Under the pieces are notes generated by a model. It did not search any database. It had not been told where the DNA came from and worked only from the letters and a program-made list of their open reading frames with translations. Of a stretch of DNA of 63,567 nucleotides, positions 1-63,567 are shown one piece after another. How positions within the stretch are numbered: the first letter of the stretch is position 1; each line of letters starts with the position of its first letter. Source of the stretch: an uncultured Pseudomonadota bacterium (GTDB taxonomy: Bacteria > Pseudomonadota > Gammaproteobacteria > Methylococcales > Methylomonadaceae); assembly GCA_903928965.1 (NCBI GenBank), contig CAIYSZ010000060.1:1-63567 (forward strand). The letters are read 5' to 3'. A program made the translations under genes and the position numbers.

Positions 1-2
1 CC

Positions 3-422
3 GATCCCAAATTACTGCTATTCCAGTTGATTACCTGCCCGGAAGCGGAAACCGATAGCCGCTTGCTGCCATTCAGGAACGGTCATGTTAAACTAAACCT
101 AGAAGATCTTGATCTTATTGAAACGATTTTGATTTACAAGTTTCCGCATTTAACCCGCGAGGAGGTTAGAAAAATGGTCGCCATACACGAAGTCGAATTA
201 CAGCAAACCCGGTTTTTTCAGGAAATCGCCGAAGAATATGAAGCTAGAGGTAGAGCCGAAGGCGAAGCCACTCTGCTAAAACGGCGTCTATTTAGACGAT
301 TTGGAACATTGCCGGCAGAAATCGAAACAAAGATCGCCAACGCCAGCGTCGGCCAAATCGAAACGTGGTTCGATCGGGAATTAGACGCTAAAAACCTGGA
401 TGATGTATTTGGGGTAAATTAA
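3..422 (+). CDS. Rpn family nuclease/putative transposase, C-terminal part (DUF4351)
   Basis: This is the C-terminal part of a gene that enters from the left edge: the frame is open to the first base, so the TTG at 27 is probably internal. The last 60 or so residues match the DUF4351 tail of Rpn-type (recombination-promoting nuclease) proteins, with the run LLKRRLFRRFGTLP followed by a helix and a leucine/aspartate end. The charged stretch EEYEARGRAEGEA before it is also usual for the family. The PD-(D/E)XK nuclease core lies outside the window. Such genes are multicopy and mobile-looking, which fits the accessory character of the next genes. Activity cannot be judged from this fragment. Confidence 0.75.
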   Translation, partial: DPKLLLFQLITCPEAETDSRLLPFRNGHVKLNLEDLDLIETILIYKFPHLTREEVRKMVAIHEVELQQTRFFQEIAEEYEARGRAEGEATLLKRRLFRRFGTLPAEIETKIANASVGQIETWFDRELDAKNLDDVFGVN

Positions 423-456
423 TACAAAATGGATGCGCAAATAACCTATTTAATTT

Positions 457-1947
457 ATGAAAAAACTTGAAGATGTTTTTAAGCGTTCAGGCATACCAAC
501 CTATACCTTCGTTGAACCAAATGAATTTAAAGCACTCCTAGTTTCAATTAGAACCCCAGGCAGAGGTACTATAGTCGAAGGGCCCTCGGGTATAGGAAAG
601 ACAACTAGCGTGTTGAGAATTGTAAATACACTTGATTTTAAAAACTCAGTAACTATTCTTTCTGGGCGTAAACCTGATGATTTGGACCTGATTGCTGAGC
701 TTCCGCAAATGGAGAATATTGGCTTAGTATTGATTGATGACTTTCATAGACTTTCAGATATAATAAAGCACAGTATAGCTGATTACATTAAACTTCTTGC
801 AGATAAAGAAGATCAAGAAAGCAAAGTTGTAATTATAGGAATCAATAAAGCGGGTCAATCATTGATTAATTATGCTGCTGATCTTACAGGAAGAATAGAC
901 ACAATATCATTTGAAGCTAATCCTCACGAAAAAATAGAAAACTTGGTTAGCCAAGGCGAAAAAGCCCTGAATATTTCAATTAATATTAAAAATCAAATAG
1001 TTGAAAACTCTGAAGGGAGTTTTCATTTGGCTCAGATGCTTTGCCATGAATGTTGTATTGATGCAGGAATAATTGACGAAAAAGAAACTACAGAGGAAAC
1101 AAAATCAAGTATTGAGGTAATTAAAGATAGAATAATAAAAGATCTCGATAAAACGTTTTTTGAAAAAGCAAAACTGTTTGCTACTGGACCTAGACTGAGA
1201 AAAGAAGGTCGGGCTCCATATTTCTATCTGTTAAATTGGTTATCGAAAAGCAATGAATGGTCAATTAATATTAATGATAAAATAAAACAGAATCCTGAGC
1301 ATCGTGGTAGCGTTGGACAAATCGTGGAGAAGGGTTATTTGACTAGCCATATAGATAATCACTCCTCACTCCACGACATAATTCATTACGACAAAACAAC
1401 TACGGAACTTAGCATCGAAGATCCAAAATTCTTTTATTATATTAAAAACTTACTTTGGTCTAAGTTTAGTGAGAGGGTTGGTTTCAGTTCGGTTGAGTTT
1501 GAATCGCAGTATGATTTTGCTTTATCTTTTGCGGGTGCAGATAGAAATATAGCAGAGAGCTTATTTATTTTTCTTTCAGAGCGTGAACTATCTGTTTTTT
1601 ACGACAAAAATGAGCAACATAGAATATTGGCGGAAAATGTAGAAGATTACTTAGGACCTATATATAAAAGTGAAGCATCATTTGTTATCGTTTTGCTTAG
1701 CCCTGACTATCCAAAAAGAATATGGACAAAATTTGAATCAGATCAATTCAAAGACAGATTTGGGGATAAGTCAGTAATACCTATTTGGTTTAGTAACGCA
1801 CAAAGGAGCATGTTTGATGAAACAACAAAATATGGTGGACTGGATTTTAACATAGATTTAGATGCAAACCAAGAAATATCAAGAATTAGTTCGTTACTAT
1901 GCCAAAAAATTCAGGAATATAAACAAAAAAACAAGCACCTAACATAA
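457..1947 (+). CDS. NTPase-TIR domain protein, putative antiphage effector
   Basis: The 496-residue protein has an N-terminal P-loop NTPase (Walker A GPSGIGKTT at residues 42-50, Walker B-like VLIDDFHRL near residue 91, a GRIDTI arginine motif near residue 147) and a C-terminal TIR domain from about residue 350 (YDFALSFAGADRN, then SVFYDKNE, then VIVLLSPDY). Glu427 in WTKFESDQF sits where the catalytic glutamate of TIR NADases is expected. By analogy with bacterial TIR defence proteins, the NTPase would sense infection and the TIR domain would cleave NAD+ or make a signal nucleotide; this is inference. The gene is strikingly AT-rich beside GC-rich neighbours, which suggests horizontal transfer. 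No Shine-Dalgarno sequence is evident before the ATG. Its end overlaps the converging next gene by 62 bp. Confidence 0.8.
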   Translation: MKKLEDVFKRSGIPTYTFVEPNEFKALLVSIRTPGRGTIVEGPSGIGKTTSVLRIVNTLDFKNSVTILSGRKPDDLDLIAELPQMENIGLVLIDDFHRLSDIIKHSIADYIKLLADKEDQESKVVIIGINKAGQSLINYAADLTGRIDTISFEANPHEKIENLVSQGEKALNISINIKNQIVENSEGSFHLAQMLCHECCIDAGIIDEKETTEETKSSIEVIKDRIIKDLDKTFFEKAKLFATGPRLRKEGRAPYFYLLNWLSKSNEWSININDKIKQNPEHRGSVGQIVEKGYLTSHIDNHSSLHDIIHYDKTTTELSIEDPKFFYYIKNLLWSKFSERVGFSSVEFESQYDFALSFAGADRNIAESLFIFLSERELSVFYDKNEQHRILAENVEDYLGPIYKSEASFVIVLLSPDYPKRIWTKFESDQFKDRFGDKSVIPIWFSNAQRSMFDETTKYGGLDFNIDLDANQEISRISSLLCQKIQEYKQKNKHLT

Positions 1948-2341
1948 AATATATGTTAATGAAACGTAACAGCCCGCAGTTATCTGGTCGTCCAAGATCT
2001 GCAAAAAATATTGTAGTTTCTTTGTAACGCTGGTAAATCTTTCTAATGTTTTGCCTGCTACATTTAAGAATTTCGGCAATATCGGTTAAACCGACTATAT
2101 CGGGTGTTGCTTCAATTAGCTTGGCCTGAGGCAACACGCTTGTCACATTGTTTTGCGCGCTTGTTACCGCTTCCAGGGCATTAGATGACTCGCGCGTAAA
2201 GTTAATAGCAACCTGCCCAGCGCGACCTATGCCAATAATTGCATCCTCGCAGCCGCTCATATATAGAATTTCCGCAATTTCATTTAATGGCTTAATTATA
2301 TTGGAAATATCATAAACAAGGGTAAAATCAAATTCGTTCAT
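1886..2341 (-). CDS. Small HTH DNA-binding protein, altered C-terminus
   Basis: The 151-residue protein belongs to a recognisable family of small DNA-binding proteins: an N-terminal ferredoxin-like half (DFTLVYDI..., then GCEDAIIGIGRAGQVAINFTRE), the middle run LIEATPDIVGLTDIAEIL, and a helix-turn-helix (CSRQNIRKIYQRY). The ATG at 2341 is preferred over one 27 nt upstream because AGAG lies nine bases before it. In relatives I know the part after the helix ends in a tryptophan/leucine-rich helix; here it drifts into a hydrophobic tail that is antisense to the end of the TIR gene. The tail may have arisen when the neighbouring DNA inserted. Its target and function are unknown. Confidence 0.6.
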   Translation of the reverse strand: MNEFDFTLVYDISNIIKPLNEIAEILYMSGCEDAIIGIGRAGQVAINFTRESSNALEAVTSAQNNVTSVLPQAKLIEATPDIVGLTDIAEILKCSRQNIRKIYQRYKETTIFFADLGRPDNCGLLRFINIYFMLGACFFVYIPEFFGIVTN

Positions 2342-2594
2342 GATTATCACTCTGATATATAATTTCACTACCAGCTTAAGCGCAGGAAAATCGGGCTAAT
2401 AACGCAAGAAGAAGACGACACCCCGCATTGAAAGTCATTGTCAATTTTTTAAGCAACAATTATTACAGTCCTACCGCTATACCACAACAAATAACGCCAG
2501 CCGCCCGCCATCCCGGCTATACTCCAATCACACAACAAACCGCGCGCACAACCCCGCGCGACAATTTAATAACACATCAAACCAGGAGCACCCC

Positions 2595-3023
2595 ATGAAA
2601 ACCAGCGCAAGAAATCAATTCGACGGCGTGGTAAAAGAAGTCATTCTCGGCGCGGTCAACGCAGAAGTAATCGTCGGCCTGCCCGGCGGCGAGACCATCA
2701 TCGCCTCCGTTACCAAAGACTCCATCGCGGCGTTGGACATTAAGGAAGGCGCCCCAGTCATCGCCTTGGTCAAAGCGCCGCAAGTCACATTAATCACCGA
2801 CTTCGGCGGCTACAAAGTCTCCGCCAGAAATCAAATCGGCGGCGAAATTTCGGCGGTTAAACCCGGCGCGGTCAATACCGAGGTCGATATCAACATTAGC
2901 GGCGGTCATCAAATCATCGCCACCGTCACCAATGACAGCGCCACCGGACTTAACCTGCACGTAGGCCAAGCGGTCACCGCCGTGTTCAAGGCCGGCTCGG
3001 TACTACTGGGCGTCGCCGCGTAA
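2595..3023 (+). CDS. Molbindin with two Mop (TOBE) domains
   Basis: This cytoplasmic 142-residue protein consists of two tandem Mop domains, residues 1-68 and 72-140, each starting SARNQ and continuing through a GAVN.EV strand to a T(K/N)DS motif. Mop domains of this kind bind molybdate or tungstate and store or buffer it. A good Shine-Dalgarno sequence (AGGAG) precedes the ATG. The gene is alone: there is no modABC transporter, modE or molybdoenzyme next to it, and no clear ModE box upstream. A strong GC-rich hairpin follows it and separates it from the converging antitoxin gene. Confidence 0.85.
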   Translation: MKTSARNQFDGVVKEVILGAVNAEVIVGLPGGETIIASVTKDSIAALDIKEGAPVIALVKAPQVTLITDFGGYKVSARNQIGGEISAVKPGAVNTEVDINISGGHQIIATVTNDSATGLNLHVGQAVTAVFKAGSVLLGVAA

Positions 3024-3031
3024 AACCTTAC

Positions 3032-3061
3032 GCCGCCGCGCTGGATATCCGGCGCGGCGGC
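3032..3061. terminator. GC-rich hairpin between converging genes
   Basis: A perfect 10-bp stem (3032-3041 with 3052-3061, GCCGCCGCGC and its complement) with a 10-base loop lies just after the molbindin stop and before the converging antitoxin stop. There is no clear T-run on either side, so it may act as a transcript 3' end stabiliser more than as a classical intrinsic terminator. Confidence 0.45.
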
Positions 3062-3070
3062 AGCGGTAGC

Positions 3071-3391
3071 TTAATGACCTTCGGCGGACAGACTCTCGTT
3101 AAAACGCACGCTCAAATCAATATCCAAGGCGCGCGTCACTTTAAGAATGGTATCAAAACTGGGGATATGCTTGCCGTCCAGCGATCTATACAAACTTTCC
3201 CGCGACAAACCGGTTTTACGCGCCACCTCCGCCATGCCGCCGGACCGGGCGCGGGCGATATCTCCCAAGATGCGGGCAATGGATGCCGCGTCCCCGTCGG
3301 CTTGCCGGAACTTTTCCTCAAGATAAACCGCCCAATCTTGCGCGGTAGCTTCCAAACCAGCAGGCAATTGATTTCTACTATCTCGTTTCAT
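3071..3391 (-). CDS. HigA-like addiction-module antidote protein, orphan
   Basis: The 106-residue protein has the layout of the chromosomal addiction-module antidote family: an N-terminal segment (YLEEKFRQADGDAASIARILGDIARA) and a Cro/CI-type helix-turn-helix (MAEVARKTGLSRESLYRSL) followed by IPSFDTILKVTRAL. These proteins normally bind and neutralise a RelE/HigB-type toxin encoded just upstream and repress their own operon. Upstream of this start the 287 bp up to purL encode no recognisable toxin in any frame I checked, so it appears to be an orphan antitoxin. It may act only as a regulator, or guard against a related toxin elsewhere. Confidence 0.75.
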   Translation of the reverse strand: MKRDSRNQLPAGLEATAQDWAVYLEEKFRQADGDAASIARILGDIARARSGGMAEVARKTGLSRESLYRSLDGKHIPSFDTILKVTRALDIDLSVRFNESLSAEGH

Positions 3392-3611
3392 TTGCTACAT
3401 CCTAAGCTTGACAGCGACAAACGCATTGCCAACCGCCTCCAGACAAATCTTTTACCAACACAGATGACGCAACATTCCCGCCGCCGCGCCGTTTTTCCAG
3501 CCTGTTAGGACGAATCATGACGTGTAACGCAAAGCCAAAAACGCTCTCTCAAAAAAAGAGCATTATCAATGTATTACACAAAACACGCGCCACGAAAAAC
3601 GCCCTAAATTA

Positions 3612-3639
3612 ATTTTAGCCTGTCATTGACTTTTGTCAA
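3612..3639 (-). promoter_or_regulatory. Sigma-70 promoter with palindrome over the -35 box
   Basis: On the minus strand TTGACA (3639-3634) and TAAAAT (3617-3612) are separated by 16 bp. The -35 box lies inside a palindrome at 3625-3640 (ATTGAC, four bases, GTCAAT). It faces the HigA-like gene 220 bp away, and a palindrome on a promoter is what an autoregulating antitoxin would bind. It is also just behind the end of purL. Confidence 0.5.
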
Positions 3640-3677
3640 TAAATTACCAAAATTCGCCTAAGCCGGCATAGGCATTC

Positions 3678-6600
3678 TCACCCCACCCAAGCGCGAGCGT
3701 TTCTAAACATGCGCAACCAAGCGCCGTCCTCGCCCCACTCATCAGGATACCAGGAATTTTGCACCTTCCTAAAACACCGCTCCGGATGCGGCATCATAAT
3801 CGTAACTCGTCCGTCGGCGCTGGTGAAACCCGTCGCACCCAGCGGCGAACCATTAGGGTTAGCCGGAAACGCCTCGGTTTCATTCCCGTAATTATCCACA
3901 TAACTCAACGCGGCCAAGCTCGCCGCATACGGTGCATCCGCGCCGAACACCGCCCGCCCTTCTCCGTGCGCCACCGCCACCGGCAACAACGAACCTTCCA
4001 TGCCGCCGAAAAAGATAGACGGCGACGCCTGCACCTTGACCATCGCCACCCGCGCCTCAAACTGCTCCGACGCATTACGCTGAAAGCTCGGCCAATGTTC
4101 CGTCCCCGGAATCAACGCCTTCAAGCCGGACAACATCTGACAGCCGTTGCATACCCCCAACGCAAACGTATCGCCGCGTTGAAAAAATTCAGAAAACTCG
4201 CGCCGCGCCCGCTCATTGAACAAAATCGACTTCGCCCATCCGCCGCCCGCGCCCAACACATCGCCGTAAGAAAAACCGCCGCAGGCGGCCAACCCGGTAA
4301 ACTCGGCCAAGCCCACCCGTCCGGAAATAATGTCGCTCATATGCACGTCCACCGCCGTGAAACCGGCGCGGTCAAACGCCGCCGCCATCTCCATGTGGCC
4401 GTTAACCCCCTGCTCGCGCAAAATCGCCACCCTGGGCCGCGCGCTGAAACCGGCGCAAATATCCTGATCCGGGTTAAAAGTCAGACGCGCGCTCAAGCCG
4501 GGATCGGCATCATCGGTGATGCGCGCATACTGACTAGCGGCGCATTCCGGATTATCCCGCAAAGCCTGCATCCGGAAGCTCAACTCAGACCACATCAACT
4601 GCAACTCGGCGCGCCCTGCCTGATACAACACGGCCTCGCCGCGACTAATGCGCAACACCGGCTCGGCGGTCACCCGGCCGACGATAAAACTAAAATCGTC
4701 CAACCCGGCCTTGTCCAACAGCCTGGCCACGCGCGGTAAATCCTCCTCGGCAACCTGCAACAACGCGCCCAACTCCTCGTTGAACAAAGCCGCCAGCGCA
4801 TCCTCGCCCAACTCCGCCAACTGCAAATCCACGCCTTGCCGGCCGGCGAACATCATTTCCGCCGCGCAAGCCAGCAAACCGCCGTCGGAGCGGTCATGAT
4901 AAGCCAGCAGCAAACCCAGCGCATTCAGCATTTGCACGGTATTGAAAAAACGTTTGAACAAGCGCGGATCGTCCAAATCCGGCGCTTCAGCGCCCAATTG
5001 GCCGTAAACCTGCGCCAACACCGAGCCGCCCAAGCGGTTTTTGCCCTGGCCCAAATCGATCAACAACAAACTGCTGGCAACCGGCTTCAATTGCGGCGTC
5101 AAAGTCCGCCGCACGTCCGTCACCGGCGCGAACGCGGTCACGATCAGCGACAGAGGCGCGGTCATGGTTTTATCCCCCTCCGCATCCCGCCACGCCGTCC
5201 GCATCGACAACGAATCCTTGCCCACCGGTATCGCCACCCCCAGCGCCGGACACAACTCCATGCCCACCGCGCGCACCGTGGCATATAAGGCCGCGTCCTC
5301 GCCGGGGCTGCCCGCCGCCGCCATCCAATTGGCCGACAGCTTTACATCCTGCAACCCGCCTATACACGCCGCCGCCAAATTGGTCAAAGCCTCGCCGACC
5401 GCCATGCGCCCTGAAGCCGGCGCGTCTATCAACGCCAACGGCGCGCGCTCGCCCAGCGCCATCGCCTCGCCATGATAATCCCTGAACCCGGCGGCGGTAA
5501 CGCCGACATCCGCCACCGGAACCTGCCACGGCCCGACGCACTGATCGCGCGCCACCAAGCCGGTCACCGAGCGGTCGCCGATATGGATCAAAAAGCTTTT
5601 ATCCGCCACCGCCGGAAAAGCCAGCACCCGGCGCACCGCCTGCGCCAAATGCACGCCTTGCAATTGCAGCGGCGGTAAATTTTTCGGTAGGGTTTGCGCG
5701 TCGCGCTGCATTTTCGGCGGCTTGCCGAACAACACCTGCATCGGCAAATCCACCGCCTGCTCGCCCAACAAACGGTCGGATAGCAGCAAACGCTGCTCGG
5801 CGGTGGCTTCGCCGATCACCGCGAACAAACAATGCTCGCGGCGGCAAAATTCGCTGAATAAGGGCAACGACTCCGGCTTGATCGCCAGCACATACCGCTC
5901 TTGCGCCTCGTTGCACCAAATCTGCATCGGCGACATGCCCAAATCGGCGTTATGCACGTCCCGCAGCTCAAACCGGCCGCCGCGCCCGCTGTCGTGAATA
6001 ATCTCCGGCACGGCATTGGACAACCCGCCGGCCCCGACGTCGTGAATCGAAACAATCGGGCTCTCCGCGCCCAAGGCATTGCAATGGTTAATCACCTCCT
6101 GGCAACGCCGCTGCATTTCCGGATTCTCCCGCTGTACAGAAGCAAAATCCAACTCCGCCGAACCCTGGCCGCTAGTCCGCGACGACGCCGCGCCGCCGCC
6201 CAAGCCGATCAGCATGGCCGGCCCGCCCAGAATCACGATCAACGCCCCCGGCGGAATCTCCCGCTTCTCCACCAGCATCGGCCGAATCTGGCCAAAGCCG
6301 CCGGCGAGCATAATCGGCTTATGAAAGCCCCTAAACCGATTCGGCGCGCCGCATTCCGCCGGCTGGGCAAAGGTTCTGAAATAACCGGCGATATTCGGCC
6401 GGCCAAACTCATTATTAAACGCCGCGCCGCCAAGCGGCCCGGCCAACATGATATCCAAGGCCGAAGCAATCCGCTCCGGCTTGCCGCAATCCAATTCCCA
6501 CGGCTGCTCGTAACCCGGCGCCCGCAGATGCGACACACTAAAGCCGGTCAAGCCGGCCTTGGTCGCCGAACCGCGCCCGGTCGCCGCCTCGTCGCGAATC

Positions 6601-7541
6601 TCCCCGCCGGAGCCGGTGGCCGCGCCCGGATGCGGCGAAATCGCCGTCGGATGATTATGCGTCTCCACCTTCATCAAAATATGCGCCGGCTCCCGCTGGT
6701 AAGCGTATTCATGCCGCAGCGGATCACGCAGCCAAACCTCGGTCTCCGCGCCCTTAATCACCGAGGCGTTGTCCCGGTAGGCGGACAAAATATTCTCCGG
6801 ATGCGCGTTATACGTATTGCGGATCATCGCAAACAAGGACAGCGCTTGCGCTTCGCCGTCCAAACGCCAATCGGCGTTGAAAATCTTATGCCGGCAATGC
6901 TCGGAATTGGCCTGGGCGAACATCATCAACTCCACGTCGGTCGGGTTACGGCCCAACTCGGTGAAACTGGCGGCCAAATACTCAATCTCATCCTCCGACA
7001 AGGCCAAGCCCAACTCGCTGTTGGCTAAACGCAAAGCCGCCGCGCCGCCGGACAACAGATCCACGCTTTGCAAGCGCGCGGGCTCGCCTTGAACAAACAA
7101 ATTCTCCGGCGCATGCTCCAGCCAAGCTTGCTCGGTCATGCGATCATGCAACAACGGAGCCAAAACCGCCAGCGCCGCAACATCCAGTCCTTCGCCTTGC
7201 AAGGCGTACTCCACGCCCCGCTCAATGCGGCGCACGGCGGTCAGCCCGCAACGCTCGGCAATCTCGCTGGCCTTGCTCGACCAAGGCGAAATCGTCCCGG
7301 CCCGCGGCGTCACCCATAGCAACGCATCCGCCGCCGCCTCCGCCGCCGGCGCGCCGTAGGCCAACAAAGTTTGCAAACGCGCCAACTCGTCATCATTAAG
7401 CTCCGCGCTTAATTGCACAAAATGGGTAAACCGCGCCGTGACGGCGCTTACCCCGGCATGCAAACCTTGCAAGCTAAGCAACAACTTATCCAAACGAAAA
7501 CGGGAAAGCGCGGAACCGCCGGGTAAAATCAATAGTGTCAT
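3678..7541 (-). CDS. purL: Phosphoribosylformylglycinamidine synthase
   Basis: The 1287-residue protein is the large single-chain form of PurL (FGAM synthase) usual in Gammaproteobacteria. It converts FGAR, glutamine and ATP to FGAM in the fourth step of purine synthesis. In order it shows the PurS-like N-terminus, two PurM-like ATP-binding halves (for example [12 protein letters not shown] and VGKDSLSM) and a C-terminal class I glutaminase with the nucleophile Cys1131 in GVCNGCQM and a final MMPHPER histidine/glutamate motif. Length and motifs are complete. A TATAAT-like box lies at 7556-7561 on the minus strand, but there is no good Shine-Dalgarno sequence before the ATG. Confidence 0.98.
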
Positions 7542-7705
7542 GGGAGTCTTGGAAAATTATAAAATGCGAGCGGTTAGACCATAGCGGGAAGAACAAGCTA
7601 AACAGCGGCGTCCATGACCAACCGGCAGCTTAAGTCAAAAACGAAAGGCCTATTGTAAAGCTCGGGCGAGATTTTGGTCCACAACAAAACCAGAGAGGGT
7701 CTTAC

Positions 7706-8581
7706 TTAATCAACCGGCTCCTTAGGTTTAGCGCCTTCATTCGGCTCCGGCGACAGATCTTGATTAATGCCGTCAGTAATCAATTTCAACAAACGCGTGG
7801 CCGGAGCATTGGACAAAACCTTACCCTCGGGGTCCAACACCATCACTTCCGTGGCTTGCGGCGCGGTTGCCTTTATCGAAACCAGATACTCCAGCTCATG
7901 GGTCTCGTCGTCGCCCCACATGAAACGCAACTCATCCCACATGGTCCGGTAAGTAGGCTTCACCTCGTCCGGATCGTAACGCACCTTAAAATAGCCTTTA
8001 TCCAAATTCCGCTCGGCAATTTCAATTTTTTGCAAGCTCAAGGCCCGCGACACCAAATGCCAAGCCTGTTTTTGCGATTGGTCGATTTGCAAACTGCTAA
8101 CGTCCGACTTAACGACACTGACCAACGGCGCGGTCGGCTTATTCACTTGCGCCGGCGCTTTCTCGGTTTTAGCCGGTTTAGCGGTATCCGCCGGTAATTC
8201 CGCGAATTTCGGTTTTTCCGGAAATGCGGTTTTTTCGCTAGCGGCTGGTTTTTCGTTCACCGCCGGCTTTTCCGGGATCGCAGCGAGCGCCGGTTTCGCC
8301 GCCGCCGCGCCCTCGGCCACCGGCTTGGCCGGCGCTTTGCTCCTAGGCGCTGTAACAGGCTCCGCCGCTGCTTCCGGCGCGGCCGGCGGCCGGGGAGAAG
8401 GCGTTTTGCTAATAAAATTTCGTTGTTTCAAATCCTCGGGAACAATCAACTCCGGAATCTCGGAGTGAAATTGATAATCGCGTTCCTTGTCGGGAAACCA
8501 GCTCTTGATCCGGGCGCAGCCCGAGGCCGCCAGCAAACCCAGCGTCAAGCAAACGACGCTGCTCCGGCGCGCCAGACTCAT
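7706..8581 (-). CDS. bamC: Outer membrane assembly lipoprotein BamC
   Basis: This is a lipoprotein subunit of the Bam complex that inserts beta-barrels into the outer membrane. The start at 8581 is chosen because it overlaps the dapA stop (ATGA) and gives a clean signal peptide ending in the lipobox LAASGC, with Cys22 as the lipidated residue. After it come the conserved RDYQFHSEIPELIVPEDL segment, a long Ala/Pro/Lys-rich linker (about residues 60-140) and the C-terminal domain. The low-complexity linker is longer than in enteric BamC. Coupling to dapA is the usual gammaproteobacterial order. Confidence 0.9.
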   Translation of the reverse strand: MSLARRSSVVCLTLGLLAASGCARIKSWFPDKERDYQFHSEIPELIVPEDLKQRNFISKTPSPRPPAAPEAAAEPVTAPRSKAPAKPVAEGAAAAKPALAAIPEKPAVNEKPAASEKTAFPEKPKFAELPADTAKPAKTEKAPAQVNKPTAPLVSVVKSDVSSLQIDQSQKQAWHLVSRALSLQKIEIAERNLDKGYFKVRYDPDEVKPTYRTMWDELRFMWGDDETHELEYLVSIKATAPQATEVMVLDPEGKVLSNAPATRLLKLITDGINQDLSPEPNEGAKPKEPVD

Positions 8582-9459
8582 GACGGCAAAACGCCAGCCT
8601 GAACCATCGCCTGCTTGACCACCGCCTCGCAATTCGGCGTCAACCAAGTCAACGGCAAACGAATGCCCTTGCCCATCAAACCCATTTCAGTCACCGCCCA
8701 CTTTACCGGAATCGGATTGGATTGCACGAACAAAGCCTGATGCAAACCCGCCAAGCGCCGATCCAAGGCCTCGGCCTCGGCGCGCTCGCCGCGCAACGCC
8801 GCCCACAGCATGTCGTGCAGCAGTTTCGGGGCCACGTTGCCGCTGACGGTAATGCAGCCATTGCCGCCGAGCAAAATAAACTCCAAACTGGTGGCATCCT
8901 CACCGGTGTAAATAGCGAATTCGTCCCCGGCCAATTGGCGGATTTGCCGCACCCGCTCCAACTTGCCGCTTGCTTCCTTCACGCCCACGATATTCGGAAT
9001 TTGCGCCAAACGGCCCACCGTTTCCGGCAGCATATCGCACGCGGTACGGCCCGGCACGTTATACAAAATCAACGGCGTATCCACCGCTTCCGCCACCGCC
9101 CGGTAATGCAGATACAAGCCTTCCTGAGTCGGCTTGTTATAATAAGGCGTCACCAGCAAACAAGCGTCCGCGCCCAATTCCTTGGCCCGGCGCGTCAATT
9201 GAATCGCCTCGCGGGTGCAATTGGCCCCGGTGCCGGCGATTACCGGCAGCCGGCCGGCGGCGAATTTCAGCGCCAACTCGATCACCCGGCAATGCTCGTC
9301 CTCGTCCAAGGTAGCCGATTCCCCGGTAGTGCCAACGGCGACCAAAGCATCAGTGCCCTGCTCAATATGAAACGCCACCAGCCGCTGCAAACTTTGTTCA
9401 TCCACGGCGCCGGTTTCGGTCATCGGCGTCACCAACGCGACAATACTACCTTGAATCAT
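8578..9459 (-). CDS. dapA: 4-Hydroxy-tetrahydrodipicolinate synthase
   Basis: This enzyme condenses pyruvate and aspartate semialdehyde at the first committed step of lysine and diaminopimelate synthesis. The 293-residue protein has the family's length and motifs: GTTGESATL near the N-terminus, the tyrosine motif LILYNVPGRT and the Schiff-base lysine in GVKEASG. Its stop codon overlaps the bamC start in ATGA, so the two genes are translationally coupled. A promoter lies about 35 bp upstream of the start. Confidence 0.98.
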   Translation of the reverse strand: MIQGSIVALVTPMTETGAVDEQSLQRLVAFHIEQGTDALVAVGTTGESATLDEDEHCRVIELALKFAAGRLPVIAGTGANCTREAIQLTRRAKELGADACLLVTPYYNKPTQEGLYLHYRAVAEAVDTPLILYNVPGRTACDMLPETVGRLAQIPNIVGVKEASGKLERVRQIRQLAGDEFAIYTGEDATSLEFILLGGNGCITVSGNVAPKLLHDMLWAALRGERAEAEALDRRLAGLHQALFVQSNPIPVKWAVTEMGLMGKGIRLPLTWLTPNCEAVVKQAMVQAGVLPS

Positions 9460-9492
9460 GCAATTACTCGAACAGGTTTAGCTAAAACCTCC

Positions 9493-9521
9493 ATTATAAC
9501 AATGATAGGCTAAAATCTCAG
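9493..9521 (-). promoter_or_regulatory. Putative dapA-bamC promoter
   Basis: On the minus strand CTGAGA (9521-9516) and a perfect TATAAT (9498-9493) are 17 bp apart, with TG one base before the -10 box (extended -10). The -10 box ends 33 bp before the dapA ATG. Confidence 0.6.
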
Positions 9522-9617
9522 CTTATAATCCGCGCAACCCGCTTAAGCCGCGACAAAAGTACGGTACGTCGCTTCAGACCAGGACCACCCAAGGGGCGAG
9601 CTAATTTTTCATCGTTA

Positions 9618-10049
9618 TTACATAGAGCGCATCTTGTAATCGACTATGGGATAGGCTTTCTTGTCTTTAGGATCGACCGCCCCACGATCCTGTTCTCCCC
9701 GATGCTCAATTTGCTTGGCAATCATTTGTTCCCAATTGTCATATCCGGCGACTTCGGCTACTCCAGCAGCCTTATTCTTGGCAAAGCCGACTTTTCCCTG
9801 CTCAATAATATCCGCCGGAGTTTTTTGATCAATGGCCTTAAGAAATTCCGCATCGTCCTTGATCTGATTGCGAAGCGACCAATAAGCCACTTCAAATTCT
9901 ACGCGCTGACTTGCCGGCAAACGTTCTTTGATGATTGCCACTGATTTAAGCGCCGTTTTCATACTGCGACCATTAATGTGGTTTGCGTTGCCGCAGGCAT
10001 TCAGCATTAAGCATATCGATAACACTATAAAACCGTGTGAAGCTTTCAT
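9618..10049 (-). CDS. Small lipoprotein (DUF6694-like), last gene of the six-gene operon
   Basis: The 143-residue protein starts with a signal peptide and lipobox (LMLNAC, Cys19), so it is probably anchored in a membrane facing the periplasm. The rest is mainly helical, with IKERLPASQRVEFEVAYWSLRNQI and a DNWEQMI motif; it resembles small DUF6694-type lipoproteins, a match from memory. It has no cofactor motif. It starts 19 bp after the cytochrome gene and is the distal member of a tight operon, so a role with the cytochrome is likely but unproven. Confidence 0.65.
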   Translation of the reverse strand: MKASHGFIVLSICLMLNACGNANHINGRSMKTALKSVAIIKERLPASQRVEFEVAYWSLRNQIKDDAEFLKAIDQKTPADIIEQGKVGFAKNKAAGVAEVAGYDNWEQMIAKQIEHRGEQDRGAVDPKDKKAYPIVDYKMRSM

Positions 10050-10068
10050 TTTTAAGTGATTTCATTTT

Positions 10069-10554
10069 TTAGTTTGATGTTCCGAATGCCTGATTGGCAA
10101 ACGGGTTAAAACTCGGGTGCGTCACTCTATTAAATCCGAACTCGGTTGCCTGATGGCAAGCGTTGCATCCCTCGGTCAAGCTATCGTAATTATTAGTAAA
10201 TGCTCGGCTATCATTGTCTTTGATAGCTTCTTCAAGTCCAGCCAGCGGTTGATCCATGTATTGAGAAATCAACTCCGGAATTGGCTGCTTTATCTGCTTG
10301 TGAGTCCGGTGATATTTCGCGGCATCCTCAAAGCCTTCCCTCAACTCATCCACTTCATAAGCGGCTAATTCCCAATTTCGCGCCAGACCGGCAAACCAAA
10401 GTTTGGCATGGCGATCCGCGCTTTGCGCCATGATTTCACCTAAGCCCGGTATGTAGTGATCGTGTTCTTTCGCGTATTGATGATAGCCGGTGCAGGCCGT
10501 CAAAAGAGTGACCGCGCCCAAAACCAAACCGAAACTAAAAAATGACGATTTCAT
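10069..10554 (-). CDS. Monohaem cytochrome c lipoprotein, class II-like
   Basis: From the ATG at 10554 (preceded by AAGGA) the 161-residue protein has a signal peptide with lipobox LLTAC (Cys21) and one haem motif, C130-x-x-C-H134, near the C-terminus. A haem site near the end of a mostly helical chain is the layout of class II (cytochrome c'-like) proteins. The middle holds a conserved-looking KLWFAGLARNWELAAYEVDEL segment. It is probably a periplasmic, membrane-tethered electron carrier or sensor. The starts further upstream lie within the previous gene and are not needed. It sits between the anchored secreted protein and the DUF6694-like lipoprotein in one operon. Confidence 0.8.
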   Translation of the reverse strand: MKSSFFSFGLVLGAVTLLTACTGYHQYAKEHDHYIPGLGEIMAQSADRHAKLWFAGLARNWELAAYEVDELREGFEDAAKYHRTHKQIKQPIPELISQYMDQPLAGLEEAIKDNDSRAFTNNYDSLTEGCNACHQATEFGFNRVTHPSFNPFANQAFGTSN

Positions 10555-10582
10555 ACACAATTCCTTTGACGACAAAAATTCT

Positions 10583-11197
10583 CTAATGCTTGGACTCAAC
10601 CGGTTTCGCTTTGAGTAAACGCGGCACAAAGTAAGCTGACGCGGCAACCATGATGCCGAAGATGATAAACAATAGCGGCAGGCCTTTATGACCGCCGGTC
10701 TGCTCGGTGACTAAAGCCACGGTTAACGGGATATGCAAGGCGCTGACCTCGGGCGGCGTATGCAGGTCGCTATCATCGACGGTCAAAATCGCCTGATATT
10801 TGCCGGCGGTTTTGAAATCGACCATCGTCGATAGTACACCCTGTTTACAAACGGCCATTGGCAGTTCGGCGACGGTTTGCCCGTCTTCGCGCAGAATTTT
10901 TAACGCCACCGGCTTTTTGCGGACGTCCAGATCAAGTAAATCGATGGAAATTTGGGTTTTGCCGGTCATCGGCAAATCAACGCATTCGGCTACCGGCAGG
11001 CTTTTGCTGTCTTTAGCTTGGGTTGGATCGAGTTGGTAAGCCGCGAAATTGACCACGTAATAATCGTTGGTCTGCATGCAGCCATACATGTCATAACTGC
11101 CGCCGTTACCCTTGCGATTGCCGCCCAACGGCACCGAGGCCTGCCCGATTGTAACCAACAGTAAAGCTAGAACTAAGCATGAATAGAATATTTTCAT
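10583..11197 (-). CDS. Secreted, C-terminally membrane-anchored protein of unknown family
   Basis: I do not recognise this 204-residue protein. It has a signal peptide (to about residue 20), a probably beta-rich periplasmic part of about 150 residues, and one C-terminal membrane helix (LPLLFIIFGIMVAASAYFV) followed by a basic tail. The periplasmic part has three cysteines (YGCM, AECVD, AVCKQG) and a Gly/Tyr/Met-rich start (GGSYDMYGCMQTNDYY) that could bind a metal or form disulfides. Its start overlaps the CopC-like gene's stop (ATGA), so the two are co-translated. It may work with the CopC-like protein. Confidence 0.75.
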   Translation of the reverse strand: MKIFYSCLVLALLLVTIGQASVPLGGNRKGNGGSYDMYGCMQTNDYYVVNFAAYQLDPTQAKDSKSLPVAECVDLPMTGKTQISIDLLDLDVRKKPVALKILREDGQTVAELPMAVCKQGVLSTMVDFKTAGKYQAILTVDDSDLHTPPEVSALHIPLTVALVTEQTGGHKGLPLLFIIFGIMVAASAYFVPRLLKAKPVESKH

Positions 11198-11586
11198 GGC
11201 TTTCCCTCCGCGATCCCCGCTTTGTCGGCGATGGAAAATTTCAAGACGCCGCTGACGATCAAACCGTCTTCGGTAACGACCCGATAACGCGCCGCATAAG
11301 GTCCAGGCGATAAGGGCTTGGTGGTAACGGTCAAGCGGTGGCGCTCGCCTAATTCTAGGCGAGTATCTTTGTTATCTACCCGATTACCCTTATTGTCCAC
11401 GACGACCAAAGAGGGCGAACGTTCTCCGACATTGCCGCTAAACCATAGCTTGACAGCGCCATCAAAATGGGTGACTTCGGCATTGTTTTTGGGTTCGGAT
11501 TTTAGTAGCACCCCTTCGGCGCGACTAACCGGACTGGTGAGCAACAACAATAAAACCCAAATGAATTTAAAAGCAATGTTCTTCAT
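11194..11586 (-). CDS. CopC-like periplasmic protein without the canonical copper ligands
   Basis: From the ATG at 11586 this 130-residue protein has a signal peptide ending SRA and one CopC-type beta-sandwich: LLKSEPKNNAEV, then AVKLWFSGNVGE, SLVVVDNKGN, LSPGPYAARYRVVTEDG and SGVLKFSI. Classical CopC proteins bind Cu(II) through an N-terminal histidine and a D-x-H motif. Here the predicted mature N-terminus is EGVLL and the D-x-H position reads DGL, so both histidines are missing. The fold is recognisable but the usual copper site is not. It may be a structural or partner-binding variant. It overlaps the next gene by four bases. Confidence 0.75.
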   Translation of the reverse strand: MKNIAFKFIWVLLLLLTSPVSRAEGVLLKSEPKNNAEVTHFDGAVKLWFSGNVGERSPSLVVVDNKGNRVDNKDTRLELGERHRLTVTTKPLSPGPYAARYRVVTEDGLIVSGVLKFSIADKAGIAEGKP

Positions 11587-11594
11587 CATAGAAA

Positions 11595-12002
11595 CTAAGG
11601 CAGCCCAAACAGGCCGGCAATAAACCGGACGATCGGATCTGCCAATGGATGGAAAAAACCCAAGGTAATAACGACCAAGCCGCTCACAAAAATACGCGTC
11701 CAGGTTTGTAACGGAAAATCCAGTTTGCGCCACAGAAAATGAAAAATTAGCCAGCTACCCAGCCACACCACTAAAGCCAAAGTCTCCTTTCCGGAATAGG
11801 AACCAATGCTGCCTGTCGGCCCGTTGCCGGTCGAACCTGGCATCCAGTAGCCGTAGGCATGCACGATTTTGTCCAATTCCTTAGTCAACCTGGAAATATG
11901 ATGGCTAATCATCAGTGTCAAAAATGCCAGTAACAACGACAAACCAGCGGCAACCACTGGGCCAGAGTAAAGAGGTTGATCGTTTTCTGATTCGTTTTGC
12001 AT
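11595..12002 (-). CDS. Three-helix membrane protein of unknown function
   Basis: This 135-residue protein has about three membrane helices (near residues 13-33, 73-92 and 103-120) and no recognised family. Histidines lie at the ends of helices (SHHISRL, KIVHAYGYW, LIFHFLW, FFHPLAD), a pattern compatible with haem or metal ligation, though this cannot be shown from sequence alone. A Gly/Ser-rich loop joins helices one and two. It follows the five-helix protein by 13 bp and precedes the CopC-like gene by 8 bp, so it is part of the operon. Confidence 0.7.
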   Translation of the reverse strand: MQNESENDQPLYSGPVVAAGLSLLLAFLTLMISHHISRLTKELDKIVHAYGYWMPGSTGNGPTGSIGSYSGKETLALVVWLGSWLIFHFLWRKLDFPLQTWTRIFVSGLVVITLGFFHPLADPIVRFIAGLFGLP

Positions 12003-12015
12003 AGCGTCTCCCTCG

Positions 12016-12594
12016 TTAAACGAAGCGTAATTTAGCTAAAACCAAGCCAGCCACGAAGCCCAGCGCCAAAAAACTCCACGAAACCAGAATGGTAATACCT
12101 ACAAAACGGGTAATATCGCGGCGGTACTGAATGGGTTGACCATAAAAATAAAGTATGAAAGTGGCGGCCAGCATCAAAGGAAACGGAAATAGCGAGACGA
12201 ATTCCTTAAACTCCATCAGCACGTTATGAAACATGGGAACGCGCGACAATATCCAGTCGCGCGGTCCATCCTGACCCCGATAACGCATGTAAATCCAATT
12301 GCCGCTAATGGCGCCCGCTAAATTTAAAAGGGTAGCCGCCAATGCCCATAGCCGTAAAGAATCCAGCCTGACATTCATTCCTTTGAGTAAGGGAATGGCC
12401 CGATGGGTAAGATAAGTACCGACGAATATAGCCAAAATGGCGCTGACGCCATGAATACCTGCTTTCATGCCGTAATCAGTCGGATAGAAAAAATTCGCGG
12501 CAGGTAGTAATAGTAGCAAGGTCAAGGCTATTGCAACTTGGCTACGTATAACGATCTTGCTGAAATAATCGTGTAAATATTCTCCAGCGGACAT
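12016..12594 (-). CDS. Five-helix membrane protein with membrane-face histidines, first gene of the operon
   Basis: I do not recognise the family. The ATG at 12594 is preferred because GGAGAG lies just before it; an upstream TTG would include the ribosome site. The 192-residue protein has about five membrane helices. The second carries a histidine at each end (AGIHGVSAI and YLTHRAI, about 15 residues apart) and a further one precedes the fourth helix (MFHNVLMEF). Such spacing across a helix is seen in membrane b-type cytochromes, so haem binding is possible, but it is inference. It is the first gene of the six-gene operon that ends at 9618. Confidence 0.7.
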   Translation of the reverse strand: MSAGEYLHDYFSKIVIRSQVAIALTLLLLLPAANFFYPTDYGMKAGIHGVSAILAIFVGTYLTHRAIPLLKGMNVRLDSLRLWALAATLLNLAGAISGNWIYMRYRGQDGPRDWILSRVPMFHNVLMEFKEFVSLFPFPLMLAATFILYFYGQPIQYRRDITRFVGITILVSWSFLALGFVAGLVLAKLRFV

Positions 12595-12699
12595 GAATCT
12601 CTCCAATCAAAAATATGGGCTGCCATCTTAAAGCCGGAACGCCCCTAAAACCGCCAGCCTCCCGAGGCCTTTACAGGCGGGGAAGGCTAGGCGAGTTTT

Positions 12700-12718
12700 G
12701 CCCGCTTAGGATGCGGGC
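12700..12718. repeat. Hairpin fragment related to the dispersed palindromic repeat
   Basis: A perfect 6-bp stem (GCCCGC and GCGGGC) with a 7-base loop carries, on the minus strand, the core GCATCCTAAGC that is also found in the repeat copies near 24430 and 39215. It lies in the 265-bp gap between the TonB receptor and the six-gene operon, together with other GC-rich imperfect inverted repeats. It could be a decayed repeat copy that now acts as a terminator for the receptor transcript. Confidence 0.5.
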
Positions 12719-12859
12719 ATCAAACGGCGACTGGCGGATAGCCATCCCCGCCCGCCGACCGTATAGGCAACCCGCGACCTAAGTTGTGACTCCATGACAA
12801 AAAACAACGCGTCTCGGCTTTGGCGGGTAACCCCCCTAAAAACGCGGGCCTCAAACGCG

Positions 12860-15349
12860 CTAAAAATAAATGGTAAACCCCGCCCGCGCCATCCGCGGCT
12901 CAACCGGATGCCGCACCACGCCGTAGGGCGTGGAAATGGTATTGTTGGTAGGATTCATCAAGCCGTATTGATAAGCGTAAGCGATATCGCTAGTGGTTTC
13001 GCCAAGCAAGTTAAACAGGCTAAAATCCAAACGATAACTTTTTTGCCGGTAACCCAGGCCTAAATTCAGAATGTCCACGTTCGGTGCCCAAATAGAGCCG
13101 TCGGAATCCAACGGCGAATCGCCGAAATGCCGCAAACGCAAGGAACCGAACATCCCGTTCGGCGCGGTCACTTGCACCCCGGCGGCTATCACGGTACCCA
13201 CTAAATTAGGAATATAACTGCCGATGCAAGGTATATTCGGCCGCGCGGTCGGACAACCGCCGTCCACGGATTGCGGCACCTTGGAAAAATGCCCGTAGCT
13301 GCGGGAATAATCCAGATCCAAGGTCACCCAATCGTTAACCTTATAGTAGTTGGTCAACTCCAAGCCGTAACGGTCAGACATGCCGTTGGCGGTAGTGGTG
13401 CCGCTGTCGCCGTCGAACACCAACTCCGAGCTGGATTGCAAATACCAAAGCGCTAAAGTGGAATTCAGGCCGGGAATATAATTTGATCGCGCCCCGACCT
13501 CGCCGCCTCGCGCCCAAGCCATCGGCGTAATCTGCCGTATCAAACTGCCATCCGCCGAGGTAGTGTTATTGGTTTGCGGATTCACCGTCTCCAAGGCCCC
13601 GCGCGCATCGTTCGAGTGATAGCCGTAACCGTAGTTCAAAAAGTATTCGGTATCCTTATACGGCCCTAAAATCGCGCTGAATTTCGGGCTAATCATTTCC
13701 TTGGATTTATACCCCGAGTTGGCGGCGTTAATCGCCGCCGCCACCGACGGATCGGCCGCTTGCAGCGAGCCCGCCGCGATGTAAGGCGAATAAGCGGTGG
13801 TCGAGGAAGCCGGCTGCGCCAAAATCTGCGCATTGCCGGTGGTATACGCGTTGGCCAAGGCGTCCACCTGCATGGTGATGAAATCCGCCCGCAAGGCTTG
13901 AATGGTGCGGAATTTTTCGGTCCAGTGTATTTGGTTTTTAAAATACATGCCGCCGGTGCTTTCCGACACGTTGTCGTCGCTAATCGTATTCAAGTATTGA
14001 CGATTGACCGTTTGGTACAGACCCAAACCCGTGATTTCATCATGCCGGAAGCTCAAACCATAGGTATTATCCATATCCAGCCCGAACAATTTATCGAAAG
14101 AGGTAAACTCCTCGTTGCCGCCCACCTGCACCCGGTGCTCGCGCTGATTGACCTGATCCCCCTGCGGCCCGTTTAAATACCCGGTAAAGTTCGAGTACAA
14201 ATTCAAATCGTAATACACCATATACAAATTGGCGTCGTTCTTCCAATCCTTGCCGGTATTCCACACATTGCTGGAAAAACTGTACCGGTTGGTATCGCCG
14301 CCGTCGGAAGGGCTTAAATTACCGTATATTCCAATATAGCCATCGTCTATCGCCGCTTGCGCCACCTGGTTGGTCGCGGTCCAGGCATTGGTATAGGCCT
14401 TGGCGTTTAGCGCCATGCCCCAATTGTCGTGATCTTGGGTGTAGCGCAAAACGCCATTATACTTATGCCCGTTTTCCGGCACCGCCCATGCCCCGTTATA
14501 AGCTTGAAACTCCGCGCCATACAACAAATCACCCTCACCCAGCTTGCTGGAATTAGCCGCCACCGTCCGGTAATAATCGAACTCGCCGCCGGTAAATTTT
14601 AAAATCCCGCGCGGCAAGCTTTTCATGGTGGTCATTTTATTAAAACCGGCGGCGGCGAAATCGCCGATCTCCGCGTAATACGGCCCTTTGCCGTATTCGA
14701 TTTTGTCCACCAGCTCCGGAATCATGCTGTTCAAATCCATGTAACCCTGGCCATGCGCGTGCGACGGCATATTCATCGGCACTCCGTCCACCACGGTGGT
14801 GAAATCGGTGCCATGATCCAAGTTATAACCGCGCAAGAAATACTGGTTAGCCTTACCGGAACCGCTATGCTGAGTCGCGATCATGCCCGGAATCAACTCC
14901 ACCAACTCGCCTGGACGCGACATGGCGCGAAATTCGATTTGGGCTTGACCAATCTCACCTTGCGAAGCCGAACCGGTCATGCCCAACAAATTCCGCGAGC
15001 GGCCGGACACCACCTTAATTTCATACAACTCCTCAGGTTTTTCCGTCTTCGCGGCCTTACCCGGCTTTCCCTGGGGTTTGGCCGGGGTCACCGCCGGCGC
15101 GGCCGGCTGATCGGTTCCCGGAACGCCGCCAGCGGAGGGAGCCGCCGCCCCGGCTTTACCCTCGCTGCTTGCCGGCGCGGCGCGGTGTTTCTTGCGCGGA
15201 TTCGTCTTTTTAACCGTAGCCGGCGCGGCGGCGGCCGCTTCATTGGATTCAGGGCCGGGGGCGGCAAAACTTTGCGCATGGCTAAGTCCCAGGATTATTC
15301 CTAGGCTAACGATTAATTCTCTTTTAGGATGCGTTAAATAGGCGTTCAT
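12860..15349 (-). CDS. TonB-dependent outer membrane receptor
   Basis: The 829-residue protein has a signal peptide, an unusual Ala/Pro/Lys-rich stretch of about 80 residues, a TonB-box-like region (ELYEIKVVSG), a plug domain (about residues 115-250) and a beta-barrel ending in a terminal phenylalanine (GFTIYF). The plug contains VDGVPMNMPSHAHGQGYMDLN, written here only as a His/Met-rich loop, common in one clade of metal- or metallophore-type receptors. The substrate is not identifiable. It starts 19 bp after the HupE-like gene, so the two are probably co-transcribed, which argues for uptake of a metal or its complex across both membranes. Confidence 0.9.
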   Translation of the reverse strand: MNAYLTHPKRELIVSLGIILGLSHAQSFAAPGPESNEAAAAAPATVKKTNPRKKHRAAPASSEGKAGAAAPSAGGVPGTDQPAAPAVTPAKPQGKPGKAAKTEKPEELYEIKVVSGRSRNLLGMTGSASQGEIGQAQIEFRAMSRPGELVELIPGMIATQHSGSGKANQYFLRGYNLDHGTDFTTVVDGVPMNMPSHAHGQGYMDLNSMIPELVDKIEYGKGPYYAEIGDFAAAGFNKMTTMKSLPRGILKFTGGEFDYYRTVAANSSKLGEGDLLYGAEFQAYNGAWAVPENGHKYNGVLRYTQDHDNWGMALNAKAYTNAWTATNQVAQAAIDDGYIGIYGNLSPSDGGDTNRYSFSSNVWNTGKDWKNDANLYMVYYDLNLYSNFTGYLNGPQGDQVNQREHRVQVGGNEEFTSFDKLFGLDMDNTYGLSFRHDEITGLGLYQTVNRQYLNTISDDNVSESTGGMYFKNQIHWTEKFRTIQALRADFITMQVDALANAYTTGNAQILAQPASSTTAYSPYIAAGSLQAADPSVAAAINAANSGYKSKEMISPKFSAILGPYKDTEYFLNYGYGYHSNDARGALETVNPQTNNTTSADGSLIRQITPMAWARGGEVGARSNYIPGLNSTLALWYLQSSSELVFDGDSGTTTANGMSDRYGLELTNYYKVNDWVTLDLDYSRSYGHFSKVPQSVDGGCPTARPNIPCIGSYIPNLVGTVIAAGVQVTAPNGMFGSLRLRHFGDSPLDSDGSIWAPNVDILNLGLGYRQKSYRLDFSLFNLLGETTSDIAYAYQYGLMNPTNNTISTPYGVVRHPVEPRMARAGFTIYF

Positions 15350-15367
15350 GACTACTGTTTAATTTAA

Positions 15368-16645
15368 TTATTTTAAGGACAGGCGAAATTTCAAATCAAA
15401 AGCGAAAGCTTGTAGACAGACCGGCGGCGGCGTAGCCAAGCCGACCGGCGAGGTAAATCTTGAACGCAATCCGGACGCGGGGAAAAGCCAAAAGTTAAGA
15501 CTATTCGTTTCCGGCGCGGAAGGCGGAAGTTTCAACTTGCAAAATAGACGGTAAACCACAACACGGCACAATAGCCGCGCGGCGGACGCAGACCCGGAAA
15601 CAACGGGCGAAACGATGAAAACAGGAATGAGGGGTAAAACAGAAGGAATGACAGGCGGGACGGCAAAACTGGCGTCAACCGGCGGTGAAGTCAAACCCAC
15701 GCCGTTGCCGCACAACGGAGAACCCGGCGTGAAATTAATCCCGGGAAAATAATGCCTAAAGCTCAAACCCAGCGCCACGCCGGGCGGACATTCAGCCGCA
15801 ACACTAACACTAAAACAAATCGGCCTTGCCGCGTGCGGCCCATCGCCGCCCTCGTCAACAAAAGTCGCCGGCTGATAATACGCCGCGGCCGCGCACGCTT
15901 CCGCGCCGTCAACCCGCGGCAAAGCCATCGCGCCGGGCGGCGAATGATCACTCAGCGTGGCGGCTAAAATCCCGCCGCCAGACCGCGCGCCGGACCAGAC
16001 CGCCGTGGCGCCATCCGCCGTTTTACCCAGACCAGCCGCCTTGGCGTGGTTGGCTAGCGAAGCCTGCGAAAAAAACAAGGTCAAAAAACTGGCGGCGAAG
16101 AACAGCACAGCCTTGGCGGCCAAAATTCCGGCGCCGTGCAACAACAGGGTCGCCAAAACAAAGCCTAAAGTATAGGATATTAAACCGGCGGAAGCGGAAA
16201 TCTCTTGGCCGTGCGCAAAGCCATGAAAAAACGCAAAAAACGCCACAATAGCGGTATTGGTCCGGTTGCTAAAGCGCATATTGCGCGCTATGAACACACT
16301 AAAAACGGCGCAAGAAATTAAAATCACGCCATCCACGTTCGGCAGGGCGAAGCCGGCCGCGCCGGCCATGCCGCCCAAACTCATAACGCCGACGAAAGCC
16401 AACGGCAATTGCCAAATCGCCCGCCCGCGCAATTGCGCCGCCCAAACTCCGACCGCCAGCATAGTCAACAAATGGTCCCAACCGGCCAACGGATGGTGAA
16501 AACCGTTGCTCCAGCCGGCGTCATCCAACGCCAAAACGCCGCGCGCGGCCCAGGCCAACGCCGCCAGGCACGCCAAACCGGCGGCCAGCCAAGCGCTACG
16601 GCTGGCGACGCGTCGAGATGCGGTTTTGGCGGAAATCGGTTTCAT
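15368..16645 (-). CDS. HupE/UreJ-like metal permease with long anomalous C-terminus
   Basis: The first 220 or so residues form a HupE/UreJ-type membrane protein: a signal-like first helix, the signature HPLAGWDHLLTMLAVG and the histidine motif FFHGFAHGQE, with about six helices. This family moves Ni, Co or other divalent metals. From about residue 225 the frame continues for nearly 200 residues of Pro/Ser/Val-rich sequence with almost no lysine, no domain I know and a base composition like a non-coding shadow. A frameshift that removed the natural stop would explain it, as would a real extension. The start at 16645 avoids a non-hydrophobic leader; no ribosome site decides it. It precedes the TonB receptor by 18 bp. 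Confidence 0.7.
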   Translation of the reverse strand: MKPISAKTASRRVASRSAWLAAGLACLAALAWAARGVLALDDAGWSNGFHHPLAGWDHLLTMLAVGVWAAQLRGRAIWQLPLAFVGVMSLGGMAGAAGFALPNVDGVILISCAVFSVFIARNMRFSNRTNTAIVAFFAFFHGFAHGQEISASAGLISYTLGFVLATLLLHGAGILAAKAVLFFAASFLTLFFSQASLANHAKAAGLGKTADGATAVWSGARSGGGILAATLSDHSPPGAMALPRVDGAEACAAAAYYQPATFVDEGGDGPHAARPICFSVSVAAECPPGVALGLSFRHYFPGINFTPGSPLCGNGVGLTSPPVDASFAVPPVIPSVLPLIPVFIVSPVVSGSASAARLLCRVVVYRLFCKLKLPPSAPETNSLNFWLFPASGLRSRFTSPVGLATPPPVCLQAFAFDLKFRLSLK

Positions 16646-16884
16646 GGGGGTATAAAATTCGGCAAAGTATTCATGCACACTTAATCATTAGGCGGGCTAT
16701 ATTATCAGCTTCAAAACCAATAATCAAAAAATACTCGGAGAATATGCCATGCCGAATTCCGTGGACATAAACAATTAGCCGCCGACGGCGTATAATTCAT
16801 CCGGCGCTATAATTAAAACAGCCGGCAAAGGCGCGCATGCAGCCCAAGCCGACGCGAAACTAACCGATCTTAAGGGGAAAAGCT

Positions 16885-17193
16885 ATGTTAAAAAAACTAT
16901 TATTCATCACGCTCGCCGCCGCCGCGCCGGCCGCCATGGCGCAACAAGCCGCGATCAACGCCTTGCAACAAGCCCAACAAGTCGAAAACGCCGCCGCGCA
17001 ACCCGCGGCGACCGCCGAACAAACCGCCGAGCAATCCCTATTATCCAACCAGCCGGCCGCCAATGCCGCTTCGGAACTGGACAACGCCGCCCAAAAAGTC
17101 AATCAAACCCGGCAAGCAGCGCAGCCGGCGGCCAATCCAACCGTCAATCAGGCGCAACCGCAACTGGACATGTTCATGGGCGACCACAACTAA
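16885..17193 (+). CDS. Small secreted Gln/Ala-rich protein
   Basis: This 102-residue protein has a clear signal peptide (MLKKLLFITLAAAAPAAMA) and a mature part made almost only of Ala, Gln, Asn and Glu, predicted as helix or coiled coil, ending DMFMGDHN. A ribosome site (AAGGGG) precedes the ATG and two TATAAT boxes lie at 16791-16796 and 16808-16813. I know no family for it. It is alone on its strand between the HupE-like gene and the ribosomal oxygenase gene. The low complexity makes homology searches unreliable. Confidence 0.65.
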   Translation: MLKKLLFITLAAAAPAAMAQQAAINALQQAQQVENAAAQPAATAEQTAEQSLLSNQPAANAASELDNAAQKVNQTRQAAQPAANPTVNQAQPQLDMFMGDHN

Positions 17194-17231
17194 ACCCGGC
17201 GCGCCGGGCGGCAAATTCTCGTCCGGCGCAT

Positions 17232-18437
17232 TCAAGCGCTCAAACTTAAAAACCCTTGCTGGTACAAATGCCGCAATAAAGCCAGCTTGGTTTCCGCCGC
17301 CAACTCGCCCGGCACGTCCGCCAGCGCGAAATCCGGCAATCGGCTCAATCGCTCCAGCATGCTCCAAGCGCGGCGCGCCATCAACAAACTCCTGCCGTCG
17401 TAGACCAACAGCACATTATCGCCTTGCGGAACAATGTCATAGCGGTCCGCCGGGAGCATGCGCAAACGCGAACTTTCCGTCACCACCCGCGCCTCGATAT
17501 CAAACCCGTGCCCAAACTCGCTCCGCCCCGGATAACCCTCCCGCACCCGGCGGAAAAATTCCGCCACCGTCTCCTCCGCGGCCAGTTGCGACCGAAATGC
17601 GTCTATCAAGCGCACAAACTCCGCCGCCGTTTCGCGCACCGCCTCAGCGTCGTCGGCGAACCCTGGCGGCAACGCTTGCCGCAGCGGCGCGAACTCCTTG
17701 CAGGATTGCAACCATAAACTCGCCAGCTCGACGTAGGTATACACCGTCAAACCGAGAGTGACATGCAACGACGCCTGCGCGGAGGTATGCGCCGCGTGCA
17801 CGAATCCGCGCGGCAAATACAATAAATCCCCCGGACGCATATCCAATTCCAACAACAGCGGCGTCTCGGGAAACACGCCGGGGCGGAACGGCTGCGTCCG
17901 ATGCGGCAAACTCAGCGGCGGCGCGAAAATTTTCCAATGCTTGACGCCGGATATTTGCAGAATAAACACCTCGTGCGCGTCGTAATGCGGGGTAAAACCC
18001 TGGGCTCCGCCGGGGGTGATATAAATGTTGGTATGCACCGCGTGCCGAAAATCCGCCTCCACGCCGGCGGCCAAACGCCGTAGCGGCGGCCAGGCGCGAT
18101 GAAATCCAGGCAAGGACACAGTGGCTCCGGCGCGGTATTCCGCCTCCACCTTATGCAAATCCGGAACTCCGGTAAACACGATATCGCCGGCGTTGATGTC
18201 CTGGCAAAAGGCCTCCGGGTGCAAAAAAGCGCCCTGCTTGGACATTTGCAACGCCGGATAGCGCAACCCGCCGTAACTAATCGCGTCCCGCGCCTGCTCC
18301 AAGGTCAACAGATCATGATAAAACCGCGCATCGCCGCGCTGCAAATGCAACGGCCGCCGCTCCCAATATTCGGCGAAAAAGTCCGCCGCATCCAAGGGCG
18401 CGACTAAGTTACTGAAAGTTGAGAACTTGTCTGACAT
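17232..18437 (-). CDS. JmjC/cupin-4 ribosomal oxygenase-like protein
   Basis: The 401-residue protein matches the bacterial ribosomal oxygenases (RoxA/YcfD type), Fe(II)- and 2-oxoglutarate-dependent enzymes that hydroxylate an arginine of ribosomal protein L16. It has the N-terminal FFAEYWERRPL motif, the metal-binding H-x-D in FTPHYDAHEVFILQ, the segment GVKHWKIF and the distal histidine in LPRGFVHAAHTS. The C-terminal third is the winged-helix-like part of this family. Substrate assignment is by family only; paralogues with other ribosomal targets exist. It lies 62 bp downstream of rho on the same strand. Confidence 0.85.
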   Translation of the reverse strand: MSDKFSTFSNLVAPLDAADFFAEYWERRPLHLQRGDARFYHDLLTLEQARDAISYGGLRYPALQMSKQGAFLHPEAFCQDINAGDIVFTGVPDLHKVEAEYRAGATVSLPGFHRAWPPLRRLAAGVEADFRHAVHTNIYITPGGAQGFTPHYDAHEVFILQISGVKHWKIFAPPLSLPHRTQPFRPGVFPETPLLLELDMRPGDLLYLPRGFVHAAHTSAQASLHVTLGLTVYTYVELASLWLQSCKEFAPLRQALPPGFADDAEAVRETAAEFVRLIDAFRSQLAAEETVAEFFRRVREGYPGRSEFGHGFDIEARVVTESSRLRMLPADRYDIVPQGDNVLLVYDGRSLLMARRAWSMLERLSRLPDFALADVPGELAAETKLALLRHLYQQGFLSLSA

Positions 18438-18499
18438 GACTTCTAGGCCGCGGAAACGCTAACGAACAAACCACGCACAACTGGCGGACGAAAACCGCC

Positions 18500-19756
18500 C
18501 TAGCGCTTCATCGAATTAAAAAACTCGGCGTTGGTTTTAAAGTCCTTCATCTTGCCCAGCAAAAACTCCGATGCGGCCAACTCGTCCATGGGCTGCAATA
18601 TCTTGCGCAGAATCCAGGTTTTTTGCAACTCGTCCGGATCAACCAAATACTCCTCGCGGCGGGTGCCGGAACGATTGATGTTGATGGCCGGATAGACCCG
18701 TTTTTCGGCGATCTTGCGCTCCAGATGCAACTCCATGTTGCCGGTGCCCTTGAACTCCTCGAAAATCACCTCGTCCATGCGCGAACCGGTCTCCACCAGC
18801 GCGGTGGCGATAATGGTCAAACTGCCGCCTTCCTCGATATTCCGCGCCGCGCCGAAAAAGCGTTTCGGCTTCTCCAAAGCGTTGGCGTCCACGCCGCCGG
18901 ACAACAACTTGCCGGAAGACGGAACCACCATATTGTAGGCGCGCGCCAAACGGGTAACCGAATCTAACAAAATAACTACATCGTGCTTATGCTCCACCAA
19001 GCGGCGGGCTTTCTCGATCACCATCTCCGCTACTTGCACGTGGCGGGTGGCCGGCTCGTCAAAAGTACTGGAAACCACCTCGCCGCGCACGCAACGCTCC
19101 ATCTCGGTCACCTCTTCCGGCCGCTCGTCGATCAACAACACGATCAAATAACACTCCGGATTGTTCTCCGCTATCGCATGCGCGATGCTTTGCATGATCA
19201 TGGTCTTACCCGCCTTGGGCGGCGACACGATCAAACCGCGCTGGCCCTTGCCGATAGGCGCAATCAAATCAATGATCCGGCCGGTCAAATCCTCGCTGGT
19301 GCCGTTGCCTTGCTCCAGACGGAAACGCTTATTCGGAAATAGAGGAGTCAGATTGGAGAAAGAGATTTTATTCTTGGTGTTTTCCGGGGATTCAAAGTTA
19401 ATGCTCTCCACCTTAAGCATGGCGAAATAACGCTCGCCCTCTTTCGGCGGCCTAATCTTTCCGCTAATGGTGTCGCCGGTGCGCAGCCCGAAACGGCGGA
19501 TTTGGCTAGGAGAAACATAGATATCATCCGGCCCGGCCAGGTAAGACGCGCCTGGGGTGCGTAAAAAGCCGAAGCCATCCTGCAAAATCTCCAACACGCC
19601 GTCGCCGAAAATATCCTCGCCGCTCTTGGCTTGCTTTTTAAGAATGCAAAAAATTAACTCCTGCTTTCGGGCTCTGTCGATGTTTTCAAGTCCCAAGGAC
19701 TCGGCAATGGTAATGATTTCGCTGACTTGTTTTAGTTTTAATTCGGTTAGATTCAT
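18500..19756 (-). CDS. rho: Transcription termination factor Rho
   Basis: This is the hexameric RNA-dependent ATPase that ends transcription. At 418 residues it has the usual length: the N-terminal helical and cold-shock RNA-binding domain ([30 protein letters not shown]), Walker A PPKAGKTM, Walker [17 protein letters not shown], and the Q- and R-loop segments. It follows trxA by 176 bp on the same strand; that leader holds AT-rich sequence with no leader peptide start on the minus strand that I could see, but its length fits the usual Rho-dependent autoregulation. Confidence 0.98.
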
Positions 19757-19932
19757 GTCGTGTAGGAAAAAAATTGCAAAGCGGCAGAACGCCGTTTACC
19801 GTGGGGGTGAATGAGGAAAAAATGAAGTTATGTAAACAAAGAATGTTAGATGTTCAATTCTAACGCAATAACCGGACTTCTCAAAGTATTTTTATGAAAA
19901 GCCCGATTTGAGCAAAGCGGACTGGACGCGGA

Positions 19933-20268
19933 TTAGATGTTGCTGTCGATGAACTTAACCAATTCAGCCTGCGGCAGCATGCCGACCTTGGTCGCTTGCA
20001 CCTCGCCGCCCTTGAACAGCATCAGGGTAGGAATGCCGCGCACGCCGTATTTTTGCGGAGTAGCGCTGTTTTCATCAATATTCAGCTTCACAATCTTAAC
20101 CTTGCCGCTGTAAGTTTCGGCCACGGTTTCAAGTATCGGAGCCAGCATTTTGCAGGGACCGCACCATTCAGCCCAATAATCCACCAAAACCGGCAGGTCC
20201 TCGCCCAACACGGCGCTGCTGAATTCATCGTCGGAAACATGAGTAATGTTGCTCACCTTATTCTCCAT
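19933..20268 (-). CDS. trxA: Thioredoxin 1
   Basis: The 111-residue protein is a complete thioredoxin, a cytoplasmic dithiol reductant for ribonucleotide reductase and others. The active site is W35-C36-G-P-C39 in YWAEWCGPCKM, and the cis-proline loop GVRGIPTLMLF is present. It is transcribed away from rhlB and toward rho, the arrangement found in enteric bacteria. A near-consensus promoter stands just upstream. Confidence 0.98.
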   Translation of the reverse strand: MENKVSNITHVSDDEFSSAVLGEDLPVLVDYWAEWCGPCKMLAPILETVAETYSGKVKIVKLNIDENSATPQKYGVRGIPTLMLFKGGEVQATKVGMLPQAELVKFIDSNI

Positions 20269-20287
20269 TTATGTTTACAATGTGGAA

Positions 20288-20316
20288 ACTATAGAATCCC
20301 CGCGCCTTGCTGTCAA
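20288..20316 (-). promoter_or_regulatory. trxA promoter
   Basis: On the minus strand a consensus TTGACA (20316-20311) and TATAGT (20293-20288) are separated by exactly 17 bp; the -10 box ends 19 bp before the trxA ATG. It lies in the 91-bp divergent region shared with rhlB. Confidence 0.8.
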
Positions 20317-20359
20317 TCGTTATTTAAACATCCCGCGTTTTGAGTTATGCTATTAGACT

Positions 20360-21814
20360 ATGAGCAAAACACATTTAACCCAAACCAGATTCAGCAATCT
20401 GGAGCTATCCGACTCCATTGTTAAAAGCTTGAAGGAAGCGGGATTCACGCACTGCACACCGATACAGGACAAATCCCTGCCATTGGCGTTGCGCGGCAAG
20501 GACGTAGCCGGCCAAGCGCAAACAGGCACCGGCAAGACCGCCGCCTTTCTACTGGCCGCCTTTCAACAACTGTTAAACGATGAAAGTGAAAAAATCAAGA
20601 ATCCAAGAGCCATTATTCTCGCCCCCACCCGCGAATTGGCCATCCAGATTCACAAAGACGCGCTGCACATCGGCCAGTTTTTGAATTTCAAATACGCCTT
20701 GCTCTATGGCGGCGTCGACTACCAAAAGCAGCTGGACAAAGTCAAAACCTCGGTCGACATCGTCATCGGCACCCCCGGCCGCATCATCGATTTTTACAAA
20801 CAAGGCGCGCTGGCGCTGGATAACATACAAGTCATGGTGCTTGACGAAGCCGACCGCATGTTCGACCTCGGCTTCATCAAAGACATTCGCTTTCTGTTGC
20901 GCCGGATGCCGCCGGCGGAAAAACGCCTCAACCTGCTGTTCTCGGCCACCTTGTCCTACAAAGTCACCGAACTGGCCTACGAACACATGAACAACCCGGT
21001 GCTGGTACGCATAGAATCCGAGGAAGTCACCAACAAAGCCATCAAACAAATCGCCTACTGCCCGGCCAACGAGCAAAAAATCCCGCTGCTGCTAGGCCTA
21101 TTGCGGCAACGCCAGCCGCTGCGCTGCATCGTATTCGTCAACACCAAGCGCGCCGCCGAAACGCTGGACGACTACCTGAGCGCCAACGGCCAAAGCACCG
21201 CCATGCTCAGCGGCGACGTACCGCAGGAAAAACGCCAGCGCCTGCTGAACGACTTCCAGGAAAACCGCGTCAAGCTGCTGATCGCCACCGACGTCGCCGC
21301 GCGCGGCTTGCACATCCCCGACGTCTCGCACGTATTTAACTTTGACCTGCCGCAAGACGTGGAAGACTACGTGCACCGCATCGGCCGCACCGCCCGCTTC
21401 GGGGCCAGCGGCGAAGCCATCAGCTTTATCTGCGAGGAATACGCCTACTCCATGCCGGACATCGAAGAATACATTGGCGCCAGAGTGCCGATCGAAGCCA
21501 TCACCCCGGACTTATTAGCCGAGCAGATCATTGCGCCGCCACCGCGCGAACGAGAGCGCGCCGCCCACGGCGACAAACGCGGCCCGCGGCAACGGCAAAA
21601 AAACCGGGAATCGGCTAACCCAAACCCGGCAATAACTGACGAAAATCCGCAATCGCCGGAAACTCCGCGGCCTGACGCGGCGGCTGCCGGCTATCCGGAC
21701 AACTTACCGCCACCAGATGCCTCAAGCCAAACACCGCCGCCGAGCGCAGCACCGGAAGACTATCATCCACCAATAGCGAACTCTCCGGCGCAAACGGATG
21801 AACCGCCCGCATAG
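20360..21814 (+). CDS. rhlB: DEAD-box RNA helicase RhlB with long disordered tail
   Basis: The protein shows all DEAD-box motifs in order: the Q motif (CTPIQDKSLP), AQTGTGKTAAF, PTRELA, GTPGR, DEAD, SAT, ARGLHIPD and HRIGRTAR. Together with its place divergent from trxA this identifies RhlB, the helicase of the RNA degradosome. E. coli RhlB has 421 residues; this one has 484. The last 66 residues (from 419) are Pro/Asn/Glu-rich, likely disordered, and lie antisense to the end of yrfG. No Shine-Dalgarno sequence is visible before the ATG. Confidence 0.95.
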   Translation: MSKTHLTQTRFSNLELSDSIVKSLKEAGFTHCTPIQDKSLPLALRGKDVAGQAQTGTGKTAAFLLAAFQQLLNDESEKIKNPRAIILAPTRELAIQIHKDALHIGQFLNFKYALLYGGVDYQKQLDKVKTSVDIVIGTPGRIIDFYKQGALALDNIQVMVLDEADRMFDLGFIKDIRFLLRRMPPAEKRLNLLFSATLSYKVTELAYEHMNNPVLVRIESEEVTNKAIKQIAYCPANEQKIPLLLGLLRQRQPLRCIVFVNTKRAAETLDDYLSANGQSTAMLSGDVPQEKRQRLLNDFQENRVKLLIATDVAARGLHIPDVSHVFNFDLPQDVEDYVHRIGRTARFGASGEAISFICEEYAYSMPDIEEYIGARVPIEAITPDLLAEQIIAPPPRERERAAHGDKRGPRQRQKNRESANPNPAITDENPQSPETPRPDAAAAGYPDNLPPPDASSQTPPPSAAPEDYHPPIANSPAQTDEPPA

Positions 21815-22274
21815 CCGGCCAAAACCCCGCTTGTTCCTTGGCCAAGCCGAAATCGTGCGAACAAACGATGGCGTCGAAAAACGTGTGCAGACACGTTTTT
21901 TCCATTTTTAGATTCAAACTGTCTCGGTGCGCGTTGGTCACCAGCAACAAGCGTTTGCCGGCCGCGCGCGCCGCGTCCAAAAAGTCCGTCACATGCGGAT
22001 GCACCGCTATCAAACCGGCAATCTCCTGCTTCAGGCCGGCGATATCCAATTCCAACTCGGCGCTCCAGAAATCCAGGCAATACCACTCCAAGCGCCCCTC
22101 CATCGCCTTGAAGCGCGGCTCTAGCTCCGCCTTGGCGGCCGACAAACTCAAACCGTGCAATTCCGCGTAGCGCAACGGCACAAACTCCTTCCAGAAATGG
22201 TTATCGAAATTCAAATCCAGCAAAGTGCCGTCCATATCCAGCATCACCGTTGAGATTTCCGGCCAATTAAGCAT
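21615..22274 (-). CDS. yrfG: GMP/IMP nucleotidase YrfG-like HAD hydrolase
   Basis: From the ATG at 22274 the 219-residue protein is a HAD-superfamily phosphatase with motif I DMDGTLLDLNFDN, motif II LLLVTNAHRDS, the lysine helper in HDFGLAKEQ, and motif III SLLVDDSLPVL. Length and the DLNFDNHFW motif match YrfG, which dephosphorylates purine nucleotides. It is divergent from nudE, and the two are also near each other in E. coli. Its last 200 bp are overlapped by rhlB on the other strand. Confidence 0.9.
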   Translation of the reverse strand: MLNWPEISTVMLDMDGTLLDLNFDNHFWKEFVPLRYAELHGLSLSAAKAELEPRFKAMEGRLEWYCLDFWSAELELDIAGLKQEIAGLIAVHPHVTDFLDAARAAGKRLLLVTNAHRDSLNLKMEKTCLHTFFDAIVCSHDFGLAKEQAGFWPAMRAVHPFAPESSLLVDDSLPVLRSAAVFGLRHLVAVSCPDSRQPPRQAAEFPAIADFRQLLPGLG

Positions 22275-22401
22275 AAACAAATTCCTAGACTGAACCTTTG
22301 GAGAAAAAACCGGGTTAAAAAAAACCGCATCAAAAAAAAGATAGTAACCAAAAACCGGCCGCGTTACCATCTACATTCATTTCGACCTAGCCGCCGCTCC
22401 A

Positions 22402-22953
22402 ATGACCCGAAAGACGCCCATCATACACCAACAAACCATCATCGCCAGCACCCGCCAGTTCAGCATCGAACAACTGGAGCTGGAATTTCCGGGCGGTGAA
22501 ATGCGCAGTTACGAACGCCTGGTGCGCCGCTCCGGCCACGGCGCGGTATTGATCGTGCCGCTGTTGGATGCAGACACCGTATTACTGGTGCGCGAATACG
22601 CCGCCGGACTGCACCGCTACGAGCTTGGCCTGCCCAAGGGTAAAATCGACCCCGGCGAGGATGCCTTAGGCGCAGCCAACCGCGAACTTAAGGAAGAAGT
22701 CGGCTACGGAGCCAGCCGCCTGACTCGGCTGCACACCGTATCCCTGGCGCCGGCCTATCTAGAACACACTATCGAAATTATTTTGGCCGAACAACTTTAC
22801 CCGGAAAAATTGCCCGGCGACGAACCGGAAGAGTTGGAAGTAGTGCCATGGCCGCTGCATCGCATCACTGAACTGCTCGCCGGCGGTGAATGCAGCGAGG
22901 CGCGCACCATCGCCGCCCTCTACCTGACCGCGGACCATTTACGCCACCGCTGA
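22402..22953 (+). CDS. nudE: ADP compounds hydrolase NudE (Nudix)
   Basis: The 183-residue protein has the full Nudix box (GKIDPGED through RELKEEVGYG) and NudE-specific surroundings (YERLVRRSGHGAVLIVP, LVREYAAGLHRYELGLP). NudE hydrolyses ADP-ribose, NADH and Ap-n-A dinucleotides. It reads away from yrfG across a 127-bp region and ends 97 bp before the heptosyltransferase gene. Confidence 0.92.
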   Translation: MTRKTPIIHQQTIIASTRQFSIEQLELEFPGGEMRSYERLVRRSGHGAVLIVPLLDADTVLLVREYAAGLHRYELGLPKGKIDPGEDALGAANRELKEEVGYGASRLTRLHTVSLAPAYLEHTIEIILAEQLYPEKLPGDEPEELEVVPWPLHRITELLAGGECSEARTIAALYLTADHLRHR

Positions 22954-22984
22954 ACCGGCCGGTTCGACTTTTTCACGGCTGCGC

Positions 22985-23013
22985 TTGATTTGCCGGCGGC
23001 GGATTAATATACT
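22985..23013 (+). promoter_or_regulatory. Promoter of the heptosyltransferase gene
   Basis: TTGATT (22985-22990) and TATACT (23008-23013) are 17 bp apart; the -10 box ends 37 bp before the ATG at 23051. This supports independent transcription from nudE. Confidence 0.6.
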
Positions 23014-23050
23014 TTAGCGATTAACCTGTACGGACGCGCCCCTTTTACCC

Positions 23051-24319
23051 ATGACCGAACAAGCCGAAACCCAAACCCAAGCAACCCAGGAATCCGGCGC
23101 GCCCCAACAAGCCGCCGCTTCCGCTCAAGAACCCAAAAAACAAAACTTCCCGCCCGCCGCCCCGGTTCCCACCCAAAAAGGCCCGACCGGCATCCAATAT
23201 GATTTTAACGACGGCTGCCGGGTATTGGTGGACGAAGGTCAATGGCGCATCCGCATCTCGGACCTAGACACCGGTAATATTTTGTTTGAAACCCAATTCG
23301 GCAAAGGCTGGGTCAACAGCACCAAACGCTATTACGTGCGCTACCGCCTGGAAGTCTGGAGCGGCGAACAAGCGCTGTTGCAACACGACTACGACGCCCG
23401 CGACCGCGACGTCCTAGTCCTGCTGCCGGTCGGCACCCTGGGCGACACCCTGGGCTGGCTGCCCTACGCCGTCAAATTCCAACAACAACACCAATGCCGC
23501 CTGACCCTAGGCATGGCCGCCGTATTGATTCCCTTGTTCAAGGAAGTCTACCCGGACATCAACTTCATTAGCCACGAGGACGTCAAGGCGGAAAATTATT
23601 ACGCCACCTACCGCATCGGTTTGTTCTTCGACGACGAAGCCTGCGTGCATCAACCCTGCGACTTCCGCCTGGTCGGCCTGCATCGTACCGCCGGCTACAT
23701 ACTTGGCGTCGACCCGAACGAGCAGCCGCCGAAAATCCACCTGCCCGACGCCAGCCGGCCCATTCCGGAACCCTATGTTTGCATCGCCACCCAAAGCACC
23801 TGCCAAAGCAAATACTGGAACAACCCCCACGGCTGGCGTGAAATCGTTCAGTTTCTGAAACAACACGGCTACCGCGTCATCTGCATAGACCAAAAACCGG
23901 TGCACGGGCATAACATCGTCTGGAACCACATTCCCTACGGCGCGGAAGACCAAACCGGCAACATTCCGCTGCCGGAACGCGCCCGCTGGCTCAAACACGC
24001 CGCTTTCTTCATCGGCCTCAGCAGCGGCCTGTCCTGGCTGGCCTGGGCCATGGAAATACCGGTGGTCATGATAAGCGGCATCACCCACCCGACCAACGAA
24101 TTTCACACCCCGTACCGCATCATCAACTACCACGTCTGCAATAGCTGCTGGAACGACGTGCGCGTCCGCTTCGACCACCACGACTTCCTCTGGTGCCCGC
24201 GCCAAAAAGACACCCCGCGCCAATTTGAATGCACCCGCCTCATCACCCCGGACGCGGTGAAAAACGTGATTCGCACGATACCGGGGTTTGGCGGAAAAAA
24301 AATTGAGGCGGCTGTTTAA
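23051..24319 (+). CDS. Autotransporter strand-loop-strand O-heptosyltransferase
   Basis: The 422-residue cytoplasmic enzyme resembles the BAHT family (TibC/Aah), which form dodecamers and add heptose to serines of autotransporter passenger repeats. After a Gln/Ala/Pro-rich leader of about 45 residues come the N-terminal beta domain (YDFNDGCRVLV), a GT-B-like core (VLLPVGTLGDTLGWLPY, CIATQSTCQSKYWNNPHGW, FIGLSSGLSWLAWA) and a cysteine set near the end (VCNSCW, LWCPRQ, FECTR) that matches the four-cysteine iron site known in TibC. No autotransporter with matching repeats lies within the window, so the substrate must be elsewhere. Confidence 0.88.
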   Translation: MTEQAETQTQATQESGAPQQAAASAQEPKKQNFPPAAPVPTQKGPTGIQYDFNDGCRVLVDEGQWRIRISDLDTGNILFETQFGKGWVNSTKRYYVRYRLEVWSGEQALLQHDYDARDRDVLVLLPVGTLGDTLGWLPYAVKFQQQHQCRLTLGMAAVLIPLFKEVYPDINFISHEDVKAENYYATYRIGLFFDDEACVHQPCDFRLVGLHRTAGYILGVDPNEQPPKIHLPDASRPIPEPYVCIATQSTCQSKYWNNPHGWREIVQFLKQHGYRVICIDQKPVHGHNIVWNHIPYGAEDQTGNIPLPERARWLKHAAFFIGLSSGLSWLAWAMEIPVVMISGITHPTNEFHTPYRIINYHVCNSCWNDVRVRFDHHDFLWCPRQKDTPRQFECTRLITPDAVKNVIRTIPGFGGKKIEAAV

Positions 24320-24366
24320 GTTAGGACAATCGCGCAAGGCAAAAAACCGTCGGCTTCGTCTCCGGC

Positions 24367-24475
24367 CTTGGCGGCCGGGAACGGCTGTCGGGGGACGCCG
24401 TGAACCCCTCCATGGGGGCTTGGGGTCGGCATCCTAAGCCTCCCGCACCCCCGCCAACGGTTCCCGGCCGCCAAG
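24367..24475. repeat. Dispersed palindromic repeat, copy A (MITE/REP-like)
   Basis: A 109-bp element bounded by perfect 16-bp terminal inverted repeats (24367-24382, CTTGGCGGCCGGGAAC, with 24460-24475). Its interior contains CCGTGAACCCCTCCATGGGGGCT and a smaller hairpin around GGCATCCTAAGCC. The same interior occurs, inverted, in the copy at 41325-41438 and in degenerate form near 39160. It carries no gene. It lies between the heptosyltransferase gene and the restriction-modification island. The rest of this 263-bp gap (to 24582) holds nothing I can name. Confidence 0.8.
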
Positions 24476-24582
24476 ACCTAGGGTAGTTGGTTTACTTCAA
24501 AGTTTTTCCCAGCTAAAGCTGGTAGCCCCTTTAAGTTATCGAAGACCTAGCTCTCCCTCGAATTTACACTCCAATATTGCCG

Positions 24583-24987
24583 CTACTCATCAATAAAACT
24601 TCTAATTTTAAACGTAATATATTCCTTATCCCTCAACTCGCACTCCCAAATAACCAACACCTTCCAACCTGAGTTTTCCAATTTCTGATAAATCTCCTTA
24701 TCGCGCTGTTTATTCCGCTCAAGCTTAGGCAGCCAATAATCAGTATTCGATTTAGGCGGCGTCGCCTCTCCGCATCCCGAATGCTGATGCCAGAAACAAC
24801 CGTGCACAAAAATCACTTTGCGCCGGCCCGGAAAAACCAGATCGGGTTTACCGGGCAAATCTTTAACGTGTAAACGGTAACGGTATCCCAAACTATAAAC
24901 CAAGCGCCGCACCATCATTTCCGGCGCGGTATCCTGACTTTTGACCGCGCGCATGGTTCGGCTGCGTAACTCAGTTGGCGTTTGCAT
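24583..24987 (-). CDS. vsr: Very short patch repair endonuclease Vsr
   Basis: The 134-residue protein is a full Vsr, which nicks 5' of T in T:G mismatches arising from deamination of 5-methylcytosine. Visible motifs are RSRTMRAVKSQDTAPE, the catalytic aspartate in GKPDLVF and the metal/zinc-site residues in FVHGCFWHQHSGC. It lies 15 bp downstream of the DUF4928 gene, in one transcription unit with the cytosine methyltransferase whose mutagenic side effect it repairs. Confidence 0.95.
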   Translation of the reverse strand: MQTPTELRSRTMRAVKSQDTAPEMMVRRLVYSLGYRYRLHVKDLPGKPDLVFPGRRKVIFVHGCFWHQHSGCGEATPPKSNTDYWLPKLERNKQRDKEIYQKLENSGWKVLVIWECELRDKEYITFKIRSFIDE

Positions 24988-25002
24988 CGCGCGGCTTCTG
25001 CC

Positions 25003-25950
25003 TTACCGTTTCAGTTCGATTTTCAAACTAGGATCAGTTTCAACTTCATCCACAATCTGATTGTAGCGTTCCACCAAATCATTTACAGCCGTGCGCCGGC
25101 CGGCGGCCGCAAATCCGCCTAACTCATAAAGATTCGCCGCGACGAATTGCTCCACCTCGAAAACGTCAATTCTATCGCCCAGGCCTGAATTTCCCGCCAA
25201 ACCTTCCGCCACAGGCAGCCCTTTTTTACCGGTCACGATCAATGGACGCAACCCCGCGTCAAGATTATCGCGGCATTTAAGAATTAACGATTCGCCAGGC
25301 GATGTGGTGACATGCATCGCCACATCGCCGACAAGAAAATCGCCCGCCCGCCGGGTAGGCGCGTCCGCCGTCGAAAAACTGTTATGGACAAGCGCGCCGC
25401 GCGGCAGCACGCAATCCAGCTTCGCTCCAACCAAATGCTGCATCACAGCCCCGGCGTAATACACCCCAGGCGTGGTCTTCTGACGCTCTTCGGCCTGTAG
25501 TAGGACATCGCCTACAACAGTTCGCAGGCTACGCGAGGCGTCAAGCCTGATTTTGAAAGGTTTCGCCGCGAAAAACTCATGTACACGGTAAATCCAGAAA
25601 CGTTCAATCGCATCAAGATCAAGGGCGCCAGCTTGCTCCCGGTAAAGATCGTTCAGCAACGCAACATACATGCGCATATTGTTAAGACTGCCCCGGCTAG
25701 TGCGCCCGCCTTCACTAGCCAAAACCCGGTCTATGCCGTGCCGCAGCAAAATGCTCTGCACTGCAATCTTGCCAAGGCCCAGTACCTGCCCGCCGCCTTC
25801 GGTAATCAGATTTTCCGCATCAAGCGGCAAACCCATGGTTTTAGCATGTTGCGTTACCACTAGCGCCACGCAGAGCGAACCCTTGCCGCGAAAGCCTTTG
25901 TCCGCAACAAAGCGCGAGAGTTCTTTTTCCAAAATTTTAATCCTGCTCAA
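25003..25950 (-). CDS. DUF4928 protein, putative restriction endonuclease
   Basis: The 315-residue protein fits the DUF4928 family, which is found beside DNA cytosine methyltransferases. The known association and the gene order (start overlapping the dcm stop, ATGA) suggest that it is the restriction partner. I see conserved-looking segments GFRGKGSLCVALVVTQ near the N-terminus, LVGDVAMHV and ESLILKCRDN in the middle, and DVFEVEQFVAANLYEL near the end. The middle part could be a PD-(D/E)XK-like core, but the spacing is not classical. The recognition site is unknown. Confidence 0.75.
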   Translation of the reverse strand: MSRIKILEKELSRFVADKGFRGKGSLCVALVVTQHAKTMGLPLDAENLITEGGGQVLGLGKIAVQSILLRHGIDRVLASEGGRTSRGSLNNMRMYVALLNDLYREQAGALDLDAIERFWIYRVHEFFAAKPFKIRLDASRSLRTVVGDVLLQAEERQKTTPGVYYAGAVMQHLVGAKLDCVLPRGALVHNSFSTADAPTRRAGDFLVGDVAMHVTTSPGESLILKCRDNLDAGLRPLIVTGKKGLPVAEGLAGNSGLGDRIDVFEVEQFVAANLYELGGFAAAGRRTAVNDLVERYNQIVDEVETDPSLKIELKR

Positions 25951-27095
25951 GCCGCCTTCCAGTTTGAAGCCGAATTTAACCCAATCAGCAAAGGCTCCAA
26001 AATATGCTCGGCGAGAAAACGCACCACCGGCACGGCCACGCCGTCGCCGGCCAGATGGTAGGCTTCGTTATATTTTTCCGGCAGCTTATAGTCTTCCGGC
26101 AGCCCCATCAATCGGGCCGCTTCGCGCGGCGAAAGTAAGCGCGAACGCGCCTGTTCGCCGTCAATCATCAGAATGGATTGCCGGCTGGAACCGCCGACCG
26201 GCGTTCGCAGACACCCCGCCACATCGTCGAAGCGCACTTCCGCGCGTTGCGTTTTGCAACCAAGCTCACCCAGGCGCGTCCGTTTATAGATGCCGCCGAC
26301 CATGCGTTTGCCGGCCTGTTTCGCGGCTGCAACTTTTTTAAGATTTATTTCGCTCATCATGCCTAAGAGGCGCATCGTTTCTTCTTGCGTGTGCCATTTA
26401 ACGCCCGCCGGATTTTCTTCGATAATATCCGCGAATGTCATTTTACGCGGGGGCGGGGCTGGCAAATGCCACCAAATCCAGTTAGCGGCCGCCTTGCCGG
26501 ATAGTGTTTCGCGGGCCTTTATCAATCGCTCGGTATGCCATTTTGGATTAGGGCCGGACAATTTTAGGGTATCTGGAATATCTAAGTCACCGCGCACGCC
26601 AATAATAAATAAACGCGGCCTGGATTGCGGCAAAAAATCAACGGCGTCGATAATAACCGCCCCAAATTTATAATCCTCGTTCGCCAGCGCGCCGCCGATG
26701 GCGGCGAAATCCTTGCCTGAATGTGAAGTTAAAGCGCCGCAAACATTTTCCAGCACAATGAGACGCGGAGCGCGCTGTTCTGTATTCAACTCGCGCATTA
26801 AATTCCAAAACGGCCAAAACGTGCCGGAGCGCTCCCCTTTGAGACCGGCCCCAGTGCCGGCCAGCGACAAATCTTGACACGGAAAGGAAGCCCAAGCCAA
26901 ATCCGCCGCACTAGGAATATCGGCGCTTGAAACCTCGGCAATATCGCCTACCAGCAAATCCTTGGCTCCCCAATTGGCGGTATAACTAGCTGCTTTTTTC
27001 AGATCGAAGTCATTCGCGAACAAGCAATGCCATTCCCTGCCAAGTCCGGCCCTCGCCATGCCGCCGCCCGCGAAAAATTCATAGAATTGAGCCAT
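25947..27095 (-). CDS. dcm: DNA (cytosine-5)-methyltransferase
   Basis: The 382-residue enzyme has the C5-methyltransferase motifs in order: I (FFAGGGMARAGL), IV with catalytic Cys73 (SFPCQDLS), VI (VLENVCG), VIII (QSRPRLFIIGV), then the target-recognition region and motif X (GDGVAVPVVRFL). The start at 27095 is chosen because a small upstream reading frame stops one base before it and the FxGxG motif then falls at the usual distance. It is followed by the DUF4928 gene (4-bp overlap) and vsr. The target sequence cannot be read from the protein. Confidence 0.95.
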   Translation of the reverse strand: MAQFYEFFAGGGMARAGLGREWHCLFANDFDLKKAASYTANWGAKDLLVGDIAEVSSADIPSAADLAWASFPCQDLSLAGTGAGLKGERSGTFWPFWNLMRELNTEQRAPRLIVLENVCGALTSHSGKDFAAIGGALANEDYKFGAVIIDAVDFLPQSRPRLFIIGVRGDLDIPDTLKLSGPNPKWHTERLIKARETLSGKAAANWIWWHLPAPPPRKMTFADIIEENPAGVKWHTQEETMRLLGMMSEINLKKVAAAKQAGKRMVGGIYKRTRLGELGCKTQRAEVRFDDVAGCLRTPVGGSSRQSILMIDGEQARSRLLSPREAARLMGLPEDYKLPEKYNEAYHLAGDGVAVPVVRFLAEHILEPLLIGLNSASNWKAA

Positions 27096-27096
27096 A

Positions 27097-27222
27097 TCAA
27101 CCGAGGCCCCGAGAAATTTGCGCGTTCTCAATTTCGCGCGACAACTTCTCTTGAATGGCTTCCGCTATCCAAGTATTGCGCGAAACAACGCCGGCCAGTT
27201 TCATCCGCACCGCGACTATCAT
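27097..27222 (-). CDS. Tiny ribbon-helix-helix-like ORF coupled to dcm, possible control protein or remnant
   Basis: This 41-codon frame encodes MKLAGVVSRNTWIAEAIQEK and SREI, a good match to the helix-turn half of Arc/CopG ribbon-helix-helix proteins (the SRNTWI..AI.EKL pattern). In the same frame upstream, back to a stop at about 27261, the codons give SLRLDAEFF, which looks like the missing beta-strand, but there is no ATG, GTG or TTG there. So it is either a truncated gene, one with an unusual start (CTG is available), or a remnant. Its stop lies one base before the dcm ATG, so translation would be coupled, as expected for an R-M control protein. Confidence 0.5.
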   Translation of the reverse strand: MIVAVRMKLAGVVSRNTWIAEAIQEKLSREIENAQISRGLG

Positions 27223-27338
27223 GACAAAGAACTCAGCATCCAGACGTAAGCTAGTCCTTTAACGGTTTTTTGAGTGTTGGCGATGTTGTGCATGGTTGTC
27301 AGTTTGGCGCCATTTTGAGAAATATGCAACGTTGAAGA

Positions 27339-27357
27339 CAGCCGCTGGTATCGGCTG
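27339..27357 (-). terminator. Weak hairpin downstream of relA
   Basis: A 6-bp stem (CAGCCG with CGGCTG, 7-base loop) lies 18 bp after the relA stop on the minus strand, followed only by TCTTC. It may be a weak terminator separating relA from the R-M island. The rest of 27223-27374 holds the degraded start of the small RHH frame and nothing else I can name. Confidence 0.35.
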
Positions 27358-27374
27358 ATTGGCTAGACGCCTCT

Positions 27375-29495
27375 CTACCCCCGCCGCCTAACCTCCAACA
27401 CCCCCGGCAACTGCCCCAACCTAGCCAGCACCGCGTTCAACTGCCCGGTGTTCTCCACCTGAATCGACAAGCGCAGCAACGCCGAAAAATCGTCAAACGT
27501 TTTCAACTCGGCCGAGGTAATATAAACCTTGAACGCCGCCAGCGCCTGACTCACGTCGTTCAGCAAATTACGCGCGTTAAACGCCCGTACCTGGATAGGC
27601 GCCGTATACGCCCCCTGTTGCTCGCTCCAGGCCGCCGGCAACACCTGGGTATGCAATTCCGCCGGTAAATGCCTAATATTCTCGCAATCGCCGCGATGAA
27701 TGGTAATACCGCGCTTATGCGACACAAAACCGACGATGTCGTCTCCCTTAACCGGCATGCAGCATTGCGCCGGCGTGGTCATCACGTTGTCCACGCCCGC
27801 CACCGTCACCTCGGACCTACCCGCGGCCGGCCGCGGGCTCAAGCGCAGAGCAAACGGCTCCGGCTCCGTTTCCTGGGTTTTCAACGCCGCCGCCAATTGC
27901 CGGCGGCTGATATCTCCGCGCCCCAGCGCGGCATACAACTGGTCGGCATCCGCGCACTTAAAATGGCCGGCTAAATCCGCCATGTCCACGCTTTTCTGCC
28001 CAACCCGCTTTAATTCCTTGTCCAAAACTTGCTTGCCGGCGGCAATGTTATCGCCAATCCGTTGCTGCTTGAACCAAGCCCTAACCTTGCTAATCGCCCT
28101 CGGCGTTTTCAAATAACCCAAGCTAGCGTCCAGCCAATTGCGGTTCGGCGCGCCATTTTGTTGCGTGATAATCTCCACTTGCTCACCGGAGCGCAGCTTA
28201 TACGTTAACGGCTGGATACGCCCGTTCACTTTCGCGCCCCGGCAGCCGTGGCCTATGTCAGTGTGCACAGCGTAGGCGAAATCCAAGGGCGTCGCGCCCT
28301 TGACCAAATCAATCAATTTCCCGGCCGGGGTCAATACAAACACCCGGTCCGAAAACAACTCAGTGCGAAAATGATCCAACAAATTCTCGCCGTTATCCCG
28401 GTCATATAGAATCCGCCTCAAAGAAGCGATATTCCGCTCGGTCTCCAGGTTGAACTTGCTGCCCTCCTTATAGCGCCAATGCGCCGCCACCCCCAACTCG
28501 GCGAACTCGTGCATCGCTTGCGTGCGCACCTGTATCTCAATCCGATTGCCCTGCTCGTCCAGCACCACGGTATGCAAGGACTGATAACCGTTCTGCTTGG
28601 GATTGGCGATGTAATCGTCAAACTCCTTGGGGATATAGCGCCAATGGCCATGCGCAATACCCAGCACCGTATAACAAGTAGCCGGTGTATCCACAATCGC
28701 CCGCACCGCCAGTAAATCGTTCAACTCGTCAACAGACTGCCGCTTACGCCGCATTTTGCACCAAATGCTATAAATATGCTTCGGCCGGCCATAGACTTTG
28801 GCCTCAACGCCGCCCGCCCTCAAATGCTCCCGCAACTGCTCTAAAAAAGCCTGAATGCAACTTTCCCGTTCTATACGCTTTTCCGACAACGCCTTGGCAA
28901 TGGCGAAATAATTGTCAGGGTCCAAATAGCGGAACGCCAAGTCCTCCAACTCCCACTTGAATTGGTTAACGCCCAGCCGATTGGCCAACGGCGCATAAAT
29001 ATCCAAGGTTTCCCGCGCGATAAAGCCGCGAATTTCCGTCGCCTCTTTCCCCAAATTCCGCAAGCGCTGGATGCGAAAAGCCAGCTTGATCAACACCGCC
29101 CGCACGTCGTGGGTCATCGACAGCAACATGCGGCGCAAAATCTCGGATTGATTCGGCTGATTCGCCATCTCCAAGCTGTAAATATTCACCTTGTTCAGCC
29201 AAGTCACGTCCTTGACCAGATTCGCCACCGTCGAGCCGAAAGTTTCCGCCACCGCCGTCACCGGATACAGTTCCGCCACCCGCGAATCGCTCAACAGCGC
29301 CGCCAACAGACTTTCCACATCCAGATGCACGGCCGTCAGCACCGCCGCCACGTCCTCGCCGCGCGGACGCAAGGCGTGCTCCGGCCCGGCCTTAGCTTGC
29401 ATTTCCCGCGCAATCTCCAGCGCCTTGTCTATTTTCGCGCTGTCTTCCGCCGAAAAACCGGGAAAATTCACCGTCGCATCCGCCCAGCTGACCAT
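27375..29495 (-). CDS. relA: GTP pyrophosphokinase RelA (synthetase-only)
   Basis: This 706-residue stringent-response enzyme makes (p)ppGpp on stalled ribosomes. The N-terminal HD hydrolase domain is present but its metal site is lost (LLAALLSDSRVAE where active hydrolases have LLHDVVEDT). The synthetase domain contains EFDD at residues 291-294 and NGYQSLHT; the acidic EFDD form is typical of monofunctional RelA, the basic form of SpoT. TGS (TPAGKLIDLVKGATPLDFAY), the helical/CC part and a C-terminal ACT domain follow. A bifunctional SpoT should exist elsewhere in the genome. Confidence 0.96.
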   Translation of the reverse strand: MVSWADATVNFPGFSAEDSAKIDKALEIAREMQAKAGPEHALRPRGEDVAAVLTAVHLDVESLLAALLSDSRVAELYPVTAVAETFGSTVANLVKDVTWLNKVNIYSLEMANQPNQSEILRRMLLSMTHDVRAVLIKLAFRIQRLRNLGKEATEIRGFIARETLDIYAPLANRLGVNQFKWELEDLAFRYLDPDNYFAIAKALSEKRIERESCIQAFLEQLREHLRAGGVEAKVYGRPKHIYSIWCKMRRKRQSVDELNDLLAVRAIVDTPATCYTVLGIAHGHWRYIPKEFDDYIANPKQNGYQSLHTVVLDEQGNRIEIQVRTQAMHEFAELGVAAHWRYKEGSKFNLETERNIASLRRILYDRDNGENLLDHFRTELFSDRVFVLTPAGKLIDLVKGATPLDFAYAVHTDIGHGCRGAKVNGRIQPLTYKLRSGEQVEIITQQNGAPNRNWLDASLGYLKTPRAISKVRAWFKQQRIGDNIAAGKQVLDKELKRVGQKSVDMADLAGHFKCADADQLYAALGRGDISRRQLAAALKTQETEPEPFALRLSPRPAAGRSEVTVAGVDNVMTTPAQCCMPVKGDDIVGFVSHKRGITIHRGDCENIRHLPAELHTQVLPAAWSEQQGAYTAPIQVRAFNARNLLNDVSQALAAFKVYITSAELKTFDDFSALLRLSIQVENTGQLNAVLARLGQLPGVLEVRRRG

Positions 29496-29618
29496 AAAGT
29501 ATTAACAACCCTTTTGCATGGATAAGAAAAGCGCAACCTCTGCCGAGGCAGCAACGTGAAATGAATAGATAATTAGCATAGCGCATCCAAACGATAGCGC
29601 CTATTGCGTATTGAAACC

Positions 29619-29637
29619 AAAGCGCACAATGCGCTTT
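29619..29637 (-). terminator. Hairpin downstream of the metal-efflux operon
   Basis: A perfect 8-bp stem (AAAGCGCA with TGCGCTTT, 3-base loop) lies 69 bp after the stop of the DUF3240 gene on the minus strand and is flanked by GGTTTC. It is placed to end the efflux operon transcript before relA. The same 210-bp gap contains a 13-bp tandem duplication at 29658-29683. Confidence 0.5.
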
Positions 29638-29657
29638 AAAAACCAAATCGCATCAAT

Positions 29658-29683
29658 TGATAAAACTCAGTGATAAAACTCAG
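29658..29683. repeat. Two exact tandem 13-bp units
   Basis: TGATAAAACTCAG occurs twice head to tail and is followed by TGATG, the start of a third unit. It lies between the efflux operon and relA. It has no recognisable function and could vary in copy number. Confidence 0.8.
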
Positions 29684-29705
29684 TGATGCAACAAAGCTTA
29701 AGCCG

Positions 29706-30008
29706 CTAAACGCGGCCGTATTGGATAATAGGCGTGACCCAATACTCCACGCCGCTGCCGGCGAATTCCGATTTTAAAAGGTTTAGCAAAGCCGCAACCC
29801 CATCGCTATCCAAGGAGATTTGCATGCCGATGTAACGCTGCCGCCCCAGTACCTGCTCCGCCAACGACAAATGATGCTGCCCAATGTAATGCCGGCTCAA
29901 TGCAAAACTGGTAAAGCCGCCAACCTCCATGCCCAGCAAACAATCCGCCACCACGTCCCCTAGAGCGGACGGCGCATGTATCGTCACCCAATATTCCGCC
30001 CGCCGCAT
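29706..30008 (-). CDS. DUF3240 family protein of heavy-metal efflux operon
   Basis: The 100-residue cytoplasmic protein fits DUF3240, a small PII/CutA-like ferredoxin-fold family found at the end of CzcCBA-type operons. It starts with a beta-strand (YWVTIHAPSALGDVVADCLL) and ends with another (VEYWVTPIIQYGRV). Its ATG overlaps the efflux pump stop codon (TAATG), so it is translationally coupled to the pump. It may sense metal or modulate the pump; no function has been shown that I know of. Confidence 0.8.
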   Translation of the reverse strand: MRRAEYWVTIHAPSALGDVVADCLLGMEVGGFTSFALSRHYIGQHHLSLAEQVLGRQRYIGMQISLDSDGVAALLNLLKSEFAGSGVEYWVTPIIQYGRV

Positions 30009-33000
30009 TACCGGCCACCGCGGGCTTGGCCGAAACGCAAATACAAAATCGGTAACAATATCAGCGTCAAGCTGGTCGAAGAAACCAAACCGCCGGTCAC
30101 CACAATAGCCAGCGGCCGTTGAATCTCGGAACCAGGCCCGGAAGCGAATAATACCGGAAGCAGACCCAAGGCGGCAATACTGGCGGTCATCAACACCGGC
30201 CGCAAGCGGCGCGCGGCGCCGACCAGCACGACGCGTTCCGCCGGCATGCCGCTCGCCGCCAACTGGTTAAAATAACTCAACAGCACCACGCCGTTCAACA
30301 CCGCAATGCCCAGCAAGGCGATAAATCCCACCGAGGCGGGCACGGACAAATATTCGCCGCTGGCCGCCAAAGCCAATACGCCGCCCACTAAGGCCAGCGG
30401 AATATTCGACAACACCAAAACCGCCTGCCGAATCGAACCAAATGTGGAAAACAGCAACAAAAAAATCAAACTCAAGGCGACGGGCGTCACCAACGACAAT
30501 CTCGCGGCGGCGCGTTGCTGATTCTCGAACTGACCGCCGTACTCCACCCTAAACCCCAGCGGCAACTTAATCTTGCCGGCAATCGCTTGCCGCGCTTCCT
30601 CCACAAAACCGACCAAATCCCGCCCCTCCACATTACAACGAATCAAGGCATAACGCTGGCCTTTTTCCCGGTTGATCGCCACCATGCCATCCACCAATGC
30701 GATGTTGGCCACGGCGGTAATGGGCAAATGCTCGCCGTTGGGCAAGGAAATCTGCAAATTCTCAAAATTAGCGGTATTGGCCGCTCCGCGCAACAAAAGC
30801 GGCGTACGCTTCACCCCCTCCTGCACGATGCCGATGCGCAAACCTTCAATCTGCGCCCGCAACATGGTTTCGATGCCGTCGCTGTCCAGACCGAAACGTC
30901 CGGCCATCTGCTTATCCACCTTCACCTGCAAAAACCGCATCCCATTATTCTTGCGTAAAAAAATGTCGGTAGCGCCGGAAATGCCGCGTAACAAACCTTC
31001 GATCTCTTCGGCTTTAGAGTTCAATTCCGTCAAATCGTTCCCGAACAATTTAATCGCCAAATCGCCGCGCGCCCCGGTCAACATCTCCGACACCCGCATC
31101 TCTATCGGCTGCGTGAAACCGAAAACAATGCCGGGCGTATCGCGCATGGCCACGCGGATTGCCTCGATTAAATCCTTCTTATCCGCGAAACGCCATTGAT
31201 CTCGGGGTTTCAAACTTAAAAACGTATCCGTCTCGTTCAAACCCATGGGGTCCAGACCCAATTCATCCGAACCGACGCGGCCGATTGCCGCCTCAATTTC
31301 GGGTACGTTGCGCAATAAATTCTTTTGCACCTGACGGTCCAGGCGCACCGACTCATCCAAGCCGATCGAGGGCAATTTTTCCAATTGCACGATGATGTCG
31401 CCCTCATCCATGGTCGGCATGAAAGTCCCGCCCAAGCGGAAAAACACCAAGGCCCCGCTCAAAAGCAGCAAACCCGCCGCCGCATACACCGCTTTCTGGC
31501 GATGCAAACACCAACTTAACAGCGGCAGATAAGCCGCGGACAATTTGCGCGGCAACCACGGCTCCTCGTGCGGCGCTTGCCGCAGCCAGTAAGAAGCCAA
31601 CACCGGAATCACCGTCAACGACAACAACAAAGCGCCGCCCAAGGCGAATACGATGGTCATCGCCACCGGGGCGAACAATTTACCCTCCAAACCCTGCAAA
31701 CTCAACAACGGCACGAATACAATCATAATGATCAAAATGCCGGAAGTCACCGGCGCCGCTACCTCGCGCACCGCCCGGTAAATCAAGTGCAGGCGCGGCG
31801 TGCGCGCCGCCTTGCGCGGATCGGCCAACTGACTGATGATATTCTCCACCACCACCACCGCGCCATCCACCAACATGCCGATGGCAATGGCCAAGCCGCC
31901 CAAACTCATCAAATTGGCCGACATATTCGCCGCGTGCATCATAATAAACGTAGCCAGGGCCGCCAAAGGCAGCACTAGCGCCACCACCAGCGCCGCGCGC
32001 AAATCGCCCAAAAACAAAATCAACAACGCCACCACCAAAACTATCGCCTCGGCCAAACCCTTGGTCACCGTATGCACCGCGTGTCCGACCAACACCCCCC
32101 GGTTATAAAACACCTTCAATTCCACGCCGGGCGGCGTCACGCCGCGCAACCCGTCCAGTTTCTTCTCCAATTCGGTGATGGTTTGCCTAGCGTTAGCGCC
32201 GCGCAAGCCCAGCACCACGGCGCTCACCGTTTCCTCTTCGCCGTTTTTACTGACCGCGCCATAGCGGGTCAACGCGCCGATGCGCACCTCGGCAATATCC
32301 CCCACCGTCACCGGCAAACCGTTTTGCTGCTCCACCACGATGCTTTTAATATCATGTTCGTTTTGAATGCGGCCCTCCACCCGTACGACCAAGGTTTCCT
32401 CGCCCTCCGCCAAGCGCCCGGCGCCGTCGTTACGGTTATTGTTGCTCAAGGCCGCGATCACTTGCGCCGTGGTCAAATTGCGCGCCGCCATACGCACATT
32501 GTCCGGAATCACCTCGAAACTGCGCACTAGGCCACCCAAGGCGTTAACGTCGGCCACACCATTCACAGTACGCAACGCCGGACGGATGGTCCAATCCAGC
32601 AACTCGCGGCGCTGCATCACACTCAAACCGCCGCCCTCGATGGTAAACATAAACATCTCGCCCAGCGGCGTGGTCATCGGCGCGATGCCGCCGCTGACGC
32701 CGGCCGGCAAATTCGGCCAGACCGCATTCAAGCGTTCCGCCACTTGCTGGCGGGCCCAGAAAATATCCACCCCCTCTTCAAAATCCAGGGTAATATCCGT
32801 AATCGCGTACTTGGCTAGAGAACGCAACATGGTTTGCCGCGGGATACCCAGCAACTCTACCTCCACCGGTGCGGTAATCCGTGACTCCACTTCCTCCGGC
32901 GTCATGCCGTCCGCCTTGATGATAATCTTCACTTGAGTGGGCGAAATCTCCGGAAAAGCGTCAATCGGCAATTGATTGAACGCGTAACCCCCCGCCAGCG

Positions 33001-33067
33001 CCAATAACACCGCCAATACCAGCACCAATAAGCGCTGCGTCAGCGCGAACCGGATCAAGGCCGCCAT
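30008..33067 (-). CDS. CzcA/CusA-family heavy-metal efflux RND transporter
   Basis: At 1019 residues with two repeats of one plus five helices and large periplasmic loops, this is the proton-driven inner-membrane pump of a tripartite metal exporter. Recognisable parts are IDAFPEISPTQVKI near the N-terminus, the fourth-helix motif AIGMLVDGAVVVVEN, and NGVVLLSYFNQL in the second half. The fourth-helix motif lacks the DFG of typical zinc/cobalt CzcA and is not the CusA copper form either, so the substrate (a divalent or monovalent heavy metal) is uncertain. It begins directly after the adaptor stop with no gap. Confidence 0.93.
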   Translation of the reverse strand: MAALIRFALTQRLLVLVLAVLLALAGGYAFNQLPIDAFPEISPTQVKIIIKADGMTPEEVESRITAPVEVELLGIPRQTMLRSLAKYAITDITLDFEEGVDIFWARQQVAERLNAVWPNLPAGVSGGIAPMTTPLGEMFMFTIEGGGLSVMQRRELLDWTIRPALRTVNGVADVNALGGLVRSFEVIPDNVRMAARNLTTAQVIAALSNNNRNDGAGRLAEGEETLVVRVEGRIQNEHDIKSIVVEQQNGLPVTVGDIAEVRIGALTRYGAVSKNGEEETVSAVVLGLRGANARQTITELEKKLDGLRGVTPPGVELKVFYNRGVLVGHAVHTVTKGLAEAIVLVVALLILFLGDLRAALVVALVLPLAALATFIMMHAANMSANLMSLGGLAIAIGMLVDGAVVVVENIISQLADPRKAARTPRLHLIYRAVREVAAPVTSGILIIMIVFVPLLSLQGLEGKLFAPVAMTIVFALGGALLLSLTVIPVLASYWLRQAPHEEPWLPRKLSAAYLPLLSWCLHRQKAVYAAAGLLLLSGALVFFRLGGTFMPTMDEGDIIVQLEKLPSIGLDESVRLDRQVQKNLLRNVPEIEAAIGRVGSDELGLDPMGLNETDTFLSLKPRDQWRFADKKDLIEAIRVAMRDTPGIVFGFTQPIEMRVSEMLTGARGDLAIKLFGNDLTELNSKAEEIEGLLRGISGATDIFLRKNNGMRFLQVKVDKQMAGRFGLDSDGIETMLRAQIEGLRIGIVQEGVKRTPLLLRGAANTANFENLQISLPNGEHLPITAVANIALVDGMVAINREKGQRYALIRCNVEGRDLVGFVEEARQAIAGKIKLPLGFRVEYGGQFENQQRAAARLSLVTPVALSLIFLLLFSTFGSIRQAVLVLSNIPLALVGGVLALAASGEYLSVPASVGFIALLGIAVLNGVVLLSYFNQLAASGMPAERVVLVGAARRLRPVLMTASIAALGLLPVLFASGPGSEIQRPLAIVVTGGLVSSTSLTLILLPILYLRFGQARGGR

Positions 33068-34159
33068 TTATTCTCCCTCGCCCAAGCCCAGCCAAGCCGC
33101 CTTCAAGGCCGCCGCGCCGCGCACCGCGATCAGCTCGCCGCCATTCAAGGGTCCGCTGATCAAGGCCTCATGCTCTTGCTTGCCGTTCACGGCAACCTCG
33201 GTAGCGTAAAAACCGGCGGCGTTACGCACAAACACATAATGACGCCCTTCATACTCCGCCACGGCGCTGTTTTCCACCTTGAAATTTCGCCGCGGGCCGC
33301 CCTGCAAAATCTGCACGTTCACCGACTGCCCGACGCGCAAACCGCCGCCATTGCCGTCAATGACCGCCCGCGCCAGCACGGTTTGATTATCCTGATTCAC
33401 ACTCTGCCCGATCAAACGAATGCTGGCGGCGACGTTGGCATGCTCCACCAAGGCTTGATCGCCGATTTGCAAACTATGTACCCGCTCTTGCGGAATATTG
33501 ATTTCCAACCACAATTCCGACAAATCCGCCAACAAATAAATCGGCGCCTGCATGTCCAGCCGCGCGCCGACGCCGACCATACGCTCCAGCACCACCCCCG
33601 TCATCGGCGCTCGAATCGGCAGCAAACCATTCAAGCGTCCGGAAACGCGCAAGCGACCAATTTCCGCCTCGTTCATGCCGGCGATTTGCAACAATTGCCG
33701 CGCCGAATTCACTTGCGCCTGCTTGCTCAAATACACCGTCTCCGTCTCGTGCCAGCGCCGGTCGGCGATAACCCCCTCATCCAACAATTTTTTATCCCGA
33801 CCGTAATCCAGCTCGGCCAAACTCATTTCACTGGCCGCGGTTAAAAAATCCCGTTGCAAGGCCACCAATTCAGGACTGTTGATTTGGGCCAATACCTGAT
33901 TTTTCTTCACCGTATCGCCGATATTAGCGCTCAACTGCACTAACAAGCCCGGCTGAGGGCTGGTAACCAGCCGCTCGTGATTAGCCGGGGCGACCACCTT
34001 GGCCGGCGCGTACAACAACGGCACTTGGGCGCTGTCGCCCAACGGCCCGGTTTGAATATTCAAATGTTCGATCTGCCGCGGGCTCATCTCAATTTGCGGC
34101 TCCAAGGCCAAGACCGGCGCGGCGGACAGCAGGCCCAACAGCAGCAGCCAAGCATTCAT
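33068..34159 (-). CDS. Efflux RND periplasmic adaptor (CzcB/CusB-like)
   Basis: The 363-residue protein is the membrane-fusion component linking the pump to the outer-membrane channel. It has a signal peptide, a lipoyl-like half (SPQPGLLVQLSANIGDTVKKNQVLAQINSPEL), a helical hairpin, the second half (IRAPMTGVVLERMVGVGARLD) and beta-barrel domains. It has no His-rich N-terminal metal-binding extension. Its ATG overlaps the stop of the channel gene, and its stop abuts the pump start. Confidence 0.92.
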   Translation of the reverse strand: MNAWLLLLGLLSAAPVLALEPQIEMSPRQIEHLNIQTGPLGDSAQVPLLYAPAKVVAPANHERLVTSPQPGLLVQLSANIGDTVKKNQVLAQINSPELVALQRDFLTAASEMSLAELDYGRDKKLLDEGVIADRRWHETETVYLSKQAQVNSARQLLQIAGMNEAEIGRLRVSGRLNGLLPIRAPMTGVVLERMVGVGARLDMQAPIYLLADLSELWLEINIPQERVHSLQIGDQALVEHANVAASIRLIGQSVNQDNQTVLARAVIDGNGGGLRVGQSVNVQILQGGPRRNFKVENSAVAEYEGRHYVFVRNAAGFYATEVAVNGKQEHEALISGPLNGGELIAVRGAAALKAAWLGLGEGE

Positions 34160-35442
34160 GGCAACTCTCCCACCGCTTGATTATAAAAAGAGATATTCCG
34201 CTGCAACTTGACCTCTTGCTCCTTGGCGTTGCGAATCGCTTGTAAACTGCGGGCTTGTATCTTCAATAAATCCAGCAAATTGATTTCACCGGCTGAAAAA
34301 CTGGTTTCCATCATCTTTAAATGGTCCTCGGCTATTTTTTTCAACTCGTTGCCTATCGCCACCTCCTTGCGCGACACCTCCAGCGCATGCTCCGCCTCAT
34401 GCAAATTGCGCTCCAAAAAGCGGTGCAAATGTTCGCGTTGCGCCAGCATGCGGTTCAATTCCAAATAGGCCGCGGCAATCTCGGGCGCATCGTAAGTCAA
34501 GTGTCCGAATGGAATTATCACACTAACGCCGGCAGTCTGATTATTGCCCGCCATCGGATCATGCGTGGCGGTGGTGGTAACATTTAATTTAGGCTGGTTG
34601 ATCGTATCCGTGGTTTTCGCCCACTCCACCGTCGCCTGCTTCCGCGCGATCATAGCTTCCGCCGCTTCCACTTGCGGATGAGTGGGCAATATTTGCCGGG
34701 TCTGGCTCAAATGCTCATGGTAATCGGCCGGCGCGCGATTGATGCGCGTCAAATTGGTGTAAGCCTTGCGGCTATGCATCAATTCCGCCTCCGCCTGAAT
34801 TAACTGCGAACGGTTTTGCAAATGCTCGCTCTCGGCCAACAACAAATCGGCGCGCGCCAAATCGCCCAACTCCACCCGCCGCCGCACTTTTTGCAGCAAC
34901 TGCGCCGAAATATCCACCGTATATTGCGCCTGTTGCAAACGTATATCGGCCAAGGCGATGTTCCATAAGGCCTCGCGCACCAAACGCGCCACCTCCAGTT
35001 TCAAAGCCGCCGATTGCTTCAAGGCCGAATCATGCGCGTGCTCGGCAATCAACAACGCCGCTTCGCGCTGCCCCCAGAACCACGGCGTGAATTCCACCTC
35101 GGCGGTAGAGTCGCTATAACCCCGATTCTGTGTAAATCTATCATCATCATAACCCAGCAATAATTGGGTCGAGCCCGCCAACCAACTTCCGCCCCTGACG
35201 TCCCAAGAATCCGCCTCTTCGCTCAAGGCCTGACTAATAAGCCGGTCCGGGTATTGCTCCAAGGTTAGCTCCACCAACTCGTGTAAATTTAAGGCCGGAT
35301 CATCCGGCAACGGATCGGAATGTTCCACCTCCCAAGCCGGCGGTTGTCCCGCCGCCGCATCCTCCGGCGCGGGCAAGCCTCCCGCCAGCGCTAGCCACGC
35401 GGACACAACGATATTGCAATTCACCTGAAGGCGCCTGAACAT
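34156..35442 (-). CDS. TolC-family outer membrane efflux protein (CzcC-like)
   Basis: From the ATG at 35442, which has GGAG before it, the 428-residue protein has a signal peptide and the two outer-membrane-efflux repeats of long helices (LNLHELVELTLEQYPDRLI; AEADLLLAESEHLQNRS-like stretch; SFSAGEINLLDLLKIQARSLQAI). It forms the outer-membrane exit duct of the tripartite exporter. The gene order channel-adaptor-pump on one strand is the standard czcCBA order. Confidence 0.9.
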   Translation of the reverse strand: MFRRLQVNCNIVVSAWLALAGGLPAPEDAAAGQPPAWEVEHSDPLPDDPALNLHELVELTLEQYPDRLISQALSEEADSWDVRGGSWLAGSTQLLLGYDDDRFTQNRGYSDSTAEVEFTPWFWGQREAALLIAEHAHDSALKQSAALKLEVARLVREALWNIALADIRLQQAQYTVDISAQLLQKVRRRVELGDLARADLLLAESEHLQNRSQLIQAEAELMHSRKAYTNLTRINRAPADYHEHLSQTRQILPTHPQVEAAEAMIARKQATVEWAKTTDTINQPKLNVTTTATHDPMAGNNQTAGVSVIIPFGHLTYDAPEIAAAYLELNRMLAQREHLHRFLERNLHEAEHALEVSRKEVAIGNELKKIAEDHLKMMETSFSAGEINLLDLLKIQARSLQAIRNAKEQEVKLQRNISFYNQAVGELP

Positions 35443-35546
35443 TGTGCACTCCGAAAATTTGCTATAACGACCGGCCGCGAATACCGGATACGGCAAGCGG
35501 GGCGCGGCCAATGGCGAACATCGCGCGCCGGAGGGCTTTGCCAACC

Positions 35547-35954
35547 CTAGGCGGCGAGATATCGAAAATTAAACGCGGGAGGGGCGCGTGAAGTGGGCCG
35601 AAAATAAACCGGCAACGCAACCAAAAGGCGTAAAAACCATTGAACGCACAAGGGTGCATAACGGCGAGAAGCCAAAACCGCAACGGCGGCGGGAAGAAAA
35701 TCAGAGGGCTGCGGCGCGCCGCCATGCTTGGCGGTGATGACCGAACCTAGACCGACGATGGCGCTAACTTCATGGCGGGCGAATTCGGTTTTACGCCAAG
35801 CCTTGGCCGCATTGGCGACATCCGCATGCTCGAACTCATAACAATGCAATCCGGTCCGCTGGAAATCTCCGCCGCTGTGCGCATGCAACCAAGGCGCGGC
35901 ATATTGCAGCAGCACTAAAAAAAACACCAATATTCGCCGATTTAATGCAACCAT
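35547..35954 (-). CDS. Small secreted protein heading the metal-efflux operon
   Basis: The 135-residue protein has a signal peptide (FFLVLLQYAAPWLHA) and a mature start rich in histidine and cysteine (HAHSGGDFQRTGLHCYEFEH), followed by a hydrophobic middle and an arginine-rich end. Small proteins of this kind occur before czcCBA genes in related bacteria; I know no function. The His/Cys cluster might sense or bind metal in the periplasm. It ends 104 bp before the channel gene on the same strand. Confidence 0.6.
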   Translation of the reverse strand: MVALNRRILVFFLVLLQYAAPWLHAHSGGDFQRTGLHCYEFEHADVANAAKAWRKTEFARHEVSAIVGLGSVITAKHGGAPQPSDFLPAAVAVLASRRYAPLCVQWFLRLLVALPVYFRPTSRAPPAFNFRYLAA

Positions 35955-35993
35955 TTAATCATACGCATGTCAAAACAGTCTAGCCAAGAAGCA

Positions 35994-36015
35994 TGCGGTT
36001 GTATAAGCTACCGCA
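35994..36015. promoter_or_regulatory. Inverted repeat in the divergent promoter region
   Basis: TGCGGT and ACCGCA (35994-35999 and 36010-36015), ten bases apart, lie in the 261-bp region between the efflux operon and the Tim44-like gene. Dyads in such places often bind a metal-responsive regulator, but no regulator gene is present nearby. Nothing else in the gap was recognised. Confidence 0.3.
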
Positions 36016-36215
36016 AGCGAGTATTCTAATATAGAATTAAGTAATCTCGCATAACCTTTTACCGACTATCCCTTAGTCGCCCTACTAAAACCGGTAGGAT
36101 GCGCCGAACCTAAACGAAGCGCATTGTTTCAAACCGCTCAGGGAAGGTAAAAACCGTTATGGCAGCTTGCTTAGAATTTTCAGTTTAATGACGTTCATTT
36201 TTCCGACACCAAGCC

Positions 36216-37100
36216 ATGAAAAAAATCAGTCTCTATGCATGTTTTCTCATCGCCGCGGCGCTTAGCCTGGGCATGCAAGAAGCCCACGCCAAGCGTTTCG
36301 GCGGCGGTTCCTCCTTTGGCAGCCGTCCCAGCTACAGCCAACCTTATCAACATGAAACCGCTCCGAACGGCTCAAACCCAGCCTACAACCGGCCCAGCCC
36401 GGCGCAGCAACAAGCCGCCAGCCAAAACCAGACCGCGCGCCAAAACTTGTCCAATCGCGGCGGTTTGATGGGCATGCTAGGCGGCCTCGCCCTGGGCGGT
36501 TTATTAGGCTCCTTGTTTTTCGGCGGCGCCTTTGAAAGCTTAAACATCATGGATATGCTCCTCTTCGGATTAGTCGCCTACCTGGTTTACCGCCTGTTCG
36601 CGGCCCGGCGCGCGCCAAACGTGGCCGACGCTTACGGGCGCGGCGCGCACACCACTTACAACGGCGAACCCGCAACCCAGGGGGGTGGATTCAATACCGA
36701 CGTGATGTTCAAACAACCGGCCGCGACTTTACCCGCCGGATTTGAAGCCCAACCGTTTTTGGCCGGCGCCGAACGCGCCTTCCGCCATATGCAAGCGTGC
36801 TGGGACAGCCGTGATCTGGCCTCCATCCGCGGCTTGACCACCGATAAAGTGTTCGCCGAAATCCAAGAACAACTTCGCGAATCGCCGGTCAACCACACGC
36901 AAGTGGTTTCCTTGCGCTCCGAACTATTATCCGTATCGGAAAGCAACGGCTTCTGGGAAGCAGCGGTATTATTCCAAGCCGTCATTTCCGAGGACGGCGC
37001 GCCGGCCGAACCGGTGAACGAAGTCTGGCGCTTCATAAAACCCGTCAACAGCCAGCAACCCAAGTGGTTTCTCGACGGACTGCAACAAGTAGCCGGCTAA
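36216..37100 (+). CDS. Tim44-like domain protein, membrane anchored
   Basis: The 294-residue protein has a signal-like N-terminus, a Gly/Ser/Gln-rich linker (GGGSSFGSRPSYSQ), one or two hydrophobic helices around residues 85-128 (GMLGGLALGGLLGSLFFGG; MDMLLFGLVAYLVYRLF) and a C-terminal Tim44/L45-like domain from about residue 180. The family occurs widely in proteobacteria as a membrane-bound protein of unknown role. A methyltransferase gene starts 6 bp after its stop. Confidence 0.85.
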   Translation: MKKISLYACFLIAAALSLGMQEAHAKRFGGGSSFGSRPSYSQPYQHETAPNGSNPAYNRPSPAQQQAASQNQTARQNLSNRGGLMGMLGGLALGGLLGSLFFGGAFESLNIMDMLLFGLVAYLVYRLFAARRAPNVADAYGRGAHTTYNGEPATQGGGFNTDVMFKQPAATLPAGFEAQPFLAGAERAFRHMQACWDSRDLASIRGLTTDKVFAEIQEQLRESPVNHTQVVSLRSELLSVSESNGFWEAAVLFQAVISEDGAPAEPVNEVWRFIKPVNSQQPKWFLDGLQQVAG

Positions 37101-37106
37101 ATCCGC

Positions 37107-37724
37107 ATGAGCCCGAACGGCGAACAAATCCGCCAGCGCTACGACAGGCTGGCCCCTTGGTTCGACAGCCTGGAAGGCTTCATAGAGGGTTTGTTTTTTC
37201 GCCGCCTGCGTAAAAAACTTTGGGCGCGGGCGCAAGGCGCCGACATTTTGGAAGTCGGCGTCGGCACCGGCAAAAACTTTGATTTTTATCCGCGAAACGC
37301 TCGCTTAACCGCCATGGATTTCAGCCCCAAAATGCTGGAACAGGCCGCCAAAAAACAAAAACGCAAAAACATCGCGGTGCACCTCGACTGCATGGACGTA
37401 GAACAACTGCTCTACGCCGACAACAGCTTCGACACCGTGGTCGCCAGTTTCGTGTTTTGCTCGGTGCCCAAGCCGCGCAAAGGCCTTAAAGAACTGCACC
37501 GGGTACTGAAACCCGGCGGCCAATTACTCTTGCTGGAGCACGTGCTCAGTTCCAACCGTTACCTAGCCTGGCTGATGCGCAAACTAAGCCCGTTGACATT
37601 ACGCCTCCTCGGCGCCAACATCGACCGGGAAACCCTAAAAAACGTTCAAGCCTGCCCGTTTCAAAACATCTACGTCGATCCTGACAGCAGCGACCTGGTA
37701 AAATTGATTAAAGCTGTTAAATAG
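37107..37724 (+). CDS. Class I SAM-dependent methyltransferase (UbiE-like)
   Basis: The 205-residue protein has the Rossmann methyltransferase motifs: I (ILEVGVGTGKNFDFY), post-I acidic loop (AMDFSPKMLEQA), and the post-III segment (LHRVLKPGGQLLLLEHV). This last motif is typical of ubiquinone/menaquinone and phospholipid N-methyltransferase relatives. The substrate is not identifiable. It is probably co-transcribed with the Tim44-like gene. Confidence 0.85.
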   Translation: MSPNGEQIRQRYDRLAPWFDSLEGFIEGLFFRRLRKKLWARAQGADILEVGVGTGKNFDFYPRNARLTAMDFSPKMLEQAAKKQKRKNIAVHLDCMDVEQLLYADNSFDTVVASFVFCSVPKPRKGLKELHRVLKPGGQLLLLEHVLSSNRYLAWLMRKLSPLTLRLLGANIDRETLKNVQACPFQNIYVDPDSSDLVKLIKAVK

Positions 37725-37760
37725 ACTGATAGCCACATTTAATCCTAGCCAATCAGCCAA

Positions 37761-39098
37761 ATGTCAAAACGCCAAACCATCCTAGCCGCCCTAATGTGCC
37801 TGCTGGCCGCCGCCGACGCATGCGCCGCCAAAGCTAAAATCGAAACCTTAGAGCACATCGTCGTGGTCTACCTGGAAAACCACAGCTTTGACAACGTGTT
37901 CGGCCTATTCCCAGGTGCCAACGGCCTAAGCCAAGCCCGCCAAGCGCCGCCGCAAATAGACGCCTTCGGCTGGCCCTATGCCAGCTTGCCCCCGGTATCC
38001 GACGGCAAACAAGCCGACGCCCGCTTTCCGGCGGAACTCGCCAACCAAGCGTTCGCCATTGACGCCTATGTCCCGCTGGACGCCAAAACCCCAGACCCGA
38101 CTCACCGTTTTTTCATCCACCAAATGCAAATCGACGCCGGCCGCAACGACCGCTTCGCGCAACTCTCCTCGGCCGGCGCGCTCAGCATGGGCTATTATGA
38201 TCTCAGCCACACCGCGCTGTGGCAATACGCCAAGCAATACACACTGGCCGACAACTTTTTTCAAGCCGCCTACGGCGGCTCCTTCCTGAACCACCAATGG
38301 CTGATCTGCGCCTGCACCCCGCGCTATCCGGATGCGCCGCCGGAACTCAGACAATGGCGCATCGACTCCGCCACCGGCCGGCTGATCGGCGACCCCAGCG
38401 TAACCGCGGACGGTTACGCCGTCGGCAGCATACAACCGCACTTCCCGCCCTACGACCCCAAACGCACCGACAACCGGCTACCGCCGCAAACCGCCGCGAC
38501 CATCGGCGACCGCCTCAGCGCAAAAAACATCTCCTGGGCCTGGTACGCCGGCGGCTGGCGCGACGCCTTGGCCGGTCAGGACAAAGGCCAAGATTTTCAA
38601 TACCATCATCAACCCTTTGTCTACTACGTCAATTACGCGCCGGACACCCAAGCCAGGGCCGAACACCTGAAAGACGCCGCGGATTTCCTCGCCGACTGGG
38701 CTAGCAATCCGCCGCAAGTATCGTTTTACAAACCGGTGGGCGCGGTGAACCAACATCCAGGCTATTCAGACATTAGCGCCGCCGATCACGAAGTCGCGCA
38801 AATAGTCGAAGCCCTACAGAAAAGCCCGCATTGGCCGCACACCGCCATCATCGTCACCTACGACGAATACGGCGGATTTTGGGATCACGTCGCCCCGCCG
38901 CGCATAGATCGCTGGGGGCCGGGCAGCCGCGTGCCGGCGGTCATCATCTCGCCGCTGGCCAAAAAAGGCCATATCGATCACCATCAATATGACACCACCT
39001 CAATTTTAAAACTGCTGGAAACCCGCTTCGGCCTGGAACCATTGACGGATAGAGACGCGGCCGCGGACGGTTTCAGCGGCGCATTTGAATTTAAATAA
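37761..39098 (+). CDS. Secreted phosphoesterase (AcpA/phospholipase C family)
   Basis: The 445-residue protein has a signal peptide (LAALMCLLAAADACA) and the core of the non-haemolytic phospholipase C/acid phosphatase AcpA family: the metal- and nucleophile-region IVVVYLENHSFDNVFG, the motif AYGGSFLNHQWLICAC, and IIVTYDEYGGFWDHVAPP with its metal ligands. It probably hydrolyses phosphomonoesters or phospholipids in the periplasm or outside. It follows the methyltransferase gene by 36 bp. Confidence 0.9.
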   Translation: MSKRQTILAALMCLLAAADACAAKAKIETLEHIVVVYLENHSFDNVFGLFPGANGLSQARQAPPQIDAFGWPYASLPPVSDGKQADARFPAELANQAFAIDAYVPLDAKTPDPTHRFFIHQMQIDAGRNDRFAQLSSAGALSMGYYDLSHTALWQYAKQYTLADNFFQAAYGGSFLNHQWLICACTPRYPDAPPELRQWRIDSATGRLIGDPSVTADGYAVGSIQPHFPPYDPKRTDNRLPPQTAATIGDRLSAKNISWAWYAGGWRDALAGQDKGQDFQYHHQPFVYYVNYAPDTQARAEHLKDAADFLADWASNPPQVSFYKPVGAVNQHPGYSDISAADHEVAQIVEALQKSPHWPHTAIIVTYDEYGGFWDHVAPPRIDRWGPGSRVPAVIISPLAKKGHIDHHQYDTTSILKLLETRFGLEPLTDRDAAADGFSGAFEFK

Positions 39099-39159
39099 GC
39101 GGCTTCCGGTCTAACCCGGCACAACCGTGCCAGCCCTAGTAAAAAACCGGCGGTTTATT

Positions 39160-39240
39160 TACGGCCGGTAGCGGCCGGAACGCCGTGAATCCATCCATGG
39201 AGGCTTGGAGCCCGCATCCTAAGCGAGCGACACTCCGCCA
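39160..39240. repeat. Dispersed palindromic repeat, degenerate copy C
   Basis: The segment shares CGCCGTGAA, CCATCCATGG, AGGCTTGG and CGCATCCTAAGCG with copy A in the same order, but the outer inverted repeats are lost. It lies in the 237-bp gap between the phosphoesterase and hvfA genes, near the 3' ends of both. Nothing else in that gap is recognisable. Confidence 0.65.
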
Positions 39241-39335
39241 TTAGCGTAGAGATGCACCCCGGCTCCATTCCATAACAAGCCAAGTCAAGCCGCATCCCTA
39301 ATCTATCTTAAGTCGCGGCCTGACTCACGTCACCC

Positions 39336-39644
39336 TTATTTGCCTTCGGTTTTCTCAGCGCTAGGGGCCGGAGCGGCAGGTTTAGCCGCCGCGCATTTAC
39401 CTTCCATCGCTTTTTTCTCGGCGGCTGGATCGGCTTTTTTCATAGACGCGCCGCATTTGCCTTCACCGCAAGCGCCGTCTTTCATCTTGGCCGCGCCTTG
39501 GTCTGTTTTCGCTTCCGCGGTCAACAAATAACCTCCGTGCAAATCAGTCAACGCAAACGGATTAACCTCGCCGGCGCCAGCGGCCAATGGCAAAAGAGTC
39601 GCGCCCAAGGCGATGGCCAACGGAGTTTTAGAATATGATTTCAT
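39336..39644 (-). CDS. hvfA: HvfA-type oxazolone/thioamide RiPP metallophore precursor, orphan
   Basis: From the ATG at 39644, preceded by AGGAG, the 102-residue peptide has a signal/leader (ALGATLLPLAAGA), the conserved NPFALTDLHGGYLLTAEAK segment, and then Cys motifs C59 and C64 (GACGEGKCGA) and C84 (MEGKCAA). In HvfA peptides, cysteines in EGKCG motifs are converted by an MNIO enzyme (HvfB, DUF692) with partner HvfC into oxazolone and thioamide groups that bind copper. No hvfB, hvfC or hvfD gene lies next to it or elsewhere in the window. A further in-frame ATG upstream would give a non-secretory leader and is rejected. Confidence 0.75.
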   Translation of the reverse strand: MKSYSKTPLAIALGATLLPLAAGAGEVNPFALTDLHGGYLLTAEAKTDQGAAKMKDGACGEGKCGASMKKADPAAEKKAMEGKCAAAKPAAPAPSAEKTEGK

Positions 39645-39711
39645 GGACTGTGCTCCTGTGTATTCAAAAAAATTATTATTACCCGCCGTCCGCATTCGGC
39701 GGCGTCCGGGC

Positions 39712-39735
39712 GGAACAAAAGCATTCCCCTGTTCC
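39712..39735. promoter_or_regulatory. Inverted repeat upstream of hvfA
   Basis: GGAACA and TGTTCC are 12 bases apart in the 182-bp region between the divergent hvfA and def genes. A GC-rich hairpin (CGCCG, eight bases, CGGCG) lies closer to hvfA, in its probable leader. GGAAC also resembles the -35 part of promoters for extracytoplasmic sigma factors. Either reading is weak. Confidence 0.3.
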
Positions 39736-39826
39736 AGCTCATCGTTATACCACAAAAAAATCCAAAAAAAGTTAAAATTAGCCAATTCTAATTAAAGGCA
39801 ATCTAGTGCGCGACTAAGGAACCGAC

Positions 39827-40351
39827 ATGACACAAAAACGCATTTTACAACTAGGCGACCCCGCCCTCCGCCAAATCGCCGCGCCGGTAGAAAACTTCAA
39901 CGACCCGGATTTAAAAACACTCTGCGACGAATTAATGGACATGATGCTGCAAGCGCAAGGCGTCGGCATCGCCGCGCCGCAAATCGGCGTACCGCTGCAA
40001 ATCCTCATCATTGCCTCGCGCCCCACCAAACGCTACCCGCTAGCCCCGGAACTGGCGCCGGTCTTAATGCTAAATCCTAGCTTCAACCTCACCGAACCCG
40101 AGCTCATCAAGGATTGGGAAGGCTGCCTTAGCGTACCCGGCATACGCGCCCTAGTACCGCGCCACCTCGGCCTCCAAATCGCTTACCAAGACCTGAACGG
40201 CCAACCCCGGCAAATCCAACTTAGCGGCTTTCCGGCCCGCGTTTTCCAACACGAATACGACCATCTGCTCGGCATGGTCTACCTGGACCGAGTGGAAAAC
40301 AACCGCGACATCGTCGCCGAAAGCGAATTCTTCAAACTGATCGCCGCCTGA
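39827..40351 (+). CDS. def: Peptide deformylase
   Basis: The 174-residue metalloenzyme removes formyl groups from nascent proteins. All three motifs are present: GVGIAAPQIG, EGCLSVPG with the metal-binding cysteine, and FQHEYDHLLG with two histidine ligands and the catalytic glutamate. It is not beside fmt or rsm genes as in the usual def operon, so a second def may exist elsewhere. The metallohydrolase gene begins 11 bp after it. Confidence 0.95.
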   Translation: MTQKRILQLGDPALRQIAAPVENFNDPDLKTLCDELMDMMLQAQGVGIAAPQIGVPLQILIIASRPTKRYPLAPELAPVLMLNPSFNLTEPELIKDWEGCLSVPGIRALVPRHLGLQIAYQDLNGQPRQIQLSGFPARVFQHEYDHLLGMVYLDRVENNRDIVAESEFFKLIAA

Positions 40352-40362
40352 GGGAGCCACCG

Positions 40363-41277
40363 GTGAAAATACTCTTATCCTGCCTAGCCATCATCCTCTG
40401 CCATTGCGCCTGGGCGCTGGAGCCGCTGCCGGTCAACCCAATCGCCCCCGGCGTCTACCTACACCAAGCCGAACAGCATTGGCCCGACCGCGGCAACCAC
40501 GGCGAAATCGCCAACATCGGCTTCATCGTCGGTGAACGCTGCATCGCCGTCATCGACAGCGGCGGCAGTCCGCAACAAGGACTAGCCCTGCGCCTGGCCA
40601 TCAAAAACATCACCGGCAAACCCGTCTGCTACGTCATCAACACCCACGTACACCCGGACCACATCTACGGCAACCTGGCGTTCAAAGACAGCGGCGCACA
40701 ATACGTAGGCCATTACAAACTGCCGCGCGCCATGGCCGCGCGCGGCGAATTCTACATCAACCGCGCCGACGAACTGCTGGCGCTGCACTTGACCCCGGAA
40801 CACATCATCCCGCCCGGCCTAGTGGTCAAGGACAGCATGACGCTAAACCTGGGCGGACGCGAAATCCTACTCACCGCCCACGGCTCGGCGCACACCGACA
40901 ACGACTTAAGCGTCTACGACAAACAAACCGACACCCTGTGGCTGGCCGACCTATTCTTCCGCGAACATATCCCAGTCATCGACGGCAGTCTCAAAGGCTG
41001 GCTGACCGAACTGGACAAACTGGAAAACCGGCATTACCACTGGGTCATTCCAGGGCACGGCAAACCGACCCAAGACTGGCCGGCGGCCCTGCAACCCCAA
41101 AAACGCTATTTGCAACTGCTGGCCAGCCAAATCAGAACCCTACTTCAGCAAGGCAAAACCCTGGAACAAGCCGTGGCCGAAGTCGGCCAATCAGAAAAAC
41201 CCAACTGGGCGTTATTCGACGAATTCCACCGCAAAAACGTCACGCAAGCCTACGCGGAATTAGAATGGGAAGATTAA
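40363..41277 (+). CDS. Quinoprotein relay system zinc metallohydrolase
   Basis: The 304-residue secreted protein has a signal peptide (ILLSCLAIILCHCAWA) and a metallo-beta-lactamase fold with the zinc motif NTHVHPDHIYGN, a later histidine in TAHGSAHTDND, the aspartate in WLADLFF, and VIPGHGKP. It matches the SoxH-like family linked to pyrroloquinoline-quinone dehydrogenases in methylotrophs. The next gene on the strand encodes the matching SoxYZ-like carrier, which supports the call. The substrate is unknown; a thioester or disulfide on the carrier is one proposal. Confidence 0.85.
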   Translation: MKILLSCLAIILCHCAWALEPLPVNPIAPGVYLHQAEQHWPDRGNHGEIANIGFIVGERCIAVIDSGGSPQQGLALRLAIKNITGKPVCYVINTHVHPDHIYGNLAFKDSGAQYVGHYKLPRAMAARGEFYINRADELLALHLTPEHIIPPGLVVKDSMTLNLGGREILLTAHGSAHTDNDLSVYDKQTDTLWLADLFFREHIPVIDGSLKGWLTELDKLENRHYHWVIPGHGKPTQDWPAALQPQKRYLQLLASQIRTLLQQGKTLEQAVAEVGQSEKPNWALFDEFHRKNVTQAYAELEWED

Positions 41278-41324
41278 AATTTGGGCCGCCAGTCCCAACA
41301 AACCTAAAACTACCAACCACCCAA

Positions 41325-41438
41325 GGCCTTGGCGACCGGGGGCGGTTGGCGGGGGTGTAGCCCGCAGGGATGCGGGCTCCTAGCCCCCATGGACGGGTTC
41401 ACGGCGGCCCCCGGCAATCGTCCCCGACCGCCAAGGCC
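41325..41438. repeat. Dispersed palindromic repeat, copy B
   Basis: A 114-bp element with terminal inverted repeats GGCCTTGGCG... (41325-41340) and its near complement (41423-41438, two mismatches). Its interior, read on the minus strand, contains CCGTGAACCCGTCCATGGGGGCT and CCCGCATCCCTGCGGG, the same as copy A but inverted relative to the genes. It lies in the 274-bp gap between the metallohydrolase and carrier genes; nothing else there is recognised except the AAGGA ribosome site of the carrier gene. Confidence 0.8.
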
Positions 41439-41551
41439 GGTTTTGCGCCAAAAACCTTAGCGTCAATAGCGCGAAGGTCCCGGCTTTAACTGGCAGCCAA
41501 ACTTAAATAAATACACTTTTTTAAATAACAACAACCGAAAAGGACACAACA

Positions 41552-42385
41552 ATGCCTAAATCATTGAAACCCATAATTTTACTGCTAACCCTAGCCCTGC
41601 CGCTAGCGGTCCGCGCGGAGGGCGACGACGAAACCTGGAACAACGTCATCAAAACCCAGTATTTCCCCGGCAAAACCATTTCCGAAACAGACCCGCTGAT
41701 CGAACTGGAAGCCCCCTACCGCGCGGAAGACCCGGCCATAGTTCCCCTGAAAGTCAGCGCCAAAATCCCGCAAACCCCGCAAAAATACATCAAAAAAATC
41801 TGGATGTTCGTGGACAAAAACCCGCTGCCCTTCATCGGCGAATTCGAATTCTTTCCACAAAGCGGCAAGGCCGACCTAGCCCTGCGCGTACGCGTCAACA
41901 CCTACAGCAACATCCGCGCCATCGCCGAAACCAACGACGGCCAATACAGCATGGTCAAAAAATTCGTCAAAGCCAGCGGCGGCTGCTCCGCACCGGTCGG
42001 CGCGGACCTAGACGAAGCCATGAAACGCCAAGGCAAGGTCAAATTCCGCATCGACAATAGCTTCAAAACCGGCGAACCGTTACAAACACAACTCATGATC
42101 AGCCATCCCAACCTCACCGGCATGCAAATGGACCAAATGACGCGCTACATACGCAAATCCAACTTCATAGACCACATCAGCGTCAAATTCAACGACAAAC
42201 CGGTGCTGAACGCCGACATCGACATCGCCATCAGCGCCGACCCCAACTTCCGCTTCTATTTCGTACCCGACCGGCCCGGCGAACTGAGCGCCGAATTCAG
42301 CGACAAATCCTGCGAATCGCCCGTCAAACGCGAAGCCTGCACACCGGGCAAACACTACACTGAACGCTACGCGGTCGCCCCGTAA
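41552..42385 (+). CDS. Quinoprotein dehydrogenase-associated SoxYZ-like carrier
   Basis: The 277-residue periplasmic protein is a fusion of a SoxY-like and a SoxZ-like domain. After a signal peptide (ending VRA) the first domain runs to the motif SGGCSAP, whose Cys145 corresponds to the substrate-carrying cysteine of SoxY; in SoxY this motif is C-terminal, here it is internal. The SoxZ-like half (TGEPLQTQLMISHP, then FRFYFVPDRPGELSAEFSD) follows. The family goes with PQQ alcohol dehydrogenases such as XoxF in methylotrophs. It has its own ribosome site (AAGGA) and is separated from the metallohydrolase gene by repeat copy B. Confidence 0.88.
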   Translation: MPKSLKPIILLLTLALPLAVRAEGDDETWNNVIKTQYFPGKTISETDPLIELEAPYRAEDPAIVPLKVSAKIPQTPQKYIKKIWMFVDKNPLPFIGEFEFFPQSGKADLALRVRVNTYSNIRAIAETNDGQYSMVKKFVKASGGCSAPVGADLDEAMKRQGKVKFRIDNSFKTGEPLQTQLMISHPNLTGMQMDQMTRYIRKSNFIDHISVKFNDKPVLNADIDIAISADPNFRFYFVPDRPGELSAEFSDKSCESPVKREACTPGKHYTERYAVAP

Positions 42386-42419
42386 ACACCGCCAACCACA
42401 CCCAAGAAAACGTTACCCA

Positions 42420-42494
42420 GGCCCTGGCGCAAAGGTTGGCGAGACGAGGCACTCGCCGCAACCTCGACAACCCTCCCGCGCTTTGACCAGGGCC
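42420..42494. terminator. Long imperfect hairpin between converging genes
   Basis: GGCCCTGG (42420-42427) pairs with CCAGGGCC (42487-42494), and inside it GGTTG pairs with CAACC around a further GAGG/CCTC stem. The 75-bp structure lies in the 146-bp gap between the converging carrier and HEAT-repeat genes, where it could stop transcripts from both sides. It has no T-run. It may be another decayed palindromic repeat. Confidence 0.45.
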
Positions 42495-42531
42495 GGCATG
42501 GCGACGACGCCGATTGAGCAGGTTGAGCCGC

Positions 42532-43173
42532 TTAATCCGGCTGATCCAGCAGCAAATCGTTGATCTCTTCCCGCATATTCATACTCAAGCTATTATCCTT
42601 GGCGGCGGACTTCAAACCGCGCATAACAAGCCCATGCGTTGCCTCATCCACATCCGCGCGGTAAACCAAACTTTGCAAAGTGCTTAAAGCGCCGAAACTC
42701 ATTTGCTCGTCGCCGTCGCGCAAAGCCGCTAGCAAGGCCTTAACCGTCTCCGGGCGCAAAGACTTAAACCGGCTCAGACTCTCGACCGCCGCCACCCGCA
42801 CCGCCAACGACCCATCGAATTGCAAGGAATCCCGCAGAGCGCTTTCCGCTTCCGGCGTCGGATACGCCGACAACTGCTCCGCCCCGGCCAGCCGCTCCTG
42901 TTCATCGGTATCCATCAACCATTCGCGCGCCGCCGCCACCTGATCGTCCTGCATTTGCCGTTCCTCGGCCATTTGCTCCTCGGTTAGGGGCTGCATGCCT
43001 CCGCCAACCATGGCCGCCAATCGCTGTAAATCCGGCGGCGGAACAGCAGGCAACGCTGGCGGCGAATTACCGGCCGCTGGCGGACACACAGGCGGCCGGG
43101 CCAACCAAAGCGGAACCCAAGCCAAAACGCACAACATTGCAAATAAACATACACCTAACAACCACTTTGCCAT
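42532..43173 (-). CDS. HEAT-repeat protein with N-terminal membrane anchor
   Basis: The 213-residue protein has one N-terminal membrane segment (LLGVCLFAMLCVLAWVPLWL), a proline-rich linker and about three HEAT-like helical repeats (ERLAGAEQLSAYPTPEAESAL; RVAAVESLSRFKSLRPETV; SFGALSTLQSLVYR). Such proteins are protein-binding scaffolds, here facing the periplasm. No specific partner is suggested by the neighbours. Confidence 0.75.
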   Translation of the reverse strand: MAKWLLGVCLFAMLCVLAWVPLWLARPPVCPPAAGNSPPALPAVPPPDLQRLAAMVGGGMQPLTEEQMAEERQMQDDQVAAAREWLMDTDEQERLAGAEQLSAYPTPEAESALRDSLQFDGSLAVRVAAVESLSRFKSLRPETVKALLAALRDGDEQMSFGALSTLQSLVYRADVDEATHGLVMRGLKSAAKDNSLSMNMREEINDLLLDQPD

Positions 43174-43230
43174 GGCCGGTCAACCTCACTCTAACCATCG
43201 ATCACGCAACACCATTCTACCCATCCGCTC

Positions 43231-43273
43231 AAAAAAAATCGCCCGCCGCCACTCACGCGGCGTCGGGCGATTT
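43231..43273 (-). terminator. Intrinsic terminator of the HbpS-like gene
   Basis: On the minus strand a strong hairpin (AAATCGCCCG pairing with CGGGCGATTT, plus an inner GCCGC/GCGGC stem) is followed by eight T residues (complement of 43231-43238). It stands 60 bp after the stop of the HbpS-like gene and is a textbook rho-independent terminator. Confidence 0.85.
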
Positions 43274-43332
43274 ATCACCGGCGGACAAGCGGACTAAACC
43301 GCCCGCATTGGCCGGGCCGCAGGTTCAAATAT

Positions 43333-44166
43333 TTATTGAACCATTAAAGTACCGTTAGCGGCGGTAGCGGCGGAAGTTGAATTCGGGCAAGCCGGTTGCG
43401 CCCAATTATTCCAATAAGCATCCGTTGCAATGCTGGAAGGACTAGAAATAATCAACTCGTCGCCGTATTTCGCGCCGGTTAACGGGGTTTGCGCAGCGCC
43501 AGCGGCATTCACGTTGGAAGTGGTGATGCCGGGAGCAGTGCCTCCTTTGCCAACCATGGGTTGCAAGCCCAATTTAGATCTAACGTTCCAGGCAAAAGCA
43601 TGGTCGCGGCATGAGGTGTCGCCGGAAACGCCCAAAGCGCCGATTTTCACGCCGTTCATGTACAGCGCCAAACCGCCGCCGAACACGTTAACGCCACCAA
43701 TACGCTTGCCTACCAACGGATCGTTCATGGTACCATATTTGGCGGGGCTACCGACATAAGCAAGACTAGAGTCCACAGGATTGCTGAATTGCAAACCGTA
43801 CAAACTACCGTTTTTAACGGCTTCGTACAAATTGGCTGTGGAAATAGCGTAGCCGTTCAAGCTAAAGGCGTTGGCGGTAAAAGCTTTTTGCGCGGAAATC
43901 ACCCGGCTGCCCAGCCATTCGCTATTGCCAGCCAAAGCGCCTGGGGTGCCGCTGGTGGCAACCCAGCAAACCTTGCCGGATTCATCCACCACGGTGGCCC
44001 ACATATTCAAACCGTAACCGCCAGTGGATGAACCCAATCCCGCCGCATAGCTTACGGCTGACTTCAAATTGGCCCAGGAAACTTCGGCGCAAGTGGCGAA
44101 AGCAGTATTGCCGGCTGCCAGCAAAGCCGCGCCGCTCATGGCTAAAATAATACTTTTTATTTTCAT
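43333..44166 (-). CDS. Secreted GlcG/HbpS-like haem-binding family protein
   Basis: The 277-residue protein starts at 44166, with AGAGG before the ATG, and has a signal peptide ending TAFA. The mature part matches the GlcG/HbpS (DUF336) fold: WATVVDESGKVCWVATSGTP, SRVISAQKAFTANAFS, GGGLALYMNGVKIGALGVSGDTSCRDHAFAW. Relatives bind haem or act as extracellular redox sensors. This one has extra loops, several cysteines and a C-terminal extension of about 80 residues. A -10 box and inverted repeat lie upstream, and a strong terminator follows, so it forms a single-gene unit. Confidence 0.85.
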   Translation of the reverse strand: MKIKSIILAMSGAALLAAGNTAFATCAEVSWANLKSAVSYAAGLGSSTGGYGLNMWATVVDESGKVCWVATSGTPGALAGNSEWLGSRVISAQKAFTANAFSLNGYAISTANLYEAVKNGSLYGLQFSNPVDSSLAYVGSPAKYGTMNDPLVGKRIGGVNVFGGGLALYMNGVKIGALGVSGDTSCRDHAFAWNVRSKLGLQPMVGKGGTAPGITTSNVNAAGAAQTPLTGAKYGDELIISSPSSIATDAYWNNWAQPACPNSTSAATAANGTLMVQ

Positions 44167-44541
44167 TATCAACCTCTTCACATTCCATCATCAATGTAAT
44201 ATCGTCATCGCATCCACGCCCCCGGAAACCCAAGAACAGCTTTAGATTTAACGATCTATTTTTATTTGCTTAAAATCCAAACGGTCTTAAACGCGCGAAT
44301 TATAGCCTAAACCTAGGCGCTAATAAACAGTTTCAAAAAAAATTGCCCCTAATCCGCGATAAACTCAGATCGATATCTCCAATCGGTGTGCCTGCAACCG
44401 TAAACAGTGATAAAAGGGAAAAAATCATAAATCGTTTAACATCAAAATAGCCGCTCGACTATTTCCAGCTAAAAATGTTTACACAAACTATTTTAAATAG
44501 TAAGAAATAGTCTAAACCAGAATCCAATTCAGGCCGGTTAA
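44167..44541. other. 375-bp AT-rich intergenic region
   Basis: No gene was found. On the minus strand TATAAT (44304-44299) is preceded by an inverted repeat GCCTA/TAGGC (44305-44318), a likely promoter and operator of the HbpS-like gene with a leader of about 125 nt. At 44487-44501 a palindrome ACTATTTTAAATAGT follows the end of rimI and may be a weak terminator. Confidence 0.5.
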
Positions 44542-45096
44542 CTAATCGTCCGCGGACAGGTTCAGGGAAAACATAATCGCATCCTCCCGTCCTTCGCTAG
44601 CAGGATAATAATCCTTGCGCACACCGATTTGCCGGAATCCGCTTTGTTTATATAACTCAATCGCATGCGGATTACTAGGCCGCACCTCAAGAAACAAACT
44701 CTCGGCCCGCGGCCGCGCAAACTGAATCAAGTGCAGCAACATATGCCGGCCCACGCCTTGCCGACGAAACTTAGGACATACACTAATATTCATCACATGC
44801 GCCTCACCGGCGGCCACCGAAATAATGCAATAGCCAATCACCCGATCATCCGGAGCCAAACACACCCAATTGGTGTAAGTCATAGTGCGCATACAATCCT
44901 TGAAAATGCCCTCCGGCCACGGAAACTCGTAGTTTTGCTCCTCAATCGCCAATACCTCCGGCAAATCGGCGTGATCCATTTTGCGCATTTTCAATACATC
45001 CTTGATTTGCACGCTGCCGGGAAACAACTTGGCGTAAAACTGACGCTCGGCGTCGTAAAATACGATATCTTTCAACTTATGCAACACTTTCCACAT
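44542..45096 (-). CDS. rimI: Ribosomal protein S18 alanine N-acetyltransferase RimI
   Basis: This GNAT enzyme acetylates the N-terminus of ribosomal protein S18. The core motifs are EEQNYEFPWPEGIF, the acetyl-CoA site FRRQGVGRHML, LEVRPSNPHAIELYKQSGF and the end RKDYYPASEGREDAIMFSL. From 45096 it has 184 residues, about 35 more at the N-terminus than E. coli RimI. An inner ATG at 44988, with AAGGA ten bases before it, would give the usual length and may be the real start. It follows the uracil-DNA glycosylase gene with a 1-bp gap. Confidence 0.9.
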   Translation of the reverse strand: MWKVLHKLKDIVFYDAERQFYAKLFPGSVQIKDVLKMRKMDHADLPEVLAIEEQNYEFPWPEGIFKDCMRTMTYTNWVCLAPDDRVIGYCIISVAAGEAHVMNISVCPKFRRQGVGRHMLLHLIQFARPRAESLFLEVRPSNPHAIELYKQSGFRQIGVRKDYYPASEGREDAIMFSLNLSADD

Positions 45097-45097
45097 C

Positions 45098-45802
45098 TTA
45101 TTCTTTTAATTGACTGTAAACCGTCCAGGCGAATTGCAAATCCTCCCAGGCCCTAGCCTTTTCGGTCAACGACCTGAGCAAATAAGCCGGATGCGGAACC
45201 GCCACCAGCGGAATGTCCCGCCACTGGTGCCGCACTCCGCGCAGCTTAGCCAAAGGCTGTTGCGTGTTCAGCAAGTTTTGCGCCGCAATCCGGCCCACGG
45301 CCAGAATGATTTTCGGCCGCAACAACGCAATTTGCTCCAGCAAAAACGGCTGGCAAGCCAGCACTTCCTTGGCCGCCGGATCGCGGTTTCCAGGCGGGCG
45401 GCATTTTAACATGTTAGCGATGTACACTTGCTCGCGGGCAAAACCCAAGGCGCGCAGCATCTCGGTCAACAACAAACCGGCCGGGCCGACAAAAGGCTCG
45501 CCGCGCAAATCCTCTTGCTGCCCCGGCGCCTCGCCGATCAACAACCATTCCGCCCGCCGGTCGCCAACGCCGAACACCGTTTGCGTGCGGGTGGCGCACA
45601 ACTCGCACGCCTGACAGGCAGCCACCCGCCGCTGCAAAGCCTCCCACGCTTCCGCGCCGGCGGGAGCCGCCGCCGGCGCGGCCGGCGGCAAGCCCTGCGC
45701 CAGAACCGGTTGAGGCGCAAGCCGAGGCTCGGGCGCGCGTCTTAGCCGCCACGATTGCACCCCCATGGCCCGCAAATAAAAGGCATGGTCCGGCTCAGCC
45801 AT
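45098..45802 (-). CDS. Family 4 uracil-DNA glycosylase
   Basis: The 234-residue iron-sulfur enzyme removes uracil from DNA. It has the family motifs GEAPGQQEDLRGEPFVGPAG, NMLKCRPPGNRDP and VAVPHPAYLLR, and the cluster cysteines (ACQACELC, LKCRPP, LACQPF). An Ala/Pro-rich linker of about 35 residues precedes the catalytic domain, as in other proteobacterial members. It lies between leuA and rimI with very short gaps (7 and 1 bp). Confidence 0.93.
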   Translation of the reverse strand: MAEPDHAFYLRAMGVQSWRLRRAPEPRLAPQPVLAQGLPPAAPAAAPAGAEAWEALQRRVAACQACELCATRTQTVFGVGDRRAEWLLIGEAPGQQEDLRGEPFVGPAGLLLTEMLRALGFAREQVYIANMLKCRPPGNRDPAAKEVLACQPFLLEQIALLRPKIILAVGRIAAQNLLNTQQPLAKLRGVRHQWRDIPLVAVPHPAYLLRSLTEKARAWEDLQFAWTVYSQLKE

Positions 45803-45809
45803 GACAGGC

Positions 45810-47354
45810 CTAGACCTCGACTTTTTGCGGGTGCTTTTTTAACTCCGGCGACAACAACTTGTTCACCGCGTTGATATAGGCCTTGGCCGAGGCGATCACA
45901 ATATCGGTATCCGCGCCGGAACCGTTCACCATACGCCCGCCCTTCTCCAAACGGACCGTCACTTCGCCTTGTGCATCGGTGCCGGTAGTAATATTGTTCA
46001 CCGAATACAAAGCCAGGGTAGCCTCGGTATTCAATAAACTCTCAATCGCCTTCAAACTGGCGTCCACCACGCCGCCGCCGCGGGCGCGGCCGGTCAACTC
46101 CCGGCCCTCCACGCGTATGGTTACCGCCGCGTTCGGCGTCTCCCCGGTCTCGGAGCATACTTTCAGACTCACCAATTTAATCCGCTCAATTTCAGACTCG
46201 CAACCACGCTCGGAAATCAAGGCCTGCAAATCCTCGTCAAAAATATCATGTTTTTTATCCGCCAGTTGCTTAAACCGGTAAAACGCATCGTTCAACTCCG
46301 CCTCGCTATCAAACGCCACCCCCAACTCGACCATACGGCTTTTAAACGCATTCCGCCCGGAATGCTTACCCAACACCATGCGGTTGGTTGACCAACCCAC
46401 ATCCTCGGCGCGCATGATTTCATAGGTTTCCCGATTCTTCAACACTCCGTCCTGATGAATGCCGGACTCGTGCGCAAAAGCGTTGGCCCCGACTATCGCC
46501 TTGTTCGGCTGTACCGGAAACCCGGTAATGGCCGACACCAACTTGGAGCAGGCAACGATTTCCCGCGTATCCAGGCGAGTGTCGCAACTAAAGAAATCGC
46601 GGCGGGTGCGCACCGCCATGACCACTTCCTCTAACGAAGCATTGCCGGCGCGCTCGCCCAAGCCGTTAATAGTGCACTCGACTTGGCGCGCGCCATTCAT
46701 CACCGCCGCCAAGGAATTGGCCACCGCCAATCCCAAATCGTTATGGCAATGCACGGAAAACACCGCCTTGTCCGCGTTCGGAATCCGCCGCCGCAAATTG
46801 GCGATGGTAGCGCCGAATTGCTGCGGCATGCTATATCCCACGGTATCCGGAATATTCAAGGTCGTCGCGCCCGCGTCGATCACCGCCTCCAAAATCCGGC
46901 ACAAAAAATCTTCTTCCGAGCGCCCGGCGTCCTCCGGCGAAAACTCCACGTTATCTGTGTATTGGCGCGCCCGCTTGACCGCCCGCACCGCATACTCAAT
47001 CACTTGCTCCGGTTCAAGATTCAACTTCAACTTCATATGCAAGGGCGATGTCGCGATAAACGTATGGATGCGCGAACTATTCGCCAACCGCAACGCCTCG
47101 CCGGCGCGGTCGATATCCTTATCCAGGGCGCGCGCCAAACCGCATACCGTGGAATCCTTAATCGCCGCCGCCACCGCCTGCACCGCTTCAAAATCACCCT
47201 GGCTCGCCGCCGGAAAACCGGCTTCAATCACATCCACCCGCATCCGCTCCAAAACCTTCGCGATGCGTACTTTTTCATCACGGGTCATGGACGCACCGGG
47301 GCTTTGCTCGCCGTCGCGCAAGGTGGTATCAAAAATAATCAAATGGTCTTTCAT
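45810..47354 (-). CDS. leuA: 2-Isopropylmalate synthase
   Basis: The first enzyme of leucine synthesis, condensing acetyl-CoA with 2-oxoisovalerate. From the ATG at 47354, with GGGAG before it, the protein has 514 residues, including the DRE-TIM barrel ([13 protein letters not shown]), the metal site [15 protein letters not shown], the subdomain region and a C-terminal regulatory domain for leucine feedback ([17 protein letters not shown]). A TATAAT box lies at 47404-47399. No leucine-rich leader peptide was seen upstream. Confidence 0.97.
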
Positions 47355-47666
47355 GATCGCTCCCTTCATGAGCGCGGATAACCCGCCGCTAAATCTAAAT
47401 TATAAATTCAGGATATAACCAGCCCGGCGTTCCCTTCTTAGGGCCGCCATTCTGGTGCAAGATAGGAATAAAAGAAATTATCGGCGCGCCCATACGGGCA
47501 GCAGCAATAGCGCGCAAGCCGGCTTACCGGCGCGGAAAGGGCCGGATGCGGAAAATCGAAAAGACAAGGATGAAGTGTTAAGCATAATGTAGCAAACTAT
47601 ACTGCATTCCGCGGCGCGACTCAAGCAGGAAATACGGCGGCCGGGGCATGGATGGTAAGCATCGCG
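47355..47666. other. 312-bp intergenic region upstream of leuA
   Basis: Apart from the TATAAT box at 47399-47404 (minus strand) there is no recognisable gene, leader peptide or riboswitch. The part next to the sorted-protein gene is GC-rich and contains GCCGGC-type short palindromes (near 47518-47532) that could end its transcript. Confidence 0.5.
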
Positions 47667-48443
47667 CTAGCCAAGAAAAAAGCTATCGGCATCATGCCGG
47701 CCTTGACGCCGCTTCAAGCCAAAGATTCCCAATACGCCAGAGCCGAACAACCACACCGCGGACGGAACCGGCAGAAAGGACGCTTCTCCCGGACTAACCG
47801 CCCAGGCGTAATACTGGGCGTTCTTATAATCAATGATCTGGTAGCTATTATTGGTATCAAAGTACCAAGCGTAGTAAGGAGAAGGCGAATACTCAGTGCC
47901 AAACCAGTACGCATTCAATTGCTCGTGAAAAAAGTAAGGACTCCTTGGGATCGGGCTTCCTTCCGTACCGCCCAGCTCATTGTAAATCAGTTCGCCTAGT
48001 TGACTACTAGTTTGGCTATTACCAAATGAAGCATTGCTATCCGGCGTTGTGGGTAACGCCCATTGGTTGGAATGACCATAATTAGCATAGTTTAAATAAT
48101 TGACAAACGCTTGAGCGCCCCACCAGTCAACAAGCCCTCCCGCGCCGAAATCAGCGGCTGATATGTCGTAAATGCCGCTATAACTACCACTTCCGCCGTT
48201 GTCGTCAATATTCGGGATATCCTGAATAATAGGGCTAGAGGCAATGATGGCGTTAACCACGGTAGTAAAGCCTTGTTGGCTTTCCAGCGTACCCAGTAAA
48301 TTGGCGTCCGAAGTCCAAGTGATATCAGTGATGCTATCGTAAACGCCCAAGCCGCCATCAATAACGCTTAAATTATTCGCTTGCACACAGGTACTCACTA
48401 AGCCTATTGCCAGATTAGTCGCTAGTAAATTTTTTAAATTCAT
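47667..48443 (-). CDS. Secreted protein with exosortase sorting signal (PEP-CTERM-like)
   Basis: From the ATG at 48443, with AAGGAG before it, the 258-residue protein has a signal peptide and a mature domain with the DUF1566-like pattern (YDSITDITWTSDANLLG, WWGAQAFVNYLNYANYGHSNQWALPT, AYWFGTEY). The C-terminus has the sorting signal PVPSAVWLFGSGVLGIFGLK followed by arginines, typical of exosortase substrates in methylotrophic Gammaproteobacteria. A further 12 residues after the basic cluster are unusual. The EpsI gene at the right end of the window indicates that the exosortase system is encoded nearby. Confidence 0.85.
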   Translation of the reverse strand: MNLKNLLATNLAIGLVSTCVQANNLSVIDGGLGVYDSITDITWTSDANLLGTLESQQGFTTVVNAIIASSPIIQDIPNIDDNGGSGSYSGIYDISAADFGAGGLVDWWGAQAFVNYLNYANYGHSNQWALPTTPDSNASFGNSQTSSQLGELIYNELGGTEGSPIPRSPYFFHEQLNAYWFGTEYSPSPYYAWYFDTNNSYQIIDYKNAQYYAWAVSPGEASFLPVPSAVWLFGSGVLGIFGLKRRQGRHDADSFFLG

Positions 48444-48601
48444 TGCATTTCTCCTTGAAACAAACATTAGAACTTGGATACAAACACTTTATTTTCATAT
48501 CGCATGGTTTTTTAACAACAGAACATAACCCGATTAAATCCTTATTCCATCGCTCCCTATCATAAAGCTTACACGCCAAGAGCTTCCTTGTATCAGATAA
48601 A

Positions 48602-48639
48602 ACCATTCAGTTCAGACAAATCAGACCATTCAGTTCAGA
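48602..48639. repeat. Direct repeat of 15 bp, period 23
   Basis: ACCATTCAGTTCAGA occurs at 48602-48616 and 48625-48639; the second copy includes the stop of the glycoside-hydrolase-like gene. Function unknown; only two copies. Confidence 0.7.
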
Positions 48640-50390
48640 GCTATAATAATCGGGTGGTCATAGACATCAACCACCACTTGAGTAGCTCCGAGAAGCTGGC
48701 TAATGGGCGCTGGCCCTACCATGGGGTCATAAACTTTAAAATTCTTCGCCTCGTTCAAAGTCACTGTTACGATATTAGGCCCGGCGACCGGAATTTGTTG
48801 AGCAGTAGTTACGTTCCATAAAACGGGTTCCGCCCAAAGCGCCAGGAAATAGGTTCCAGCCGAATTTTGCAGCAGCGTATTGAATACATTAACATTCTGA
48901 TTAGGATCGGAAGAAGTCTGCGTTAAAGTAAATGCCAAGGACTGCGGAGTGAAAGTCGCGGCCTCGACGCTTGGATCAGCCAAAATGCTCACCAAATTCT
49001 TCAAAGCCATGGCAAGCGGCTTAGGCGACCAATCACAACGAAATAACCCAAAATGAAACTCTTTATTGGTATTTGCAACATCACAGCTATTGGGTTCAGG
49101 ACCTCCGTCATCGTATAGTTCATACACAAAAATTTTTGTATAGCCGGCAATAAAAGAATCGAATAACTCGCTCAAAGTATATTTAGCCTGCACATCTTCG
49201 CTAACTTCGTTCATTAGTTTGTTGTAATTAGGCGACTTAAGATTTATGCTTTCCCCTGGAGGAATAGAAGGATAACCTATTTCAGAAATTACCGCGGGTT
49301 TTCCCGGCATATTGACTTGTTGAGCAACATGAGGAATTATTGATAAGTAGGGAGAACTGCCTTTTCCGGCATAGGCGTGAATATTTGCAATATCCGCATA
49401 AGCGCTCATATCGCCGGAAATATCGGCATCGTTGAGATAACCTAATGAAAAATTATAAACCGGTATCGTTGAAGTGACAGGATCGCTTTTCAGAAAATTA
49501 TACAAATCCCGTTGATAGACAACAGCTGCCAACACACCGGTCTGGTTGTTGTATACAAAACCGGATGAAAATAGTCCGTTAGGGGTAGTAAATATGTGAT
49601 CAGGTTCATTAACGCCTTCTATACCTTCTATCACATAGGCAAATTGATCAAACATGGCCTGATTCGCCGCCGGGTCCTGTAGACCGGCCTGGGTAGGTGA
49701 AACCAAGGCAGTAATATTCGATTTTGCTAATAATTTTGCAAAATGATAAGACATTACGCTAGTCCTCATATGATTAAAACCTATATGAGACGAACCATGG
49801 ATTGATTGCAGGAAATGTAAATCGGCTATCGTCTGACCAAGATTCCCGTAATGAGTATTTGTAGACCCCAAATGCGCATTAACGCCAATACTATTTGTGA
49901 AATCCCAGGATCGAGCAGCCGGCGTTGGCGCCGTGGACGCCGCACCGCATAAAACGGAGGTCCCACTGAATACATTACCGCAAATCCAGCCCCAGGGACC
50001 ACGACCCGTTACCAATAAAGGCTGGCCTCCCGAACAAAGATCGGAACTGGGAGCCGTCGAAAAACCGGAACCATGTGCGCCGCCACAGGCCGGCGCGGGT
50101 GAAAGAGAGGTTGAACAACTCCTTGATTCTCCTCCATTATTGCCCAAGCACTGCCATGTCCATGGGCCAGTTGTCGATGAGCTATTAAAATTTGCCGGCG
50201 TTCCCTCGAAGCACAAACTATAACCCTGAGTGGCAATCAGCTTGGCACGAGAGATAACAAACTCACCCACCGGCCCGCATTCCGCATTTAAGGGCAACGG
50301 CGTGGCATGACTGATCCCGGCTACAGCCAATAATATTACAGCCGCCAAAAATAAAACGTTTCTTTGCAGGTGTAAGTAACTAGCTCTCAT
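48630..50390 (-). CDS. Secreted glycoside-hydrolase-like protein (clan GH-A type)
   Basis: The 586-residue protein has a signal peptide (VLFLAAVILLAVAGISHA), then two Trp/Cys repeats (GPWTWQCLGNNGGESRSC; GPWGWICGN...SVLCGA) preceded by glycine/cysteine spacers, a module seen in several secreted bacterial proteins, and then a TIM-barrel domain from about residue 165. The barrel shows GVNEPD and ISEIGYP at the positions expected for the acid/base and nucleophile glutamates of clan A hydrolases. A beta-sandwich tail follows. The sugar target is unknown; it could trim the cell's own exopolysaccharide. Confidence 0.75.
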   Translation of the reverse strand: MRASYLHLQRNVLFLAAVILLAVAGISHATPLPLNAECGPVGEFVISRAKLIATQGYSLCFEGTPANFNSSSTTGPWTWQCLGNNGGESRSCSTSLSPAPACGGAHGSGFSTAPSSDLCSGGQPLLVTGRGPWGWICGNVFSGTSVLCGAASTAPTPAARSWDFTNSIGVNAHLGSTNTHYGNLGQTIADLHFLQSIHGSSHIGFNHMRTSVMSYHFAKLLAKSNITALVSPTQAGLQDPAANQAMFDQFAYVIEGIEGVNEPDHIFTTPNGLFSSGFVYNNQTGVLAAVVYQRDLYNFLKSDPVTSTIPVYNFSLGYLNDADISGDMSAYADIANIHAYAGKGSSPYLSIIPHVAQQVNMPGKPAVISEIGYPSIPPGESINLKSPNYNKLMNEVSEDVQAKYTLSELFDSFIAGYTKIFVYELYDDGGPEPNSCDVANTNKEFHFGLFRCDWSPKPLAMALKNLVSILADPSVEAATFTPQSLAFTLTQTSSDPNQNVNVFNTLLQNSAGTYFLALWAEPVLWNVTTAQQIPVAGPNIVTVTLNEAKNFKVYDPMVGPAPISQLLGATQVVVDVYDHPIIIALN

Positions 50391-50984
50391 AGACTTTCCC
50401 TTTCAAGTTTGCATAAAATTAATTATAACATGACTATGTGCTTCGTGATAGGTTAGACCGGTCTGGGTTCGGCATTGTTAAGCTAATGTTTTAAAAAGCA
50501 CTTACCGGACATAGTTCCCGCAATGCTAAAGACCTTGTGAGCTTGCGCGCACTTACTCACGGCCGCCTTAGTAAAATTATCAACCTCTTACCTGCCCTAC
50601 CGCCATTTGTTACAATATGCCTAGAGATTAGATTAGCCGCTAATAAAAAAGTTTAGATTTAAAATGCTGTGGTTAAAATTGTACCGGCAATCGCCTATTA
50701 TTTGTAAAGATTAAAATAAAAGTTTACGAATCCTATCATTATCCGAGTAGTAATACTTAGGATAACCTCGAAAAACCCGCTTAATGGTCAAATATTAGGC
50801 GCAACAGACTGAGTTTACTACCCAAAAACTCTAGAAGACGTCATGAGCGCAAAAGCAACGTATTTTTCTTAACCTTGCAAGATATCACTCAGCTTAGTTA
50901 AGAAACCATGTCAAAAATGCGCGGCCACCCGCATTAATCGCACCCGATTAATCGCACCCGGCTAAAAACGGGCAGCCTCAAACC
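50391..50984. other. 594-bp AT-rich gap with one promoter
   Basis: No gene or RNA was recognised. On the minus strand TATAAT at 50427-50422, with TG one base upstream (extended -10), faces the glycoside-hydrolase-like gene 32 bp away. Near truA a 14-bp unit, ATTAATCGCACCCG, is duplicated in tandem (50933-50960). The middle is AT-rich and could hide a small RNA, but no clear terminator marks one. Confidence 0.5.
50933..50960. repeat. Two exact tandem 14-bp units
   Basis: ATTAATCGCACCCG occurs twice head to tail, 25 bp after the truA stop on the minus strand. It is preceded by a partial third unit (CACCCGC). Function unknown. Confidence 0.8.
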
Positions 50985-51791
50985 CTACTCCCCGAAGCGT
51001 TTAATATCCCCAGGCAAGCAGCCAAAGCGTGGATGCGCCGGTAAGCCAAAGCGTTCCGGATAATAAACCGCCGCCAAATGCAGGCCTTGCGGCGGCGCGG
51101 TCAAGCCCGCCTGCCGCCGATCCCGCCGCGCCAACACCTCGCCTATCCAACCCGGCGGCCGGCGGCCGCTGCCAACTTCCAACAAGGAGCCGACCATATT
51201 TCTGACCATATGATGCAAAAACGCATTAGCGCATACGTCCACCCAAATCTGATCGCCTTGCCGTAGCGCATCCAGAAAATACAGCCGCCGAAACGGGCTG
51301 ACCGACTCGCAGCCTTGCGCCCGGAAAGAACTAAAATCCTGCTCGCCCAGCATATAATCCGCCCCTTGCTGCATCAGCCCGGCGTCCAGCGGCCACTCCC
51401 ACCAAGTGGCGTGGCCGGCGAACAAGGCGGAATTGACCGGCCGGTTATAAATCACATAACGATACCAACGCGCCAGCGCACTATACCGGGCATGGAACTC
51501 CGGCGCCGCCTCCCTGGCCCACAACACCCGTACGTCCGCCGGCAGCCAAGCGTTCGCCCCGCGCACCCAAGCCACAGGCGGCCTTGGCGCCGCGCAATCA
51601 AAATGCGCCACCTGCTCCAGCGCATGCACGCCTGCGTCGGTGCGGCCGGCGCAATGCAGTAAAATAGGTGCATCGGCAACCCGGCTTAAGGCCTGCTGCA
51701 ACACCTGTTGCACCGACGGCTTATCCGGCTGCTGCTGCCATCCGGCGTAAGCGCCGCCGGAATATTCCACCCCGACTACCCAGCGCGGCAC
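50985..51791 (-). CDS. truA: tRNA pseudouridine(38-40) synthase
   Basis: The 268-residue enzyme isomerises uridines 38-40 of the tRNA anticodon arm. The catalytic Asp52 is in CAGRTDAGVHAL; other motifs are VEYSGGAYAGWQ, EFHARYSALARWYRY and NAFLHHMVRNMVGSLLEVG. It is the last gene of the run rapA-rlmD-L,D-transpeptidase-truA on the minus strand, 7 bp after its neighbour. Confidence 0.97.
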   Translation of the reverse strand: MPRWVVGVEYSGGAYAGWQQQPDKPSVQQVLQQALSRVADAPILLHCAGRTDAGVHALEQVAHFDCAAPRPPVAWVRGANAWLPADVRVLWAREAAPEFHARYSALARWYRYVIYNRPVNSALFAGHATWWEWPLDAGLMQQGADYMLGEQDFSSFRAQGCESVSPFRRLYFLDALRQGDQIWVDVCANAFLHHMVRNMVGSLLEVGSGRRPPGWIGEVLARRDRRQAGLTAPPQGLHLAAVYYPERFGLPAHPRFGCLPGDIKRFGE

Positions 51792-51798
51792 GCGCGCC

Positions 51799-52287
51799 TC
51801 ACCGAATCAACACCCGCGTCCCAAGCGGCGCGCGCTGATACAAATCGATCACATCGGCGTTACGCATGCGCACGCAACCGTGCGATTGCGCCGTCCCGTT
51901 CACCGTCTCGTCCGGAGCGCCGTGGATATAAATATAACGCTGACCGGTATCCACCTTGCCGTAGCGGTTATAGCCCGGTTCACAGCCATCCAACCACAAA
52001 ATCCGGCTCAAAATCCAATCCCGTTCAGGATGCAGCGCCGCCAAATCCGCCGAGTATATCTCTCCGGTAGGCCGTCGCCCCCGGAACACCGCCCCCGGCG
52101 GCGCGCCGGCGCCGATTTTGGCCCGAATCTTGTGCCAACCCAGCGGAGTGCGGAAACTGCCTTGCTCTTGACCGGTTCCGTTGCGCGCGGTGGAGACTGG
52201 ATAGACACACGCAAGCGCACCGGCTAGCCACAAGTACAATTCCTGCCGCGCCACATCCACCTCCAAGGACACATCACCGTTTATCAT
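51799..52287 (-). CDS. YkuD-fold L,D-transpeptidase, no signal peptide
   Basis: The 162-residue protein is a minimal YkuD domain with the catalytic set IHGAPDE (His122) and SHGCVRM (His136, Cys138). L,D-transpeptidases cross-link peptidoglycan or attach proteins to it, in the periplasm. This copy starts directly with the domain and has no signal peptide that I can see, as in the ErfK/YafK-type relatives sometimes annotated in such operons; how it reaches its substrate is unclear. Its start overlaps the rlmD stop (ATGA). Confidence 0.88.
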   Translation of the reverse strand: MINGDVSLEVDVARQELYLWLAGALACVYPVSTARNGTGQEQGSFRTPLGWHKIRAKIGAGAPPGAVFRGRRPTGEIYSADLAALHPERDWILSRILWLDGCEPGYNRYGKVDTGQRYIYIHGAPDETVNGTAQSHGCVRMRNADVIDLYQRAPLGTRVLIR

Positions 52288-53609
52288 TTTACAAACAAGG
52301 CAATGGACTCAACATGCGCGGTTTGCGGAAACATATCCATCACCCCGGCTTTAACCAAGGTATAGCCCAATTCATTGACTAAGATTGCCGCATCGCGCGC
52401 CAAGGTCGCCGGATTGCAAGAAACGTACACCACCCGCTCCGGCCGCCAGTGGCGAAAATTATGCAAAATTTCCGCCGCCCCGGCGCGCGACGGATCCAAT
52501 AAAATCTTAGTAAAACGCTGCTGGCTCCACGCCGCGCCACTCACATCGCGCGTCAAATCGGCGGCGTGAAACGCCACATTGGCGATATTATTCAGCCGCG
52601 CATTGGCCCAGGCATGCTCCAACAACGGCTGGTCCACTTCCACCCCCACCACGGAACCGGCGCGCGTCGCCAACGGCAAGGTGAAATTACCCAATCCGCA
52701 AAATAAATCCAGCACCCGATCCTCCGGCGTCAATTCCAGAGCCGCCACCGCCCGGCTTATCATTTGCCGGTTGATGGCGTAATTCACTTGGGTGAACATC
52801 GCCGGCTTGAATTGCAAGCGCAACCCGAACTCCGGCAGCGCGTAGCTCAGCATGCGCGCCTGCTCCCCCGGCAACGGCGTAATCGTGTCCGGCCCTTTTG
52901 GCTGCAAACAAATTTGCACGCCGTTCTCGGCGGCGAAGGCGCGCATCAGCTCAATATCCTCGCCAGTGGGCCAAACCAACACCCTAAACGCCAACACGCA
53001 CCCGTCCTCGCCCACCGCCATTTCAATTTGCGGAATTTGTTCGCGAATGCTCAAGCGTTCTATCATGCCGGCCAAGCCGGGCAAATTTTCGCCCACTATC
53101 GGCTGCAACACTTTACAAACGCCTATGTCCGCCAAAAACGGCTGGCCTCGTTCGCGAAACCCGACCAAAACCTTAGCTTTCTTCGGCACGTATTTCACAC
53201 CCAAGCGCGCCTTGGCGCGATAGCCCCAATGCGGGCCGATCAAGGCTGGCCAAATCTCGTGGATAGTCAACTTGCCTATGCGGCCGAATTGCTCGCGCAA
53301 CAAATCCTGCTTGAACTCAATCTGCGCGGCGTCGGCCACATGTTGAAAACTGCAACCGCCGCACACCCCGTAATATTCGCATAAAGGTTCCGCTCTTTGC
53401 GGGGCCGGTTCCATCCAGGCCACCGCCTTACCCTCGGCGTAATCGCGCCGGCTATCGGTGTAAATGAATTCGACCTGCTCACCCGGCAAGGCGTTGACTA
53501 TGAAAACTATTTTTCCATCCACCCGCGCAATGCCTCGCCCGTCGTGGGCCAGCGAATCAATGACGGCGCTGACGGGTTGTTGCGGCAATTTTTTTTTACG
53601 TAATGACAT
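52284..53609 (-). CDS. rlmD: 23S rRNA (uracil-1939-C5)-methyltransferase RlmD
   Basis: From the ATG at 53609 the 441-residue enzyme shows the N-terminal TRAM domain (SLAHDGRGIARVDGKIVFI), the iron-sulfur cysteines (LCEYYGVCGGCSFQH, and one further on), the SAM motif DLFCGLGNFTLPLA and the catalytic cysteine in YVSCNPATLARD. It methylates U1939 of 23S rRNA. The earlier in-frame start would overlap rapA; the chosen one lies 4 bp after the rapA stop. Confidence 0.95.
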   Translation of the reverse strand: MSLRKKKLPQQPVSAVIDSLAHDGRGIARVDGKIVFIVNALPGEQVEFIYTDSRRDYAEGKAVAWMEPAPQRAEPLCEYYGVCGGCSFQHVADAAQIEFKQDLLREQFGRIGKLTIHEIWPALIGPHWGYRAKARLGVKYVPKKAKVLVGFRERGQPFLADIGVCKVLQPIVGENLPGLAGMIERLSIREQIPQIEMAVGEDGCVLAFRVLVWPTGEDIELMRAFAAENGVQICLQPKGPDTITPLPGEQARMLSYALPEFGLRLQFKPAMFTQVNYAINRQMISRAVAALELTPEDRVLDLFCGLGNFTLPLATRAGSVVGVEVDQPLLEHAWANARLNNIANVAFHAADLTRDVSGAAWSQQRFTKILLDPSRAGAAEILHNFRHWRPERVVYVSCNPATLARDAAILVNELGYTLVKAGVMDMFPQTAHVESIALFVK

Positions 53610-53613
53610 CCGC

Positions 53614-56406
53614 TCAATAATCAAAAGAATTATTTTGCCAATTTGCAATAATCACAAACCTTACGGCATCCAAGCGCAATTGCGCCTCTTGCATGCTCTC
53701 GTGCGACAACATGACCGCCTCCTTCAATTGTTCGATTTCCTGCTCCTTAATCCCCGGATTGATTTGCTTCAACCGCACCAAGCGCTTAATCTCCCCGGTC
53801 AAGGCAGCGATCATGGCGTTGCTGGACTGCGCCACGATATTCCGCATTTGCATGCCGGCAATCTCTTCGGCTTGATGAATCATGCGCAAAATCAAATCCC
53901 GCTGCGCATGCAAAAAATCGCTAATCTGATTCTTTTCAATCGCGTCCCCGGTGTCCAATAAACTCTCATGCGCCACTTCAGACGCCCAGTCCTTGAATTT
54001 TTGATCCACCAAAACGCGGATCGGCGTCGGCGGCAAAAACCGGCCCAACTGCAACTCAGGCGGCGCGCTGCATTCCACCACAAACAATAATTCAAGCAAA
54101 AACTGCCCGGCGCTCAAACGCGGATGGCGCGCCACGGCGACCGCCGCGTTTCCGGTTTCGCTGGACAAGACCAAATCCATCGCTCCGGAAACCATCGGAT
54201 GTTCCAAGGTGATAAATTGCATGTCCTCGCGGCTTAAGGCAACCTCCCGGCTCACCGTCACCGTCATACCATCGTCTTGCAATAACGGAAAATGCGCGAT
54301 GCGCAGATTCTCGCTCGGCCGCAAGATATGACAATCCCGCGAATGATCCTCCACGTCCACCCCGTAACAGTCGAACATGGCTTCCAGATATTCCCAGAAA
54401 TCGCCGGCTCTCTCCTCGCGGTCGATCAAGGCCGCCAACTGCTCCGCTTCTTCCTGGCGGCATGAATTCAACTCCAACAGCCAATCCCGTCCGCTCTGCA
54501 ATTCAGCCTCAATCCGAAGATTGGCCTCCTGGGTCCGAGCGACCAAATCATCCACCGCCGCCGGAGAGTAATGCCCCAACACCTCGCGCAAGGGCTCCGC
54601 CATCAATTTATACACATGAGCCGCACCGCTGCAATTATGCCTGAATGCGTCCAAGCCTTCATCGTACCAGCGGAATAACACCTCCTGCCGGGAAGCGGGC
54701 AAATACGGAATATGTATTTGAATCACATGCTTTTGACCAATACGATCCAAACGGCCGATGCGCTGCTGCAATAAATCCGGATTTTCCGGCAAATCGAACA
54801 AAATCAAATGGCGTACGAATTGAAAATTTCGCCCTTCGCTGCCGATTTCCGAACAAATCAACACCTGCGCCCGGCTTTCTTCATCCACGAAAAACGCCGC
54901 CGCCCGATCCCGCTCAATAATGCTCATGCCTTCATGGAACACCGCCGCCGTATGCCCCACATGACGCCGTAACAATTGCTCCAGCTTAATCACAGTATCC
55001 GCGGAATGGCAAATCAACAACGCTTTCTCGTCGCCCAACTCCTGTAATTTGTCCACCAGCCAAACAAAATACGGGCTGTTGGCCAAATCCGCGCACTCCT
55101 CGCCGGCCAAGACGTACGCATGCCGCTCCCTATCCGGAAAGCCCTTCACCGTATGCCGCGAATTACGAAACAGAATCCTCCCTGTGCCATGATGATCCAG
55201 CAATAACTTGATTAATTCATCGCGCGCATCCCGAGCCTCGGCATCATTCACCCGCGCTAACAATTTCTCTACTTTGTCGCGCCGCAACAGCTCATCCAAT
55301 CGCCGCAGCTCATCCTCCGCCAAGGGCTCACCGGAAATCAAGGCGTTCGCCAACTCGGCCACCGGTTGGAACAATGATTCCTCGGCCAAAAAGGCCTGAA
55401 AATCGTAAAAACGATCCGGGTCCAACAAACGCAGGCGAGCGAAATGACTCTCACGGCCCAACTGCTCCGGCGTCGCCGTCAGCAAAATCAAACCGGGGCT
55501 TAACGCCGCCAATTGTTCCACAAACCGATATTCCGGGCTCGCTTCCCGCTCGCTCCATTCCAAATGGTGCGCCTCATCCACCACGACCAGATCCCAATCC
55601 GCGGCCAATACTTGCGCCTGCCGTTCCGGAAAATCGCTGAATAATTGCTGACTACACAAGACCAACTGCTCTTCGGCAAAAGGGTTATCTTCCGCGCTGG
55701 ACAAGCAGCGCGCCTGATCATACAAGCTGAAACGCAAATTAAAACGCCGCAGCATCTCAACTAGCCATTGATAAAGCAAGCTTTCCGGCACCAAAACCAA
55801 AACCCGCCGGCTCAAACCATTAATCAATCGATGGTGTATGATCAGACCTGCTTCAATGGTTTTTCCCAAACCCACCTCATCGGCCAGCATAATGCGGGGC
55901 GTGGCGCGATTAGCCGCCTGCTGCGCAATATACAACTGATGCGGGATCAAAGCCGCGCGCGCGCCGACCAGTCCTTTCACCGGGGACTGATAATGCTTCC
56001 GCAGCCTGCGCCAGGTTTCGTAGCGTAGATCGAACCACGCACTGGGATCAAACTGTCCGGTAAATAGGCGGTCCTGCGGCTTATTGAATTGGATATGATG
56101 ATTCAGCTCCATTTCATCAATTTGCTGCGGCGCGCCGGCATCGTCCCAGCCAATGTAAGTCAACAAACCGGCATGCTCTTCCACCTGCTGCACGGTGATT
56201 TTCAAGTAATCAACGGATTCGATAACATCGCCGGCGCTAAACGCCACCCGAGTAAGCGGGGCGTTATCGCGCGCATAAACCCGGCGCTCCCCGGTGGCCA
56301 GAAACAATACCGCCACCCGATTAAACTCAACTTCCAGAATAATGCCCAAACCCAATTCCGATTCGGTATTGCTAATCCAACGTTGTCCGGGGATAAAATC
56401 GCTCAT
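53614..56406 (-). CDS. rapA: RNA polymerase-associated helicase RapA
   Basis: The 930-residue Swi2/Snf2 ATPase recycles RNA polymerase. It begins with the RapA-specific tandem Tudor-like part (GQRWISNTESELGLGIILE), then the helicase lobes with ADEVGLGKTIEAG (Walker A), VVDEAHHLEW (DEAH box), the late motif QQRIGRLDRIGQ, and the long C-terminal domain. It is slightly shorter than E. coli RapA (968 residues) but complete. It leads the run rapA-rlmD-ldt-truA. Confidence 0.96.
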   Translation of the reverse strand: MSDFIPGQRWISNTESELGLGIILEVEFNRVAVLFLATGERRVYARDNAPLTRVAFSAGDVIESVDYLKITVQQVEEHAGLLTYIGWDDAGAPQQIDEMELNHHIQFNKPQDRLFTGQFDPSAWFDLRYETWRRLRKHYQSPVKGLVGARAALIPHQLYIAQQAANRATPRIMLADEVGLGKTIEAGLIIHHRLINGLSRRVLVLVPESLLYQWLVEMLRRFNLRFSLYDQARCLSSAEDNPFAEEQLVLCSQQLFSDFPERQAQVLAADWDLVVVDEAHHLEWSEREASPEYRFVEQLAALSPGLILLTATPEQLGRESHFARLRLLDPDRFYDFQAFLAEESLFQPVAELANALISGEPLAEDELRRLDELLRRDKVEKLLARVNDAEARDARDELIKLLLDHHGTGRILFRNSRHTVKGFPDRERHAYVLAGEECADLANSPYFVWLVDKLQELGDEKALLICHSADTVIKLEQLLRRHVGHTAAVFHEGMSIIERDRAAAFFVDEESRAQVLICSEIGSEGRNFQFVRHLILFDLPENPDLLQQRIGRLDRIGQKHVIQIHIPYLPASRQEVLFRWYDEGLDAFRHNCSGAAHVYKLMAEPLREVLGHYSPAAVDDLVARTQEANLRIEAELQSGRDWLLELNSCRQEEAEQLAALIDREERAGDFWEYLEAMFDCYGVDVEDHSRDCHILRPSENLRIAHFPLLQDDGMTVTVSREVALSREDMQFITLEHPMVSGAMDLVLSSETGNAAVAVARHPRLSAGQFLLELLFVVECSAPPELQLGRFLPPTPIRVLVDQKFKDWASEVAHESLLDTGDAIEKNQISDFLHAQRDLILRMIHQAEEIAGMQMRNIVAQSSNAMIAALTGEIKRLVRLKQINPGIKEQEIEQLKEAVMLSHESMQEAQLRLDAVRFVIIANWQNNSFDY

Positions 56407-56436
56407 GCTTTAAGATTTCAATCCTATAAAACAATA

Positions 56437-56460
56437 CGCCGCCTAACGAAGTAGGCGGCG
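56437..56460. terminator. Hairpin just upstream of rapA
   Basis: A perfect 9-bp stem (CGCCGCCTA with TAGGCGGCG, 6-base loop) lies 31 bp before the rapA ATG, directly beyond the terminator of the preceding gene. It could be a second terminator or sit in the rapA leader, where it would affect translation. Confidence 0.5.
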
Positions 56461-56462
56461 TC

Positions 56463-56495
56463 AAAAAAAGCCGGCTCCAACTTAGTGGGCCGGCT
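56463..56495 (-). terminator. Intrinsic terminator of the Bax-inhibitor-1 gene
   Basis: On the minus strand the hairpin AGCCGGC...GCCGGCT (56495-56469) is followed by seven T residues, 49 bp after the stop at 56544. This is a typical rho-independent terminator. Confidence 0.85.
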
Positions 56496-56543
56496 CGCCG
56501 AAACCTTGCGGCCTAGAGTGGACCAGAATCAGCAATGGAAAGA

Positions 56544-57212
56544 TTATTCCTCGCCTCCGAAAACGCCCAACAGCTGCAATAAACTAACAAACAAATTATA
56601 GATGGAAACGTACAAAGAGACAGTGGCCAAAATATAATTCGTCTCGCCGCCATGCACTATTTCACTGGTTTGGAACAAAATCATGCCGGCCATCAACAAA
56701 ACAAACATGGCCGATACCGCCAACGCCAATCCCGGCAACGAAAACAGCATCGCTCCCAAGCCAGCTAAAAACGCCACCAGCACGCCGGTCAACAAAAAAC
56801 CGCCGAGAAAACTAAAATCCTTGCGGCTGGTCACGGCATAAGCCGACAAGACCAGAAAAATAAAACCGGTCCCGCCCAAAGCCAACATCACCAATTCAGA
56901 ACCATTGGCGTAAGCGCGCAGATACATGTCGAGCATCGGGCCCAAGGTCATGCCCATGAAACCGGTCAAGCCGAACACCCAAAATATGCCCCACGCACTA
57001 TTGCTAAAGCGGGTGGTTAAAAACAACAAACCGAAATAGCCCAGCAACGTCAAAATCGGCCCAGGATAGGGCAAATTGAAATACATGGCCATGGCCGCCG
57101 TTGCGGCGCTCCACAACAAAGTCATGGCCAACAAAGCATAAGTGCTTCTCAACACCTTGTTCATGGCCGGAGCGGCCGCGGTAGAACGAACTGTCGCAGT
57201 AGTTAAACGCAT
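56544..57212 (-). CDS. Bax inhibitor-1/YccA family membrane protein
   Basis: The 222-residue protein starts at 57212 (AGAGG before the ATG) and has seven membrane helices of the TMBIM/YccA family, with MNKVLRSTYALLAMTLLWSA at the first and the conserved ETNYILATVSLYVSIYNLFVSLL end, here split across the last helix. E. coli YccA modulates the FtsH protease; other members leak calcium. Its end is a short acidic tail (GVFGGEE). It is a single-gene unit with its own terminator. Confidence 0.92.
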   Translation of the reverse strand: MRLTTATVRSTAAAPAMNKVLRSTYALLAMTLLWSAATAAMAMYFNLPYPGPILTLLGYFGLLFLTTRFSNSAWGIFWVFGLTGFMGMTLGPMLDMYLRAYANGSELVMLALGGTGFIFLVLSAYAVTSRKDFSFLGGFLLTGVLVAFLAGLGAMLFSLPGLALAVSAMFVLLMAGMILFQTSEIVHGGETNYILATVSLYVSIYNLFVSLLQLLGVFGGEE

Positions 57213-57365
57213 AAAAAAACCTCTATGAAACAAAGACCAAACATAAGACCCGAAATTCAAAGCCGAGTTTCAAGCATTCAGTGCTAATTTGACTGAATTA
57301 TGCTTAAATAACGATCATATTATACCCTGCTACCCAACCAACCGATACCTCCCGCCGCCTAAACC

Positions 57366-57797
57366 ATGATTGAGACCGTAACACCCTACCAACTGCTTGG
57401 CGGAGAAAAACCATTGCATAGCTTGGTGGACCGCTTTTACTTTTATATGGACATCCTGCCCGAAGCACAAGGCATCCGCGCCATGCACGGCAAAAACCTG
57501 TCTCCGGCCAACGAAAAACTGTTTAAATTTCTTTCCGGCTGGTTGGGCGGGCCTAACCTGTTCATTGAGGAATACGGCCATCCCCGTCTGCGAATGCGTC
57601 ACTTTCCGTTCGCCATCGGTCCCGCTGAACGCGACCAATGGATGCACTGCATGCAAAGAGCGCTCGCCGAAATTTCTATTAGCCAACCCCTCCGCGACGA
57701 ACTTTACCAAGCCCTGTATCAACTGGCGACGCATATGATCAACACTGGGCAGATTGATACCGGGCCGGATGGGGATTTAATCCAAATCCAAGAATAA
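57366..57797 (+). CDS. Group II truncated haemoglobin
   Basis: The 143-residue protein is a truncated haemoglobin of group II: it opens with TPYQLLGGEKPLHSLVDRFY, carries the probable proximal His79 in LRMRHFPFAIG, and the tryptophan of helix G in ERDQWMHCM. Such proteins bind oxygen or NO and may protect from nitrosative stress. The YgjP-like gene follows 10 bp later and is probably co-transcribed. Confidence 0.93.
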   Translation: MIETVTPYQLLGGEKPLHSLVDRFYFYMDILPEAQGIRAMHGKNLSPANEKLFKFLSGWLGGPNLFIEEYGHPRLRMRHFPFAIGPAERDQWMHCMQRALAEISISQPLRDELYQALYQLATHMINTGQIDTGPDGDLIQIQE

Positions 57798-57807
57798 AGC
57801 CCCCGTC

Positions 57808-58518
57808 ATGCACTCCTTACCCTACACTATCCGCCGCAGCCCACGCGCCAAACATACCCGCATCGTCGTCACCCCGGACAAAGTGGAAGTGGTAGCCCCG
57901 CCGCAAATCCCCGAAGAACAAATCAAAGCCTTCGTCGTATTGCAACAAGGATGGATACGCAACACCCTCGCCCGCTTGGCCGACAAAACCCAGCCTATTC
58001 AGCCCCAGCGCCGTTACGAAGACGGAGCCTGCGTACTGTACCAGGGACGCGAGATCACCTTGCAAATACAAACCGGCGACCGGCGCGGCGCCCGCATAGA
58101 ACTCATGGATGAAAACCGGCTGCTGCTGACCCTGCCACGGCATACCCTACCCGAAAGCGCCGTTATCGGCCCCTTGCTACGACAATGGTTAAAAAATCAA
58201 GCCCGCCGTTATGCACTCATCTATATAGAAAAACATGCCGACCGCTTCAATCTGCATCCGCGCAGCGTAAAACTCAAGGCGCAAAAAAGCCGCTGGGGCA
58301 GTTGCGGCTTTGAAAACGACATCAATTTAAATTGGCTGCTCATCCTGGCGCCGCCTAACGTTTTTGAATACGTTGTGGTGCATGAAATTTGCCATATTCG
58401 TCACAAAAACCATTCCGCGGCGTTCTGGGCGCTGGTATCGCTGCATCTGCCGGACTATTCCCGCGCACGGTATTGGTTGAAAGAAAACGGCGCGCAACTG
58501 ATGGCGGAACGCGGTTAG
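57808..58518 (+). CDS. YgjP-like M48-type metallopeptidase (DUF45)
   Basis: The 236-residue protein has the zinc peptidase motif H192-E-I-C-H196 in VVHEICHIRHKNHS, preceded by the family motif KSRWGSCGFENDINLNWLL. Family members are SprT/WSS1-like zinc proteases often found with restriction or repair genes. The N-terminal half is a beta-rich domain. Its partner here is the truncated haemoglobin gene upstream. Confidence 0.9.
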   Translation: MHSLPYTIRRSPRAKHTRIVVTPDKVEVVAPPQIPEEQIKAFVVLQQGWIRNTLARLADKTQPIQPQRRYEDGACVLYQGREITLQIQTGDRRGARIELMDENRLLLTLPRHTLPESAVIGPLLRQWLKNQARRYALIYIEKHADRFNLHPRSVKLKAQKSRWGSCGFENDINLNWLLILAPPNVFEYVVVHEICHIRHKNHSAAFWALVSLHLPDYSRARYWLKENGAQLMAERG

Positions 58519-58764
58519 GCGGCTAACAAAAAAATACTACGCTATAAAAAGGTAAAAACCCAACCTCTTCAAACACTCACCTGATTAACCTTAAGATTCA
58601 GCCAAGCCATGAAGCGCAGCTTATTTTTTGAATCACCGAAGCTTGTGGATAATCAGGCGGTCTTTTTTGTTAAGCGCTTCTCAGCCAGTTCGTTTGTAAT
58701 CGACACATCGTGAATCAATGGCTTGCGTTACCCATATAATGCAAAAGGACTTTCGGCTGCTTAC

Positions 58765-59727
58765 TTATCCGCTTAATAGAATTTCAGCTCCGGCGTTGCG
58801 CGGGCTAAACACCTTAAATTCAAGATGGCCGTTGTTAAACTTCAACGCCGCATTGGCCGCCATTTCTTCCGCCCGCTCTGCGCCCGAGGTCAAGCAAAAC
58901 CCGGTAGGTCCCCACGAGGTTTGCCCGATTGCACGCGCGCCCTTGCCGTGAAGATAATCCATCGCCGCCGCCACCTCGGCGCTGGTGAACACCCCGCCTT
59001 GCACCGGCGCGAAATGCTCTCCAACCGCGGTTTGCAAAGCGGTGATCACTTCGCCAAACCGCTCTAAATCGTTTTCCGCCACCGCCGGCAAGGCTTGCAT
59101 CAATAACAGATAACACAGCCGCTCGGCAGCGGAGCGGGCAAACGGCGGCAAGGTCCTAAACGCGCTTATTTCCTGCTCGCCATGCAAGCCTTGGCCGCGG
59201 CGGTCGAACGCCAATATAAAACGCCAATCATCGGGCACCGCCATGCGCGCCAGCAAAGGCGGCGTTAAAGTATTGGGTCCGCGGCCGCCATCCACCACCA
59301 AGCCGCCTTCCTCGAAAATCCCGATACCTATCCCTGAGCGAGCGCCGCGGTCGGCCAATACCGCCACTTGCCTCACCGTAAACGGCAAGCCGTAGAATCG
59401 AGCGATACCGATTCCAATCGCCAGCGCCATTTGAGTGCCGGAACCAAGACCGACATGTTCGGGAATCGCCGCCGCCACTTCCACGCGCAAGGCATCGGAT
59501 ACCCCCATGCTATGACATAACAATCGCACATATTTAGCGGCGCGTTCAGCGTCATCGCCGATAACCGTCAGCTCATTCTGCGGCGAAATATTGACTTGGG
59601 TATACAATTCATTTAAGCCAACGCCAATGCTGCCGAAATCCCGGCCCAAGGCTCCGCTTAAGTCCATAAAGCCCATGTGCAGCCGGGCAGGGGCCATAAC
59701 ACTAACTAAATTAGGTCGGTTGCTCAC
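58765..59727 (-). CDS. mptG: Beta-ribofuranosylaminobenzene 5'-phosphate synthase
   Basis: The 320-residue GHMP-fold enzyme joins 4-hydroxybenzoate (or 4-aminobenzoate) and PRPP in the first committed step of tetrahydromethanopterin synthesis. Typical motifs are APARLHMGFMDLSG, IPEHVGLGSGTQMAL and ARSGIGIGIFEEGG. In Bacteria, tetrahydromethanopterin is used for formaldehyde oxidation by methylotrophs, so this gene is a strong taxonomic and metabolic marker. It stands alone here, without other pterin or formaldehyde-oxidation genes beside it. Confidence 0.93.
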   Translation of the reverse strand: MSNRPNLVSVMAPARLHMGFMDLSGALGRDFGSIGVGLNELYTQVNISPQNELTVIGDDAERAAKYVRLLCHSMGVSDALRVEVAAAIPEHVGLGSGTQMALAIGIGIARFYGLPFTVRQVAVLADRGARSGIGIGIFEEGGLVVDGGRGPNTLTPPLLARMAVPDDWRFILAFDRRGQGLHGEQEISAFRTLPPFARSAAERLCYLLLMQALPAVAENDLERFGEVITALQTAVGEHFAPVQGGVFTSAEVAAAMDYLHGKGARAIGQTSWGPTGFCLTSGAERAEEMAANAALKFNNGHLEFKVFSPRNAGAEILLSG

Positions 59728-59806
59728 CAGTCACATTCTCAAAAATCAAGTCAAGCGAATAAAAGAAAAAACGCCCAATCTCGTGAGCGAGAGGGGTAAT
59801 ACCCAT

Positions 59807-61267
59807 TTATTTAAATCCAGAGGGTATGAGTTTACTCAACCAACAAATCGATATAAAAACCAGCATAGCGTACCCCCCCCCCAAGGCTCCCCGCGCTAGG
59901 GAAATATTAATGTTATAAATTTGCCAAAACGACAATAAATACTCATCCACCCAATAATCCGCAACATAGACGCTGATATTAATGGCTACCATTGCAATGA
60001 ACAGATACAAAAAAAAGCGTTTAATATCATATAACTCAAAAAAACCGGCGCCAAGATGCCTGCTCACCCGCATTACGGAAAATAAATGCGAAAGTAAGGA
60101 CGTAAGCACGCTCCCCAAAGCGCCGCCCGGCAAACCGATCAGCTGGATGCCGGTATAACTGCAAGTCAAAGCCAGCGGCAACATAAACATATGCAGCTTT
60201 AACCCAAAACCGCCGAATCCGCAAACCCTTAACAGTAAATGACTTTCAAACACCTGCGGCAAAATGCCTATCATATAGACTCGCATCACATCAACAGCGT
60301 CAAGATACTGCGCCGTATAAATTACCGTAATAACTTCCTTGCTATACATCCATAATATGCAAGCCGAAGGAATGACGAAAAAACCGATCATCGTAGTCGC
60401 TTTTTTATTCAAAAGCGCCAACTCCGCAATTTTATGCTCCGCGTGCAATGCGCTCAACCTTGGCAGCACCGCATTATTGATGGACTGACGTAACATATAG
60501 AATAAAGGCGACATCATACCGCCCAAACTAAAGGCCGCAAACTGCCGGACGTTAAACATCGCCGCCACCATCCATTGTTCGGACTGCAAGCGCAAATCAT
60601 AAAATCCCTGTGCGATGCCAAAAGGCAAGGCATACTTAAACTGTTGCCGCAATACGGTTTTATCCAGCAGCCAAGCCGTGCGGTAAAACCTTGCCATGTA
60701 AATTAGCGGCAACAATGCCTTAATAGACACAAACGCCAACATCGCCAGCAACACGGTGGACAAATCGTGCGTCAGCCATGCGGTTAAACTGATCAGCAAG
60801 CTGCGAGCGGTAGCCAAAAACAAAATGGCTCTTATTTGCCAATGCACCCGGCCATCCCCAATCGCTAAGTAATCGTTAAGCCCTCCCATGACCCATAAAC
60901 CGATGAATACCGGAAAATACCAATCCGGCTGGCCCACGTGAATCCACTTGACCGGCAATAACGGAAACCATGGATTCACGACCGCGGCCGCCATCACGGA
61001 TAACAGGCTTAATAAAAATAAGGTGCTGACAATATACTTTATTTTATCTTCTCGCCCAACTCGCGGCAAAAAATACGACAAACTATGCGGTATATGCAAG
61101 ACAGCCAAGGAATAAACAGTCATCGCCACCAGCCAACACATCCGGTAACTACCGAAATCGCCAGGACTAAGCACCCTCGCCACCACCATAGGCACCAAAA
61201 ATTGGAGCCCAAAGTCATAAACATTGACGAAAGTCAAGCCAAAAACGTCTTTTTTTAAGGAAGTCAA
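59807..61267 (-). CDS. Polysaccharide flippase (MVF/Wzx-like)
   Basis: The 486-residue protein has 12-14 predicted membrane helices and the lipid-flippase pattern of the oligosaccharide-flippase family (FGLQFLVPMVVARVLSPGDFGSYRM at the first helix pair). It would move undecaprenyl-linked repeat units across the inner membrane for the exopolysaccharide locus that continues to the right. A run of ten C (59873-59882, ten G in the coding strand) near the end encodes three glycines in ALGGGY and could slip. It does not overlap other genes. Confidence 0.85.
   Translation of the reverse strand: MTSLKKDVFGLTFVNVYDFGLQFLVPMVVARVLSPGDFGSYRMCWLVAMTVYSLAVLHIPHSLSYFLPRVGREDKIKYIVSTLFLLSLLSVMAAAVVNPWFPLLPVKWIHVGQPDWYFPVFIGLWVMGGLNDYLAIGDGRVHWQIRAILFLATARSLLISLTAWLTHDLSTVLLAMLAFVSIKALLPLIYMARFYRTAWLLDKTVLRQQFKYALPFGIAQGFYDLRLQSEQWMVAAMFNVRQFAAFSLGGMMSPLFYMLRQSINNAVLPRLSALHAEHKIAELALLNKKATTMIGFFVIPSACILWMYSKEVITVIYTAQYLDAVDVMRVYMIGILPQVFESHLLLRVCGFGGFGLKLHMFMLPLALTCSYTGIQLIGLPGGALGSVLTSLLSHLFSVMRVSRHLGAGFFELYDIKRFFLYLFIAMVAINISVYVADYWVDEYLLSFWQIYNINISLARGALGGGYAMLVFISICWLSKLIPSGFK
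59873..59882 (-). repeat. Homopolymer of ten C inside the flippase gene
   Basis: The run of ten C lies 66-75 bp from the 3' end of the flippase gene. A change of one base would replace about the last 24 residues. It is the longest homopolymer I noticed in a coding region of the window. Confidence 0.85.
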
Positions 61268-61543
61268 TCAAATAACTCCAAAACATTTAGCCAGTGGTTC
61301 GGATAAGCCATCAACAACAGCTCTCTATGCATCTAGTCATGGGTCAGTTCTTAACAATATGTCTCAAGTGTTAAGCAATAGGTAGCATAACACCATGTAA
61401 ACACGTGATATTTTTCAAAAACAAGCCGTAAATACTTTTTGTTAGGCTTGAGTTTAGCATCCAAACCTGGCGTAAACTTAGCCAAACATCATAGGTTCAC
61501 AGGTAATTTTACATTTCATAGTTCTTGTAGATAGCTACTTAAG
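61268..61543. other. 276-bp AT-rich gap with two inverted repeats
   Basis: No gene was found. CTTAACA/TGTTAAG (61350-61356 and 61369-61375) and a longer imperfect dyad (61445-61456 with 61473-61483, GGCTTGAGTTTA against TAAACTTAGCC) lie between the ligase and flippase genes. They could bind a regulator of the flippase promoter or act as weak terminators. Confidence 0.45.
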
Positions 61544-63085
61544 TCAACCTGAAGCCATTTGCGTGGTTTTAAAGCGGCGAAGCCGTTGCCCTTGCGGATG
61601 AATTTTACCCGTCTGCCTGGCCGGACTCGCCGGCGCGTTCAGATTAGCGCCTAAACGATTCATTAAACCAATACCTAAGCCATAAGCAAACCATAAATAA
61701 ACTTGAGGTGATGTCGGAGTAAAGCGATCATCGGTCAACCCCTGCACTAAGAATATTAAAACGCAGACAGAGGCTCCTTCAAAATAACCACGCCAAAACT
61801 TATCGGGATACGTCTTCATCACCCCCCTAAACAAACGCCACATGGAGCTAAAGAAATAAAATACCACCACCACGCCAATTAAACCAAAATCCAGCAACAC
61901 CCCCAAATAAGCGGAATGCGGATGGCTAGGCAACGGCCGAATAGGCACCTTGCCGGAAATTATGGGGTCAGCCCATAAAGTAGAACTTAAACCATGCCCC
62001 CAAATCGGGCTATTAAAGAATTCCGGGAAAAGAGGCATCCAAATAGACTCGATACGCCCGGCGGAAACATCTTTCGCGCCGCCGCCGACACCGGTAAAAC
62101 CTTCGCTCATGCGCAAATAAACCTCATTGGGCAGCAGCAGCAAAATCGCTATCAGGGCTATCGAACCATATATGAGCGGCTTTATTTGGCGTCGAGTGAA
62201 AAAATAATACAGACCAGTGAATATCAAACCTAAAAAAGCTCCCCGCGAAAAACTCACTAAAGCCATCATACCGCAACACAACGCGCCAATGAATAACCAA
62301 AATCGCTGCCACCCGCCATCCACGGACAAAAACGAAAACAAGAAAAATGCCAAACCAAAATTAAAAAACAAACCAAGCTCATTGGCGTGCATTCCGGTCC
62401 AGGTGAGTAAGGAACGTCCCTTAGGCGAAGCCAGCATGCTTAAACTGATCCCTGATCTAAGAATTACGAACGTAAGTATGACGAATAATAGGCAATAGCA
62501 GGTCAATTGACCCCAAATTAAAATCTTGGCTGAATTGTTATTCAATGCGTATAAACCAACCATATACGCAACAATCACTATAACAATGGGTTTAACATAA
62601 TAATCCATGATATATAAAGGCGCGGTCATGTAAACATAGACGCCATTAGGATCCAATATTGGAAAAGACTTATGTGCAAAAAACGAACCGCCCAATGCCG
62701 CCAATGTAATCATGAACAAGTAGTATTTTAAAGGTTTTGGTATCGTTAACAACTTGAATTGATCAGGCTTAGTTATCTGAAAAAGAAACATAGAAAAACC
62801 GGTAATCAAAATAAACAAGTTAAGCGGATTTAACCCTTTAACCCCAAGAATCTGGTGCGGCATAAAATTAGTGTAAACAAACGGCAAGGAAGTCAGCATA
62901 ATCCATACACCGAATTGATAACGGTATAAAATAATCCCGATAAATACAATAATCGTAAGCATCATCACTGCATAAACAGCCGACACCACACTACAAACTA
63001 ACCCAAGAAATATGCTTAGAAAACCGACGAATATAAAAAAAACAATACTGGAAGAATTGCCGCGCCGAGTAACTTTGCGGTTCAT
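61544..63085 (-). CDS. O-antigen ligase/polymerase-like membrane protein
   Basis: The 513-residue protein has about 12 membrane helices and, in its large periplasmic loop, the Wzy_C-type motif region with MPLFPEFFNSPIWGHGLSS and RPLPSHPHSAYLGVLLDFG; the arginine and histidine of such loops are usual in O-antigen ligases and polymerases. It probably polymerises exopolysaccharide or attaches it, in a locus with exosortase-linked proteins. The C-terminal tail of about 35 residues is basic and cytoplasmic. EpsI precedes it by 13 bp. Confidence 0.85.
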   Translation of the reverse strand: MNRKVTRRGNSSSIVFFIFVGFLSIFLGLVCSVVSAVYAVMMLTIIVFIGIILYRYQFGVWIMLTSLPFVYTNFMPHQILGVKGLNPLNLFILITGFSMFLFQITKPDQFKLLTIPKPLKYYLFMITLAALGGSFFAHKSFPILDPNGVYVYMTAPLYIMDYYVKPIVIVIVAYMVGLYALNNNSAKILIWGQLTCYCLLFVILTFVILRSGISLSMLASPKGRSLLTWTGMHANELGLFFNFGLAFFLFSFLSVDGGWQRFWLFIGALCCGMMALVSFSRGAFLGLIFTGLYYFFTRRQIKPLIYGSIALIAILLLLPNEVYLRMSEGFTGVGGGAKDVSAGRIESIWMPLFPEFFNSPIWGHGLSSTLWADPIISGKVPIRPLPSHPHSAYLGVLLDFGLIGVVVVFYFFSSMWRLFRGVMKTYPDKFWRGYFEGASVCVLIFLVQGLTDDRFTPTSPQVYLWFAYGLGIGLMNRLGANLNAPASPARQTGKIHPQGQRLRRFKTTQMASG

Positions 63086-63098
63086 ATTTAAAACCTAA

Positions 63099-63567
63099 TT
63101 AATTGATCACATTACCGATCAATCTATCGCGCAGATTGACATCAATATTTCGCACCAAATCGTTAATAAAGCGCATCTGTAAATCGAAAGTCTCCTGATT
63201 ATCGGGTCCCAATAAAGAAACTCTGACTAAAAAACCATCCGGTATCACACCGGATAACGCATATTTTAATTGCACCACCAAACGTTCCAAGGGCGACATC
63301 ACCACATTAGAACCCATGGTAAACCAATAAATCACAGTTTCCGTTCGATCGGGCTTAGAAGCCAGCATTTGGGTAACCGACACCGGTTTATCCATAATTT
63401 TTATTAGATTACGACGCAAATTCAAAATTTCAAACCCCTGAGACCGGTAGCACACTTCCTGACGATGGGCCTTCAAATCCTGAGACTGAGAACTTCCGTA
63501 AGATATAGTAAGCATGACACGTTCGCGGCGACCATTTATATAGCTTCGCATCAAGGTTTGGTCATAC
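63099..63567 (-). CDS. epsI: EpsI domain protein, exosortase-associated, partial
   Basis: The frame is open to the right edge, so the N-terminus is missing. The visible 150 or so residues match the EpsI domain: RSYINGRRERVMLTISYG, the signature HRQEVCYRSQGFEI, YWFTMGSNVV and GVIPDGFLVRVSLLG. EpsI is encoded next to, or fused to, exosortases that sort PEP-CTERM-type proteins and is linked to exopolysaccharide export. The form with YWFTMG and PDGFLVRVS resembles the B-type EpsI. An exosortase gene is expected just beyond the window. Confidence 0.85.
   Translation of the reverse strand, partial: YDQTLMRSYINGRRERVMLTISYGSSQSQDLKAHRQEVCYRSQGFEILNLRRNLIKIMDKPVSVTQMLASKPDRTETVIYWFTMGSNVVMSPLERLVVQLKYALSGVIPDGFLVRVSLLGPDNQETFDLQMRFINDLVRNIDVNLRDRLIGNVIN

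Follow-up and report, generated by a model that had tools for sequence, protein, structure and literature searches.

The six same-strand genes of this locus, A to F, are real, but they are not one fixed six-gene system. Tentatively, we assign the operon to a TonB/HupE locus for metal acquisition, of which it would form the inner-membrane and periplasmic portion; the metal would most likely be nickel, possibly cobalt. This reading, to which we give somewhat less than an even chance, is drawn from gene families and neighbourhoods.

Operon architecture and conservation of gene order

In the window (the whole 63,567-nucleotide stretch analysed), six open reading frames occupy positions 9618-12594, all on the minus strand, with the starts of A, C and E taken downstream of the longest-ORF start. 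The gaps of 13, 8, -4, 28 and 19 bp given in the original prediction agree with the ORF coordinates. The operon is to be read together with two same-strand genes upstream, a TonB-dependent receptor (type 1; 12860-15349, minus strand), which lies 265 bp upstream of A and has relatives in nikR loci, and, upstream of the receptor, a HupE/UreJ permease carrying a long extension at its C-terminus (15368-16678, minus strand). A search for plasmid carriage of the operon returned zero matches.

Gene order was counted over 40 non-duplicate Methylococcales copies (39 loci), 19 from Methylomonas and 21 from other Methylococcales. B directly follows A in all 40 copies and A-B-C-D stand together in 33, so that the gene order exceeds chance, and the prediction of a membrane/periplasmic gene set conserved among methanotrophs is borne out. 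However, this recurrence extends to all six genes in only 4/40 copies. F lies inside the operon in five copies, every one Methylomonas. A c-type cytochrome gene is found within 4 kb on the same strand in 21/40 copies and within 6 kb in either orientation in 25/40; E is out of reach in the other 15, some of which are on short contigs.

Copper-ligand residues of C and D, and the accessory proteins

CopC and PmoD are commonly taken for copper proteins. The predicted periplasmic protein C (11194-11586, minus strand, 130 aa), proposed at the outset to be CopC-like, clears the Pfam CopC cut-off (7e-15; 56.2 bits against 23.3), and a profile of 11 C rows matches CopC 5icu at 7.6e-13. We take the Cu(II) ligands of CopC to be the mature N-terminal His and, as second ligand, the His of DGH/DTH. 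C lacks both: it reads DGL at the latter site in 34/34 rows (33 A-linked loci and one duplicate), and its mature start is AEG, or GDA in a single locus (L081), with no N-terminal His in 33/33 A-linked loci. C scores 38.3 bits against the NCBIfam copper_CopC equivalog, below the 95-bit cut-off, which is non-discriminating because a ligand-bearing CopC paralogue (that of L055, 72.2 bits) falls below it too.

By its predicted structure, D (10583-11197, minus strand, 204 aa, predicted periplasmic) has the PmoD fold (Foldseek against 6cpd, E 9.2e-10; TM 0.73 by target, 0.46 by query); a profile of 29 D rows and two paralogue rows matches the same PmoD at E 2.4e-5, and Pfam gives nothing above cut-off. 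D had been described as an anchored secreted protein with three cysteines; the anchor stands, as a C-terminal membrane helix at 172-194, but only two cysteines are conserved, C40 and C72 of the CxnC class, invariant across 31 D-family rows. Among the aligned rows, only the window protein has the third. The Met/His copper ligands are missing from D. The CuA-forming Cx7MxHxnC is absent, with V, I or A at C+8 and, at C+10, Asn in place of the His of a copper-binding PmoD class, in all 29 A-linked rows checked (33 loci have D). Paralogous CopC-PmoD pairs beside HupE_UreJ_2 keep their copper-ligand residues (2/2), the CopC members having DTH (2/2) and the start AHA.

The copC-pmoD(-copD) modules of methane and ammonia oxidisers, as described in the available part of PMC6189053, likewise place CopC- and PmoD-fold proteins side by side, with a C-terminal helix and CxnC, and PmoD proteins of a ligand-poor class, encoded beside copC, were already noted there. 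The present set differs from those modules in that C and D miss copper-ligand residues, that its context in Methylomonas is NikR/HupE/TonB, and that its membrane partner is A-B, for which profile comparison shows no relation to CopD. The missing residues and the Methylomonas context of nikR, HupE and TonB receptor, which points to nickel or cobalt, weaken the earlier suggestion that the operon feeds or matures a copper enzyme. A copper-handling module that provides pMMO, or some other copper enzyme, with copper (or electrons) would agree with the ties of both families to copper and to methane oxidisers and with the report, in the same part of PMC6189053, that even one PmoD from the class with no ligands besides CxnC bound copper. 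The window genome does carry a pMMO-family gene, in line with its predicted methanotrophy, but on another contig (C110), and with the ligand residues gone from C in 33/33 loci and His replaced in D in 29/29 rows we consider copper supply quite unlikely.

E (10069-10554, minus strand, 161 aa) is a c-type, cytochrome c'-like protein and a predicted lipoprotein. It shares with cytochrome c'/class II proteins a CxxCH near the C-terminus (invariant in 10/10 rows), but differs from them by its sub-cut-off score against Pfam Cytochrom_C_2 (0.01; 17.3 bits against 26.5) and by a distinct conserved stretch, RHxKLWxAGxxxNWxLAxYE; of the class II-like cytochrome c proposed originally, the c-type character and the C-terminal motif are retained, while the class assignment falls below the cut-off. 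F (9618-10049, minus strand, 143 aa) is a small predicted lipoprotein that weakly resembles Pfam DUF6694 (7e-4, below cut-off).

The membrane pair A-B

A (12016-12594, minus strand, 192 aa, five predicted helices) belongs to an unnamed family, and B (11595-12002, minus strand, 135 aa) has three predicted helices. Neither has a Pfam family at E up to 1 or a convincing match to any NCBIfam family or PDB sequence, and no known unrelated family emerged for them from these three sources. PADLOC defence systems also gave no match. In the AlphaFold2 model of A, long helices span 10-32, 42-70, 77-106, 137-151 and 159-190, and H48, H64 and H123 lie near helix ends, consistent with the placement of histidines first proposed. 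Q19, H48, H64, GNWxYxxYR (98-106), H123 and MEFKEF (127-132) are conserved in A, as are H34 and G71-K72 in B. The pair recurs in Paenibacillaceae with its core histidines retained.

A split CopD, in which the five helices of A and the three of B would add up to eight beside copC and a pmoD homologue, like copD in known operons, was rejected at the sequence level: hhalign against nine methanotroph CopD proteins gave Prob 0.2% for A and 0.9% for B, compared with 100% for the control of A against Bacillota A. HupE_UreJ_2 proteins likewise show no sequence relation to A or B (Prob 0.1% and 0.8%).

It is also unlikely, in our estimate, that A-B form a new b-type cytochrome whose haems, with E as partner, would carry electrons across the membrane and reduce a TonB-delivered metal or chelate; the haems would be bound by A H48/H123 and B H34 near the outer face and by A H64 and B H88 near the inner face. 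The conserved histidines near both helix ends and the same-strand cytochrome genes within 4 kb in 21/40 copies are compatible with such a protein, and cytochrome b561 appears at Foldseek ranks 3 and 5 for A, but at E 0.46 and 0.64, with no PDB fold at E <= 0.001 and no PDB sequence relative. Moreover, B H88 is retained in just 7/18 Bacillota rows, no E-like gene is present in the 18 Bacillota loci, and 15/40 Methylococcales copies are without E.

The Bacillota copies have a different neighbourhood, in which HupE_UreJ_2 lies near A-B in only 3/18 loci. A metallophosphoesterase-like gene follows A-B in 15/15 Paenibacillaceae-type loci, and a metallophosphoesterase precedes the pair on the same strand in 11/15. 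With the A-B core common and the partners varying, A-B could serve as a general factor for metallation or assembly outside the cytoplasm, delivering a metal to the secreted metalloprotein of its operon, that is, the phosphatases in Bacillota and C-D-E in methanotrophs. We regard this as improbable: neither C nor D has a known metal site intact, the downstream phosphatase-like protein of Bacillota is without a Pfam match and possibly degenerate, and the TonB receptor and the tonB-exbB-exbD linkage suit uptake better.

Nickel context and the proposed uptake path

A divergent nikR adjoins A in 17 of the 19 non-duplicate Methylomonas copies, and HupE lies 5-6 kb away or nearer in 17/19; over all 40 copies, a TonB receptor is found within the scanned distance in 28. 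The nikR-A association is almost wholly that of one genus, since nikR stands beside A in 0/21 other Methylococcales copies. One neighbour gene, tested as representative, is identified as NikR both by NCBIfam NF002815 (174.6 bits against a cut-off of 83) and by Pfam NikR_C. In the window genome, nikR does not adjoin the operon: it is on a different contig, with unrelated genes around it. A family member without A (G041) has the order tonB-exbB-exbD-nikR-receptor-HupE_UreJ_2, with tonB and exbD assigned partly by eye, and its receptor is of the same type as that of the window (54% identical). For one TonB receptor type the top-scoring models are those of siderophore/FecA receptors, at scores under the respective cut-offs. 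Two-component systems adjoin some copies; the NCBIfam models that fit them best vary and stay under their cut-offs, and therefore do not name the metal.

Among 151 genomes, NikR is present in 9/20 with A and 4/131 without (Fisher p = 1e-6, kinship ignored). For urease there is no such link to A (12/20 against 68/131, p = 0.63), and NiFe hydrogenase is found in 9/20 against 23/131 at E < 1e-180 (p = 0.015) and in 9/20 against 40/131 at E < 1e-40 (p = 0.21). The window genome, a 92% complete assembly, gave no match for urease alpha and only weak NiFe-hydrogenase matches, the best of which (7.4e-17) is taken as NuoD. It has hypA in a cluster read by eye as hypABDEF, and this cluster together with nikR makes a nickel need plausible.

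A fixed-spacing NikR operator was looked for at the promoter of A and none was found. A candidate dyad between nikR and A, GTTAT...ATTATAAC, was rejected, its best spacing varying from 13 to 17 over 17 loci; on the nikR strand the element includes TATAAT, and it resembles the -10 box of nikR itself. The odd C-terminal reading frame of HupE had raised the suspicion that a cobalamin riboswitch separates HupE from the receptor; this was rejected because the window and eight loci gave no Rfam match at gathering level, a result in favour of our reading.

Since nikR and metal uptake genes stand beside the operon in close relatives, nickel or a similar metal, rather than copper, is probable. In the uptake path that we tentatively favour, a metal chelate would enter the periplasm via the TonB receptor, and membrane-anchored D together with C, both without the usual copper sites, would hold or position the complex or cargo. 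A-B (5+3 helices), putatively acting as a complex, would then pass the metal through, using conserved His near both helix ends and the His/acidic stretch around MEFKEF, or hand it over to the adjoining HupE permease, with cytochrome E as an optional redox accessory. Several points count against this reading: HupE itself could be the permease, which would leave A-B without a clear job, and there are also the window operon without an adjacent nikR, the near restriction of the nikR link to Methylomonas, the missing operator, the lack of a urease link, the weak hydrogenase matches of the window genome, the phosphatase context in Bacillota and the copper-tied families of C and D.

Two known systems come close to the proposed path. 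NikR-controlled TonB nickel uptake, for example through FrpB4/FecA3 of Helicobacter pylori as given in the available part of PMC3856676, resembles the Methylomonas locus in combining nikR and TonB receptors; here, however, the inner-membrane part has A-B-C-D-E, and NikR control is suggested by adjacency alone. The HupE/UreJ-2 'anglerases' and DUF4198-TonB-NikR loci described in the available part of PMC12537917 share with our loci HupE_UreJ_2 proteins that have an invariant His at the apparent mature N-terminus and adjoin the same receptor type and nikR, whereas A-B-C-D are a separate gene set that this part does not mention. A bolder and rather doubtful extension makes A-B a new family of two-subunit membrane transporters for metals, common to methanotrophs and Paenibacillaceae. 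In methanotrophs it would have recruited a CopC-PmoD pair in which both proteins lost their copper sites jointly, converting a copper module to nickel or cobalt in TonB/HupE/NikR loci.

In 33 Methylococcales loci, a CopC/PmoD branch without the usual copper-ligand residues travels with A-B, and in Methylomonas with nikR. If our reading is right, it would be a warning not to annotate copper proteins by family name. It would also supply a candidate for the inner-membrane step of TonB-dependent nickel uptake and a first way into the A-B family, whose members are found in Gram-positive bacteria too.

Gene order and distribution of the operon

The six open reading frames occupy 12594 to 9618 of the - strand, spaced as originally described, and the operon is real. 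Upstream of A, which encodes a five-helix membrane protein, the same strand carries genes for a TonB-dependent receptor (12860-15349, - strand) and a HupE/UreJ permease (15368-16678, - strand), and a dapA-like gene, read by eye, starts 158 bp downstream of the operon. The permease has about 240 residues beyond its Pfam domain (37-194). This C-terminal extension contains a short patch common to its relatives (HYYPDINxTPGxxLLSNGVGLTSPPV-like), and an excess of differences at third codon positions is far less marked in the extension than in the Pfam domain. Elsewhere in the window, an RND efflux set (AcrB-like pump and OEP outer-membrane channel) occupies 30008-35544 on the - strand.

Within the window's family, 20 of the 151 genomes carry A; among 398 evenly drawn Pseudomonadota, the sole positive was the window's own genome. 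A pattern scan of genome_contigs (84,980 species), which detects only copies with one of two short peptides, returned 36 loci: 32 in Methylococcales, one in a Nevskia MAG and three in Paenibacillus and Cohnella, both Paenibacillaceae (NCBI). In the family to which the P. koleovorans genome belongs, a profile search found A in 16 of 104 genomes.

After removal of duplicate contigs, the Methylococcales set comprised 40 copies of A at 39 loci, some of them on short contigs, so that some gene absences may be artefacts. The expectation that gene order would be conserved across genomes holds for part of the operon: B, the three-helix membrane protein, follows A in all 40 copies, and C (CopC domain) and D (PmoD fold) follow A-B in the same 33, but the complete A-F set occurs in only four (the window and loci L027, L051 and L054). 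The cytochrome gene E is on the same strand in 21/40 copies (25/40 counting either orientation within 6 kb), and the lipoprotein gene F is present in 5/40. The core is thus A-B and the usual operon A-B-C-D. Several genomes carry two or three copies of A (G107, G007, G009 and G057 among them); at locus L037, tandem copies at 7135 and 11392 have a two-component system between them.

The membrane pair A-B and its Bacillota relatives

Neither A nor B has a Pfam or NCBIfam match (E up to 1). Against PDB sequences, A gave no match and B three, all at chance level. The AlphaFold2 model of A, built from 22 sequences, has a mean pLDDT of 79 and a pTM of 0.75. Foldseek against the PDB gave no match to it at E <= 0.001, the top entries being assorted helix bundles, with cytochrome b561 ranking third and fifth. 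Across 60 aligned rows, residues H48, H64, H123, N99, W100, Y102, Y105, E128, K130 and E131 of A are conserved in 41/42 Pseudomonadota and 18/18 Bacillota rows; the exceptional row seems to be one fragment of a broken copy in L049. In B, H34 is conserved in both groups (40/41 and 18/18), and H88 in 41/41 Pseudomonadota and 7/18 Bacillota rows, whereas H35 (40/41), H48 (37/41) and H118 (40/41) are found in Pseudomonadota and in none of the Bacillota rows. Charge counts in the Bacillota rows of A favour an inside location of the N-terminus and loops 2 and 4, but loop 3 is equally positive in the methanotroph rows, and the topology is therefore tentative; on it, H48, H123 and the MEFKEF motif would lie on the periplasmic side and H64 on the cytoplasmic side.

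Fifteen Bacillota loci, representing 14 of the 16 A-positive genomes plus a second copy in G549, were compared for gene order. Downstream of A-B lie a metallophosphoesterase-like gene (15/15) and a small lipoprotein-like one (14/15); a metallophosphoesterase gene precedes A-B on the same strand in 11. The upstream gene matched Metallophos in the two loci tested (L083 and L117), and the downstream phosphoesterase-like gene had no Pfam match in L083. The resulting order, metallophosphoesterase - A - B - phosphoesterase-like - lipoprotein-like, is seen in L117-L127, L083 and L084. Among 18 Bacillota loci, HupE_UreJ_2 occurs in three, and relatives of C, D or E were detected in none at E < 1e-3. 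Whatever its nature, the function of A-B can do without C, D or E in some settings.

A CopC-PmoD pair lacking the usual copper-ligand residues

C is a CopC domain by sequence match, in which the DGH of the solved CopC domains 5icu and 9c14 is replaced by DGL in all 34 A-linked rows, which come from 33 loci plus one duplicate. Its mature start, judged by eye, is AEG, or GDA in L081; in L034, L050, L060 and L078, AEG was likewise assigned by eye and not through the start-pattern scan. D has no Pfam match above cut-off. A profile built from 29 D and two paralogue rows matched PmoD (6cpd) at 2.4e-5 from the second Cys onward. When the D structure predicted by AlphaFold2 (pLDDT 82.5) was compared with Foldseek, only 6cpd chains A (9.2e-10) and B (3.0e-9) matched at E <= 0.001.

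According to PMC6189053, Cx7MxHxnC PmoDs form CuA; a Cx9HxnC class, often close to copC, has one representative that binds copper; and a class with nothing past CxnC (29%), to which D belongs, typically neighbours copC or genes of unknown relevance, one member of it still binding copper. Position C+10 of D is N in the 29/29 rows checked, from the 33 loci that have D. The paralogous CopC-PmoD pairs adjoining HupE_UreJ_2 in L055 and L074 have a CopC with AHA and DTH and a PmoD with Cx9H. These separate copC-pmoD-HupE_UreJ_2 operons (L055 17040-19198; L074 16526-18683), with copper-ligand residues intact, sit 5-7 kb from A-B-C-D. Judged against these two paralogous pairs, a small comparison set, the A-linked C-D sequences are jointly without both ligand sets, and we infer that copper ligands were lost, not gained, on the A-linked branch. 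The absence of these residues weakens the original suggestion that the operon may feed or mature a copper enzyme. The window is contig C60 of a genome (3.25 Mb, 92% complete), probably that of a Methylomonas, whose single pMMO/AMO-family gene is on contig C110.

NikR, HupE and TonB receptors around A

In Methylomonas, nikR is divergent from and adjoins A in 17 of 19 copies, the exceptions being L058 and the window, where no nikR adjoins the operon and the genome's nikR lies amid unrelated genes on contig C97. HupE is close by in 17/19, a receptor of the window type in 13/19 and a second receptor type, whose best scores are against siderophore/FecA models and all below cut-off, in 11/19. Among the 21 Methylococcales copies outside the genus, HupE occurs in six, the second-type receptor in eight, the window-type receptor in three, tonB in three and nikR beside A in none. 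The NikR-A association is thus almost wholly confined to one genus. A search for a NikR operator found none. Genome G041, which has no A, carries tonB-exbB-exbD-nikR-receptor-HupE_UreJ_2 with a window-type receptor. A protein of roughly 122 aa, predicted to be secreted (L028 4524-4892 and its relatives, cluster 5), is encoded at 16/19 Methylomonas copies, duplicates removed; the member in L043 has no Pfam match.

The distant nikR of the window genome, the one-genus association and the outcome of the operator search count against a nickel-related role, as do the enzyme data: A is not associated with urease, and its association with hydrogenase is weak and varies with the threshold. The window genome encodes hypA, in surroundings read by eye as a hypABDEF cluster; neither a strong match to a hydrogenase large subunit nor a urease was found in its 92% complete assembly.

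In H. pylori, FrpB4 is repressed by NikR and FecA3 is nickel-controlled (PMC3856676); DUF4198 genes occur near TonB receptors and NikR, and HupE/UreJ-2 carry metal-binding N-terminal-His domains (both PMC12537917); known nickel TonB receptors are catalogued in PMC11247825. Searches of one literature library returned no description of the A-F operon (A-B is nameless as a query, and an earlier mention may exist) and no paper covering NikR and Methylomonas together, and matches for Methylomonas with nickel, TonB and hydrogenase looked unrelated. PMC2667541 assigned transporters to nickel or cobalt where they were encoded next to nickel enzymes, NikR or genes for B12, and the reasoning applied to the A-F locus is of the same type. 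The best-supported account of the operon, held with low to moderate confidence, is that it is a locus for acquiring nickel or cobalt in which A-B is a new pair of inner-membrane proteins.
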